Assembly (NCBI RefSeq): GCF_013426205.1
Contig: NC_089424.1
Location: 1,240,001 to 1,304,000 of the forward strand
DNA: 64,000 nt
Source: Metarhizium brunneum
Lineage: Eukaryota; Ascomycota; Sordariomycetes; Hypocreales; Clavicipitaceae
Direction of reading: 5' to 3'
Position numbers and translations under genes: made by a program. The notes under the pieces are model-generated. The model made no database searches. It worked only from the letters and a program-made list of their open reading frames with translations, and was not told the origin of the DNA. Positions 1 through 64,000 of this stretch are shown here, piece after piece. Positions within the stretch are counted from its first letter, which is position 1, and every line of letters starts with the position of its first letter.

Positions 1-3000
1 TGGCACCTGTATGCGAAATCAAGGCCTTCACCACGGCTTTTTTCAGGGCAAGCGCCAGATCCAGGTTGGACCACGTCTTGTTTTGCCACTCAATCGTTGG
101 CAGTCGAAACACAAAGTCATGGACATCTTCAAAGTTGCGCTGATCTTTGCCCTTGTAGCTCAGACAGAGAACCACCGACGGCATCCGAATGTATGCAAAC
201 GTCATGTAGTTGTTCGCTCGGTTAATCATCTTAGTGAGGTCATCCGATTGCTGCTTGTCTTCTGCCTGCGACTTTCCGCCTCGCCAACGAGATCCCTTCT
301 TAGTTTCCGTGGAATCCTTGCTGTCCTTGGACGAGAATCCCGTGGAGGATCGCACCATCATGCCGGGTCGAGGCGCGCCGGTTCCTCGGAGTGATTCGTG
401 AGACGCCTTCTTGGATATCACCGTCTTTCCCGTGTGTCCAGACCGGAATAGTCTAAACGCATGACCGCCTCCCTCGGAGCTTTTGACGCTGAGAGCCTTT
501 TTCGGGCTGCTCTCCTGGGCGTTGTTCGATGTCAATGTCGGTCTCAAACGCAATTCCAGTGATCCCGCTCGCGTACTAAACCCAGAAGAATCCTTGTCCA
601 CCGCTGGAATGCCCAGACGAATGGCTGAGCTGTTCGTAGACTCGATATCGACTTCATCTGCGCTAGGAGCTTGATGCTTGACCATGAGAGGCGAGTCGTC
701 CTTTGTTCCCTTGTCTTTATCCATGCCAGGGAAGATGTACTCAAACAGGCGCTTGCCCGCTTCTCGCTCTAGTTGCACCTTCATTGGCACAAGTTTAACC
801 TCGAAGCGATCCATCACAGGAATGCCTGCTATTGCTTCGAGCATGTGCCAGTACACCCGAATCATGTCTTCTTCAGTGTCGCCTGTCGTGGCGTTTCTGT
901 CAGATTCACTGTACGGTGCAATGATCTCCGGATACGTAGCGTCAGGTAGCAGGTTAAGACCAAGGACTTTTCCAACCCGAATAAGATTCATGTGAGAGCC
1001 ATCAGAGTTATCGGTACGATCGTACTCGACGTCCTTGAGTTGCAGCTCAACAAGTGGCTCTGCAGAGTCTTGGATGAGATGCCACACAATGTCCCGCGCA
1101 GAAATACTCCACTTCAGTAACGCACTTGTGTCGCTATCGATTTCGTATTTGCGCTGAGACGTAGTAATAGCCTTCATCATGAAGAAAAGTTCATCTTCAC
1201 AGCTTGCCAAGTCTCGCTCAAGGGCGAGTCTGTCTTCCCAGCCCTTCTTATCCAGATATTTAGAGTAGACCTGGAAATGGTGCTTGATGTCCTCCAACTG
1301 TCTGATACGCTCCTGGAGTTTCTGCACCATCCGCGGTGTTCCACTCAAATCGCTGAAGTCGGATGCGAGCATAATCTTCTCAAGTCGCTCACTGCGGGTC
1401 TTTTCCAGCGGCTCGCTATACATCAGCAGGTCCAGCACGATGACGTACATGGCATAGTATTGAGAACTGTTGCAAAGCGCTCGTGCTTGTGGAAATTCGA
1501 CCCAGAGATTGTCCGATCGGCATTCGGCATTTTCGCTCGAGGCAACATCCTCTCCGCCATCTTCGTTGACCTCGTCATTGTACTTCAGACGCAAATTATT
1601 GTATTTGTCATAACGAAGCATGGCAGATGTCTTCTGGACAACACGTTTAAAGCCAAAAGGATCGGTCTGGAAATTGAACATGACCTCCATAGGAACCCAT
1701 GGCGGCCAGGCAGACCCGTTCGGTGCGCCATATTTGCTACCCGCGTACATGGAAACCAAGCTAGTCAGGAACCATTTTTGATGGGTAACAAAGAACTGCG
1801 TACTGTCCATGTTTACGAGAAAACGGCGCTGGACCAGACCGCTGACAGTATCAGAGATTCGTTCCTTGTCCATGACCTCAAGAACCTTGAGCTCCATACC
1901 CTTGGCGGTGACAAGAACCACATGTTTTTTGTTCTTTTCGCTTTGGAGCTGAATTTGCGGAGCTATCAATCGAACATGGTAGCTGCTTTGAGGGCTGAAT
2001 TCCTTCGCAATGCCACCCTCCAGGTCCTCAATCGAACCACAATTCACGTCGCCGTTGACGTCGAAGCTGGTGTCTGTGAAGTGTTTGCCGTCTTCGAGAA
2101 TGCTTTTTATGCGATCCTCGAGGTCTGCAGCGCTGTCTTTTTCCGGTACACTAGGACTGGGTGACGATGTACCACCATTTGTGGTTGAAGGGGCACCGCC
2201 TTTGGCAGTTTTGTTGGCCTTTGCCCTGCTCTGCTCTTCAACAATATCCAAGATGAATTTGACGGCGGGCCGTGACAGGTAATAGACGAAACCACGCCGT
2301 TGGCTGTTTTGGTGAATGTATCGAAGCACAATATTTCGCAGCAGGTTATTCCATTTGAGTTGTAAATTGTGAATGACAAATCGGTTCTTGAACTCGCTTT
2401 CAAATTCCGCGGTGGGTGGCATGTCGACAAGATCTTCGGAACTTGATGATGATGGCTCTGACGGTCTTCTGTGCCCATTGCTGCTTGCGCGAACTTTGTT
2501 TTGCATCTGGTCAAGCATGGTGTTCAGGAATAGTTCCTTGTCTTTGAGAACGCTGACATGCTTCTTTAGTGCGTCGAAATGCTCTACAAGCTCAGGTTCC
2601 TCTCCATTGGTTTGGATCACCCTCAACTCTGCCTCGCCAATGTTTCGGGAGTGCGTCTGCATCTGAATGGCTAGTTGATCCAGTCGTTCTTGGATTAGCT
2701 GGCTCTGGACTCGTCTTGGGTCATCGTCATGTGGCATGATGCAGAAATGGGTGGGCTCATTGCCAAATGGGCTTGTTCGTGCCGGGTCGCCGGCAATAAT
2801 ACCCCCAATGTCCGTTTGTCGGAAATATGTCAGACGAGGGGCAAACGCAAGCGGTAAAATCTTGGTATCAGGATGAGGTTCGGTGGGTAGAATCCAGTCC
2901 AGTTCTACAAAATCATCCATGTCGATCCAACTAAAGTCGTTATCAGGGATGGTGAATCGAGACAAGTCGGGCTTATCATCCTGCTCAGTGATTAAAGTGG

Positions 3001-6000
3001 AAATGGTCCCCTTCCTGATGGCCTCTGTAGTGGTGCCTCGTAAGCTTGCTGAAACAGCACGAACATCTGCATTGGTGAGATCAAGTTGGGCTGCGTGAAT
3101 CTTAATCCCAGACGTCCTACTCTGTGTACTCTTTCCTTTGGCAAGTGTGTTAAACTCTTCTCTTCGTTGATGAAGGTCAAGCATAAAGCTGTCAAAGCGG
3201 ACTTTTAAGCCAGTCGCGGAAACGGCGTTCTCAGCGTAATCTTCGGCATCCTTGTGTTTGTAGATGTGGCTGAGAAACAGGGGAGCCAGCAACAGGTTGT
3301 ATTTGACTGTGGCAAGATGCCTTCCAAACTTTTTGCTACTCTTCTCCCGCCCAGGCCAGAGGTTCCCTTGTCGAATAGGGAGTGACATGGGCTGACCAAA
3401 CAACCCCCACCACTGGAAGAAATGGGTAAAAAATCGCGGAGTAAGATGGACCGTGTTGTAGCTCCTGGATGGCTCTGTTTTCTCAGACATCCAGTCTCGG
3501 TCGACGGGTGCGCGAACTGCGATTGAAAGATGAATATGCCGACTTCTAAATCCCCTCAACGCGTCATACGGCAGACCGTCCGGGTCAGGTTTCGCATAGA
3601 TTGGATTTTTCAGCACTACTTCATAGTGAGGCTTGAATGAGAAGCTCCTCTCTCCATTTTCGATGGCACGCTCGAACAACAAGCCCGCCATCCACTGCAC
3701 TTTGCCCGAGAGTTTCATAATCACCTTCTTAAAAATGGCACCATCGGCGCATGTATCCCCAACCACACGTGCAGTCCCGTGGTCATGTCGACGGGCAGCT
3801 TCGCGGACTTGGTGGCTGTAGTCGGGGATTGCAAGCACGTACTCGCCACTATCCACCGTCATGAATCGTTTAGGATTGTCCTCGGCATTGATGTGCCATC
3901 TGACGTCATTGCGCCAGCACATTAAGAACCCGGCACCATTTCCAATTACTAGGTATGGGTCCCTAGTGCCCTTAAGAGACAAGTGCATGTCACCATCCCC
4001 CTTCCAGGCCACATGGACGCGGGAATGTGTGTTGAGACGGAGTTTGTCCCAAAAGCCGACTCGTTCTGATGGGTCGACTTGTGGCTTCGTGAACGACTCA
4101 ATGACCATCATCATATCCTGGATGGCGGGTTGATAGCACGGACCCCATGTAATTCGTGTTGGCAGAGCCGTGTTGATGTCCATAAACACTTCCGAAAACG
4201 ACTTGACTGGCCCGATGGTCCTTCGGACTTCAATAGCAAAGGAACCTTCTTTAGAAGACTTGGGGTCGCTAGATCGTGGAGGCACAACATCGACTCTGAC
4301 TTTCTTCGTCGACTCATGTCCTCTGAATTCTTCCGCCAGTACAAAATTAGCCTTCAGAGACACGGACTGCAGTCTTGACGACTGTCCCGTTTTGAGACCT
4401 GGGATATGCAACAAGGGCAGCGGATAGTCGCGTAACGTCATGCGAGCTTCGCCCATTTGGATTGCAACGTGCATGGGCACGAGAAGCCCATATTGCATAT
4501 CCTTTGGCATTCCCTTGCCAACCGTATGGATAAAGTTGGGCAAATCCTTCATTGCAAAGGACGGTTTGTCAATCATGAAGTGAAGCTCCGATATCAGTGC
4601 GGACATAAGGGCAGGGCGCTGAGGAACCTCTAGAATATTTTCCGTCTCTTCTACATCATCGGGTAGATGATTAGGGCCCCAGAAAGTCTCACGCAACTCA
4701 CGCATACTCTTTTGTGACGTTTCGTAAGCCCGGTCAATGCGCTTTTTCCAGGACTGCGCGTTGAACCTGTGAAGAGCAGTATGAGCCTCAGCTTCAGACA
4801 GTTTGGAATTTCCATGGATGCCAACATGTTCTCGGTCGGGATCATATCTAGGCATGGTGCCGCCTTTAATCTCGTGACCAGTATCGTCGGCCTTGTAGGC
4901 ATCCGCGCTTCTGCTCCTGAACCACGATGAGGCTGAATGCTCTCCACGGCCGCGAGGAAATGTCGATCGAGCACGAAGCTTTCCTCCGCCCTTACGCAGT
5001 TCCTCATCCTGAACTTTCCTAGATTTGGCTTCAAAAGCTTCTTGCCGGGCCAGTCGCTGGGTTTGCTCCACCCGACCCGTACGATAGATAATGCCTAGTT
5101 TCCATTCAAATGCACCATCTTCGAGCTCAAAGAGAAAGCTCCGCGAGCGGATGGAGACCTTGGGTACGTGTTTGGGCTCTTCGGGTTTCTTTTCAAGAAT
5201 ATACTCATTTGTGCCGGTTTTGAATCGATGGTGAAGCTGCTTTACTGATTTTATTACGTTGATAAAGTTATCCGTGATGCGGGCAACGATGACCTCATGT
5301 GGGATAGCGATACGAAGAGCTTCCATGGCCACGTCGAACATCTTCTCTTCCACATAGCCACCTTGAGGGGTTTTGTGCTTTGACTCACGAAGATCGACAC
5401 GGCCATGCTTAATACCAATCATCCTCGACCACACATTACGCATGCGTGGTGTTTCAACGTAGAGCCTGATGACCTTTGAGGTCAAAAACGGCGTCGACCA
5501 TCGATGACGTCCAGTTTCGAGCCCATACACACGCAGCATCAACAGCGGCTCGTGGGGCATTTCCGCTTTGATTTGAACCAAGGCTGCTTTGACATCGACT
5601 GTGATTAACTCCGACGGTGTCGTGGATGAGCCATCCGCATCTGGGACCCTTAAGCTACCAGGCGGCCGGAGGTGGTCTTTCTCGTACGTTCCGTGCTGTT
5701 GCGGCCGGGGCACATCTCGCCCAGTTCGCATGAAGGCCTTGCGCAACGTCAAAACGGCAACACCGACTGCGTAGTGTCGGTAGAGAGAATACTGTAGCAT
5801 GACGGTCTTGATTGTAGATTGTATGTGGAACATTGGGCCATGGTTATCACTAGTAGCTGAAAAGGCCAATTCAAGGCGAGGAACATTGACAAACGGCTCG
5901 ACCTCGAGATGGTCTGAGCCCTCGACAATTTGGGCCTCGATGCCTTTTGCATACAGCGCTAGCCGACGTCCGTCCCCGGTAATCTGTGGTTTCTTCTTGA

Positions 6001-8206
6001 ACCGGGGAGAAGCTGGTGACGGTGTCAAATCTGAGTCAGATTGTGTAACAGATCTGCTGTGAGTTCGCCGCCTGCCTGGCCGTCGCTGCAGACCATCTAG
6101 ACGGTGTGCCCTGTATTCGGCAGAGAATGAGTCTAGATGTATGGTGACACCCCTGGTATCATCTGATATGTCCTCGTCTACACCAGCTACTTCGATGTTG
6201 AAGTCTGTGGCTTCAATCTGGTACCTAACGAGCCAATCAGGCAGAGATCGCAAAAAATTCTGATGCTTTGCCGTCTTGGATTTGAATCGCTTCTCCGGTT
6301 CCACATCGATGCGAAGCTGCCGAACAATTTGGCGGAGCCCGTCCGTTATCTCAGGTCGCACCATGCTGATCCCAAATGATTGGATATTTCCGGTAAGCTC
6401 GACACAAACGTCAGGTCTGGCGGCTAAGTGTGCCTTCAGGTCGAAGGACTCTGTCGTAATCAGGTTGAACCTATCACCCGTACAAGTCTGGTAATACAAA
6501 TGATGAGACTGCAATCTCATGGCCCCATCTAGAAAATAGTGCATATCTTCCATGGTCGAGTGTGATGCCTCAACATCCAATGAAACAGAGGATATTGATG
6601 AAATAATGAGGTCAAAATCATCTGCATCTTCCGTATCCTGTAACGGTTTAAGCTTCATACGAAGAACCGGTTCGTGCATTGAGAATTTGATACTGGCTTT
6701 TGGAAGGAGTCTGGACAAAACACTGTGGTTTCTCACACGTGAGGATTTTGGTGCCTTGGGTTTGGGTTGCATCATGGCAATGAGCAGAGGGAGATGGGCA
6801 GGATCGAGATCCACGGACGGCGAGGTGATGACGGAATTGGCAAACATAATATTGGCATTCTTTTCGCCAATGGCGCCGTCCTCAGCCAACTGAATCGTTT
6901 TTGATGGAAGGGTGGTCCTAACTGTGGTGGTGGTCATGGGTATATACAAGAGTCGTTGGGGGGCGCCGTGACCATCGTCGATTCCAACAGAAAGGGATAG
7001 TGCGGCCGCGAGAGCCTCGTGGGCAATGTCCTTAGGTGAGAAGTACATGCGATGGGCTGGAGATTTCGGATCTAGACGGTGCAAATCAATGCCAACCTCC
7101 TTCATGGAGGCGTTGAGGAGCATAGGCGAGCCTTCAGGCTTGACAGATTCTATCCTTTGGGTCATGCCGACATAACTGACTGCGAATTGGACCTCCTTGA
7201 TGCCCCGCAGGATTGAACTAACAAACTCTCTTGAATCTGTCACGGCCTTCATCAGGTCGTCCTGTTGTGTGCCTTTATCGCCCGAGTCTTCGGTGACATG
7301 AGAGAGGACAATGTCTACGGGTTCGTCAAAGTCGACGGCGTTTGGTCGCCTGCGACAAGTTCTTAGTCGAGATGCGCAAGCGTTCAGGTCGTCGTACGGC
7401 ACATGGACTCGTCCCAGCTTCAAGGAGATGGTAGCATCACGCAGGCCTTGCCGCGACTCGTACAAGAAGCCATGGACATTGAGTAAGCAATGGTCCAGGA
7501 CCTCGAGCGATTCGCTCCCATCGGCAGTGAACAGAACACTGCGCAAAGATATGATCCACTCGGCTTGTCGTTGTTCCTTCTTCTTCGAATGAAATTTGAA
7601 GAGCCGGGCGTGGTCAACAATCTTCCTCCTCGTGTCAACGGCCACAGTAAGGCTGCCGACCTGAATGCTGCCAACGTCGACAACATTTATGGTTGAGTTG
7701 GTAGCGACCACATCAATCATTCTCAGCCATCGTATGTTTGTGTGTAGCTTCTTGATTCTCTCCTTGAGCTTAGCCAACCTTTCCCACGTTTCGCTTCGAG
7801 ATTGGGTGTCGGCGTTTCGGCGCGGGCGCTGAGTCTTGGGCGGCGGCGCAGACTCATCAGGGGAGGCCTCGCTTCCGGACTTTTCGTCATCGCCGCCGCC
7901 GTCGTCGTTGTTGGGAGGCTTGTGTCCCTCAAGCTCGCGTACGTCCACCGTGACGACCAATTCGTTTAAAACTAGACTTATCCAAGTTGGCTGGGCAAAA
8001 GTCGGTCGGTGTATGTTGAGCCCCAGCCCTCTTACCTCGACTCTGCAGCCATCTCGAGGGGTGTACGCGAGCCGGCGTAGCGACAGGTATCCAATTCGTT
8101 GGATGGAGACGCCAGTGAGGATTCGAATAACAGCGAAAAAGACAAAAGACGACAGGTACAGTAGGACGAGCACTCCCAGGAGGAAAGTCGGATTGAGAAG
8201 GGCCAT
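1..8206 (-). CDS. FMP27: FMP27/BLTP2-family bridge-like lipid transfer protein (3' end cut by window)
   Basis: One uninterrupted frame of 2735 codons runs from ATG 8206-8204 to the left edge with no stop, so the C-terminus lies outside the window. The start is followed by a hydrophobic segment (about residues 5-28) and the conserved motif RGLGLNIHRPTF. Three signature motifs of the fungal family follow in the expected order: an SW-type segment with SWKKRIDRA near residue 1150, GFWDK near 1383 and WPPW near 2165. A Ser/Lys-rich stretch lies near residues 2580-2680. Family knowledge: FMP27 (Hobbit/SABRE/BLTP2) proteins form long hydrophobic grooves that carry lipids at contacts between ER and plasma membrane. 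The visible length already equals full-length yeast family members. No intron is needed. The upstream 2.7 kb has no gene. Confidence 0.93.
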   Translation of the reverse strand, partial: MALLNPTFLLGVLVLLYLSSFVFFAVIRILTGVSIQRIGYLSLRRLAYTPRDGCRVEVRGLGLNIHRPTFAQPTWISLVLNELVVTVDVRELEGHKPPNNDDGGGDDEKSGSEASPDESAPPPKTQRPRRNADTQSRSETWERLAKLKERIKKLHTNIRWLRMIDVVATNSTINVVDVGSIQVGSLTVAVDTRRKIVDHARLFKFHSKKKEQRQAEWIISLRSVLFTADGSESLEVLDHCLLNVHGFLYESRQGLRDATISLKLGRVHVPYDDLNACASRLRTCRRRPNAVDFDEPVDIVLSHVTEDSGDKGTQQDDLMKAVTDSREFVSSILRGIKEVQFAVSYVGMTQRIESVKPEGSPMLLNASMKEVGIDLHRLDPKSPAHRMYFSPKDIAHEALAAALSLSVGIDDGHGAPQRLLYIPMTTTTVRTTLPSKTIQLAEDGAIGEKNANIMFANSVITSPSVDLDPAHLPLLIAMMQPKPKAPKSSRVRNHSVLSRLLPKASIKFSMHEPVLRMKLKPLQDTEDADDFDLIISSISSVSLDVEASHSTMEDMHYFLDGAMRLQSHHLYYQTCTGDRFNLITTESFDLKAHLAARPDVCVELTGNIQSFGISMVRPEITDGLRQIVRQLRIDVEPEKRFKSKTAKHQNFLRSLPDWLVRYQIEATDFNIEVAGVDEDISDDTRGVTIHLDSFSAEYRAHRLDGLQRRPGRRRTHSRSVTQSDSDLTPSPASPRFKKKPQITGDGRRLALYAKGIEAQIVEGSDHLEVEPFVNVPRLELAFSATSDNHGPMFHIQSTIKTVMLQYSLYRHYAVGVAVLTLRKAFMRTGRDVPRPQQHGTYEKDHLRPPGSLRVPDADGSSTTPSELITVDVKAALVQIKAEMPHEPLLMLRVYGLETGRHRWSTPFLTSKVIRLYVETPRMRNVWSRMIGIKHGRVDLRESKHKTPQGGYVEEKMFDVAMEALRIAIPHEVIVARITDNFINVIKSVKQLHHRFKTGTNEYILEKKPEEPKHVPKVSIRSRSFLFELEDGAFEWKLGIIYRTGRVEQTQRLARQEAFEAKSRKVQDEELRKGGGKLRARSTFPRGRGEHSASSWFRSRSADAYKADDTGHEIKGGTMPRYDPDREHVGIHGNSKLSEAEAHTALHRFNAQSWKKRIDRAYETSQKSMRELRETFWGPNHLPDDVEETENILEVPQRPALMSALISELHFMIDKPSFAMKDLPNFIHTVGKGMPKDMQYGLLVPMHVAIQMGEARMTLRDYPLPLLHIPGLKTGQSSRLQSVSLKANFVLAEEFRGHESTKKVRVDVVPPRSSDPKSSKEGSFAIEVRRTIGPVKSFSEVFMDINTALPTRITWGPCYQPAIQDMMMVIESFTKPQVDPSERVGFWDKLRLNTHSRVHVAWKGDGDMHLSLKGTRDPYLVIGNGAGFLMCWRNDVRWHINAEDNPKRFMTVDSGEYVLAIPDYSHQVREAARRHDHGTARVVGDTCADGAIFKKVIMKLSGKVQWMAGLLFERAIENGERSFSFKPHYEVVLKNPIYAKPDPDGLPYDALRGFRSRHIHLSIAVRAPVDRDWMSEKTEPSRSYNTVHLTPRFFTHFFQWWGLFGQPMSLPIRQGNLWPGREKSSKKFGRHLATVKYNLLLAPLFLSHIYKHKDAEDYAENAVSATGLKVRFDSFMLDLHQRREEFNTLAKGKSTQSRTSGIKIHAAQLDLTNADVRAVSASLRGTTTEAIRKGTISTLITEQDDKPDLSRFTIPDNDFSWIDMDDFVELDWILPTEPHPDTKILPLAFAPRLTYFRQTDIGGIIAGDPARTSPFGNEPTHFCIMPHDDDPRRVQSQLIQERLDQLAIQMQTHSRNIGEAELRVIQTNGEEPELVEHFDALKKHVSVLKDKELFLNTMLDQMQNKVRASSNGHRRPSEPSSSSSEDLVDMPPTAEFESEFKNRFVIHNLQLKWNNLLRNIVLRYIHQNSQRRGFVYYLSRPAVKFILDIVEEQSRAKANKTAKGGAPSTTNGGTSSPSPSVPEKDSAADLEDRIKSILEDGKHFTDTSFDVNGDVNCGSIEDLEGGIAKEFSPQSSYHVRLIAPQIQLQSEKNKKHVVLVTAKGMELKVLEVMDKERISDTVSGLVQRRFLVNMDSTQFFVTHQKWFLTSLVSMYAGSKYGAPNGSAWPPWVPMEVMFNFQTDPFGFKRVVQKTSAMLRYDKYNNLRLKYNDEVNEDGGEDVASSENAECRSDNLWVEFPQARALCNSSQYYAMYVIVLDLLMYSEPLEKTRSERLEKIMLASDFSDLSGTPRMVQKLQERIRQLEDIKHHFQVYSKYLDKKGWEDRLALERDLASCEDELFFMMKAITTSQRKYEIDSDTSALLKWSISARDIVWHLIQDSAEPLVELQLKDVEYDRTDNSDGSHMNLIRVGKVLGLNLLPDATYPEIIAPYSESDRNATTGDTEEDMIRVYWHMLEAIAGIPVMDRFEVKLVPMKVQLEREAGKRLFEYIFPGMDKDKGTKDDSPLMVKHQAPSADEVDIESTNSSAIRLGIPAVDKDSSGFSTRAGSLELRLRPTLTSNNAQESSPKKALSVKSSEGGGHAFRLFRSGHTGKTVISKKASHESLRGTGAPRPGMMVRSSTGFSSKDSKDSTETKKGSRWRGGKSQAEDKQQSDDLTKMINRANNYMTFAYIRMPSVVLCLSYKGKDQRNFEDVHDFVFRLPTIEWQNKTWSNLDLALALKKAVVKALISHTGA

Positions 8207-10914
8207 GGTATGTGGATTCGTGTTTGACCTTTGACCCCGAAGCCCAACATGTACCTGAGACTACAACCCGATTAACGAATGACTGCGGTTCTATGACGTT
8301 AGTTTCAGGACAAAGAGCACACCGGCACACATATGGAACCGCAGATATGACCTACGTCGTCAATACAGGGGATTGGTCAACCCTTAGGGTCTGTCACTGG
8401 CAGGCACAGCAGCGGAGTGCCATGGTCAATATCACTTATGTGCCAGATGCCAAAATAAACTTCGCGATGGTCGGGGTCTCGAGGTTGGGCCGCACTGCAC
8501 GGTCGATCGTCAGTGGTAGATGGCCGCGCCGAGCAGCTTGGCGACACAAATTTTCCGATTGCGCACCGATCCGAGTATGCCGGAACCCAAGGCCGTTCCC
8601 CCAGAACGTCACAGCCGAGGGGCGTGATGAGAGTGCAAGTAGTTGGAGGAGCTGGAAGCCCGGGATACGTGGCGGATGTGTCGGGGCGGGCTGGACGTTG
8701 TCCTGGAGCTGTTGGAAGCGGGCCGGCCGTCAATGGGCAAAGAGAGGCTTATGGCGGCAAACAGGATAAGAGGCCAGGGAAGCCTCGCAGGCGCGCAAAG
8801 GGCTTTGTAGATAACAGAAGAAGAGAGGTAATAGAGTGGGAAGACCCGTCGTCAAAGAAATGCATACATGAGATTACGGAGGTCGGAGAAAAAAGAAGGA
8901 TGTACCTACAGAGTGCTAGGCAATCCTTTGGTTACATAGATCAATTGATCGTCGCCTGCAGTGCAGCGCTCGAGTTCAATGTTCGGGCGTCAGAGTGCTC
9001 TGGGGCGCCATGTCAGTGGACATGGAAGTGTCCGGTGGGCTGGAGCCGCTACGCCGGGTACTTGGGTTCGGGGTAATGGTACTTGAGCGGTCCGAGGGCT
9101 CAGAGCCGCTCAGAGCCGCTATGCACCAATGACCACCATGACGGGGCACGGGGCAGCGTGCGGATGTACTCCATACATGGACGCAAGTACTATTCCTCAG
9201 AGACACTCCTTGGACAGGCGGACAAGATCGACTGGACATGGAGACTTCTGGCTTGACAACATCGCAAATGGCCAAATGGTCAGCAGCTAGTGTGCAGCCC
9301 GGCGAGTGTCGGGCGCGAGGCAAGAATGGAGCGGAGATTGCTCGAGTGTGACGTGTGACGTGTGTCAATGTTGCCGTCGATGCTGCAGAGCCGCGCCCAC
9401 TTGTGCTACTGTTGCTGCCAGTTGATATTTTGCTTGTTGAGCAAATTCTGCATCGCACTGACACGCTTAACAAGCACCGACCTCGACGCCAACGGAACCT
9501 GCCACTGGCGCGGACCTGTCTTTCGATTCATCTTCGCCTACTTCATTCATGCAGTTCAGGGCAAAAATCCAAGCCCCATGTCACGCTATCGGGCAGGCCA
9601 ACCACTCTCTGCGCCATCGCAATTCAGTAAGGTCCTTGTGTCTGGTCCCAATGTTCCCATGCTCGTCATTGATGGGGATTAGTGGGCGTTGGTTCAAATG
9701 GCTGAGTCCCAAATATCAAGACGATACCACGGGCAACGCCACAAAAGCATCCAGCATGCTCCGTACGCAATAGTACTTTGCTTGGCCGACGACCGTGTCG
9801 GCATACTTAATCAGAGGTCTGATAACGCTCTAATGTCCGTCAGCTTGTCCTCGCCCAGGGTGCAGGAGGTGTGGATGGTCAATGGAGGCCTCATCGAAAT
9901 CAAACCCCATTTTATCATGCCAGTCGGCAGAACACTCTGCGCCCCATGATCCATGTCGTACAGGTACCGACTAGGCTATCAAATCAACACCACGACAAAT
10001 ACCAGCGTGTCGCGACATCAGGCTCGCTTTGTTTAGGCAGGTACGGGCGACGGGGTCGTTGGCGGGATGGTCTGCGCAGCCAGCCTTGATATAGCCTGGC
10101 GTATGTTCGACAGATACTATTGATAATATTGGACGACGGAACTATGTATTGCCATGGCACTAGTCCGACGGCCCTGCCATCTGGCATATATGAATGTGCT
10201 AATCATTCCGACCTCCTGGCTTCTTCCCGGTCCTGTCCACATTCAATGTTTTGGCAGCGGGGATTTGTTAGCGCATTATTTGGTCAAGTGTGGGCTTACA
10301 GTATTTTAGCGCACAAAACTCTCCGTCAACTTCAATGCCGTTGATCGCGACCTACTCCGCTACCCTAAGCATCGGGCCAAGGAGTACATGTATTCTCAGA
10401 AGCCACAATGCGTGGAGTCGGTCATGTGTCTAGGTAACTTAGACCAGATGAAGAAATAGTCACAAGAATATTAATTCCTACTTTTCCCCCTATTTTCTTC
10501 TCTTCGTCATCATCATCATCATCATCATTATTTTTATTTTTTTTGCCCTCTCATTTCGTTACACAAGCGACGGCAATGGGGCTCCTCTCGCTTGAAATTG
10601 CGAGGGATGCGTGATCCAGCCTGACGAAAGCTCCTTCATCAACAGTGGCAGGTGGCTGACTAGACAAAATATCACAATCGCAGAGAGCAACTCGTTGTAT
10701 GACGACAAAAGTACTTCAGGTATTTCACACACTAGAATAGCTGATCCACGAAATGATACAATAGCCTACCCTAAGCCCTTATGATATTCCCTTCCGCATA
10801 GAACACAATGTCATGTCCCTAATGTTACAAGCGTACCCCCTCTTATGCCACGCTTCTGATTCAGGCATTGCTCACCCCCCACGATTCATTTGTCTCCATT
10901 TCTTTTTGATATCT
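8207..10914. other. Gene-free interval between FMP27 start and Tim17-like gene end
   Basis: About 2.7 kb. It holds the FMP27 5' leader and promoter on the left and the 3' flank of the Tim17-like gene on the right. Open frames up to 187 codons occur on the plus strand (8513-9076), but they have no recognisable domain, no supporting splice structure and a low-complexity look. A short tandem duplication sits near 9100-9119, and a CAT-repeat/T-rich stretch at about 10507-10545. I see no RNA gene. Confidence 0.6.
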
Positions 10915-11784
10915 TCATCGCGAGGCATCTCCAGCCTGGCTTCGACCCTCTTTTTCCTCCTCAGCAGCTTTGAGTTCGGCAATTCGATCATCAATCAGAG
11001 CAATATCCACCTCTACTTTCAAAATCTTCTCCTTCATCATATCGATATACTCCTCATCGGTCAACTTTTTCAACGGGCTCAGCTTTGAAAGCCAACTGCT
11101 GCCGTCACTACTTTTGCTAGCCTGTGATGGTGTCGAGCGATTGGCAATTGCTTGCCCACCTGCTCCTACTAAACCCCATATAACCATTGCTGGCAATAGT
11201 CTCGCAGGGCCACCTGTCAAGAACCATCAGCCAGAGGAACGCAGTGAAAGTAATTGTTAATGTGAATGATAATACTCACGAGCCAACCCAGCCACGGCTC
11301 CCGCTGTCGAACCAGCCAAGCCACTGACATACACTTTGTCTGTTGTTGTCATTCTTCCTTCGCCCCCGTACACTTTTATTCCTACAGATCTGGTGACTGC
11401 ATGAGCGTTAGTCAAGATGATGACCATTTGGCGAGATTGAAGAGTAGCCATATAAGACTTGACCTACACCAGAAGCTGCTGCCCAGCATGAACCATTGTA
11501 CTCCAGAGAATACACCGCTAGCCACAGGGCTGGTATCTCTGGCAATTGCTCCACCTACTCCGGCCAAAACACCCGCCGTACCTGTTTGCGTATTAGACAA
11601 ATTTTTCTCTGTGATGCAGAGATGCAGAGATGTAGAGATGCAGGACAGTGGATGCTGACATACCCGAGTAGACACCTACTTTTAATGGAGGCACAACAAG
11701 CTCTACAAATTCGGGAGGAAAGAATCCTGGCCTTTGTGGCCTCCGTTGCATGTTTGGTGTTCTGTCATCACCGTTTGATGCCAT
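10915..11784 (-). CDS. Tim17/22/23-like small membrane protein, conserved fungal
   Basis: Four exons on the minus strand: 11784-11664, 11581-11468, 11396-11280 and 11213-10915. The frame is 651 nt, 216 residues. All introns have GTATGT, GTAGGT or GTGAGT donors and are phase 1. The middle (about residues 30-140) has four glycine-rich hydrophobic segments: LKVGVYSGTAGVLAGVGGAI, then GVFSGVQWFMLGSS, then YVSGLAGSTAGAVAGLA, then MVIWGLVGAGGQAI. This spacing of GxxxG segments resembles Tim17/Tim22/Tim23 proteins and the related complex I subunit NDUFA11. The C-terminal 70 residues form a charged, probably coiled-coil tail rich in Lys and Glu. I infer a mitochondrial or other organelle membrane protein, but the exact family member is not recognised. 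It is divergent from eIF4B, with 844 bp between the two starts. Confidence 0.75.
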
Positions 11785-12628
11785 CTTGAAAGGCTTTGCT
11801 CTGGCAGAGCTTATGCCAAGACTTGGCGGCGCTCTTGAACAAAGTATTCGCTGGACCCCGAGGCAAAATTGAGGCCAGATTCATGAAAGAAGCATGTTCA
11901 GTCCCTGATATGCGACGCTGTAAGGGTCAGAAGCTCATAGCTGTCTTTTTTTTCGTTGGCTCAGGTTGGTTCTTGTCGTTGACCTTGAGATACCGACTGG
12001 CAACTCGCAACTTTTACGGAGTACATGGGGCCATATGTGGTCCGAGGTGGGTCTCGGCATGAACGCACAAACCCAAGGGCCTTGGTCTGGTTGGCTGGAC
12101 TACTAAAACACATGGTGGACTTCGTCTCTACAGCACCACCAGCTCGCTGTAGGTGCTGACTCCGTCCCCGGAACGGCCCAATAGGAGCTGGACCAAAGCC
12201 CCAAAGGCCTTCAAGTGTTCAAGGTGCAAGCTGTCCCTCCCCGTCAAGCCGCACATCGGCACACCTGGACTAGAATTAAATAGGACTAGCGCATCCCACT
12301 CCCTGGCTGGCGAAAATTGAAGGCAACCCTCACATACTCCAGCATTTTTTCCACGCTCGAGCAAATTTCGACTCGAAACAACCCCAGACACGGCAACGCT
12401 CGTCGGGGTCTTGTCAACTATCGCGATCGTTCCGATCCCGCGCCAATCCCCGGCTTGGACCAAAAAAGCAGAAAATCTTACCTCGTTCGGAACCAGCGAC
12501 ATTGTCCGTCATCCCCTTTGCCCGCTTGACGAGGAGAGAGCTGCTCGGTTCGGCTCTTCGCCTGTCGACTTTTGTCCTGCGCGCATCGGTCTTTGACTCG
12601 GTTGCGCGTAGCCGCCCACGCCGCAATC
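11785..12628. promoter_or_regulatory. Divergent promoter region, Tim17-like gene / eIF4B
   Basis: The 844 bp between two divergent start codons contain no gene. They include one copy of the dispersed 9-mer TACGGAGTA (12015-12023). The right part is pyrimidine-rich and probably the eIF4B leader. I do not recognise a TATA box. Confidence 0.5.
12015..12023 (+). repeat. Dispersed 9-mer TACGGAGTA
   Basis: Exact copy of the word found 12 times in this window, always outside annotated exons (see findings). Confidence 0.7.
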
Positions 12629-14726
12629 ATGGGTATGCCCGACCCCGAAATACCAAAGACGGACTCACCAACCAATTCAGAGCATGGCTGACGATTTTAT
12701 TGTGCTGCAGCTCCCAAGAAGAAGGAACAGCAGCAGAAAATGTCCCTGGGGGACTTTCTGACTGATAGTGGTGCGTTGCTAGTCGCGGGGCCATCACGAA
12801 CCCCGCCGCCAACCTCCCCCTGTCATGTTGTGTCGTGTCCGTTTGCTAATCCAATATTCAGGTTTTGGAGGAGGGTCTTGGGCTGATGAAGTTGAGGAAA
12901 CTTATGGTGAGTCGGATACCCACGCCGTAGCATGCTGAAGCCAAAGCCACTGACACGGACCCTCGCTTGCAGTCACCGGTATGATTGGACTTCTCGATAT
13001 GTCGCGACGCGTAGCAGTGATGTTGATAACAATGTGTAACTAGGCACTCAGCCTCTTCCCCCTAGCGACCGACCTCGCTTTGGAGGTGGCAGCAGTGGCA
13101 TGTCGAATTGGCAGGATAGAGGTCAGTACTTGGCAGATATTTCAGTCTTCAGCTTTCATCGCTAACCGCAAGCCAGGCTACTCCTCCATCAGGGAGAACC
13201 TTCCTCAGAAACTTCCCGATAAGCCCCCATTCACTGCCCACCTTGGTAACCTTGCCTATGACGCTACCAATGAGACCGTCACCGAATTCTTCGAGGGCTG
13301 CGAGATTGTCAGCGTCCGCATTATTGAGGACCGCGAGATGCAGCGCCCCAAGGGTTTCGGATATGTCGAGTTTGCTGATATCGAAGGGCTCAAGAAGGCC
13401 TTGACACTTGATGGAGAATCCTTTAATGGACGAATGATCAAGATTAAGATTGCCGACCCTCGTAAGTTGCTGCTGCTGCCTATACTAGGTGATAATCAAT
13501 GAGTTCACTGACAATATACAGCTCGTGGTGGTGACAGCCGCGGCGGCGAATCTTCTCGCGATCTTAGTGACTGGACTCGCAAGGGACCTCTTCCGGATCT
13601 TCCTGGGCGTGGTGGTCGTGCTGGTTCTGACTTTGGTGGTGACCGTGAGCGTCGCCCTCCTCGTGACCCTGCCGCTGAACCCCGTGCTCCTCGTGAGATG
13701 AACTGGGAACGACGCGGACCTCTTTCTCCTTTGCCGCCTCAGGAGGGTGGTCCTGGACCTCGTGAAGGTAGCCGATCTCGTCCCGCTCCCGAAGGCATGG
13801 GTGAGCGGGGCGAATCTCACCGCGGATCTCGTCAAGGCTCTGCCTCTTGGGGTGAGGGACGACAGGACGGTTCACGGCCTCCTCGACGAGAGCAACCCGA
13901 ACGTGCTCCTACTGCTGCCGAGAAGGACTTCCAGTGGCGTTCTAGCATGCGCCCTGATGCTGCCAAGGCCCCAGAAGAGACTGAAACCGCTGTCTCTCCC
14001 TCCGCACCTGCACCCGCTGCCCAAGGCGGCCGCCCCCGCTTGAACCTGCAGAAGAGGACTGTCACCGAGACTGCTGAGGCTGCTCCCACTGCATCTGGTG
14101 GCGATTCCAAGGCTAACCCATTCGGAGCCGCTCGACCCATCAACACAGCGGCCCGTGAGCAAGAAATCGAGGAGAAGCGCCAGATTGCCATCCGGGAGAA
14201 GCGAGAAGCCGACGAAAAGGCAAAGGAGGAGCGACGACTTGCCAAGCAGGCCGCTGCTGAGAAAGAAGAAGCTGACGCTGCTGCCGCTGCCGCTGCCGCT
14301 GCCGCCGCCGCTGCACAGGCCGAGGAAGCCAAGGAGGCAGAGCTCAAATCTGCCGAGGACGAAGCTGGCGAGAAGGAAAACGGAGCGTCTACAGAGGAAA
14401 AGGGAGCGCCGCGAAGCCGGGAGCCCCGGGAGCCTCGGGAACCCAAAGAATCTATCAAGTCAAGGGCCACTGAGTCTGGAAACTGGAGGTCGGCCTCCAA
14501 TGATCAGCGCGTCCCCCGCGGACCCCCAGGTGGTGGTCGGGGCCGTGGCGGTGCGGCACGAGGACACCGCAATGAAGGCCGAGGAGGACCCCGTGCCAAC
14601 GGAGCACGAGACCAGCAAGCTTCTGCTGCCCAGGGGGCAGACGAGGGCGAGACCACCCCAGTGGACGAGGATGGATGGACAACTGTGCCGAACAAAAAGG
14701 GACGTCAGGGACGCCCGCTGGCGTAA
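12629..14726 (+). CDS. TIF3: Translation initiation factor eIF4B
   Basis: Seven exons: 12629-12632, 12711-12770, 12862-12906, 12973-12978, 13044-13121, 13177-13461 and 13522-14726 (1683 nt, 560 residues). The first exon is only ATG plus one base. The fourth is a 6-nt micro-exon. All junctions are phase 1. The protein starts MAPKKKEQQQKMSLGDFL, as fungal eIF4B does, followed by SWADEVEE. An RRM spans about residues 83-160 (RNP2 AHLGNL, RNP1 KGFGYVEF). The remainder is Arg/Gly/Pro-rich, then has an alanine run inside a charged helix (about 380-400), RGG-type repeats and a C-terminal DEDGWTTVPNKKG motif. eIF4B binds RNA and stimulates the eIF4A helicase in cap-dependent scanning, acting in the cytosol. 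Skipping the micro-exon would keep the frame and remove two residues. Confidence 0.93.
12973..12978 (+). other. 6-nt micro-exon of eIF4B
   Basis: TCACCG lies between a CAG acceptor (12970-12972) and a GTATGA donor (12979). It supplies Val-Thr in the stretch EETYVTGTQPLPP, which keeps the frame and resembles fungal eIF4B sequences as I remember them. The upstream intron has a CTGAC branch-type site and the downstream one GATAAC. Confidence 0.7.
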
Positions 14727-15628
14727 AAGGGGAGAGACAACAAGAAAAGAGCACTGAGATTGTACATTCTAGTCACGCCCCCCTCCCGTTTTTTCTTAAT
14801 CACGCTATTTCTTTCTTCTTCTCTTTTTCCCCCGTATTTCGTTAAACGACTATAGATGCCATCGCAAGATAGCGCCCATGGATCCCAGACCTATCCATCT
14901 TTTTCTTTCCAACCTTGAAACTCGTGTTTTGTTCTTCTCCGGGCATGAAGAAGAGAAAGAAAGACGCTGATATTTCTCTATATGATGAGGAGATGCAAAC
15001 ATCTACCTAGCCTTTGATTTCTGGGATACATGGACACGCCTTCCTTCTATTTCAAGTCCCCCTTCACTCCCGACGCAAAGTCAGCGTTTTGGCGTGCCGA
15101 CGCAGAATTTTTCTTCTTCTGGTTTCCAGCTTTTTCTCTCCGCGCTGATTAACGGATGCATGCTACGGACTACACGACTGATGAGTTTGATGATGAATGG
15201 CATGGCGATCTGTTCTTAGCCAAAAGGGGGGGGGGGGCCGTGGAAAGGAGAGTAGCGAGGCGAAGGGGCAAGGGGCGTGGGTTGGGATGAGTGGGACTGA
15301 ATTGGGAATCTTGCGGTGCTAGTGCCTTTGATTTGGTAATATATATTTTTTTCTGCAAAGCGATGCCTTTTTCTGTGGTGACGTTGGCCGTTGGCCGTCC
15401 GAGGGGGGAGGGGGCGACCGGTTCTCCTACCTGACGTGTCAGCTTTAAATACCATCGCGCGTGTCCACGCTGCCGATTCAACATCTCTCCTTGATCAAAT
15501 TGCACATGTTGCTCCGTGACGCCCGGCCACAAGGCCCATCGAATTCGCTAGTGGAACCCCCCGCCCTGCAAAACCTCTGCCTTGACAACCAACTTGACAC
15601 CAACTAAAAACACAAAAACACGGTAGCC
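14727..15628. other. Intergenic, eIF4B 3' flank and Nudix promoter
   Basis: About 900 bp without a supportable gene. It contains pyrimidine tracts, a run of 12 G (15226-15237) and a GC-rich leader before the Nudix start. A 120-codon minus-strand frame here is low complexity and not convincing. Confidence 0.5.
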
Positions 15629-16360
15629 ATGGACGAGCCCTACACCGTCTCCGACGCCATCCCCGCGTGCTTGAAGGGCCCGCCGTCAGAGTTCCTCTCC
15701 TCGAGACCGCACCTGCAGCGCCTCATGGCGGCGGCAATGGTGTTCCGCGCGCGGCAGGGCGGCGCCGCCGCGCAGACGCTCCTCCTGCGCCGGGCGCCGA
15801 GCGACTCGTACCCGCTGAGGTGGGAGGTTCCCGGGGGATCGACGTCGGACCGCAAGGACGGCAGCGTGCTGGACGGGGTGCGGCGCGAGCTGCGCGAGGA
15901 GACGGGGCTGGCGGCCAGGAGGATGCTGTACACCGTGGGGATGCTGGAGGAGGCGCCGCCGATGCCGACGCCGACGGACCTGGGGGCCGAGGAGGAGGAG
16001 GCGCGCAACGACGAGGGGGACGAGGCGAGGACGGTGTCGTTTTGGGAGTCTGACCAGAGGCACGGCATGGTGAGGTGGGGCAAGGTGACGGTCGTGGTGG
16101 ACGTGGACGAGGACTTGGGCGACGGGAGCGTCGTCCGGCTGGATGAGAGGGAGCATGACCGGTGGGCGTGGGCGACGAGGGCCGAGGTTGAGGCCGGGCG
16201 GTGGGCTGACGGCGAGGAGATTGGGTTCGTGACCGAGGGGTCCTGGAGGAGTATTTTGGAAGGGTTTAGGCTGTACGCCGAGAAGGCGGACAAGGAGAGG
16301 GAGATGGATGGCCCGAGGTTGATGGCCAAGTTTGGGGGCAAGGCGAACAAGGGACTGTGA
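15629..16360 (+). CDS. Nudix hydrolase
   Basis: Single exon, 243 residues, start in the context GTAGCCATGG. The Nudix fold is recognisable from WEVPGG (about 69-74) and the box end RRELREETGL (about 90-99), which carries the catalytic REUxEExGU core. The box is atypical: between the GG and the REL core there are two more residues than in the Gx5Ex7REUxEExGU consensus, and the first conserved Glu is not in place. An acidic insert (about 115-133) follows. Nudix enzymes hydrolyse nucleoside diphosphates linked to another moiety, and the substrate cannot be told here. GC at third codon positions is very high, like many short single-exon fungal genes. It is convergent with the GPHR gene, 246 bp between stops. 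Confidence 0.85.
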   Translation: MDEPYTVSDAIPACLKGPPSEFLSSRPHLQRLMAAAMVFRARQGGAAAQTLLLRRAPSDSYPLRWEVPGGSTSDRKDGSVLDGVRRELREETGLAARRMLYTVGMLEEAPPMPTPTDLGAEEEEARNDEGDEARTVSFWESDQRHGMVRWGKVTVVVDVDEDLGDGSVVRLDEREHDRWAWATRAEVEAGRWADGEEIGFVTEGSWRSILEGFRLYAEKADKEREMDGPRLMAKFGGKANKGL

Positions 16361-16606
16361 TGGTGGAAGCACGACATGTATGTGGGTGGTGTGGTGAGAT
16401 TGGTTTGCACCGGACGTGGCTTTGGAAGGATACATGGATGGAGCATTGAGCATCGAGGATGAATGGTAAACGAGTACCGAGGCATGAAGCCTGGTGTGAT
16501 ATATTTATGAAAGACCGAGCCCAGATAGAAGATAGTGAAACTCCCAACTCCAACGCACAAAAAAAGAAAAGAATGCTTTCCAGAGACAGGCACGTGTCTA
16601 TGCTAG

Positions 16607-18265
16607 CTATGACCGCTTTGCTCCCATCTCTTCCGTCCCGTAGTCATCCCACTCATCATCGCCAAACCCTTTGGATAACTTGCGTCCCACCCAGATGCCA
16701 ACGAGGGTCAAAACACTTCCTGACAAAAACCACATCTCAAACCAGTGGTCCACAAAGGATGGACTCAGGGCGCCTTGAAGCACGCCAGTAACAGCCACTC
16801 CTGCCTTGGCTGGTAGTTGACTTCTGAGTAACAGGGATGCAGAAATGACATAGGTGGCTGTGATTTGTCCAATTGTCAAAGCCAAGTTTGCCTGTGCGTG
16901 CCGCAGCAGACCAGGCGTCCACTTGGCAAAGAGATGGAACGTTTGGACGACGCTGTTTGCGCTGGCGAGCAAGATGACGCCGCTCAAGGCAAAGCTGATG
17001 GTTCTTGCCCACGCGAGTTGGTCCAGCTTTGGGTCCCAGTGCCGTGCCATGAGGCCGAGAAATCTGTTGATGGGGTCGCTGTTGGAGAAGCTGGCTGACG
17101 GGGAATGGATTCGTCGGAGGGTGGTGAGGGTGGTGGCGAGAATTCGGTACACACAGTAGCCCGCAAAGACGTATGAAGGCACCAGCATGATTCGGCCGCA
17201 TACTGTTGAGGCTCGGACCGTGGCAGCGCGGTGGTTCTGCATCATGGATAGGTTGGATGCGAGATTCGCTTCCATGGTTTCCAGACCAGAAATGTCGACT
17301 CTCAGCGCGCGCATCTCGGCCTCGTCGCTTGAAATGCCACGGAATGTTCCCATCATTTTGCCCACGAGCCCTGTCGAGCCCTGCGGAGTAGTAGCAGAGT
17401 TTTGCGCTTTTCTTTCCAGCTGTTGAAGTTGATGGCGCTTCGTAACGAGCATCTCTCTGGTAGCCTCCAGACCAGTCTGTTTCCTGTTGACATCGGCCTC
17501 TGTCACCGGCCGTTTCCTCCTTGTTGCTGCATCCACGAAGGTGTGCCAGGGCGTAGACACGGACGCAAAACCGGCCAACAGAGCCATGAGGCAGATTCCC
17601 ACGACGCCAACCCTCTCGAGACACTCCTTTGTCAATGTCTCAGAGGATGTCCGCTTGACGCCGCGCTCATACAGATCCTTGGTGGCTGATTCTGGCACGG
17701 TATTGCCTACGGACCAGAAGGTGAACAGCCATGCGCCAAACAGCATCAACTGCAGAGCCCAGGCCACCTTGGGGATGGACCCCTTGGCTGTGCGCTGGAA
17801 GCTCCATCCCGCGCTGGTGATGATGGCTCGGCATTGCAGCCACGGGACCAAGACGATCAGCAGGGAAAGCAGAGACGGGACAGTAAGATGCAACGCCAGA
17901 TTCTTGGCCGCTGGGTCAACAACCTCCAATATTTCGGCGAGTATGATGAGGCCCAAGGTGAAGGCCAGGGCAACGGTGGCCCCGAATGTCCAGGCGGCAC
18001 CTTGTCGTTTCCAGCTCTTTGCGCCATGTTCGGCGTGAGCTTGTCGCAAAGCGGGCGGGGCATGCGCAGGGAGGTAATGGTCTTCACCGTCGCGGTATTC
18101 ATCGTGTGCACGACTCAATTTGGGGAATACGTGTCGTACGACGAGGATATTGACGACGACGAAGGCTGCCGCGAAAGGGAATAAGGCGACCAGCGCCTTG
18201 GAGTCGGTGATATTCAGGTCGCGGGCGGTGCAGGCGTCTTTGCCGCAGTTCGTGAAGGGCCACAT
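16607..18265 (-). CDS. Golgi pH regulator (GPHR/GPR89 family)
   Basis: Single exon, 552 residues. About nine hydrophobic segments are visible (roughly residues 24-48, 90-112, 125-145, 165-185, 217-237, 357-378, 420-443, 459-481 and 508-528). A charged coiled-coil region lies between the fifth and sixth (about 255-345). The motif ERVGVVGICLMALLAGF with the following STPW matches the conserved GPHR core, and the second half matches the domain annotated as abscisic-acid GPCR-like. The N-terminus MWPFTNCG with paired cysteines is typical of fungal members. Family role: an anion channel or regulator that helps acidify the Golgi, affecting glycosylation and traffic. The C-terminal tail is acidic and then basic. 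Confidence 0.88.
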   Translation of the reverse strand: MWPFTNCGKDACTARDLNITDSKALVALFPFAAAFVVVNILVVRHVFPKLSRAHDEYRDGEDHYLPAHAPPALRQAHAEHGAKSWKRQGAAWTFGATVALAFTLGLIILAEILEVVDPAAKNLALHLTVPSLLSLLIVLVPWLQCRAIITSAGWSFQRTAKGSIPKVAWALQLMLFGAWLFTFWSVGNTVPESATKDLYERGVKRTSSETLTKECLERVGVVGICLMALLAGFASVSTPWHTFVDAATRRKRPVTEADVNRKQTGLEATREMLVTKRHQLQQLERKAQNSATTPQGSTGLVGKMMGTFRGISSDEAEMRALRVDISGLETMEANLASNLSMMQNHRAATVRASTVCGRIMLVPSYVFAGYCVYRILATTLTTLRRIHSPSASFSNSDPINRFLGLMARHWDPKLDQLAWARTISFALSGVILLASANSVVQTFHLFAKWTPGLLRHAQANLALTIGQITATYVISASLLLRSQLPAKAGVAVTGVLQGALSPSFVDHWFEMWFLSGSVLTLVGIWVGRKLSKGFGDDEWDDYGTEEMGAKRS

Positions 18266-18406
18266 TCTGCCTGTATCCTATGCGGCGTGAGGAGCAGGGA
18301 GAGGCCACACAGAACGAGGCCGAGTAGGTGTTCGAGGGAGTAGGGTCGCAAAGGGCGTAGGATCTAGATAGCGTCAATGATGTGTTGGTTCGTCGGTTGG
18401 CTGGGG

Positions 18407-18430
18407 GGCAGTCGGGCAGTCGGGCAGTCG
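18407..18430 (+). repeat. Tandem repeat (GGCAGTCG)x3
   Basis: Three perfect copies of an 8-mer in the GPHR upstream region. Confidence 0.9.
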
Positions 18431-18576
18431 CAAGTGATGGCGGCGGGATGACGAAAATGATGATCAGGGTCGCCAGCTGGCATTCAAGGTTGGTGGTAGT
18501 ACGAGGACATTGGGGAGAAGATAGCAGGGGCGGATGCAAGCGAGGGCTGTGACAAGAATGGAGCTGAGGTACGAGG

Positions 18577-18756
18577 TACGGAGTACGAGGTACGAGATGA
18601 GGCGGCGTGGTGATGCATTCGTACACGAGTGTATTATACGAAACCATTTGAAGCCACCAGAGGTGCTCTGGCATAAAAAAGGAAGGAGTGGAGCAAAGCT
18701 CCTGCTGTCTGCTGTCATGTTGACGCAGCGCTTTTTGTTAGTGCCTCTACGGAGTA
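18577..18756 (+). repeat. Two dispersed 9-mers TACGGAGTA
   Basis: Exact copies at 18577-18585 (flanks G/C) and 18748-18756 (flanks C/G). The outer flanking bases are complementary in both, giving a 4-bp arm around a 3-base centre. Confidence 0.7.
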
Positions 18757-19639
18757 GTAGCCCAAGCCCGCCACGCGCTGGGTGGGGCGCCAGCTAATGA
18801 TGGGTGGCCCCGCACCCCAAAAGGGAATAGTGTGATTGGCAGGATTGTAAATCTCGGAGCAGCGCGTCATGTTGCAGAGTCGACCAGATGATGTGTCGAT
18901 TTGTCACACCATCTTGCAGGCGAATGTCTTGGCATGGAGCACTCTGAGAGACGAGAGCCGTGGATCGTGGACAGGCACGGCATGTGCGAGGAGTATTCAT
19001 CTCTTTTTGCCAGTCGGAGCATGTGTGACGTTGACCGTTGATGAAATTGAAAGGTCGTGCTTCAACAAGGGTTATTTGTCAAATTATTAGCCTTGAAAGA
19101 TGCACTGATCCCCTAGGCCCTTGAGCCGAGTCCCTACTCCTCGGTATTCTGACTTTGCTCGACAGCTGTTTTCCAGGCTAAATGCGTATTGAAGGCTGGC
19201 CTTGCCATCATGGCTCGAGACATTGCCACACGGCTTCCTCGTGTTGGCTTTTTGGAGGGCGCCCAAGTGACGCCAGGGATGTTAAACACGGGCGTTGTAA
19301 TGGAGGGTGCCCAAGCAATTGAATATCGAAAGCAGGGCAATGGTTTTCCCTCGGGCGCTTATTTCTTCCAAAATAGCACCACTACAATTGAACCGTGGAC
19401 CAGTCCAGTTTCATAATGGAGTCTGGACACTGGTAGACAGCATTGCGAGTTGACTTCTCTACCGCTGGGCCGACAGGTAACAGCAAGTGCTCAAATCATA
19501 TCAGGCTTTGGGAGCTGACCACGCTGGCCAGAGTTGTCGGAACAGTGACTGGCTCCGGCCGGTGCTCCAAAGTGCCCGGACCCGGGAACGGCCAACGGCA
19601 CGGCGCGGCCTTTTTAGTGGGTCAATGCCCGACCAAAAG

Positions 19640-20560
19640 AGGACGGTATTCCGCTACCATGGGGTTTCTTCCAAGCCGTGCTCCCGTAAATGTTGATACT
19701 ACTTCGGGCCTCTTGTCCTTGTCCTTTCCGTCAATCTTGGTCCCTGCGTCAACTAGCAATTTCACTACGTCTGCGATACCAAATCTCAGAGCTAGCACCA
19801 ATGAGAAAACGCCAAAGCAGTCCTTGAGGTTGATATTGATTAGAGTATTCTCATTTTCATTTCGTACTTGTATTATAAGGGACATGGCCCGTCGCAGCAA
19901 CCCCCTCCCGAGCTCGCTTTCGGGGAAACAACACACCACTTTCAACGACATCCCTCAACTTGCGCTCTTTCTCGACTGAGTTTGGAGGAAGCTGATAGAA
20001 AAGGCGCCTGGCATACGCAGCTGCCATCATTGCCGCATAGCCTTGCTACTCTTTATTTTCGTGTGTATCGGCACAATCGCGTATACCGCGAATAACCAAA
20101 CCAGGAAACCTGTTCATCAACCCGGCCGCCTCCATTTCAAAACACAACATCCCATCCCCTAAAGCTAACTTATCTCGAAGCATGGCATCCTTTCTCAACG
20201 AACTCCCCGACGCACCTACACCGCAGTGAATCGCGGGGTTATCCCGACGAGAAGAGCGCTGTTTCTGCTCCATCAGCTTTTCAAGCCAAGTGCCACATAC
20301 TTTTTCACAGCATCCTTCGTTATTGGGGGGACGTATGACTTCAGATGTAGACAGCCGGTCAGTAGAAAGGTCTAGTTTCCTAAATTTGTCTCGCGGGCAC
20401 CTTTCCCGCACAATTGCCTTGATGGTCTTGCCAAACTCATAGCTCCGTTCCCTATACTCAGTCTGCAAGGCGGCCACGGCGGACAGCCCGTAAAAACGAC
20501 GGCAGAAGATTGAGCGGCCCTTGCCTTGCATGCTCTTGGTTCCGGCCGCTCCCCATGTCC
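19640..20560 (-). pseudogene. Decayed NLR-type gene: PNP_UDP (pfs) domain plus ankyrin remnant
   Basis: Minus-strand frames show the end of a nucleoside-phosphorylase-like (PNP_UDP) effector domain of fungal STAND/NLR proteins: NPAIHCGVGASGSSLRKDA, then LCFEMEAAGLMNRFPGLVIR, then a TAG where the family has Trp (in the conserved NKQWQGYAA context), then QGYAAMMAAAYARRLFYQLP. About 60 codons later, in a separate frame, comes an ankyrin-like segment, ADVVKLLVDAGTKIDGKDKD. The N-terminal half of the pfs domain, any NACHT or NB-ARC domain and most repeats are missing. What is seen is an in-frame stop, a frame change and deletion of the middle. The Trp-to-stop change is a C-to-T type transition, but other substitutions are not, so repeat-induced point mutation is only one possibility. 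Confidence 0.7.
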
Positions 20561-21491
20561 AGAAGAAGAGGGCGGACAGGGCACCAGAGGACCGCTTCCT
20601 TTTATAAAACATGGTGATATTTGTAAACAGAAAAAAAAGGTATCCCATGCCCCCGCAGCGTATTCTCAGAACGGTATTGCAGTCTCGGCGCCTTCATCGA
20701 GAGGGGCTGGACATCGAAACACACGAGCAAATTGTAGAAGTGGAATGTGGGCGGCTCCGATGACCCGTCTAAACGCGGCCGTGGCATCAATGGCACAGAA
20801 TAGCCGACGGCGGCGGCGGTTTCGCACCGGACCGGTCAAGCTCGCTTCTGCTACTGTCAGCCCAGCCAGTGCCAGCATGTGCTCCGGTTGATCCCAAGGC
20901 CTCAAGCTGCAAAACACGCACCAGTCAGTCCGCCCTCGGCCTGTCGTCGTAAACTACCAGTGACCACCATGTTCGCTGCCGCAGCACCCAGCAGCGGCAC
21001 CCAGCTTCATGGTGAGAAACCCACAAGTCGCCCAAACCCCGGGTTGACAATTTGGAAATTCAATAATGTATAAAAAAAGGGGGAGAATCGTGGAAGAAAA
21101 AAAAAAAGACCACATTGCAGCACGCATGACAACTTATAGCAAGCAGGCTATGGTCAACATTTGAACAACCTTCTTCTTCCTTCTTCAACCTGCCTGATAC
21201 GGTCCAGTCTGGTAACTCAGACACCAGGCAGTCCTTGGACAACCACCTTTTCCCTGCGAAACGGGCACACACGATCAAACGCAAAGGTATACAAAGGTCC
21301 TCGCAAGAATCAATCACCCACAACCATTGGTGGCACACCGACAAAGAAACAAAATGCGCCAACACTGTTGAATCGCTTTGCTTACTGCAATACTATCTGC
21401 TTCTACAATAATTATGCACCGCTATGCCATCCTATTCCCTCCAACAGCAATGCCACTTCCAAAATCGAGAGACCATCTCACGCCGTCGCTT
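20561..21491. other. Intergenic between NLR relic and UspA 3' region
   Basis: About 930 bp with no gene that I can support. It includes a stretch of mixed A/T runs near 21060-21110. Confidence 0.4.
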
Positions 21492-22304
21492 CTACCGGGC
21501 AGAGTGTTTCTCCTCGTGTGCCGCACCCTGACCCTCTTGCCTGGGCAACACAGACTCGTCAGCCCCGTCCACAAACGACGCGCTTTCTGCTTGCCCAACC
21601 TGGGTTGTAGAGACTTCCACTTCCGCCGTGCCACTCTCACATCGCTCACAATGCGCTCGTGTTGCGAAATCTGTAGCAATAATGTTCTCGTCCAAAAGCC
21701 CTTGTGCCTGTCGTCCATCCTCAGCTGCCTGGGCAACTTCTCGATATCCTCTGCCTAGCCATGCCAAAAACAACCGGTTTCGTCGTAACCTGCCTTCAAC
21801 CGGGGTCTCTTTGCTCTTGGAGACAGAAGGCGCATTGGATGGCCCTAGATGACCAGGCGCCGAGCGAGGCCGCGCGAGTCGTGCAAAGCCATCCATGGGC
21901 ATTGGATATGATGTTTCCGGGCTGCGGGGCGGCATCAGGGAACTCAGGTCCGGCTGATCAGGCAGGACAACGACATTTATTTCCAGATCGAAAGAAGAGT
22001 TTGGCGTCATGTCAAGATCGTCGCTAGGGTTGACGTCTTTCTCTGTTGCTTCTCTAGAGGCAGAAAATGGCGTGGCCAGCCGCCCGCTTTTTTGCATCAA
22101 GCTATGCGACTCCTGCGCAATCTGGTTTGATGCTGCGGGGACGCTTGCAGCAACGTCATGGCACGATCGTCGGTGTCCAAGTGTTCCGCATCGCCAATCC
22201 ATTGGATAATGACGTCTGTGTGTCCCGTCGTCACAGGCCCCGTCAAAGCCGACACTGGTGTAACCAATGTCGTCAGAGTCCAACTCGTCACCAAGACGCG
22301 GCTT
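21492..22304 (-). other. 270-codon open frame directly behind the UspA stop, same frame
   Basis: After the TAG at 22307-22305 the same frame stays open for 270 codons to a stop at 21494-21492. It begins KPRLGDELDSDD and ends EEKHSAR. There is no ATG for about the first 28 codons, so it does not look like an independent gene starting right there. No domain is recognised. The sequence is Pro/Ser/acidic-rich with one Arg/Trp-rich stretch (RRNRLFLAWLGRGYREVAQA). It could be a readthrough extension, a C-terminal exon reached by an intron I cannot place, a former C-terminus lost to a nonsense mutation, or chance. Confidence 0.35.
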
Positions 22305-25300
22305 CTACGACGCCTCTTTGAGTTCTTGAGCTTCATCCGACTCCTCTTCTTCTTCATCGTCCACGCCCTTTCTAAGGGCTGCGGCTTCCCCAACTTCCAT
22401 CTTGTGCAGTTCCAACTTCTGTTGCTGGTTGAGGACATCCATTCCGTCGACTACGTCAAATTCTTCCTCCTCCTCTTCCTCCTCCTCCTCTGTATCGCCG
22501 CCGGCGCTGCCTGGCGACCGGTCAAGTGGCGGTCGCTCTGGAGTCCCGTTCACGGGGGGATGGGGGCTCGAGGGTCGAGACCTCGGGAGTAGACTGTCTC
22601 GCAGCGGTTTAATAGTAGGGTCAAAGGCGGCAGGCAACCCCAGGGCCTTTGCGACTTGGTGCGCCTCTTCGTCTGGGGAGGCCTGTGGCTCGAGTTCATA
22701 GGTGCTGCTCGTTTCGCTATCGGCTTCGTGGAGACCATGGCTAGCGGCCAGCATTCCCAGGTATGTCTGGCGAGTTGTGTCGTTGGCACGCTTGACCTTC
22801 TTTTTTATGCGCTTCTCTGTCGGCCGAACAACAACAACAGGAACGGGTGAGTATTGCAGGCAGTACTTGGAGAAGGAATTGCGGGCATTGACCAGTCCTT
22901 GGATGCCACCAAGGGAGCGACCTTTAGTGCCAACAATGAGCATGGCAGGCTGGTACATCTGGATCTGCAAGGGGACAGCGGTCAGTGTCTCATCTCTCTC
23001 TCTCACATGCACACACGCACGAATGCAATGCCTGTCGGTAGGCCCAAGGGTGTACGAACCAGCTTTTGGAAGGTCGCATGCAACTTTCCCACGGCATACT
23101 CGAGCACAAAACTAATGGCATGGTTGGAAGCGTTCTTGGCCAGAATGTTCTGCATAACGGTTGCAGCGTCCTCTTGGTATTGCTTATCATTGTAGCGGAT
23201 TTCCTTCTCAATGACCCGGACACAAACAATTTCGTCGCCGTCATCGACCAGCTCATCTAGCAGCCACTGAATGGCATAGTCAGAATATGAGTGCTCGTCG
23301 ACGCCAACCATGAAGCTGCGCGATCTGCGTCGAGCCTGATATCCCTTGTGCCGAACGTTGAGGGTCAACGAGAGGGTGTTGTTCTTGGTAGCCTCGCCGC
23401 TGGGGACATTGTCGAAACCAACGTGGTGCTGAAACCTATCGTTTTTCGTCTCGGTTAGCGTCGCCATTGTGCGAATCGGTTACAGCCTTGGAGCCGCAGA
23501 GTTCGGCAAACATGTAATTGAGGAAGCGATTGAAGAGAGCAAGAATGGCAAAGGTGCGACAGGTCAGGAAGATGCAAAGAAAGAGGAGTAACAGCGCCGG
23601 GATGTGAGGCTCAGACTTGGGCAGTGAGCATGTGGGTAGACAAGACTGGAACAGACGACATTCGAAACTATGACTCCACCACTGTCGTGGCGGCCAGAGT
23701 AGCCTCGAGCTAGTCTCGACATGTAGCCGGAGCCGGGTTGGGCTGCGGCCAGCCATGAAAGAGCCTGCCTGGCACCAGACACTGGGAAGGATCCTGCCTG
23801 GTCCAGTGACCGATGTGTGCTACCCTCACTGTAGGTGCTGCGCCGCTGCCTTGTCCAAGAGGGTCCAACCCCGCGGCGTCTCTGTGTGTGCATGTCTTCA
23901 TGGTGCATGTGGCGATACGGAGCAATGCCTCGTGCGCCATGCCTGGCTTGGTCGTGACGGCCAGACGGCTCAGCAAGGCTATTGCTGGTTGATAGCGGGG
24001 TAGGCTAGAGGCACTGGGCGGATGTGGACGGAGTGGGCAATGGCCAGAGTTGCAATAGAGGGCTGGCTTCAGACACAGCCTGGTCCAGGTGGATCCATCG
24101 CTGCCCCCAAACGACGCTCGCGGCCAGCCCGGGCGCAGGCGAGAGTCTGCCATGTGCAGTCCTCACTCGTAGCAACAAGCGCGGGTCGCTTTGGTATGCG
24201 GATGCGGCCAAGACGTTTGGGAATGCGGCCAGGCACACTGGATGATGGATGAGCTGCCAGCCTGCCTGTCCCTGTGCATACGTGCAGCATGCTGAGCAAC
24301 GTCGCTGTCGCTGCCATCGACCGCACTGCCAGCCCGCAGCCATGTACTGTCCAGTTTGGTACGAAGCAGGCGGGAGGCCTAGCCAGACCCATCCGGATGG
24401 CCGACATGATGGTGCGTCCAGCCAGCCAGATCTCAATGACCAGATCTAAGGTATTCGTTTGGCTTGCGGGATCCGCCGCTATGCTTCAATGCTAACCCAG
24501 CAGCTTGGAGCGGTTCCACTCCACCGTTCATCGCCATGTGGGCCATGGTCGACGTAGAGACAGCTTCACAAGCCCCGAGTTCGACTCTTGTTGGATCCAG
24601 GCAGTCAAGCGGTGGTTGCGGCAAAGACGGCATTGCACCCAGCGCATCCGCCATGTTGACTCCGGGTAGAGATGCCGAGTTGGTGTGCACAGCATGAGAG
24701 CTGACCATGGAGCAAGACGCAGCGCAGGGGTCAACTTTGGGGTATAAAAGCCAACGACCCCGTTTTGGCATGACGGAGACCGGCTGTGTTGGTCACCTTA
24801 CAACCTGACACTGGACAAACACGGTCTCGTGCTCTGGTTTTTTGGCATGCCAGTGTGCACGCGGGCAGCAGACAATGGGTGAAAAGGGTAGATGACATGT
24901 GTGGGATTTGGACAGGGAGATGTCAGGACTCTTACCGTTGAGGCGGCGGAGACGCATTTCGAATGCGCAAGCCATGAGCAGTTTGCTTAGAAGTGCTCGG
25001 TGCGACGGACGGGTTCCTCGAGCGTCGAAATGAAATGGACGACACAGACGATTTCCGCCCAAAGGAGCTCTCGGAAAGCGCATCGGTGGGGGTTCGATCT
25101 GAAGGCGAGTGATCGGGCTTCGGCAACTCGTCCGGGAACGATATGGAGGCTTTCCTCACGTCAGCTGAAAAATCATCTTCACTGGACCCTTGCTTGATGT
25201 CGAGTTTAGACGGCGGAGGAAAGTAGGAAGCCGAAGCATCAAGCGCGGCGTTGAATTTCGCATCGACAGACTTGGTCATGTCCGTCTTGGTGTTGATCTT

Positions 25301-25573
25301 GGCAACCGTCTTGGTAGCCAGCTTGGCATTGGGTTGGACACCCTTTGGCGGCACAGAAGACATGGGCGACATATCTGAGTCGGAGCCATGAGCAAGACGC
25401 GGCGAATGCATCATAAACGAGAGCCGCTTGAATCGAGACGATGCTCCTCCTCCTCCTGCTCCTCCTCCTCTTGCTCCTCCTCCTCCTCCTCCTTCACCCT
25501 CCATAGGCGGACTGGTATCGATACGATGGCTGCCAAAGACTGATGACTTGGGGCGACCGGCGAAGGTGAGCAT
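22305..25573 (-). CDS. UspA-domain (universal stress protein family) protein
   Basis: Three exons: 25573-24936, 23435-23060 and 22964-22305 (1674 nt, 557 residues). Exon 1 encodes a Ser/Pro-rich N-terminus with a poly-glycine run (about 27-44). It ends at GTAAGA, and the partner acceptor AG (23437-23436) has a CTAAC branch site 18 nt upstream. The junction gives PPPQ-RFQHHVGFDNVPSGE, which agrees with fungal homologues as I recall them. The UspA domain covers about residues 254-387, with FMVGVDEHSYSDYAIQWLLD at its start and GTKGRSLGGIQGLVNARNS plus PVVVV as the nucleotide-binding loop. A basic segment and an acidic Glu-run tail follow. The first intron is 1500 nt, very long for these fungi. 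An in-frame ATG inside it (23467) could start a shorter isoform, MATLTETKNDRFQHH. The family has roles in stress response, and no precise function is assigned here. Confidence 0.85.
23436..24935 (-). other. 1.5 kb first intron of the UspA gene
   Basis: Donor GTAAGA at 24935, acceptor GATAG ending at 23436, branch site CTAAC. On the opposite strand it carries a good TATA box (TATAAAAG at 24743-24750). No protein or RNA gene inside it is recognised. The last 31 nt are open in the exon 2 frame from ATG 23467, so the region just upstream may act as an alternative promoter and first exon. Confidence 0.6.
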
Positions 25574-28500
25574 TTGTGGCGAGACGAAGAAGGCGAGACG
25601 AAAAAAAGAGATGTTTAGGCAGAGGGACGATGAGCAAGGGAGGATAACAAAAAAATATTGTCACCAAAAAGAAAGTGGTTCAACGGAGAGGCCACCTCGC
25701 AGGCGTCGGTCGAATCTGAAATATCAATGTCAATGACCAAACTCAACGCCTGGTCCTGTCTCGATTACTATTATTCTCCCGGATAAAACGGTCCCCTCCC
25801 AAGGGCTCACGGACGCTGGGCTTCAATGTTGTGGTCCGCAATCTAAGACAACAAATCTGCAGCAAGACCAAGTCTGGGCAGCTCTGGGCAGCTCTGGGCA
25901 GCTTTCGGCACAGATGTGCCGAGAAGTCGAGACACGAGATACACAGTCGGGAAGGTGCAGGCAGGTTCGTGCCGCAAAGGTACCGAGTACTTTGGGCAGA
26001 GAGTGGTATCGGACGAGGGGCCAATGTATTAGCAACCGAGACAGCAGGATGATGCGATGGTGAGATTTTCCATCTGTAGTCGGAAAGGATGCGCAGGGCG
26101 TTTTTTTTTTTTTTTGATAAGGCGGCTACTCGTGGTTTGCTGGGAAACGGTGGAATGCGGCTCGTGGAATGGTCTGGTGCTTTGAACCCCAGATCTGCAA
26201 TGCAAGCACGGGGAACAAGGTTAATAAGAGAGATCTGGAGAGCAAAAGAAAACCAGTAAATAAAAGAAAAAAAAAGTGGCTGGCACAAAAACGAAATCCC
26301 AGGACAATAGGCAAGATGCGCCAACAACAAACGGGAGAAAAAGAGGTCAACCTGGTACAGTTGAACAGAAGACCCCGGTCTGCTGTACGCTGTGGTGCTG
26401 GGGATGCTCAAGCTTGGGCCGCGCAACGGTCACTTGGATGAGTACCAGTTACAGAGTCGAGAATCAATGACCGCCAATCCAACAGCCTTCAGTGCCAAAC
26501 ATGTACAATGATATTGCCTGTTTGGATTTTTTTTCCTTCGTCCCGTGAGTCGTGAGGCCGGAGCACAATTGCCGGAATGTCGTTGAACCAAAAGGGACCA
26601 GTCGGTTGACGATGGAGCTTTTCGAGCTCTCCACCAGGGCAGGCAATTTGATGGGCAAAAAACACCAAAATCAAGCCTAGGGGCGAGCAAAGGGGGGGCG
26701 CTTTGTTCTTTGTAGGATTTTGCCGCCAACGCACGTGGGAAAGGGGGACCTCTGGCAGCGACGAATCCTTGATCCTAGTCCGCAGTGATCTGACACCTAT
26801 TTATTTAATTTTCTTTTCCCCTTCTCTCCCTTTTCGTTTTGCTTCCTTGAGGGGCAGTGTTCCGGCGCAGCCCTGTGTTCCCCGGTAGAGGAGCTCCCGG
26901 CTTAGCGTCGTAAGGCAGACGTCGCCCTGTCCTTGGGCAACAAGAGCAAGGATCCGGTAAATAAGCAGGACTCGGTCCCCCCTGGCTGTTGGTGTCCGGG
27001 AGACGAGGAAATAATTTTTTTACAAAGAAAATGATAAAGAAACGGCGTCAAAATAAACCAAATACGACAAGTCTCCGACAAAAAGGTGGCTGTGAGTTTG
27101 TGGGAGTGTCTGGTGCAAAAATACCGAGGCCCTGGCCAATGTCTTGCCTTGCTACTGCACCTCTGGTCGAGTCAACAGGTCAATGACCAAGGTACGCAGC
27201 CGTAGTATTCATCACCTGATGCCCCCGTAAGGCCCGTGGTTTAAAAAAAAGATGGTTTAGGATATGGAATCAATAGCTGGCAAACGGGGCAACCCTGGCG
27301 TCCGGACGTGGCGCCAGCTAAACCTTGGCACCTGGTGCTTAAAGAAAAAAAAGGAAAAAAAAGAGGTCAAGTCCAACGAATCGAGTCGGCCGTCCGTGGC
27401 CACGAAGAAGCTTGGACAAAAGAGCTGCAAGTTTCACAGCTCCGCTCGCAGGCAGATCAGATCTCAACAAGATGGCGGATGGTAATGCATGACAAATTGG
27501 CCGCCGGACGTGGTATGATGGTATGGATGGTACGATGTCCTGTTTATGCGCCTCGACGGTGTGATGTGAGGGATGGTTCTTTTCCTTTTGTCAGGCCTTG
27601 CGCGTGAGCGGCCGCGATGACGATCGGTCGAGGACAAATGCTCGCAGGTTTCTATGGCTAATCAGGAGATTAACGTTGGATTTGCCGTCAAAGGGGCAGT
27701 TGCCGGAAATGCCTGCCTTGTCGTTTTTTTATTATACTCGGTACCCCGTATATCAAGTTACGTACTTGCGAATCAGATGTGTTGTGTGGTACAGCATACT
27801 ATGCCAATTCGTGTTCAATGTTGGCCGACGGGCTAATGAGCGTTGGGGAATCGCTCCATGTCCCGTGCTGGGTGCACCAAGTGCTTAAATACATACAATG
27901 GCACCCATCAGGCCGCACACGATGAAGAGCAAAAATTGCCGAATACTATCCATCTCCTACGTGCTACGGAGTGGGATTGCCCCCAATGCCTGCCACATGT
28001 GCGTTGATGTGTCTGCATAATGCCACGGCTTGCCATGTCGGGGCGAGGCGCCAGGTCGGTCTCAGCCAGCGCTTGAGTCGACGGTCTGTTTAGCCACACA
28101 TGCAATGCATCTGTGGCGTGGGCCTGCCCTGCAGTACGTGAAACTGCGGAGTTGTGGTCTGGTTCAATGTTGACACTTGCCACACAAAACCACCGCCTAC
28201 ACCGCACACCGTTTTCCAACATCCAGTCACTGGTCTAAAAGTCCCCCGGCATTGCCTTTTCCCCTCGGGCGATGGATGCAAAGGTGCTGCATGTTCAGCA
28301 ATCGCCCATCTCCTCGCCGCCAAGATTCTCCCACAGCTCCTTCTCCCAGGCAAGCAATGTCGCAACACCAGCCCAGCGCATCGCAGATGGAGGTGGTGGG
28401 AGGCTCCGCCGATGGTGGTGCGCCAGGCCTTGGCGCAGCCAAAAGACAAGGTCGAATCCGGAGCGTCTTGCGTTCTGAAATACGTCCAGCGCGGCCAGTT

Positions 28501-28678
28501 CATCAGCCATGCCCCTTTGGATTTAAGCATACATGATACATGCTCCCACGCTCGTCCCATTGCGGGCCAGCCGCCGTCAATAATGATGGATGTGACGGAC
28601 GGGTCAAGCCCAGACGCTACTTTGCACAACAGCATCGTGGGGGCCGCGGCCGTCTCCCAACATCAGCTTTCCGCCACA

Positions 28679-29236
28679 TACTCCGTACCCGAAAACACAA
28701 GGTTTTGACGCTCATGACAGTGTGATCTAGGTAGCTCGCATTTTGCGGACTTGCATGTCGTATATCCGACCCTTGACCGCTCAAGGCAGGGACGCAACGC
28801 CATCAGCCATTCACACTGCAAATGCGGCATGACTGGGCCAAGAAGCAAATCTGTTATCATGCAAACCGCCAGTTCCTTGAACATACCATACATACTCGGT
28901 ACATACTTACATGTTGGTTGCCTCCGCACACAAAGGTTTACGAACGGGAGTCTTGCGAATTCGTTGCCAATGCAACCTCGGCGGGATCAAAAATGGCCTT
29001 ATGCCAAGGCGGCGCCTCCGCATTGTTCGGAACGCGGAAGTCCAGCGCAAAGAAAGAGGCCATTATCACAAGGCATGAATCCAGTCTTGTGCGCAAGTAT
29101 GCTTAGCATATGGGCGATGGGAGAGGCTTGGCGGTTCAGATCGTCCATTCAACCCACATGACGAGCCGGCGCAAGGGGCCATCATCTCTCCACAAACCAC
29201 GCTGCCGCCTCCCAAGTGCAATACTACTACTCCGTA
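28679..29236 (+). repeat. Two dispersed 9-mers TACTCCGTA
   Basis: Exact copies at 28679-28687 and 29228-29236. The second is flanked C/G, extending the short inverted arms. Confidence 0.7.
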
Positions 29237-30439
29237 GCACTATCTTGAATACCATTGTTCATTATACCGCTATCCCGTCTGGTCCCATGCCGTTGAGCAA
29301 GACCCCGCGCACGCCCCCATCCACGTCTGCCCGCGGAAACGCCCCCCCAGGATGCGCAATGCCGATGCAACGGGAAGCAACGCCGTGTACATAGGGCTTA
29401 TCGACCTGCCGATTAGCCATCAATGATACGGCACGCAGCACCGACGGCCAGTGTGAGTTCCCCCGATTTGGCCAGCAATATGATATCGTCATCTCCCGGC
29501 CCCCCCTCCCCCAAAGAAACACCCGGGGCCATTCCCTGTCCCGGACTCGGATGGGAAAAGTAACCACGTACGAGGCTGTGTAGTTCATCACCATCAACAA
29601 AAGCACCAACTTCTCCTTGCCTCTTCCTCCCCCCGTCGCATCTCAGAGAGAACGGAATCCGACCGAGTGAGTGGTTCGGCTGTACAGCCAGGGCCCCCGG
29701 CTCTGCCCAGCGCGTTAATGCCAACCTTGCCCCGGCCTGGCTGCAATAACAGAAATGGGTAGATCCGTGACTCTTTTTTTTTTCTCCTTTCTCCCACAGA
29801 CGAGCTAATTCCCGTCCCAGGCTCCGGCAAGAGCAGCAAGATGGAGGGTGGGGGCTACACAGCTTCAAGCAACCTCGTGCAATTGTAATTAACCGCCTGT
29901 TTCCCCATCCTTGTCCGCAGCCGGCTGCCTCCCAAGCCTCAGCCCAAGCGACCACACCCAGACGGACTTGTTTGTGTCCGAACATGGAAGGGCTTGGGCT
30001 GAAAAGAGCGGTCCTGTCAAAGGAAAAAAAGTTATCGTTTAAGCTTGAACACCTGGCCATCATGTGCCGTCATGTCTGTGGCCCCCCGCTCCTGTCTCTC
30101 TGTCTGCCCGTCGGGGTTCCTTTGGCGCCCACCCAAAACTCCGGGGTTGAGTGTCTGTGCCGTGCAGTAGCTTTTCTCTCTTTTGTCCCTTCTCCAAACT
30201 CGTGGCCTTTACCAAGGGAAGACCTTCTTGACCGCTATTATACAAAAATGCGTCGCCGGCCAACACGGTCCAGGGTCTGTGGTGTTGGTCAGAGACAAAC
30301 CCCCATGAACCGGAAGCGTAGCCCGGAGCGGAACCCGCGTGCAGCACCGAAGATGAAGTGATTCAGTAGGGGTCAGATATCTCTGCCTTTTCACCACGTG
30401 GGTGTCCGGCAGGGCGCTGGTCCTCGCCAGCAACCTGTC

Positions 30440-30504
30440 GTACATTCGTACATACATACATACATGCGCATTACATGGGCATACATATGTACGTATGTAC
30501 ATGT
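30440..30504 (+). repeat. TACA/TATG microsatellite with near-palindrome
   Basis: Several TACA units (30440-30465) are followed by a TACATATGTACGTATGTA near-palindrome (about 30483-30500). It could fold as a hairpin. Confidence 0.7.
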
Positions 30505-31726
30505 TGGACCGGCCCTCAAGCAGCGCCCTGGTGCCAAAGTAGGAAGTGACACGTTTCATTGACCTCGGCAAACCAGCGTTGCACAGCAGATGGTAGGGCC
30601 GCGAGGGCGCCACGGATGGGATGCGCGTCCCCCCCTCCCCCGCGGCTCGTACGTAGGTTTGGGAGCGTGCATTCGGTGAGTGCTGTGCTACACGGTCTAG
30701 CATGTTGCGGCTTAAGGGGATGGTGTGGTGCCTTGCCTCTCCTCGCTCGCCTTGCATGCCACACCTCCTCTCGCTGCATGGGTGCTGTGGGAGTCGACAA
30801 TTGGGTGTTTTTCATCTAATGTCGGTTCCGGAATAATATTACGTATCAATTACAATAGAATACATAGGCACCATGGCGAATTGACGGTGGAAAAAAAAAA
30901 GAGGTGTTTACGGGGAGAGTAGGGGTCGAGAACCGCTCTATTCAGTGCATAAATGTCTGTTTGGATTCAATCAATGGCTTTTTTTACTACGCAAATAGCA
31001 TTGACACGCGATTCGTATAATGAGTCTAGGGACATATATCCCTGCCGCCAAGGAGATCGCCATACGCGGCTGGAATGGACCATATCGTAGGTGGGATTCT
31101 ATATGCGGATTACGGAGGATGCCAGCGTGGTGAGGATCAAGATTGTGAATGCAGTGCGGTCTTGGCTCGGAGGTTTGGGGTCTGCCGTGTGATATATCTT
31201 GTGGGGCTGCGTTTCAATTAGACTCGACGCTATTCAACTCTTATGCGTTTAGGGCTGCGGCGTCACAGGATGGTCTCGTGGCTATTCTGGGGAAACGGGC
31301 GCCATATGGTGCAGGACTCTTATTTTAACCCATTCATTTTGTGGTTTGGAATGCTCCAAGGTGCTAAGAATCTCAACTTGCATCTCGCATTACGAGTTCA
31401 TCTTCGTCCATTGACGGGGTACATCTTTCCCCTCTGCGTCGTTTTTTAGGCTGTGGTCATGCAGGCTAGCCTCCTCCCTTCTCAGCAATCTATCATGCTT
31501 TGTGACAGGTCCCCAACTCCGTGACGCCAAATGCCATGCAACCGACTCGGTGGGTCTGCATACATGCCCGGCCGTTGCCTGCTCAACCCCGTCTTGCGGC
31601 AGACCTACGCATGTGCGGTCATGTCTGCGTTAAAACATTTGAGCAAGGCATAGGCGATTTTTCATAAATATTCCATTTTACCGGCCAGGTTCTCTTGGTC
31701 ATATCCCTTGCTCAATATATGAAAGC

Positions 31727-33339
31727 TTAGTTGTAGGTGCGAGACAGGTTGCGAAGGTACCAGTCTACCAGCTTGCGTCCAACCTTGGCCTCGGAAATAT
31801 GAATCAGGTCCTACAGATGAGGGGTTAGCATGGATCACGTTCCAACTAAAAGAAAGGAAAAGGGAACGAAAAGGAAACGAGAATGAATTAACATGGGGGC
31901 TGCACTCACTTCCTGCAAAGCGTAGTCAAGGTCGCTAACGTTGACCAGCTCACCGTCAAAAAGACCTTGGTCGTTCCATCGCAACTGCTTGGTGCGCTGC
32001 TTAGTCACCAGGAGCCATGATCTCAGCTCGTCGGGCTTCACCTCAAGGAAGCCAGCAAGCTTGTTCAAGTCCATGGTGGTGTACAGTCTCAGGTAGGACT
32101 TGATGGTAGGGCTCCACATGTTGGTCTTGACCTCATCCATAAACACGGCCAGATGGTGCTCGACCGGGTCAATGTTAGACTCGGGGTTGTCAAAGTCGGG
32201 GGGAACGGGCGAGATGAACTTGGGGCAGGCAGCTCGGAAGAGCTCCTCAAAGATGGGCAGCGACTCGGGGCCACCACGCTGCAGCTTGAGCAGCTGGTCG
32301 CCGTACTTCTCTCGGAGGGCGCTGTGGATGGTGTCATCCAACCGCGTAGGCTGGAAGGCCACGCAAATGGCGATGAGAGCGTACATCTGCTCATTCTTCT
32401 TGGTGATGGAATCGTACTGGGCGTTCTTCTGGAAATTCTTGGTCCTCGAGACGTAGATGAGGATGTGGCTGAACATGCGGATGGCATCAGCGTAGCGGTG
32501 CATCATCATGTAGGAGAAACCAACGTAGTAATACGTGGTGAAGTGGGCGGCCATGACGCGAGCAAACATGGCCTTCTTGTTCAGCTCAATGTCATCAAGC
32601 GTCTTGAGGGCGAGGCCAAAGTCTCCGAGCAAGCAGTGCACGCGTAGCAGACCAATAATGGAAAAGTATCCCAGCATCTTGTACAGGTTCTTGGAACCAT
32701 AATCGCCAGCAACAGCAGCGGGGTCCTCGTTTCGCCTCATGGCAGCGAGCTGCTCGGTGATTTGAGATCGCTGGATCAAGGAGTACAGCACATTGAGGAC
32801 ACTGTATGAGCCCCAGGTGTTGGGATTCTCTCGGAGGATTTGGATTTCCTCCTCGTTGGAGGCTTGGCGAGCGATTCGCGACCTATATGAGGAGAAGGAG
32901 TTGAACTGGTAGATAAATTCATCAATAACATCCCAAGCCCAGTAGTACTGTAGAAAAATATTCTGTTAGTCCAAGTTCATTTCACCGGGAAGCAACAATT
33001 GCCCTGTCCTGATTCCGCGGATCAACTAACTGAAGGAGGCTCGAGGTCGACAGGGCCCTCGGAGTTCAAGATAAAGTGGAACAAGCTGCAGTAAGAGTCG
33101 TAACTCTGGAACTTGACGTCCAGGGGCGCCGAGAAATCGAGAGGTTGAGCAGCCTGGACAAGTCGAGCCTGGATGTCGTCGGCTTGTTGCGCCATGGTCA
33201 GGGAAGTGGTTTGGCTGAGCTCCTCACCGTCCTCATACTGGACGTGCTCCTTGTACTCGGCCACCAGGGCTTCCTCCTCGACGTCGCTGTCATCATCGAG
33301 CGCGCGGGCCGGAGCCACGCCGTTCTGGTACGTCGCCAT
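31727..33339 (-). CDS. EIF3L: Translation initiation factor eIF3 subunit L
   Basis: Three exons: 33339-33031, 32947-31910 and 31810-31727 (1431 nt, 476 residues), all phase 0. Donors are GTTAGT and GTGAGT, acceptors CAG and TAG. Family blocks are clear: YDSYCSLFHFILNSEGPVDL (about 78-97), YYWAWDVIDEFIYQFNSFSS after the first intron, NPNTWGSYSVLNVLYSLIQR, and a C-terminal PCI-type helical region (about 245-440) ending with SWLLVTKQRTKQLRWNDQGL. The last exon ends in LSRTYN. Length equals fungal eIF3l. It is a non-core eIF3 subunit found in filamentous fungi and animals but not in budding yeast. It acts in 43S complex assembly in the cytosol. It is divergent from EFL1. Confidence 0.94.
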
Positions 33340-34058
33340 CTTGTTCGGTCGCTCGTCGTCGTCCCGTCGAGAGTCGAAGGCGGGTTGTTGGGGGAGGGGG
33401 GGTCACAGCACCGAAATTTTGCGCTTGGCTGACGGGCCTGGATGCTCATCCGGAATTTTCGTATTGTTAGGGCTTGTGGTGCAGATATGCGTCTAAGTAG
33501 CCGCTTGTGGGGGGTACATGCGTATCGCTTGCACGTACTGAGAAAATTGATGGTGGGGCATATAGTTGTGAAGCGGGGCACATTAAAGAGGTCAACTATC
33601 CCAGTGGCGAGGGGTAGGATGAAGTCATGAAAAAGCCATGCGGTGAGATGTAGACCTTGGACATATTGTGGACTGTAGTCAATGACTTGGTTTTCTCGGC
33701 CCTATCTGTGGCAGCAAGGAACGACTCGACTGACTCATACCAAATCATATAGCATCATATTTTCTGATTCGGGCACTGTTTGCCATTCTCCAAGAATTAA
33801 CCAGTGGTGTGTCTTGTGGTGGAGCAACTTGCATCGAAAGAGTCACACGAATGACCCAATCAAACGACTGAAAATCACTAAACAGCTCTTTGCTGACCAC
33901 TTTCAAGGGCTTCAAAAAGCTCAAGTAGCCCCAAACTCCCGTCTCAGATCGTAATCGAGTCTTGGGCTCACAATCTCGAGGGCCCGGAGCCTGGAACAAG
34001 TAGAATCATCCTTGGAGACAGTCCGGCTCAGACAGTCAAATTGACAGAACATCCCATC
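33340..34058. promoter_or_regulatory. Shared divergent promoter, eIF3l / EFL1
   Basis: 719 bp between two start codons in opposite directions, one for an initiation factor and one for a 60S maturation factor. No other gene is seen. A co-regulated translation/ribosome promoter is an inference. Confidence 0.55.
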
Positions 34059-37000
34059 ATGCCCGTCGTGACGCCAGAAAAGCTGGCAAGCCTGCAAAGG
34101 CAATCAAGGGACATTAGAAATGTAGGGGACACTCAAGACATCCCATGAGTCTGCACTAACAGGAATGCATGTAGATCTGCATCTTGGCTCATGTTGATCA
34201 TGGCAAAACCTCACTCACAGATGCCCTGCTCGCCACAAATGGTATCATCTCGCCAAAACTCGCCGGCAAGATTCGATACCTCGACTCACGGCCAGACGAA
34301 CAGCTTCGAGGCATCACCATGGAGTCATCGGCCATCTCATTATACTTTTCCATGCTAAGGAGAGCTGCGCCTGAAGCCGCGCCCGAGGCTAAGGAGTATC
34401 TTATCAACCTGATCGATTCACCTGGTCATATTGACTTTAGCAGCGAGGTGTCCACCGCGTCACGACTTTGCGATGGTGCCGTGGTTCTGGTAGATGCAGT
34501 TGAAGGGGTTTGCAGCCAAACGGTCACAGTCCTGCGACAAACCTGGACAGAAAAACTGAAGCCGTTGCTGGTTATCAACAAGATGGACCGGCTGGTTACA
34601 GAGCTGAAGATGACCCCTGCCGAAGCCTACGTGCATATTAGCAAGCTTCTGGAGCAAGTCAACGCCGTCCTGGGGAGCTTTTTCCAAGGGGAGCGCATGG
34701 AAGAAGATCTCAACTGGAGGGAGAGGATGGAGGAGCGGGTGAATGCAGCAGTGGCGGCCAAAGCATCCGCAGACGAGGACTTTTCTTCAGACGCTGGGGA
34801 GCTGCAATTCGAGGAGCGTGACGATGAAGACATCTACTTTGCTCCGGAAAAGAACAATGTCATCTTTAGTAGTGCCACTGACGGCTGGGCATTTACTTGT
34901 CGGCAATTTGCTAGTTTATATGAGAAGAAACTCGGCATCAAGCGTGGATTGATGGAAAAAGTCTTATGGGGCAACTTCTACCTCGATCCAAAGACCAAAA
35001 AAATCCTGGGCCAGAAACACCTGAAGGGCCGAAATCTCAAGCCCATGTTTGTCCAGCTGGTTCTGGAGCCCGTGTGGACAGTCTACCAGGCAACATGCGG
35101 CGGTGACAATGGCAAGGTGGACCCGTCTCTACTGGAAAAAGTCACCAAATCTTTGAGCCTGACTATTTCACCGCACGTCATCCGAGCACGGGATCCGAGA
35201 TTACTACTAACAACGGTATTTGCCTCGTGGCTACCTCTATCCACGGCACTGCTCGTCTCTGTTGTCGAGTCTTTGCCGTCACCACCTGCTGCGCAGGCCG
35301 AGCGAGTCCCGGATCTCATCGAGCAGTCGCCGGGCTCAGGGGCTGTCGACAGGTCCATAAAGGAGGCAATGGTGTCGTTTAAACGCGAAAAGTCGGACCC
35401 CGTGGTTGCCTACGTCAGCAAAATGGTCTCCGTACCGGAGAGCGAGCTGCCTGAAAACAAGCGAAAGCCGGGACAGATGAGCGGCGAGGAGGCCAGAGAT
35501 ATGGCACGCAAGAAGCGAGCCGAAGCTGCCAGGGCAGCGCAAGAGGCAAATGGAGACGCATTGGATGGCCTTACTCAGGCCCTTGACGGCGCTCACATCA
35601 ACGACGATGAACCGGGAGAACACAGGGCAGACCCCGAACACTTGATTGGGTTCGCACGAATCTACTCTGGAACGCTATCAGTTGGCGACAAGTTATACGT
35701 TATTCCCCCAAAGTGGTCACCAGCAGAGCCAAAAGCAGAGCCACAGCCACAAGAGATTACAGTCACGGCGCTATACATGCTCATGGGAAGGAACTTGGAG
35801 GCACTGGAATCAGTACCTGCGGGCGTCGTCTTCGGCATCGGTGGCTTGGAGGGCAAAATTCTCAAGTCGGGGACTCTTTGCAGCAAGCTCGAGGGCGCCG
35901 TCAACCTGGCTGGCGTCAGCATGGCCGGAAAGCCCATTGTGCGAGTGGCCCTGGAGCCGGTGAACCCGGCCGATCTGGACAAGATGATACACGGTCTCGG
36001 GCTCCTGGTGCAAAGCGACCCGTGTGCAGAGTACGAGCAGTTTGGGAGCGGCGAGCACGTATTACTGACCGCTGGCGAACTCCACCTGGAGCGGTGTCTC
36101 ACCGATCTCAAGGAGAGATTTGCACGATGTGACATTCAGGCTGGAGAGCCCATTGTTCCGTACAGGGAGACGATTGTACGAGTGGACGAGATGCGACCTC
36201 CCGTGAACAAGGACCTCGGCAGAGGCGCCGTGGTGGGGACTACGACGTCAAAACAAGTCACGATATCGCTACGGGTGCGACCTCTTCCCCCCGACGTCAC
36301 GGATTTCTTGCTCAAGAACGCCGACGCCATCAAGCGCCTGTACACGGAAACCAAACCAGGCGAGAGCGGCGAGGAGCAGGAGCAGGAGCAGCCAGACGGC
36401 CAGGAGGACAAGATTGTTGCCGACACGGCCGTGACCGCCGTCGACTCGCTCTCCATCGACGAGCTCAGGAAGCAACTTCAGAAGCAGCTGGAGACGGGCA
36501 AAGGGCGAGACGTGTGGAAGAACCGAGTCGACAGCATCGCCGCCTTTGGACCCAGGAGGACAGGCCCCAACCTGCTCATCGACGCGACCAAGAACAGCAT
36601 TCTCCCCAAGGCATTCGGGACCGAGGCCAGGGAAACCACACGGGCCCCTCGCGCCGGCGAAGCCCTCGACCCAAGTCACCTATCGGACAAGATTACATAC
36701 GCGTTCCAGCTGGCGACGGCGCACGGCCCGCTCTGCAACGAGCCGATGCAAGGAGTCGCCGTCTTCATCGAGGACGTGTCGCTCGACGGCGGCGGCGGCG
36801 AGGACGACGGCTCGGCGCGCGACAAGCTCAGCCGGCTGACGAGCGAGGTCATCAAGACATTCCAGGCGTCCCTGCGGGCGGGCTTCCTCGACTGGTCGCC
36901 GCGGCTCATGCTCGCCATGTACAGCGTGGAGATCCAGGCGTCGACCGAGGTGCTCGGGCGGGTGTACGACGTGCTCACGCGGCGGCGCGGGCGGGTGGTG

Positions 37001-37327
37001 GCGGAGACGATGAAGGAGGGGACGCCCTTCTTCACGGTGCGGGCGGTGCTCCCCGTGGCCGAGAGCTTCGGGTTCGCGGACGAGATGCGCAAGAGGACCA
37101 GCGGCGCCGCGCAGCCGCAGCTCGTCTTTACGGGCTTCGAGGTCCTCGACCAGGACCCCTTCTGGGTGCCCTTCACCGAGGACGACCTCGAGGACCTGGG
37201 CGAGCTGGCCGACAGGGAGAACGTCGCCAAGAGGTACATGGACAGAGTGAGGAGGAAGAAGGGCCTGCTGGTCGAGGGCAGGAACGTGGCCACCGACGCG
37301 GAGAAGCAGAGGACAATGAAGCGGTAG
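34059..37327 (+). CDS. EFL1: Elongation factor-like GTPase EFL1 (Ria1), 60S ribosome maturation
   Basis: Two exons: 34059-34121 and 34175-37327 (1071 residues), joined at RN|ICILAHVDHGKTSL. Exon 1 encodes MPVVTPEKLASLQRQSRDIRN. The intron is 53 nt with donor GTAGGG, branch CTAAC and acceptor TAG. GTPase motifs: G1 AHVDHGKT (26-33), switch I RGITMESSA, G3 DSPGH (102-106), G4 NKMD (156-159). An EF-2-like architecture follows, with the charged insertion in the G domain that separates EFL1 from EF-2 (about 180-240), domain II around residue 500, domain IV and a C-terminal domain ending RRKKGLLVEGRNV. EFL1 acts with SDO1/SBDS to release eIF6 (TIF6) from pre-60S subunits in the cytosol. GC rises sharply in the last third of the gene. 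Confidence 0.95.
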
Positions 37328-39026
37328 GCAAAAGCGGCGGAGCTGCGAATTGGGTTTTTTTTTTTTTTTTTTGCAAAACAAAATATACTAGTATATACAA
37401 GTGAAATTAAGGTTAGGGTTTTCAGCTCCTTGAAACCACACAAGAGCAAGGCCACGGGTCGCCCCCTACCTCGGTTGATTATATAAATGTATGTACAACA
37501 TAACTATGTGTGCCCCGTAAACAGGGCCGGAGCCACAACGATATTCGGCAGCGGCATATTCCGGACGAGCAAACACTCGAGTCCGGAGAAGCAAAGTAAT
37601 ATAAAATACCTTGGGTACCTACCTAGGTATGTTACAAGTATAAACGAAGCCGGCATGGGCGTACACCAGGACGATAATGCCCTTTGTTCCCCAGTGGGCA
37701 TCCAGGAGCGAGGTTGGTTTCTCCTCGGCGCAGCCGGACATCCCTTGCGGCTGCCAGCAACAAAAAAAGAGAATTGATTATTTCGACTCCACCCCCAAAT
37801 AGCTCGTGAAACTGCTGGCTTGTTGTACATTGCTGTAGTAGCATCCCTACATAAGTATGCGAGGTGGCTCTGTTGGTGGGCACTGCAATTCAACACCGTC
37901 GACGCAAAAATGCACACATCAGCGTTGCTTGACCCTCGCGACGCCTCGTGTCCACAAATATTTGGCCCGGGGTGTTTTTTTTTTCCTTTCATTAAAAAGA
38001 AGGAAAAAGATTCTTCCCCATGAGCAGATTAGTTGGTCGTTTGCCAAGCCGGACATGGACATGGCAACGAGTCGAGTCGAGTCGGCATCTGCTACTCCGT
38101 ATACGTATCATTGCAAGGCAGGCAAGGCGGTGCCCACAAGACGTCAACGTTGGACAGGACATGCTGCGTACAATGTTTTGGCCAAAGTGTCAAGTTGCAC
38201 TGAAAGAAACGACGGACCAGGGCTCGGAGCGTATGCATGTTGTACGCGCAATACAAACTCAGGGACAAGCTTTATTGCGCGCAGGGGTCGGGCGAAAAGA
38301 TTCCTCAGCAAAGGCAGTTCCAATACGAGCTTCTTCTGCCAACGGCTCTCGCTGCGGAGCATTCCGGTAATGACAGGGCGCCCGCAAGGTTCAATGTTGA
38401 CTTGGGACCAGACTTCTTTACATCTCGGCTCAGCCCACCTTGCGCATAAGACGGACCCCAGCATCATAAAAGAAGTAGCCAAGCGATCGGCCAACTATAT
38501 TCGATGCAACGCCCCTTTCGTCACCGAGACGCGCCCCAAATCTCCACCTCGCAGCTCGACCTTGCGCAAAAGCAAGCCCGCCGTGGTATCCAACGTCTGG
38601 ATAATTGAGACTCTTGATTTCAATCAAATGTAGCATTGTATTCCGACAAGCCTTGCAGACGCCACGCTAATTTAGATGCCGCAGCCAAACCGAGACCCCC
38701 AAAATGAAAATGAAAACAGACACAAGCCAAAACATCTAGTAATAGCCATGCATCCATCATGTACTCCGTACCACCGCACTAAACCAAGGACCAGAAAACA
38801 ACAGTATGCAAGATTCTCCATACAAAAACACCGGCCCCTTTAAGATTATCCCGACTCTTCATATCCGTCCCAAATGGAGAGCGTATAAAATATACAACAT
38901 GGAAAAGAAAAAAAAATTTAAAAAAAAAAAAAAAAGAGGGAGAGAAACTGAATAAAAACAACAGACGAAAAATAAAATGTAAACCGGCGTATTGAAGCGA
39001 GCAATAGTGTAGAGCAGGCAGCATCT
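37328..39026. other. Intergenic between EFL1 and small hypothetical gene
   Basis: 1.7 kb without a supportable gene. It has an 18-nt T run (37355-37372) just after EFL1, A-rich tracts around 38908-38935 and two dispersed 9-mers. A 258-codon plus-strand frame (37857-38633) has no recognisable domain and I do not call it. Confidence 0.45.
38093..38770 (+). repeat. Two dispersed 9-mers TACTCCGTA
   Basis: Exact copies at 38093-38101 and 38762-38770. The second has G/C flanks (GTACTCCGTAC). Confidence 0.7.
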
Positions 39027-39458
39027 TTAGACCTTGTTCGTGTTGTAGGCATGTTGGTGGATGTGGTCTCCAAAGTATCGACTTCTCGTCTGCGGCACAG
39101 AAACGCCCGCGTTGCCTGCCCATACCCCGGTGTAGTTGCCGAAACGGACGGCGTATCGGTCATCCTCGATGACGAAATAATCTATCCGCCTCTGGATGCA
39201 GCCGCCATCCTTGGACTGGTGGTTCACCTGGGGCTGCTGCTGATGTGACGGAGTCGGCGAGACGACGGAGAGCGAGCGGCGCCCCTGACCGCCGGGATAA
39301 TAGTGCAGGTCCTGAACCTCGAGCGTGCCGACGAGCGTGCGCTCGCTGTCGTTGATGTCCGTGTTTGAGAGGGACGTCTCAGAGATGCGGCGCGACGAAG
39401 GGTCGAGCGAACTTGTGCGCGAGGATTTGAGGGACGTGGCCCATTCTCTGAACGGCAT
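39027..39458 (-). CDS. Small hypothetical protein, 143 residues
   Basis: Single exon starting MPFREWATSLKSSRT in a strong context (CCCACCATGCC on the coding strand) and ending at a stop at 39029-39027. The first third is Ser/Arg-rich and the middle Gln/Ser-rich. The last 50 residues look folded, with RRIDYFVIEDDRYAVRFGNY and a final His-rich tail. I do not recognise the family. Support comes from the start context, the ordered hydrophobic/charged pattern of the C-terminal part and its position in an otherwise gene-free stretch. It could still be part of a larger spliced gene. Confidence 0.6.
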   Translation of the reverse strand: MPFREWATSLKSSRTSSLDPSSRRISETSLSNTDINDSERTLVGTLEVQDLHYYPGGQGRRSLSVVSPTPSHQQQPQVNHQSKDGGCIQRRIDYFVIEDDRYAVRFGNYTGVWAGNAGVSVPQTRSRYFGDHIHQHAYNTNKV

Positions 39459-42400
39459 GGTGGGAGATTGGTAAGGGGGGGAACCGGTGAGTTGGACTTT
39501 CAAGTTGTCGTTTTGACTTTTGGTTAGAAGAGAGAGAAAGCGGCGGGCAATATGAGGTATTTCGGGGCTTGGTGGTGTTGATAAAAGAGCTCAGGGTCAT
39601 CGGAGAAGTTCAGGTCGAGCGGAGACGATAATAAATCATGACAACACTGCGACACCGGACACGTAGACTTGATGATACGTTGGACCCAGTGTAGTCATCG
39701 TTTTTGTAACTCACGGTTGACAGCGACAAAGACAACCGCAAACAAGGTGAATGCCAGACGAGCTTCTGGGTATATCTACCGCTTTTATGACAAGGGGACA
39801 AGGAAACAAGCCACAACCAACACCTTGAAAGACCAGCGGGCAGGGATGGGCGGCACATCCCACCCCACCGACGCAAGTCGCCAGCTCTTTCCTCACAGAG
39901 AGTTGCTAAGAGCTGCTAGGCGTTGCAAAGGAGCGCCTCGACAAGGGTCCGACTGGTCAGACTGGTGTGATAGAGAAAGGGCCGGGCTGCGATTGAGCGC
40001 CGGCTCGGTGGTTTTGCACCTCCTGTGGAGAACTGGGGTTGACGAAAAGGGGGGGGCCTAGGCAGGCCAACATGGGGTGAACCGGAAGAATGCCCATGAT
40101 CCAGGGCTGGAGGATGGCGGACGGATGATGAATGATGGACGATGGGGAGACGGGGGGATGGCGGGATCCAGACTCGTAGTACTCCGTGCTAGCACTCCCA
40201 GTCAAGTTGACGCGGGAATGGTGACTTGCCTTGCCTATCGTTGCCCTGTCTTGCTTAGCTTTTTTACTTTTGAGATGTCGGGATGTGAGACCCAAGTGTC
40301 TCTCGTAGGGCCGTGGAAGATGCAGGGCCTGGTGACATTTGGAGAGTACGGAGTAAGGACGGAAGGCGATTTCCGAGCCCCCAATTAATACACGCTGTTT
40401 TTAAGCCTCGTTCCTCCCAGTCTTCCCCCTCCCCACAAGCATGGTCCCGTTTCCCAGGCAGTCGAGGAAAGCGCCTGACAGGGACGGGAACAAGAGATGT
40501 GGACGCTGACCAATTGAGCCATTGGATGTTCCCATATCCAGCTCATCCACCGCCACCGCGGGCCACTTGAAGCAACTCAAAATCGGTCTCGTGCCTTTTC
40601 CCGTCAATTCGAGCCCACTGGGACTTTGCCCTCAACCGGTACTTGATGTATGGATGTATGTACGGGTGACATCAATTGATCTGCTGCCCCCCATCCGCCC
40701 GGGATCATGGGTCAATGAGATGGATTTGTCCGGTGGTTTTTTGTTTCTCCTCGCCCGCAGTACTACTAGTACTACGCGGCTTGCTTGACTGCGGCATAGC
40801 GGTGCCGGCGTCATGGCAAAGAAAATCATGCCATGCTCCAGGGGTATTCATTCCCCCCAAGGGTGTTCCTCCGAGGGTATGCATGCATAATTGTACATAC
40901 GGGGGGAAGAAACGTTGGACGCAAAATTGCAAAGTTGAAAACCAAGCTTTCCTCGCCACAACAGAGAATCTTTTCTTGAATTGGAATCTCGATTTTCCTT
41001 GATCTGCCAGAACTGGCGTAGATTAAAGCTTGATGCCACCGCAAGGCAGGCTGGGTTGGGGGACCGCCCTCTCTTCTTCCTCTTCCCAGTTCCGATTTCC
41101 GCCCCGCCGGGAAACGGCCATGCTGGATTCCTTTGGATATATGCCAGGCAGTTTGCAGCCACGGGAGAGCGCTGGCGTCGGCCAAGTTGGAGTGCGCCCG
41201 AGTGCCGTTGCAGATGGTGGCGGGACTTGGGGGAGCCACCAGCCCCCCGGGTAAAATCATGGGGAAGGCTGTGATTGTGATGGACGGAGCATGCGCGGCA
41301 TATTAGATGCCTGCCGTTTTTGTTTTTTTTTTCTTGCGGTTGGTTTTCGCTGGGCTGAGGGTTTGGAGTCGGATGCCGTTGTTGGCGTTGACAGAGAAAA
41401 TGGATCTGGGGCCTTTGCTCCTTCCTTTTTTTTGCAACGGGCCGCTCTCGTCTCCGTCGAAATATATCCGACGGGGATTTACAAAGCTCTCCAAGACGAC
41501 GCTCTCCTTCCTCGCAAGCAAGGATACTTGCCAAGGATGGTTCACCCAGCCCTATCCCGACGCCTCTACTCCGTACGAAAGATACAGCAAGTCTTGCTAG
41601 CATTACATGCCTAGGTATGTATGCATTACTCATTACGCTACATATCGTAGCGGTGCTGACTATTTCCAGTTTCTCCGACTATTGGGTCGCGGAGAAGCAC
41701 CCTCGTGGAAGCCAACATCCACCCCAAGAATTCGGTCCGTACGTACACTCCGGATATCGAGCACACTACGGTCTATCACTTGAGCTAGCGGGCCGAACTG
41801 GTCGACCTAGGTGGCAGCAACGGGTTCAGAGTCAGGACCATGCGTTAGATCCAAGCACCGCAGCGCCATGGCTTGGAGGCGTGCCGAACAGCTTCCACAC
41901 TAACGAATGCCCTACGGCACCTTACAGTATAGCGCCTGATGCTCAGGCACCTTGTGTCTCATAGAGTCCCGCGTACCTGTGTGTATGTCTACAGGAACAT
42001 GGAAGGAAATCAGATCAACTTGGCAGATGATGGGATTCTGTTGGGGCAGAGGTCGAGGGGGGTTCCATGGGGCAAGATGAAACAGGCCTTGATCCAAATG
42101 CCTAGTCTCGACCAAACAAATTTCCACGATTGCAAAGAAAGGCACGATTTGCCTGACTGGCACCCTGACCCTTGTTTCTTCCACCCCAAGCCCTTCGGCC
42201 ATCGCCATCCGTCGAGCTGACGAGGGGAAGAGGGCCCCGGATCCCCTCTTCAACGGCCAGTGTCTCCATAGCCCAGCAGTCCATCTAGCCCTCTGGGGAC
42301 GCTGTCGTCGATGCTTTCATTTTAATTGGGCTTTGGATTTCTGCATTGGGCCCCTGACTAGGCCTAGAGTCAGTGGTTCATCCGCTCTTTTCTGAACGAC

Positions 42401-44656
42401 GCCTCTTGGTCTGGTCAAATCGCCACAGCGAGATGGAGATGCGGGACAGGCATAAACGCCACGCTTGACGTGAAAGAGGCTCAAACTAGAGCTGCCGTGT
42501 TTGTGGATCGACATCCTGCTGTCATTTACCGAGTGCTTAGAGAGTGGCAGTGGCCGCCACTTGTGCCATTGGTCCGGGGGGTATTTGTCTACAGATTGAT
42601 TGGTCTGGCGGCTTGTCCTCCGCTGACGATATTGGATAATGACAACGGGCTTGCTGGGCTTCTTAGTAGACTATAGGATGTGTCAAGTGTAGTCAAGAGG
42701 GTCCGCAAACCGTATTCGTGGTCACAAACCCAATGACCTTTTGGGGGGGGTGTCATGAACAAATTTCCACTTCAGAGTCGCATTCTCCACTGGAAAGACT
42801 TTCTCGCAAAGTCGTACTCGAATCTAGGGGTCTGGGGTCCTTCCAACTTGCATCAACAAATGTATTTCGTTTGTTGGCCCAAATGACAAGCCAAAGCACA
42901 CCATGGTCTCGGTAGCCGTCCAAGTCACATCTACTAGCAGAGGCTTCAACCCGCAATGGTGAGTTCCATATTAATAAGGATCTAAAAAGAGCATCAAATT
43001 AATCTATGCCAATCGACCGAGTATTTGGACATGCCTAAATGACAACTAAATAAATGCAGGCGTAGATGAAAGGGCCAAGCGACATTGGGCCGTACAAGTT
43101 CTGTCCAGCCTATAACTAAACTACGGTTATAATAATGAGGCACTAAGATAAGAGCGAGAAATATTATTTCAACTCAAATAAGATAGAAATAAATTCTTCT
43201 TATACTACAAGCAAAGCAAAATGAAATAAGTACTCTATGTATACATTGTCAAGGCAAATTCCGGTTCCTATATATGCACAGTTGATGGAGAATTTGTCAC
43301 AGTCAGTTTGACCGCCTGAGATCTTTCGTTTACTTGACGACGAGCCAATTCCCCAGATCAGGTGGGAATATCATACTAGACATCCTGAGTAAATTTTGTT
43401 TCCTTTCTTCATTCGATGCGCATTATTATAAGTGGCAGAATAGTTTCACCGGCCTTGCAGGAGACCTTTCAGGTTCGAGGCGCAGAATGTACGTACACTT
43501 TTTCATTGCCTATCTTGAGCAAAGCATTAACTTGACCTAGGAAATCTAAGCCCATTGCGACATTTTGGTATAGCCACAAACATGCCTCCCATCTCTACGA
43601 CGTAGGAGACTAGTAGACAGACACGAATTCAGCATTCATTATCTTCTTGTACGCGGACACTGCAGCAGAGACAGAGTTGAATCTGTTGGAGTTTTGGGGC
43701 TGTCTCTTGTTCCAGATTATCACAATCTTTCCGAGGCTTATAAATACGTGGCAGCATAAGACTCTCGCTTGGGTCGAGGGCTCAATGTCTCCAATGCTCT
43801 CTGTTAAGGAGCTCCAGGCTACCTTTCGCTGGAACCCGTGTAAAGATGTGATAGATTTGAGTATTGATGCTCTCACCAGACCCAATGGTGAGTTTTGCTT
43901 ACTTTGCCAGCCTTTGCCTCCGTCGACAGGCTGCTTGCTCCGCCACCGAGACGGCACGAACACTACATGACGCGATACATCGTCGCTTACAGAGGCGTAT
44001 TACGCCTGGTAATTATTGGGGACCTAACTATTCAGCTCTTCGAGAAGCTCCTCAGTCCCGATTTAAAGCCGAGAATGCTACGACAAGCGACCCGGCAAAT
44101 CGGCTTGGTCTCAGGGCGCCTTATAATGATGCAGCGGGCAACTGCGCAGGTGGTATTGCGACTTTCATGTGCATCAACATTCTTGTTGACCAGCTGAATG
44201 GTGTATCGAGCGCCTTACCGATGAATATAATGACTTGCAAGATTAGGGAGAAGTAATTCATTACATGAAAGGGGATGCAGTTATAGCTAGAGACTTGATT
44301 GCCGTTATCTTCCGGCTATCACATTGCCTAGCTTGTTCTCGTCTGGCCAGAAAGAGGCGAGACAGTTATTCGCCGTGCTTCTTTTATTTTCACCTCGTAG
44401 CCAAATAACTTTATCATGGGATTGACTTTCTCTCCTGTATCTTCTAGTGTTGTCTCGGATAGAATCAACGCATCAGTTCCATGCATGATGACACAATGGA
44501 TACTATAGTAGCTAAGCATGCTGTCTCATAAAACGGCGAAAAAGAGACCGCAATCAAGGGCCGCTCGACGATGGTCTAAACAATAATAAATAGCCAAAGG
44601 ACAGGAGCCCAAAAAAAAGATGGTAAACGACATGGTAAACCTGGCAAAAAATAAAT
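39459..44656. other. 5.2 kb interval without supportable protein genes; AT-rich on the right
   Basis: The left part (39.5-42.9 kb) has normal composition with scattered frames, the longest 261 codons (40848-41633, minus), none recognisable. A complete intron-like signal stands alone at 41615-41669. From about 42950 the sequence becomes AT-rich, typical of degraded or silenced fungal DNA. Frames at 43610-44250 are short and on both strands. No transposon protein is recognised. Confidence 0.45.
40347..41575 (+). repeat. Dispersed 9-mers at 40347 and 41567
   Basis: TACGGAGTA at 40347-40355 and TACTCCGTA at 41567-41575. A one-mismatch copy lies at 40180-40188. Confidence 0.7.
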
Positions 44657-44730
44657 CTCCCCCGGAAAGGCTCGAACTTTCAACCTCCTGATTAACAGTC
44701 AGACGCGCTAGCCAATTGCGCCACGGAGGA
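44657..44730 (-). tRNA. tRNA-Asn (GUU), copy A
   Basis: 74 nt. Acceptor stem TCCTCCG pairs with CGGGGGA, with discriminator G. D arm GCGC/GCGC. Anticodon loop CTGTTAA (anticodon GTT) sits on stem TCTGA/TCAGG. T arm GAAAG/CTTTC has loop TTCGAGC. It is identical to copy D and lies in the opposite direction to the other three. A six-T terminator follows on its strand (44651-44646). Confidence 0.95.
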
Positions 44731-45597
44731 CGACCGATTGTTGTGAAAAGACGTCGCTAATTAATTACATGAGGGTCGTACAGAAACAGCCCCGCTTTTT
44801 TACGCCTCTTGATAAAGTCGGTCAGATGCCTTTACAATAAAGTGTGTCCGTCTAAAAATTATATAGGCCCTTTTACAAGCCGTTATAGAAACGACGGAAA
44901 GAAGAGTCTAATATACTACGTGTACAAGGTAAGCCTTGAGGGTAGGACAGCGAAGTCGGTCGCTTCGTTTGCATGAATCCCACCAGACGGTGTTACGCAA
45001 ACCAGTGAATTCCTCCGTTCTTCGTCTAAAATGAAATGCCCCTGTCTTCGACACCATCGTGCTTTATTACGCTCTACGAAGAGACACATAACATGCTTCC
45101 AGTACCATAATTCGGCATTTTGGCAGTGTTGCCAAGACAAAGGTTAGTTACCACTGCTGAAAAATACCATCACCGATTAGTGGCCTACCCTGTACCACGT
45201 CTATCCTCAAACGCCTGGTGATTGACCAATTGCCAGCTACGGTGCGTCATGTATGCAGCAGGAAGAGTCTGGATCAAAGAGTTTGGCTCGAATAGGTAGA
45301 ACCCTTTCAAGTTTAGAGTGTGGTGAACCCCATACAATTTCGCGGAAAAAATGATGCGAATTTTGTCATTGCCAATATCCATATACGGTACGTCTACAAC
45401 CTGGCTGCAGATTGAATCACAACAAGGGGGAGTGAAGTTATTCGCAAAATTTCTCAGACATGTAATAGCTTTGCACAGTAAACTTTGCCGCGCCATGCGG
45501 TCACTTATCTCCTTCCACTACGTTGGCCATTGGTCATGACAGTGACTTCTTTCCAGCTAATTGACTAGAGTCAATAAGCTGCCTGCTTACTAACAAT
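44731..45597. other. Interval between inverted tRNA-Asn copies
   Basis: 867 bp of AT-rich sequence. A 103-codon minus-strand frame (45185-45496) is unrecognised. Nothing else is supported. Confidence 0.4.
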
Positions 45598-45671
45598 TCC
45601 TCCGTGGCGCAATTGGCTAGCGCGTCTGACTGTTAATCAGGAGGTTGAAAGTTCAAGCCTTTCCGGGGGAG
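45598..45671 (+). tRNA. tRNA-Asn (GUU), copy B
   Basis: 74 nt, identical to copies A and D except one base in the T loop (TTCAAGC instead of TTCGAGC, position 57). Seven-T terminator at 45675-45681. First of three direct copies spaced about 150 bp. Confidence 0.95.
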
Positions 45672-45748
45672 AAATTTTTTTGCTTTTTGTGGCTATATAT
45701 CTCAGCCGCGCTCTTAAATTACGATAAGATTCCGGGGCCGCCAACCTT

Positions 45749-45882
45749 TCCTCCGTGGCGCAATTGGCTAGCGCGTCTGACTGTTAATCAGGAGGTGAGT
45801 TAGAGAACCGATAACTTGTGATATGTGGAAATATTTGCTAATAGATTATAAAAGGTTGAAAGTTCGAGCCTTTCCGGGGGAG
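45749..45882 (+). tRNA. tRNA-Asn (GUU), copy C, interrupted by a 60-nt intron-like insert
   Basis: Both parts match copies A and D exactly: 45749-45794 (46 nt, ending CAGGAG) and 45855-45882 (28 nt, starting GTTGAAAG). The 60 nt between them (45795-45854) interrupt the variable loop between tRNA positions 45 and 46, whereas nuclear tRNA introns of fungi sit after position 37. Internal promoter boxes and a ten-T terminator (45887-45896) are intact. It may give a non-functional transcript, or a functional one if the insert can be removed. Confidence 0.9.
45795..45854 (+). other. Spliceosomal-intron-like insert within tRNA-Asn copy C
   Basis: 60 nt beginning GTGAGT and ending AAAAG, with branch-like GCTAAT (45837-45842) whose branch A is 13 nt from the end. 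The host sequence reads AG|GT at the junction, a proto-splice site. Because AG and GT occur at both ends, the insert is also bounded by a 4-bp AGGT direct repeat, as a target-site duplication would be. Size is typical for introns of this genome. No BHB (bulge-helix-bulge) or tRNA-endonuclease context is expected at this site. Confidence 0.75.
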
Positions 45883-45956
45883 ATTCTTTTTTTTTTGGCC
45901 GTAACTAAATCGCAGTCGCGGTCTTAGGGTACGATAAGAGTCCGGTTGGCAACAGC

Positions 45957-46030
45957 TCCTCCGTGGCGCAATTGGCTAGCGCGTCTGACTGTTAATCAGG
46001 AGGTTGAAAGTTCGAGCCTTTCCGGGGGAG
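45957..46030 (+). tRNA. tRNA-Asn (GUU), copy D
   Basis: 74 nt, identical to copy A, uninterrupted. T-run terminator at 46042-46046. The spacer before it is related to the spacer between B and C (shared ACGATAAGA and GTC/CTTA blocks), so the unit of about 150 bp was tandemly duplicated. Confidence 0.95.
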
Positions 46031-47039
46031 ACGAGCTGATCTTTTTGCTCCTTAGTGCAAGACCTTTCTTGCGTACTTGGAGCTTGACATTTTTTTTTTC
46101 TAGTTTATCGTTTTATTGCTTATCAACCGCAAGTTCACTCTTTTTTTGTTCCAGGGCCGTACTCTGGTCGTCTCTCGACGAGTTGCAGTTGAGAGCGAAC
46201 AGTGAATTACTATGCTCAGAAGACCGACATCAGAGAAGATCAGGCTAAACGTGACAGCCCTGGTCATTGATTTGAAAATACTCCTGCCTGGTACAAGATC
46301 GTGGCCCTGTATGCGTGGGTAGCCTTCAAACTACAGCATGCTACTTACTACCCGCTATTTGTCATTACACGTCACCATCTCAGCTAACGAAACGGTTGTC
46401 CCATGATTTTATTAATTTCCAAGAAACGTGTGTGCTTTCTGAAACGTGTTCAATGCTTTCCGATGTTTCTTACAGTCACTTCATGACTTTCGTGGACTCG
46501 TGACTCACGACATGCCCGGTTACGTAAACTCTAATCGCCACGCCGCATGGCAATTTATGATGGTGGCACTTGATCCTGGGAGCAAGTGTCTAAAGAGAGA
46601 GAAGCGTGGCCATGATTGAACTTCGGTCGGCCATCTCATAGCCTTGGATCAGCGCCATCGAATGACATACTTGGGCTGCCACCACCCTGCCACCACATAC
46701 GCCTATGGTGGGCGAAAGCAAACATCTTATAATTTAGCCTCTGCCCAGCAGACCTCTCCCATTCACCATAGACAGGCCGATCTGATGAGTTGTCTGTAAT
46801 GCCACCTCAAGGTCTGGATTCTAGCCCAGATATGGACTGCTTAGTCTACGTGGAAGCTCTGCTGTAGGCGAGTGACAGGTCGAAAAACTGCCTGTTATGG
46901 ACTGAGACCATCGAAATTACCAAACCACAGACATCATTTACATGACCGTACGTAAAAGGCTGTTGGGTATGACTGTCCGGCTTAGGTCCATCTACAAAGC
47001 ATATCTTCGGATTCGAGGTTTCTCACTCGATAGTCGTAG
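46031..47039. other. Interval between tRNA-Asn array and arsM relic
   Basis: About 1 kb with T-rich runs and short frames. No feature I can support. Confidence 0.4.
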
Positions 47040-47430
47040 TTGACACGCCTGATTAGTGTTTCAACGAAGACTCACCAAATCTACTCCCACGTAGCCAGGT
47101 GCTGCTCGACCGTAGTCCACGCCGACAACAACGCCGGACGCAGCATCGCAAAGGCCCTTGGCTACTCCGGGGATGAACTTGCCTCCGTCCCGGACGGAGC
47201 TAACCTGGGCCGGAGTTGCGACAACCCTCATCGCCACAGCTAGCCTACGTCGCATACATGATCAGTCCCAGGCCAAAACCTGACTTGGTGACGTGTTGAT
47301 ATTCGTCCGGGGCGGAAACAGTTATTGGTCTCGGTTGCTAAGCCGGGCTGGACTGCTGCCAGGGAAAGTCGGTCCTTTCGGGGAAGCCACCGGCGCGGGT
47401 ATGAACAAGGTTGAATGCTTGCTTCTTGCA
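47040..47430 (+). pseudogene. Arsenite methyltransferase (ArsM/AS3MT-type) relic
   Basis: The plus strand from about 47070 reads HQIYSHVARCCSTVVHADNN, then IAKALGYSGDELASVPDGAN and LGRSCDNP, the N-terminal block of fungal arsenite methyltransferases (the family has LGLSCGNP). A one-base shift is then needed to read on as LIATASLRR. About 65 nt later the SAM-binding motif appears as ETVIGLGC, stop, AGLD, where the family has VIDLGSGAG. After another shift comes KVGPFGEATGAGMNK. So the gene is broken by frameshifts, a stop in motif I and loss of everything downstream. It lies at the edge of the AT-rich tRNA island. Confidence 0.75.
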
Positions 47431-48355
47431 TACGTGGCTGAAATTATGCGGTCAGTCTAGATGCAGCCGCTCCCCGGCATCTAGCAGCTCTAGGGAGACA
47501 AGGCGGCAGGCTCTAGTTCTTTCTCGTCATGTTGATTGCTCGTCATGTACGGACAAGGGGCGAGGGCATCCGACTCGGCGCTGTGGCTAAACAAAGGCGG
47601 GCGTCGCACAGATTTCGCGAATTCAGGGCTGTGCAGTATCCAACACGGGCACGCTGCCAGGCAGCCGGGACGGAGTGCATGAGATGCGTGCGACGTCCCC
47701 GTGCATGCATGTATATATTCTGGATGTCCTGGAATAACACGGAGTACGGAGTCCGTGTGCTGGCAGTCCGCACTGGGTTCACATGGGCACACGTAAGGAC
47801 CTTCCCCGCTGGCCAATCCTTGCGCACTGTGCAGCACCAAGCGCTCCTGGGCACACCCCGACACCCGCAGGGCCGCACACACCCACAGAGGCGGAAGGCG
47901 CAGAGACACGCAAGACAACTGGCTGTCTGACGCCGACGCCTCTTTTCTTCGTCGTCGCACCTCAACCCTGATTCTTGACACAACTGCGCATTTTCTTTTG
48001 CATAGCAGCCCAGACGTAGTATTGTCTTTGTTTCTATTATTTTGTGTTCCCCTCGTCTATTTCTCTCCTGTATTTTTCTTCTGTACACTTCTTGACCCTT
48101 CTAACCACCCCCACGCCGCCCGCCGCCGTCGCTGTCGCTGGTCGTTGCGACGAGGCTTGACCTGGCTAGTGCATGAGACACTAGGCACGAGGCACGAGGC
48201 ACGAGGCACAAGACATATTTACTAGAGACTGTCGCGAACCGCCACAACCAGAGAGACTGTCTGACCCCTCCGATCTGCCTCGAAGTCACCTCCCGCCTAC
48301 TCCCGCTATCGACTTCTGACTTTGGCTTGTTTAAGCCACCTTCCTCTCTGTCGCC
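47431..48355. promoter_or_regulatory. DOT1 upstream region
   Basis: 925 bp without a gene that I can support. The right part is pyrimidine-rich and is the likely DOT1 leader. A tandem heptamer and a variant of the dispersed 9-mer (47738-47753) lie here. Confidence 0.45.
48183..48211 (+). repeat. Tandem heptamer GGCACGA
   Basis: Three perfect copies and a fourth, diverging one in the DOT1 5' leader. Confidence 0.85.
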
Positions 48356-49942
48356 ATGCCTCTCCTCGGCGGCAAGGGCAACAAGTTCAAGGTTGACCCG
48401 CCCAAGATCCGGATCGAAAAGGTTATTGTCGAACGTGCCCCGACCCCGAGCAAACCAAAGCCGAAATCTCGCCCCGGCCCGGCCTCCGCGGGAGCCTCGT
48501 CATCGCGCTCGTCTCCCGTTTACCGTCCGTCGCCTAAGCCTTCGGCTGTCCGCTACGCCAGTCATTCGCCTAATCCTTCATCATCTGACGAAAAGCGACT
48601 TGATCGGAAGCGCAAGACGGGCACTGTCTCCTCCACGACACGGTCCCCCGCGAGCGAGCGTATAACGTTTGACAAGGATAGCGACGCCGAGGATGATGGC
48701 TGGATGAATTTGGATACCCGCAAGAGGCAGCGAAGAGGCAATTCCGAGGATAAGCACCTGGATTCCAACCGCAAGCTTAGACACTTCCGGGCTTTTGAGG
48801 GACGCAACGACAATCTGAAATTTGTCCACGCCGTTGAGGTCGCTTCGCTGGAAGAGAAATGCGTGCCTGTCATGGGTGCGCAAAAGGAGGATGTTGCCAT
48901 AGAGTTGCAGTATCCCAGTTTGCAGCCTAGAGAGAAGTGCGTCTCCGATACTCCTCCGTCTTTTCAGCCATGCCCATCGCCCGCCAGAGTTATATGACTG
49001 ACGAATTTTTCTAGGTTTGAGCTTGTCTGGGGCAAGGATAAAATAGACGCGGTTGAGGCTAGTATAAGAATCGTTCGCCATGTCGCCGAAACATATCTCA
49101 CCGAAGATGAAGCTGAACCGTTCACTAACCACAATACGGGTCTTATTCGACGTTTGGAAAAGGCGTCAAATCGGAACATTCAAGACCTGGCTGGTTTCAA
49201 AGCTGCAATCCACGAATACAATGAGACTTTACTAGGAATGGTCGAGGATGGAATCATTGCAAAAAACCTTGATAAGATGCACGAACTACCACGACAATTT
49301 GTGGCTTTTATTCTGGATCAAGTCTATGATCGAACGGTTGCTCCCAAAGTCGAACTGCTGTCAAAGTACGAAAATGGCACCGATTATGTCTATGGAGAAC
49401 TTCTGCACCCTTTCATATCAAAGCTTCTAGTTGAACAGACCAAGATGACGTCGGATCAAGTCTTTGTGGATTTGGGATCCGGGGTTGGGAATGTCTGCTT
49501 ACAAGCTGCATTGGAAATCGGATGTGAAAGCTGGGGTTGCGAAATGATGGAAAACGCCTGCAATCTGGCCGATGCCCAGATCAAAGAGTTCGAGGCCAGA
49601 TGTATGCTGTGGGGAATCAAGCCTGGCAAGTCTCACCTCGAGAGAGGCGACTTTCGCAAGAACACCGCCATACACGAGGCCCTGAAACGAGCCGATGTCG
49701 TTCTCGTCAACAACAAAGCCTTTACATCTCAGCTGAACGATGACTTGGTGCGCATGTTCTTGGATTTGAAATTAGGCTGCAAGATCATTTCGCTCAGGTC
49801 CTTCGTGGCTGACTTCAAGAGTAGCCACAACATCAATGACGTTGGTAGCACCATTCTTGATGTGGAAGAGTGTTTATACCCAGAGGGCTTTGTCAGTTGG
49901 ACCAATGCTGGTGGATCATATTTCATCTCCACACGCAAGTAG
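48356..49942 (+). CDS. DOT1: DOT1 histone H3-K79 methyltransferase
   Basis: Two exons: 48356-48936 and 49015-49942 (1509 nt, 502 residues), joined in phase 2 with donor GTGCGT and acceptor TAG, a TGAC site shortly upstream of the acceptor. The first 190 residues are basic, Ser/Pro-rich and disordered, including RKRQRRG, in keeping with nucleosome/DNA binding. The catalytic DOT1 fold follows: the D1-type motif [12 protein letters not shown] (about 312-323), SAM motif [10 protein letters not shown] (346-354), the acidic E of GCEMMENAC, and VLVNNKAF near residue 421. It ends with SLRSF and a tail typical of fungal DOT1. It methylates H3 lysine 79 in the nucleus and acts in silencing and DNA damage checkpoints. 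Confidence 0.94.
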
Positions 49943-50177
49943 TAGAACTAGAGAGCATTCATATTGTTAGCGGTGGAAGCCGAGCTTTGGATAAGGAACA
50001 TTTCTGCATACGCGCGCGCATACATCATAGCTTGTTTTTGCAATATTGTGGGTTCGTTGGAGTGACGAATAGCTAGCATAGAGCACATACCAACAATGCA
50101 GCCCTGCATGGGGCTCAACTTCATTGCAAACGGCTCAAAGGCTGGCTCGAATGGTCGTAGGGCAACTGTGACTCGGT

Positions 50178-50937
50178 CTATTTGTCGAACATCGGTTCGT
50201 TGGCAAGATTCATGGCCTCAGCCTCTTGTGCCATACGCTTCATCCATCGGTCAACGAGCTCCTTATTCTCCTTCTTCACCTTGTCTCTTTCTTTCTCGGC
50301 CACTGACATTTGAAGATTCAAAGTAATCATTTCATCCTGTACTTGCTGTGATGAGAGTTAATACTGTGTAACTTGGGAAGTCAGTTTGATGGGTCGCTGG
50401 ATCTGCAGCTCCATACCTCGAGCAACTTTCGTTTCTCTCGAATTTCATGCTCCCGATCCTTTAGCCTGGTTGTGAGGGTGGCTCGCTCAGTAGTGAGATC
50501 TCTGATGGACCGCGAATCATCCTTCAACTTAGTTCGTAGTTTGGACAGTTCTTCCTCTGCCGTCCGTAGCCGACTTTCCGTCACTCCCTTGGACCGAAGA
50601 GACTCGGCAAGGTCAAGACGAAGTTGAGCGACGCCAGGATCGTCTGTGGCTGAAGCATCCCCAACTTTTGATCCTGATGCCAGCTTACCGACATTTACGT
50701 TTGAGGCTCGTGATTCCAAGGCTGCCTTTTCCGCCTCCAACGCGGATATTCGATCGGCCATTTGTGAACCTGCCAGGGCAGAGAGTTAGCAGGCAGCACA
50801 TCACATCACCTGGTGCTCAGTGAGAGTGAGGGGCAGTAGGATGTGAACCGACATGTCTGAACCAACTCCATGTTCACAGGGTTCTGAAGCTCGGCATCCT
50901 TGAGGGATGAGAGATACTCGTCTCTCCAGTTCGGCAT
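50178..50937 (-). CDS. ATG16: Autophagy protein ATG16
   Basis: Three exons: 50937-50853, 50769-50417 and 50345-50178 (606 nt, 201 residues). The N-terminus MPNWRDEYLSSLKDAELQNP is the ATG5-binding motif. The intron after VQT has donor GTCGGT and gives VQT-CSQMADRISALEAEKAAL. Residues from about 33 to 190 are coiled coil. The last exon begins QVQDEMITLNLQM and has the conserved ENKELVDRWMKRMAQEAEAM and the C-terminus NEPMFDK. ATG16 dimers bind ATG12-ATG5 and direct ATG8 lipidation at the phagophore. Length is typical of fungi, which lack the WD40 part of animal ATG16L. It is divergent from VPS16. Confidence 0.94.
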
Positions 50938-51343
50938 ATCGGATGAAGGGGATCAGCAGCTAGTATGGTCTCAACTGTAAGGAACTCGATGGCTACGTTT
51001 TATTAACTGATAACCGATTTGACGGATGAGATACGGGGAATGGATACATTACGCATGGCGGGGCAGTTCCTTTCATTCCTGTAATAAGTGACAAGCAAGA
51101 GTCGAAGCTAGCGGCATCCTCATTTAGCCGAGGAATAGCCCCACAAATTGGCAGGAGCACTCGGGCTTGGTGACGCGACCGCCAAATGATAGCTGTCTCT
51201 CGCATATGGGGGAAGCTAGCACTCTCTATTGTCGAGATTCACAGCTTTCGGCTTTGATAGCTCAGCTTCGGCAACGCGTCCCTATTCTTCATCCTGCCCG
51301 CAAATGTGCATGAAGTGAGGCGACCCAGAATGAACCGCAACTT
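50938..51343. promoter_or_regulatory. Divergent promoter, ATG16 / VPS16
   Basis: 406 bp between opposite starts of two genes of the autophagy/vacuole pathway. No TATA box is recognised and no other gene is seen. Confidence 0.5.
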
Positions 51344-54250
51344 ATGATGGGCACCCTTGACGCAAGAGCAGACTGGGAGAGCGTAGGGGACAAGTGGTTT
51401 CGCAAGACCCAGCAGTACACCGAGGTGTTCGATGAGGATTTAGACCTTGACAATTATCTCGTTGCTGGAGCCCCATATGCCGGCGCATTAGGTACGATAA
51501 CGCTCCCCTGGCCTGGGGAATACTGCAATATTCTCAAAGCTCGGATGAGACTGTGCACTACCTAGCACTGCTGTCCATTCTTGGTCATTTTGCTAACGAC
51601 GACTCAGCTTTATGGCGTGACGACTCAAAGTTTCACTTATTTCAGCCTGGGAGATCTACGCAGTCTGAAATTGATATTTACAGCTTGGCGGGAAAGAAAA
51701 TCCGCTCCATTCCTTGGGACAAGAGCCGCATCAAAGGGCTGGGCTGGTCGGAAGACGAGTCTTTATTGGTGGTAACCGCTGACGGCAATGTACGATGCTA
51801 TGATTTGCAAGGCGACTTCAGTAATTTTTCGCTAGGCCATGGCGCAGACAATTATGGCGTCGAATCATGCCGGTAAGGTCTCCCCTTAATGACCCCTCCC
51901 CAAGGAATAAACACTCTGATACAAAGTTTACAGGTTTTACGACAACGGCATGGTAGCCTTGCTGGGCAATAACTCCTTGGTCACGGTGTCTTCATACGCA
52001 GAACCACGTCCAAAGCTTTTGGCAACCACACCCGAAGCTGAGATTCACTCCTGGGCAATTATATCACCAGACCATACCTTATCCCGGTCTGTTGAAGTTC
52101 TCCTGAGCATCGGCTCTACAGTATACGTGGTAGATGCGGCAGACTGTGAAGATCGCTTTCTTGATAGTGGCCCCTTTAGTCACATCAGCGTCTCTCCAGA
52201 CGGTCGATACGTCAACTTGTATTCAAAGACGGGAACCGCACATGTCATCACAAGCGACTTCCAAGAACCGCTCTTTGAACATAATTCCGACTCACAAACA
52301 CCTCCAAAATACGTCGAATGGTGCGGAACAGATGCACTGATTGCATGGGAAGATGAGGTACATGTAATCGGTCCTGGTGACCAGTCATTGTCTTACATCT
52401 ACGATAGTACCAGAGTACATGTCATTTCTGGTATGCTCCGTATCCAACCGGACATTCTTTATATTGATTAGGATGCACTAACGTCGCGGTAGAGTATGAT
52501 GGTGCGCGACTTATTACAAACGACTTTTGCGAATTTCTGGAGAGAATACCGTCGGACACACTGGACGTTTTTGGCCATGCATCTGAATCTTCGCCTGCCT
52601 CCATTCTTTTGGACGCTGTTGGCCAACTGGAACTTGAATCACCCAAAGCAGACGACTATATTCAACTCATCCGTGCGAATCTTACTGAAGCAGTTGACAC
52701 ATGCGTTAATGCGGCGGGCCGGGAATTTAACGTCAAATGGCAAAAACGGCTTTTGAAGGCAGCTTCATTTGGCAAGTCAGTCCTGGATATCTACAACAGC
52801 GATGACTTTGTGGACATGTGCGAGACGTTGCGAGTCTTGAACGCAATACGTGATTTTAATGTTGGGATGCCTCTGTCTTTTGAACAATATCACCGTCTTA
52901 CGCCGGAGAAAATAATTCGACGCCTTCTCCAAAGGCATGACTATCTTCTTGCGTTGAAGATTGCTGGCTACCTGAAATTACCCACGGACCGTATATACGT
53001 ACACTGGGCATCTACGAAGGTACGAAATGGAGCTGAAAATGACGACACGATCTGTCGACTGGTAGTTGAAAGACTATCCGGCAAACCAGGCATCTCATTT
53101 GAGGAGATTGCAAGGACAGCGTATCACGAAGGTCGTGGCCGCCTAGCAACAGAACTTCTGAATCATGAACCCCGAGGGGGAAGACAAGTACCCCTCTTAT
53201 TGGACATGGAGGAAGATGAGCTTGCACTAGACAAGGCGATTGAAAGCGGGGATAGCGATTTGATTCTGTCTGTGCTGCTGAAATTGAAGAAGAAGCTACC
53301 GCTAGCATCGTTTTTCCGTGTGATTAACTCTCGACCAACGGCATCGGCAATGGTAGAAGCATTAGCGATTACCGAAGGCGACAACGGCGTTCTCAAGGAC
53401 CTGTATTACCAAGACGACCGCCGAGCGGATGGAGCAAATGTGTTTATCCGCGAATCGTTACAGCAGCCAGATGCCCGTACTGCTTCGGATAAGCTGGCAT
53501 TGGCGGCCAAACTACTTTCTGATTCCAAAGAGAATCTGCCAGAGCTGTACTCGTTGAAGGAGACGACGACTTTGCTCCGGTTGCAAGAATCCTTAGATCG
53601 AGATTTGACTGATTCCTTCTCGGGGCTGAGCGTCAACGAAACCATGTTTAAACTTATTCGACTAGGCTATAATGGCCGCGCGAAGAAGATTCAGAGCGAA
53701 TTCAAAATTTCAGAAAAGGTTGCATGGTGGATTCGGTACGTTGATCACTCGCGAGAGTTGCCGATCGGCTATTTGTTTTGTCTCTGCTATAATGATGTGA
53801 CGCTTCACTAATGTCTTTTGTTTTTCTGTTTTGCAGCCTGCGTGCATTGGTCGTGAAACGAGATTGGAGCGAGATTGAAGAGATTTCGAAAACGAAGAAG
53901 AGCCCCATTGGCTGGGAGGTGTGTATAAGCTGGTCTCAAATCTGTTCTGTGTCACGGCGGCAAATCACCAGGTAGCTAACGTTTGACTCGTACTGCAGCC
54001 GTTTTTCAACCTGACACTTCAGGCGGGGAACCCCCGACTGGCAGCTGTGTTTGTGCCGAAGTGTACGGGCTTGGAACCGGGCCAGTCCATCACCATGTAC
54101 GAGAAGTGTGGAATGCGGGTGAAGGCGGCCGAGGAAGCGATCCGTCTCAAGAACCTAGAGGCGTGGGAGAGACTGTTGGAGGCGGCAGGGAAAGGCTCGC
54201 AAGAAGGCCGAGAGATTGAACGACTGGGAAATGCAGCGCTAAAGAAGTGA
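51344..54250 (+). CDS. VPS16: Vacuolar protein sorting protein VPS16
   Basis: Six exons: 51344-51491, 51608-51872, 51934-52430, 52493-53735, 53837-53918 and 53999-54250 (2487 nt, 828 residues). Introns are 61-116 nt with GTACGA, GTAAGG, GTATGC, GTACGT and GTGTGT donors. The Vps16 N-terminal beta-propeller spans about residues 10-410, with LDNYLVAGAPYAGALALWRD and GLGWSEDESLLVVTADGNVR. The alpha-solenoid Vps16 C-terminal domain spans about 500-820, with RLLQRHDYLLALKIAGYLKL, FEEIARTAYHEGRGRLATEL and a PKC-like end, EKCGMRVKAAEEAI. VPS16 is a core HOPS/CORVET subunit that binds VPS33 for tethering and fusion at endosomes and vacuoles. The start could be the second of two adjacent ATGs. Confidence 0.94.
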
Positions 54251-54761
54251 TGATGGCGGAAGCGAAAGCGTCGCACCGTCAGCAAGCGTTATGTTTGACT
54301 AATACATGGAGTTCTGTGAGTGTAAGAAGTAATACATGATTGGAGGAACCCTTACGCAGGACAATATTCTACTTGAGTGCTTGAGATGCAGGGTCATATT
54401 AATCGTGCTACGGCGAGTTGATGATCAACCCAATGCTACTTGACGCTACTTGGCCGTATTGCCAAGTGGTTTTGTGGCCCGAGTTCCATTGTCCCCGCGG
54501 TTCACAGGGACAATTATTTCCAGCCATATCACTGTATGGAGTGGAGAGTGGGAGAGTCTGGGCAGCATAGACTTGGCGAAACAAGATGGAAGACGCCCGA
54601 GATAGGAGGTGTCTCGGTACAAGTCGAAATAGCGTTGCTTGGGATTCACCTCTGGATCTCCACGCCACAGTTGACGGCTTCTTCACGTGGCTGTTTCGGA
54701 GACACAGGGCCTCTGGGTAATTACGGTTAAAAGCGCTAGATATCTACTACCTACTGATGGT

Positions 54762-54982
54762 ACGGAGTACTCGTCCTGAACTCCGGCCTCTGGGGACCGA
54801 GGCGGGAGGAGGCGCACTGGCTCAGATGCTATTAATATACCTGGTGCGCTGACGGGCGGCGCAACGTTGGCTGACCATCGCGGGAAAAAGCTGAGACAGG
54901 AGACATTCTGGCCGACGGAGGAGCAGGCTGGACTTGGGAGGATTCGAGGAATGCGCGTAGTGTCATGGTGTAGTACGGAGTA
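54762..54982 (+). repeat. Two dispersed 9-mers TACGGAGTA
   Basis: Exact copies at 54762-54770 and 54974-54982, both within GTACGGAGTAC. Confidence 0.7.
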
Positions 54983-57240
54983 CAGTATGCCTGGAACAAG
55001 GATCAGAGACAAGTCGCGGGCCTTCACGGGGGAAGAGGATAGACATGGGCTGACGAGACGTTTGAATGAGCGAGCATTCTTGATTTTGTACTTTGTCGGG
55101 GGGAGGGCTTGCTCCCGCTCACCACGACTCGCGGCAGGGACTGGTGGCTATTGCATGCGACGTGGGAACGACGAGGCCCTGGGATCAAGATACCCTTTGG
55201 AACAACAGTTGTTTGACGGTTTGATTTTGGGGGCGATGACGAGAAGGGATCTGCTGGTCAAGTTTTTGTTTGCTGTGATGGGCCAAGTGCCACGCGGGCT
55301 GATGGGAGAATCCACTGGGAATGCAACTCTGATGCCACTGATGGCGATTGGCTTCACAGCTACGACAAATGCGGGCGGGCTTTTACAATCTAGGAGTGCT
55401 AGTAAATGGGACGTTCGATGAGGCGGGCAACATTAATCTTCGCGGAATGGTCTGAACGGCAAGATCCGATTTGTTCAACTACAAATATTGGCGACCGTCA
55501 GGGCCCCCTCCGTCTGTAGATACAAGATTGCGAGTAATATCGGAGTGGGCTCAGGATTCCTTCATCATCATGTGCTTATCCCAGCCGGGTTGGGCGTGTT
55601 TGCTTTGGTGTGACGGCTCTTTCCACACAGACTGCCACTTGTGACGCTTCATTTCGTCCCATGAGTCGGGCACGAGGGCTCCTTTAATTTCTGAAGGCAG
55701 CATGCTTAACGCTCTTCACGGGCGTGATGCAGCCTCTGATTGAACGAACCATGTTTACCTTCATCTGTTTGGTTCACTCTTCTGGCTCCTGGTGGTTTAG
55801 GACGTTGCAGAATGCGGCCAAATTTGGGGATTTTGACGCAGGAAGTAAGATACTCCGTCCCTAGGTTGACAATAATGTTGATTTAAAGTTTGCCATGAGC
55901 CGCCTGAGCGCTTCAGGTGGCAGCCACCTTATAAGAACAATGCGGGAGCAGAATTCAATGCTCACAGAGCTACGGCTTGATGTTGAACATGGACCAACAA
56001 ACCAGGCTCTGTTCCACAATTGCTCTTTCAGACTCTTGGAAAGGCGATGAAAGAAACCACGCGAGCTCAGCTGTGATCAATGGCCTCTGCTGGTTGGGCG
56101 CCACCCGTCTCGATGCAGATCGTGTACGCTGGTGACCTGTCGCCCCTGCGTGCTCTCGCCCAGCCGTTGGCCGTGCACACAGACTACAGGCTGCTAGGGC
56201 GTGGGACATCTGGAGGCTATCATCCTGCAGCTTTCAGACCAGTGGCTAAATCGGGCAGACGTGGAGCTGCCTGGAGGTGATATGTCGATAGAGCGAGGGT
56301 GCAATCTGGAACCATCTCCAAGACACGACACGCCACACCTATGTATAGAATGCATCTTTTCTTGCTCCTGACTTACGGAAAAGAGCATACTCGGTCCGGA
56401 GCATTCGAGCTTGTTATCTCGCATCGGTCTGGTCTGTTAGTTCATAGTGACTAGCCCAGATGTTCGCTTTTGTTTATTTAGGTCTGCGCCGACGCACCGC
56501 GAGCGGATGTCCCGAGACCAACAGCTAGGGTTGTCCGGGCTCCGTAATTAGAGATACGGGATGACAGAGTCAAGAAGGTCCCAGATTGCGAGACCCGCAG
56601 CAGCCACACGGCGGCCTTGGGTCGAGTTGGAGGCCCTACTTCGTACTTCGTTGACGCCATGGTTTGGCGAGGCCCACACACAGCCCAAGCAATTCCAAGC
56701 AGTCCTAGCCCTGAAAGAAGACATGGAGCTTTGATATGGACCGCTGTTGTTGCGTGGGTTGTGAAGTTGTGGCACTCGTGGAGGTTGGGAAGCTAGGCTG
56801 GTGGCAATGGCGCCTATGAGCGACGGCGGACGGCGAGAGCGTGAGTGCGCGACGTGGAGAGCGGGAGGAGCGTGAGAAGGCGGCTCGATGTCGGGGGTGC
56901 AAGATGCATCAAATCCATGTCAGGTCATCGGGCGGCGTTGGCTCAGACCAATCGCTTGTCACTTAAAAAAACCAGCACAGAAGGAAGTTCAAATGACATG
57001 GAGAGGCAAGAGGGTTGGAGCACTTGAGGGCTCCAGTGCGGCCGGGCGTGTCTGCAGCAGCAGCCAGAGATGCACATATGCAGCTGGGCTATTCAATGTT
57101 TCGACATGATCCCATCAAAAAAACGCCAAATACATCACCAACATCTCGACAGTGACCAAATCGCCGCCGCGTCTGCATCTGCCTCTGCATCAACCGTTTC
57201 CTCCCCCTTCTGCTTACTGGGTAGTACGTGTAGACAGACT

Positions 57241-57306
57241 TACTCCGTACGTAACTTCTGGCTCCGGCGCCAACGCCAACGCCAACGCCGACGCCAGCGC
57301 CAGCGT
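57241..57306 (+). repeat. Dispersed 9-mer and GCCAAC-type hexamer array
   Basis: TACTCCGTA at 57241-57249 is followed by about six units of GCCAAC/GCCAGC (57267-57306). Confidence 0.7.
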
Positions 57307-58042
57307 CAGCCGGGGCCACCTGGGGTGAACTGGTGTGTCCACCGTGAATCGGTTCATGTACAGCCAAGCCTGGTTGGTGGTGTGAGGCTGCCAACGCGCC
57401 GGATAAAGAACCATCTTCCCTTCGGACCGTCGACAAAGACTGGCTTTTTGCATCCAACACTGCTTTGTTCTGTCGAATCCGTCTGGCCGCGATCCTGCAG
57501 ACGAAACCTCCTTTCAGCCCCTGGCCTTGCGAACCAATCTCGACGAGAGAAGAGAAGTTGAGCCCTTGAAAGAGACGGCCGGGCGCCCCTTTCCCGCAGC
57601 AGGCAATCTCTAGACGTCAGACTCTGAAGCCGGTCGCGAGAGCGAGACTCGAGAGTCGTCAAACGGCCCAGTCATCTGCTCGCCAACATTTGACCCATCA
57701 TCAACCCTGCCTGCACATCAATTGACGTGCACACCTGATTCTCTGATTCTCCGCACCTACCTGAACACCACCAACTCGGGGCAGTTTGGGGCTTTCCGCA
57801 ACCCTGAACGCTGCTGCTCAGCTGCTGCTCAGCTGAGCTTGAGTGAAACTTCAACGCCTGGCGTCGCCAACATTTCGACCCCCCTCGTTTGCCGCCCTGT
57901 CTGTCGCCTTGTTCGTATTAGGCCGCGTCCGCTGACAACCAACTTTGAGGCAAGTCACAGACGGCCAACAAAGATTTTTCACAGCTTGCACTTCTAGATC
58001 GTACAAAGAGAGAGGCACCTTTGTTGCCTTGACCATCACATC

Positions 58043-59952
58043 ATGTTCACACAACCCGTCTCATCTCCTCCTCCCGGGCCGCAGGGTGCCAACCCCGTCC
58101 CCGTCTCGCCGTCTCGCCCAAGCCGACTCCGAGGGTTGACCTACTTGCGCAACTACACCCACAACCATTTGTTGTCGCGAGACTCACACCACTCATCCTC
58201 ATCATCCACCAACACCAACGCCAACGCCAGCTCATCCCATCGCAGCAGCCAGACGCAGAATGGCAACTTGACCCGATCCGTCAGCTACACCCCGTCGTCG
58301 ACAATTTCCCCCGCTTCGCAAAACCCCAATCGTCTCACTCTTGTCAGCACATCCCCCGACGCCACGTCTTCATTGTCGCCGCGGGTAAATCCACGAGAGA
58401 ATCACGGTGCCTCATCCAACACCCCCCCGCCAACGATTCCAGAGACGACCAGTTCTACGTCCACGCAGGCTTGGGCGGCGAGCCAAACCACTTCGCCAGA
58501 CTCGACACCCAACGGCGGCCAGTCCAACATGGCTGCAACGAGACCTCGTGCTGTGAGCGATGCCCCCGCAGCCTCGTCTGCCACAAATGGTACTACTGCT
58601 CCTGCCTCTGCCTCTGCTGCGGCCAACGGCGCCCCAGAGACAGTGCCGTCAATACGCTTCTCCGCACACTACGACCTTCGATCGACTCGGCCCTCGCTCT
58701 CCTTCTCCCCCATTTCGAGAACCCTGCCAAATGGCACCGAGATCATTCGTGTGGGGCGATATTCAGAACGAGATGGCCAGGCCGCCAATATGAATAACAA
58801 CCAGCCGTCCGCAGCACCAGTGGGTTTCAAGAGCAAAGTTGTGAGTCGCCGACATTGCGAGTTCTGGTGCGAAGATGGCAAGTGGTTCATCAAGGATGTC
58901 AAGAGCTCGTCTGGGACCTTTTTGAACCACATTAGGCTGAGCGCCCCGTCGCAGGAGAGCAAGGCATTTCCGGTCAACGACGGCGACATTGTCCAGCTGG
59001 GCATTGACTTTAAGGGCGGCGAGGAGATGATTTTCCGCTGCGTCAAGATGAGATTGGAGCTGAACCGCGGCTGGCAGAGCAAGCTGAACAGCTTCAAGTG
59101 AGTTCAAAGCGCTCTGCTTTTGATGAAGGAAAAAGATGGAAGACTAACCTCGTACAGCGTCGCAGCTCACAAACGTCTCCGGACCATGGCGACGGGCGCC
59201 CCTGCGGGAGCAGCGTCTGGATCGAGCTCACAAAGCTCGCAAGATTGCTCCATTTGCCTGAATTCTATTGCGGTAGGCGCTCGAACTACTGGGCAACTTC
59301 GGTACTCGGATCCATATGTGCTAATATTATGTATATGCAGCCATGCCAATCTTTATTTGTCGCACCGTGCTCTCACACATGGCACTTTAAATGTGTGCGA
59401 TCACTTTTGACGTCGTCGCAATATCCCATCTTTGTCTGCCCCAACTGTCGGGCAGGAGCCGATCTCGAGGCCGATGTGGATGAGCCATCTGAAGAATGGC
59501 AGCAACTAGACGACGATGGCTTGGATGCGGATAAAAAGGAATCCGAAAATCCACAACCAGAGGAACCCCCTGTTGCCGAGTCCACAGAAGCCGCGGCACC
59601 AGACCCGGATGCTATGGATGTAGATGTTACAATGAGTGTCAATGAGTCAGACAGCCCCCAGGAAAGGCCGACAGGCAACTCGTTGCACACAGCCTCAGAG
59701 CCGCTGCCTATCACAAATCCAGCCTCGGGCTCGGGGCGTGTAGGCCATTTACGTGAGCACCGATCCCCATCACCATCATCCAGCGGGGCAGAGGGCCCCA
59801 TCACGCCGAGAAACAATGCTGGACCGTGGGTATTTGACGGCAGTGCAGGGCAGCGGGCTGCTACTGGCAGCCCCGAAATGCGAAGCCTAGATGCTGCAGC
59901 TGAAATGGATGTCGGCGGCGGTGCTAACCAGAGCGATGATTCCATTCGCTGA
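58043..59952 (+). CDS. dma1: FHA-RING E3 ubiquitin ligase, DMA1/CHFR type
   Basis: Three exons: 58043-59097, 59158-59272 and 59341-59952 (1782 nt, 593 residues). Junctions are LNSFK|NVAAH with CTAAC branch, and LNSIA|PCQSL. Residues 1-215 are Ser/Thr/Pro/Asn-rich and disordered. The FHA domain covers about 220-345, with RVGRYSE, the phosphothreonine-binding VVSRRHCEFW, and KDVKSSSGTFLNHIRLS. A C3H2C3-type RING starts at C382 (CSICLNSI), then C.SHTWHFKCV and CPNC. A long acidic/Ser-rich tail follows. DMA-type ligases bind phosphorylated partners and control septin assembly, spindle position checkpoint and cytokinesis. The split of the RING by an intron is visible in the sequence. Confidence 0.92.
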
Positions 59953-60895
59953 GGAGGGCCGGTGCCAATGAAGAATCGGCGTTTGATAGGGACGGTGATT
60001 GTGTGGTTTTGTATGGAAACGAGATGAGGGAACGGGGAGAAGTGCGATACATGGCAAGCCTGACGAAACCATTCTTTTATTCGGAGAGCATAGCGAGCGA
60101 CACATGTCACCTTTTCCAACGGTTCCCGCAGTGTTCTTGTCATAGACGGCGTTCCTGCTTTTGTTCATTTTGAGGGTTCTAGGCTGCATTCCCGACAAGT
60201 GGTCTTGGAGCTGGAACATGTTCATCCTGCGAAACGACTTTTATTTTCTTTTGTATAGCATTGGATTGGTAAATTGGGTATATCACTATACGCAGACCTG
60301 CATTCCTGGGCGCATTTGGACGCCGCATCTATTTGCCGCTTAAGTATTAATAAAGCAGTTTTGCTGCGTTTGCCTGGGAATTTGAATTTGAATTTGAAGC
60401 TACTTCGGAGATTGCTGTGCGAGCTGTGTTCTTTGCTACGAAGTATATTGCGAGCGAAATAAAAAGGGCTACATAGTCAATGACGATCCATCGTCCATCC
60501 GTCATGGCTGGCCCTGGACAGGCCCAAAGTGAGCAGTAAGTTACGTAGTAATAGTAGTAGCAAGGTGAGTCGAGTCGGGACCTCCGTCCGACGTCAGATC
60601 CGATTTATCGCCGAGTACTCCCGTCACTCGGCATCCTAAAGCCACACCACAGACCCAACTTTTTTTCTGGGTCCCATCCGCAGCCAACCGACGACTAACT
60701 ACCTTGGAAACGTGACGGCAATGAAATTTTGCCGCTGTCACCTTCATCGCATCATCCCCTATCAAGCGAGCTGGCTTCGACGGGCAGATTCAACGACTGC
60801 TAGACTTTTGCGTTCTGGTTGATTTTACCCAAGCTACGAGGGGATTTGTAAACGGCAGGGGGGAAAGAGACGACGGCATCGAGGCACCACCCACC
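59953..60895. other. Intergenic, DMA1 3' flank and MPP alpha promoter
   Basis: 943 bp without a supportable gene. The last 200 bp are the leader of the peptidase gene. Short direct repeats of TTTGAAT occur near 60380-60400. Confidence 0.5.
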
Positions 60896-62705
60896 ATGCT
60901 GCGGCAGCTTTCGGCGCGGCTCTCGCCGACGACTAGGTTTTTGGCGAGGGGAAATGCGTGGAGGAGGGGGATGGCGACGGTGAGAGTAGAGGGACTGCAA
61001 AAAGTTTGTTCTTGTCTTGTCTGTTTTCTCTCGTGCCGGGTACCCGTGGCACTTGATGGCCGGAGAAACGAAACGTCCCCGAGACTACTGAGGGCAAATG
61101 CTCACGGCTGAATAGGAACCCACGGAACTAGACCAGATCACCACTCTCCCCAACGGCCTGCGTGTGGCATCCGAGGCACTGCCCGGCTCCTTCGCCGGCG
61201 TGGGCGTCTACGTCGAGGCCGGGTCTCGCTTCGAAACCCCTTCGCTCCGGGGCGTGTCGCACATCATGGACCGGCTGGCCTTCAAGAGCACCTCGTCGCA
61301 CACGGCCGACGCCATGCTCGAGCGCGTGGAGAATCTCGGCGGCAACATCCAGTGCGCGTCGTCGCGAGAATCCATGATGTACCAGGCCGCCACGTTCAAC
61401 AATGCGGTCCCCGAAACGGTCTCCCTGCTGGCCGAGACGATCCGCGATCCCAACATCACCGAGGACGAGGTCGCCGAGCAGATTGAGACGGCGAGGTATG
61501 AAATCGCCGAGATTTGGGGCAAGCCGGAGCTTATCCTGCCAGAGTTGGTGCACACAGCCGCGTTTAAGGACAATACCCTGGGCAATCCGCTGCTGTGTCC
61601 GGAGGAGAGACTGGGCGAGATCAAGAGGGACACGGTGCTCAAGTACAGAGAGGCGTTTTACCAGCCGGAAAGAATGGTGCTGGCGTTTGCGGGGGTCGAT
61701 CATGGTGTTGCCGTGCGGCTGGCGGAGCAGTTCTTCGGCGACATGAAGAGCACGAGTTTGCCGGGCGCGAGGGAGGTGACGGGGAGTGAAACGGAGAGCG
61801 ACACCGACTCCGCTTCGTCTTCTTCTTCGTATACGTCGGCGTCGTCGTCGTCGTCGGCAACTCCCCGAACGCACATCATGTCCAAGATTCCGTTCATCAA
61901 GAACCTGTCCACGTCGGCGCCTCGCAACGCCGCTGTGCTGAACAACCTGCCCGCTGATATTGCCGCTTTCCCGGCCCACTACACGGGGGGATTCCTCTCG
62001 CTGCCGGCGCAACCGCCGTCGCTCAACCAGACCAACTTTACGCATATCCACCTGGCATTCGAGGGCCTTCCCGTGGGGTCGGATGACATCTACGCGCTGG
62101 CGACGTTGCAGACGCTCCTCGGCGGCGGGGGTTCGTTCTCGGCCGGCGGCCCAGGCAAGGGCATGTACTCGCGGCTGTACACCAACGTGCTCAACCAGTA
62201 CGGCTGGGTGGAATCGTGCGTGTCCTTCAACCACTCATACACGGACTCGGGGCTGTTTGGCATCTCGGCGTCGTGCCTGCCGGGCCACACGTCGGCCATG
62301 CTGGACGTCATGTGCCAGGAGCTGCGGGCGCTCACGCTCGACACGGGCTTCTCGCGCCTGCAGGAGGGCGAGGTGTCGCGGGCCAAGAACCAGCTGCGGT
62401 CGAGCCTGCTAATGAACCTGGAGTCGCGCATGGTCGAGCTGGAGGACCTCGGCCGCTCCGTCCAGGTCCACGGCCACAAGATCCCCGTCCGGGACATGTG
62501 CGCGCGCATCGAGGCCCTCACCGTCCGCGACCTGCGGAGGGTCGCGAGCATGGTTGTCCACGGCACGCTTGGGAACCCCGGCCGCGGGAGCGGCGCGCCC
62601 ACCGTCGTCGTCCAGGAGGCGCAGGCGTATGGCCTGACGAGCCACTCCATGACCTGGGACCAGATCCAGGACCGTATTGACGCCTGGAAGTTGGGCAGGA
62701 GATGA
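60896..62705 (+). CDS. MAS2: Mitochondrial processing peptidase, alpha subunit
   Basis: Two exons: 60896-60979 and 61116-62705 (1674 nt, 557 residues), start context CCACCATGC. Exon 1 encodes an amphipathic presequence, MLRQLSARLSPTTRF with several Arg. Exon 2 starts EPTELDQITTLPNGLRVASE. The M16 fold is clear. As in alpha subunits the zinc motif of the beta subunit is absent (HIMDRLAFKST where beta has HFLEH). The glycine-rich loop LLGGGGSFSAGGPGKGMYSR is at about 361-380. With MPP beta it removes presequences in the matrix. A Ser-rich insert of about 26 residues (about 252-277, SETESDTDSAS and onward) is unusual for this conserved protein. Very high GC at third positions. Confidence 0.94.
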
Positions 62706-63831
62706 TGACGTTTGCTGAGGTGTTTTTGTTTGTTTTTTGGGCGCCCGTGTATTATATGATTTGCTTGGAGCAGGGGCCTGCCGTGTACAGTATTCTAGAC
62801 ACCGTGTTGATATATGATATGGCACTACATTGGTGTTGCGGAGTAATTTTTTTTTTTAATTTTTGGCAAAATCACACCTCGAGACTATGTTGTATGTGCT
62901 AGACTCGCTGCCTGCTAGGTATCCTCGATGCTAAATGTGCAGGCAAGCTCTTGCACGGAATGTATTGAGGATCCGGTTCGTGCTCACGACCTCTCACTTT
63001 GCGGTAAACCCTGCGTGCTGGCGATATACAGAGACAGCCGTGTGCTCATGTTCATGCAACGCCCGACGTTGCATGTGGTGCACGTGGCAGCGTAGCCATA
63101 CACTCACAAGTGACAAGAGTATGCCATCCCTAACTAACATCGCGCACGCGCACCGGCGACATATATGTACCTACGTTCCTTTCTGCGGTGGGACTCATGC
63201 ACTACTTCCACCTTGGGATATACGACGGGCGTGGACCTACTGGCTGACGCGTATTTGCTTGATTCCCGAGGCGAAGCGGTTGTCCGGACGAGGATGCGAG
63301 GCGTACCCGTGCGTCGTAGGATCATAGGATATTCAGAAGGATAAATGCATGGGAAGTAGCTATTGCAGTGCCCAAAGCCGCCTTCAAGGGTATACGGTGC
63401 TGTTAATTCACTAGGCTGGAGAGGTGAGAAGCAAGAGGCATCGGTCTGGGAACCCTGATGTTGTGAAACCGACGAGTTTGGGTACAAATAGCGAGCAGGC
63501 GGGATATAACGACTAAGCTATAAAGACGAAATGAAGGGCAAAGAATATCGTGCCTTATTACGCATGTTGCTAGAGCACACGGCACGTAATTTAATAAAAG
63601 GAACAGACCGCGTTGGAAGCGGCCAGATAGGTAGTCAAGTCGTGTATTGATCTATTCTGTATACAACATCTATGCCGACGCTGCTGGAGCTCTTTGGCCA
63701 TCCTGTAATCTGTTCATCTAAATAAAAATCATGCAAGATCCGCTATGTGGTATATGTATATAAAACGTTCAAACTCCTCGCCATGATACGCAGATGTCTC
63801 ACAAAGAAAATAACAAACAAAATAAAAAAGA
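62706..63831. other. Convergent 3' flanks, no gene seen
   Basis: 1.1 kb between the stop of the peptidase gene and the stop of the right-edge gene. AT-rich runs near 62845-62870. Nothing further is supported. Confidence 0.5.
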
Positions 63832-64000
63832 CTAAAGCTTCGATCGCACCGCTTCCAAACGGTATTTTACATCTTTCAGCGCCTTATTTGACGGTTTCCA
63901 ATCATCAAATTGCTGCAATAGGTCCTCCGTCTCGCTGCTCAGTTCCGTCTTTACGAAACTTTCTTCTAGCATGCCGCGCATGATCCACGGCAACACGTAC
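63832..64000 (-). CDS. 3' end of an unidentified gene; C-terminus Ser-Lys-Leu
   Basis: A minus-strand frame enters at the right edge and stops at 63834-63832, 55 codons. It reads MRGMLEESFVKTELSSETED, then QFDDWKPSNKALKDVKYRLE and ends RSKL. The charged, helical, evenly spaced sequence looks coding. The end is a canonical type 1 peroxisomal targeting signal (SKL), which suggests a peroxisomal matrix protein. The family is not recognised from this fragment, and the rest lies outside the window. Confidence 0.65.
   Translation of the reverse strand, partial: YVLPWIMRGMLEESFVKTELSSETEDLLQQFDDWKPSNKALKDVKYRLEAVRSKL

Follow-up and report, generated by a model that had tools for sequence, protein, structure and literature searches.

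The question that this locus raises is whether a nuclear tRNA gene, transcribed by RNA polymerase III, can harbor an intron of spliceosomal form. In the 64,000-nt stretch of DNA analysed here (the window), which belongs to the insect-killing fungus Metarhizium brunneum, four copies of tRNA-Asn(GTT), designated A to D, lie within 1.4 kb (44657-46030). Copies A and D are identical at 74/74 nt and copy B differs from them only by a G to A change at gene position 58; copy C, less its 60 nt, equals copy D exactly, and sister copies A, B and D all lack the 60-nt insert. A sequence-only reading of the locus had claimed that copy C equals A and D apart from 60 nt lying in its variable loop, that the insert starts with GTGAGT, has GCTAAT 13 nt before its end and ends in AG, and that excision leaves a perfect 74-nt tRNA at an AG|GT site bounded by AGGT direct repeats; the first statement holds letter for letter, the second holds in the register 45795-45854, and the third was borne out as well (Table 1). 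The insertion is real, precise and intron-shaped. The Rfam tRNA model fitted copy C end to end at 47.8 bits (vs. 62.5-62.6 bits for A, B and D), placing the insert in the variable loop, presumably between conventional tRNA bases 45 and 46 in our own numbering. ARAGORN in the setting first applied reports three of the four tRNA-Asn copies and, with introns of up to 150 nt allowed, calls copy C a tRNA-Ser with a 55-nt intron, a misnaming by which automatic annotation can hide this copy. The same 1.4-kb cluster holds every tRNA-Asn(GTT) gene found genome-wide (37.8 Mb), three intact and one interrupted, as counted by a DNA search plus a 29-nt pattern in which 3 mismatches were allowed, a procedure that may miss more divergent copies.

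Table 1. Coordinates of the tRNA-Asn(GTT) copies, their spacers and the parts of copy C, in window positions.
Feature	Positions	Strand	Basis or remark
tRNA-Asn copy A, intact	44657-44730	-	ARAGORN, Rfam tRNA model, sequence comparison
tRNA-Asn copy B, intact, one change at gene position 58	45598-45671	+	ARAGORN, Rfam, sequence comparison
Spacer B-C	45672-45748	+	51/73 aligned bases identical to spacer C-D
tRNA-Asn copy C, interrupted	45749-45882	+	sequence comparison, Rfam tRNA model
5' exon of copy C, gene positions 1-46	45749-45794	+	identical to A and D; Rfam tRNA match
AGGT direct repeat, left copy	45793-45796	+	5 equivalent excision registers
60-nt insert read as GT-AG intron, variable loop	45795-45854	+	sole GT-AG register of 5
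Donor-like GTGAGT	45795-45800	+	sequence; agrees with the fungal U3 donor GTRWGT
Branch-site-like GCTAAT, branch A 45841	45837-45842	+	fits RCTRAY; 13 nt from last base
Acceptor-like AG, in the form AAG where YAG is typical	45853-45854	+	sequence
AGGT direct repeat, right copy	45853-45856	+	sequence comparison
3' exon of copy C	45855-45882	+	identical to A and D
Box B-like GTTCGAGCC in 3' exon	45862-45870	+	sequence
Spacer C-D	45883-45956	+	51/73 aligned bases identical to spacer B-C
T10 run, probable polymerase III terminator of copy C	45887-45896	+	sequence
tRNA-Asn copy D, intact	45957-46030	+	ARAGORN, Rfam, sequence comparison

Because the 4-nt AGGT is repeated at the ends of the insert, the 60-nt excision can be drawn in five equivalent registers, of which that in Table 1 is the only one with GT-AG ends; AGGT is present once in the 74-nt tRNA-Asn, and the insert sits there. 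Beyond the branch A, the nearest AG (45843) starts at a distance of 2 nt, which is too close for acceptor use, and the terminal AG comes next, being the first usable AG past the branch site. According to passages of a study of fungal U3 genes (PMC5832005), the donor GTRWGT is found in 88/136 canonical donors of U3 introns, the fungal branch site is RCTRAY at 6-36 nt from the acceptor, RCTRAC is found in 129/138 U3 introns, and the acceptor is YAG in every fungal U3 intron but one. The donor of the insert conforms to this fungal U2-type pattern and GCTAAT conforms to the branch site in both letters and distance, in its rarer, T-ended form; the insert departs from the YAG acceptor in ending with AAG. 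YAG is typical rather than absolute, with AAG ending 2/17 GTNNGT predicted introns of M. brunneum. Our intron reference comprised 50 introns predicted ab initio in 262 kb of the M. brunneum genome with CTRAY required, several of which are probably false, and its size depended on the threshold (4 candidates under strict settings, 626 unfiltered, 50 in the set used). Two overlapping subsets (n = 17 each) were defined, one by GTNNGT and coding-score filters, with 10 CAG, 5 TAG and 2 AAG acceptors (15/17 YAG), and the other by GTNNGT and CAG/TAG, with 9 CTAAC, 7 CTGAC, 1 CTGAT and no CTAAT branch sites (16/17 CTRAC), lengths of 54-110 nt and a GC content of 43-61%. Compared with the 17 predicted introns of the latter subset, the insert lies inside the length range, while its GC content of 30% is well below theirs. 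We consider the sequence-only interpretation partly supported: the intron-like anatomy holds, yet the insert is less intron-like than first claimed, as judged by its AAG end, its T-ended branch site and its low GC.

Since the AGGT repeat itself supplies GT and AG, only letters beyond these count as evidence. We framed a null rule (GTRWGT, RCTRAY 6-36 nt from the end, and the terminal AG being the first AG that starts at least 4 nt past the branch A) and an alternative rule (the three commonest donors plus CTRAY), both after the insert had been seen and with chance figures uncorrected for the number of features surveyed; among genomic 56-mers, which overlap one another and contain real introns, the null rule held in 49/173,910 (0.028%), or in 7/14,636 with GC below 40% (0.048%), vs. 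391/200,000 dinucleotide shuffles (0.2%), and the alternative rule held in 0.035% of 74,550 genomic 56-mers and 0/6,317 with GC below 40%, vs. 0.22% of 200,000 shuffles. As the tRNA has only one AGGT, the insertion site would be a further coincidence under random insertion. These figures bear on the main rival of a spliceable intron, a plain insertion, to which we assign somewhat less than an even chance, whereby break-repair filler or the remnant of a small element recently disrupted a spare tRNA-Asn, the splice-like words are due to chance, and copy C makes no tRNA. This explanation draws on the repeat, which gives GT and AG automatically, on an A+T-rich, AAG-ended insert with a T-ended branch site, unlike most predicted introns, on searches that found neither another copy of the insert nor its source, and on the three intact tRNA-Asn copies that remain, with which loss of one copy is tolerable. 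Its difficulties are at the same time points in favor of a spliceable intron: 1) given the repeat, donor and clean branch site occur together, at a fitting distance, in just 0.03-0.2% of null inserts; 2) the insert falls at the only AGGT of the tRNA; 3) the exons and the T run are undamaged. A spliceable intron is further favored by the exact restoration of the tRNA in the GT-AG register and by the precedent of fungal U6 and U3, and is opposed by the AAG acceptor, the T-ended branch site, the GC of 30%, splice sites that are mostly paired in the fold, and the U6 and 5S genes seen here, which are without such an intron.

A 4-nt direct repeat flanking unique filler is the pattern left by staggered break repair, and our leading explanation, at just under an even chance, is that copy C recently gained a short splice-competent intron via break repair with filler. 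We postulate a staggered break at the only AGGT of tRNA-Asn, in whose repair some 56 nt of unrelated DNA were joined in as filler; the duplicated AGGT would provide a donor in the context AG|GT and an acceptor in the context AG|G, and the filler would by chance have carried GAGT after the GT side and GCTAAT near its end. RNA polymerase III would then transcribe copy C, with its intact internal boxes, up to the T10 terminator, and the spliceosome would remove 45795-45854, as in fungal U6 pre-snRNA, the product being a normal tRNA-Asn. While splicing of copy C is plausible from its letters, the complete proposal, i.e., a nuclear tRNA gene with a functional newborn spliceosomal intron, whose RNA polymerase III precursor would pass through the spliceosome to give normal tRNA-Asn and whose AGGT scar is still readable against three intronless sisters, is one we advance tentatively, as possible rather than probable.

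The sequence-only reading had also considered a decayed tRNA copy. The exons of copy C show 0/74 changes vs. A and D. Spacers B-C and C-D probably arose together with the tRNA copies and differ at 22/73 aligned bases; at this divergence, an unconstrained 74-mer should have collected about 14 changes per branch. Copy C was thus kept, or converted, until recently, which would fit an insert tolerated by splicing as well as one that is simply young. Decay is not supported for the exons, although a recent disruption may have taken place. Gene conversion or a young insertion may be the source of the exon identity. As copy C contains no TTTT, polymerase III should not stop inside it, and the run of ten T, whose role as terminator we assume from general knowledge, comes after the gene; the 3' exon harbors GTTCGAGCC, which we take to be box B-like. 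Folded without constraint, the RNA of copy C (-32.9 kcal/mol, vs. -27.5 kcal/mol under an enforced cloverleaf) has its splice sites mostly paired and its cloverleaf broken; overall, the folding of copy C is no better than that of shuffles (z -0.44). Within the two spacers, a 16-nt word, TACGATAAGA(T/G)TCCGG, lies upstream of copies C (45720-45735) and D (45930-45945) and may be an upstream element or a case of chance conservation, these spacers sharing 51/73 bases.

The suggestion of an introner-like mobile intron calls for near-identical introns elsewhere, and none was found genome-wide: with the insert plus 2 nt as query and E up to 10, the 37.77-Mb, 7-contig genome yielded no second copy in a DNA search that skips very common words and for which the whole gene was also used as query. 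Three insert pieces of 21-24 nt with up to 3 mismatches gave 1, 4 and 0 matches besides the insert (2, 0 and 0 for reversed-pattern controls), two of the four matches of the second piece being one palindromic place, and at those 5 loci the whole insert aligned no better than shuffled inserts, 227-453/500 of which reach the score. An introner origin is not supported because no second copy was found; we rejected an introner or transposed intron, for which many near-identical copies are required and one was found, and for reverse splicing, which had likewise been suggested, no source intron was identified. A mobile intron, whether introner-like or reverse-spliced from another gene, that entered the tRNA and was copied back into DNA strikes us as improbable, since these searches weigh against it. 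In its favor, the insert is a complete intron in form and sits at an AG|GT site, and introner-like elements are reported in some fungi (PMC4457414), in a text that does not name Hypocreales, Sordariomycetes or Metarhizium. A nearby non-intron duplication, another source raised by the sequence-only reading, was rejected in a scan of 3.7 kb upstream and 3.1 kb downstream, where the best local alignment scored 26, equalled by 241/300 shuffles; viral contigs, scanned for the exact junction, yielded 0 matches. An assembly error, conceivable with four near-identical 74-nt copies within 1.4 kb, is hardly credible given that the 60 nt are found nowhere else as a source of misplacement and that the assembly of M. 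brunneum ARSEF 4556, according to passages of its description (PMC7842015), was built from Nanopore long reads with four rounds of Illumina polishing.

To judge how unusual the position of the insert is, we turn to the other tRNA genes of this genome. The tRNA model gave at least 63 matches, 62 of them over the cut-off, with 63/982 candidates scored; copy C appeared in this genome-wide scan only as a 60-nt match of 23.5 bits. Our tRNA set covers about half of the 124 tRNA genes given for M. brunneum in the published passages (PMC7842015), and a table of another paper gives 149 (PMC11457142). Among 59 other tRNA genes, 24 of 72-73 nt by Rfam match are without insert, and the remaining 35, aligned with Rfam, comprise 31 with anticodon-loop inserts and 4 with only a class II long variable arm; an insert outside the anticodon loop was found in none of the 59. 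The earlier remark that the insert is unusual for a tRNA is well founded, since all 31 extra inserts elsewhere lie in the anticodon loop. Insert positions were taken from Rfam alignments and not from ARAGORN, which presumably restricts its intron search to the anticodon loop and whose intron positions were for that reason not taken as proof. These data speak against an unusual tRNA intron that the tRNA splicing endonuclease would cut out from a non-canonical position: the body of the host tRNA gene is otherwise intact, but the insert occupies the variable loop and not the place after the anticodon that is usual in fungi, and an archaeal-type bulge-helix-bulge was seen in 0/5 registers (best central helix 3/4 pairs, outer helices incomplete), making this explanation very unlikely in our view. 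ARAGORN, with introns of up to 150 nt, also called a tRNA-Ala with an 85-nt intron at 22419-22594, which is probably spurious because Rfam finds no tRNA there.

For other polymerase III genes, we found at least 27 matches to 5S rRNA (47/1806 candidates scored), 23 of which are over the cut-off and 119-123 nt long, and at least 2 to U6 (47/2078 candidates scored), one full-length at 104 nt and one weak, with a score of 20.2 bits that lies below the cut-off; no insert was present among the 5S and U6 matches listed. Four weak 5S rRNA matches of 29.5-36.6 bits, below the gathering score (C6:2056418-2056536, C1:9060531-9060646, C7:2539664-2539779 and C7:1026232-1026344), may be 5S pseudogenes or remnants. 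Among the protein genes of the window, we noticed a DOT1 histone methyltransferase domain (Pfam PF08123) at 49238-49939, in a gene whose start at or before 48356 is suggested by a predicted intron at 48910-49014 (region 48356-49939), and one protein that shares 98% identity with Ria1 from a Metarhizium cluster.

A review of 2026 treats tRNA splicing as independent of the spliceosome (PMC13149111), and according to a 2017 paper no small structured RNAs other than U3 and U6 are known to carry an intron often (PMC5832005); titles and abstract openings, from a literature largely without subscription papers, named no spliceosomal intron in a nuclear tRNA. If copy C is a spliced tRNA, the spliceosome would accept a wider range of RNAs, and the birth of an intron would be visible in a gene without reading frame, next to copies that preserve the earlier state, rendering the origin of introns directly testable. 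If it is unspliced, copy C would neatly illustrate how easily an intron is mimicked by a 4-nt AGGT repeat.

Tani and Ohshima in 1989 and Canzler in 2016 are said to have described spliceosomal introns in fungal U6 snRNA genes; U6 is an RNA polymerase III transcript, and its fungal introns are spliceosomal. Like these, the copy C insert resides in the gene of a small structured RNA of RNA polymerase III; unlike these, its host is a tRNA, it is present in one copy of four, it has an AAG acceptor, and its splicing is putative. With the introns of fungal U3 snoRNA genes, as portrayed in the U3 passages, it shares a GTRWGT donor and an RCTRAY branch site as well as the coexistence of intron-bearing and intronless copies in one genome, whereas U3 introns occupy few shared positions, end nearly all in YAG and average 92 nt, compared to a single, AAG-ended insert of 60 nt (PMC5832005). 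For new introns of Daphnia, 33 repeats at the ends, 4-12 bp in length, were reported and ascribed to staggered breaks (PMC4202315); the AGGT of copy C is a short end repeat of this double-strand-break-repair type (4 bp vs. 4-12 bp), but the Daphnia neointrons interrupt protein genes and were studied by comparing populations, and the copy C insert is in a tRNA gene. Duplication of AGGT as a provider of ready-made splice sites is a route described in passages of another study (PMC3443670). As with canonical nuclear tRNA introns, removal of the copy C insert restores the tRNA; in contrast to those introns, which lie in the anticodon loop and are cut by the endonuclease, this insert lies in the variable loop and harbors the signals of a spliceosomal intron.
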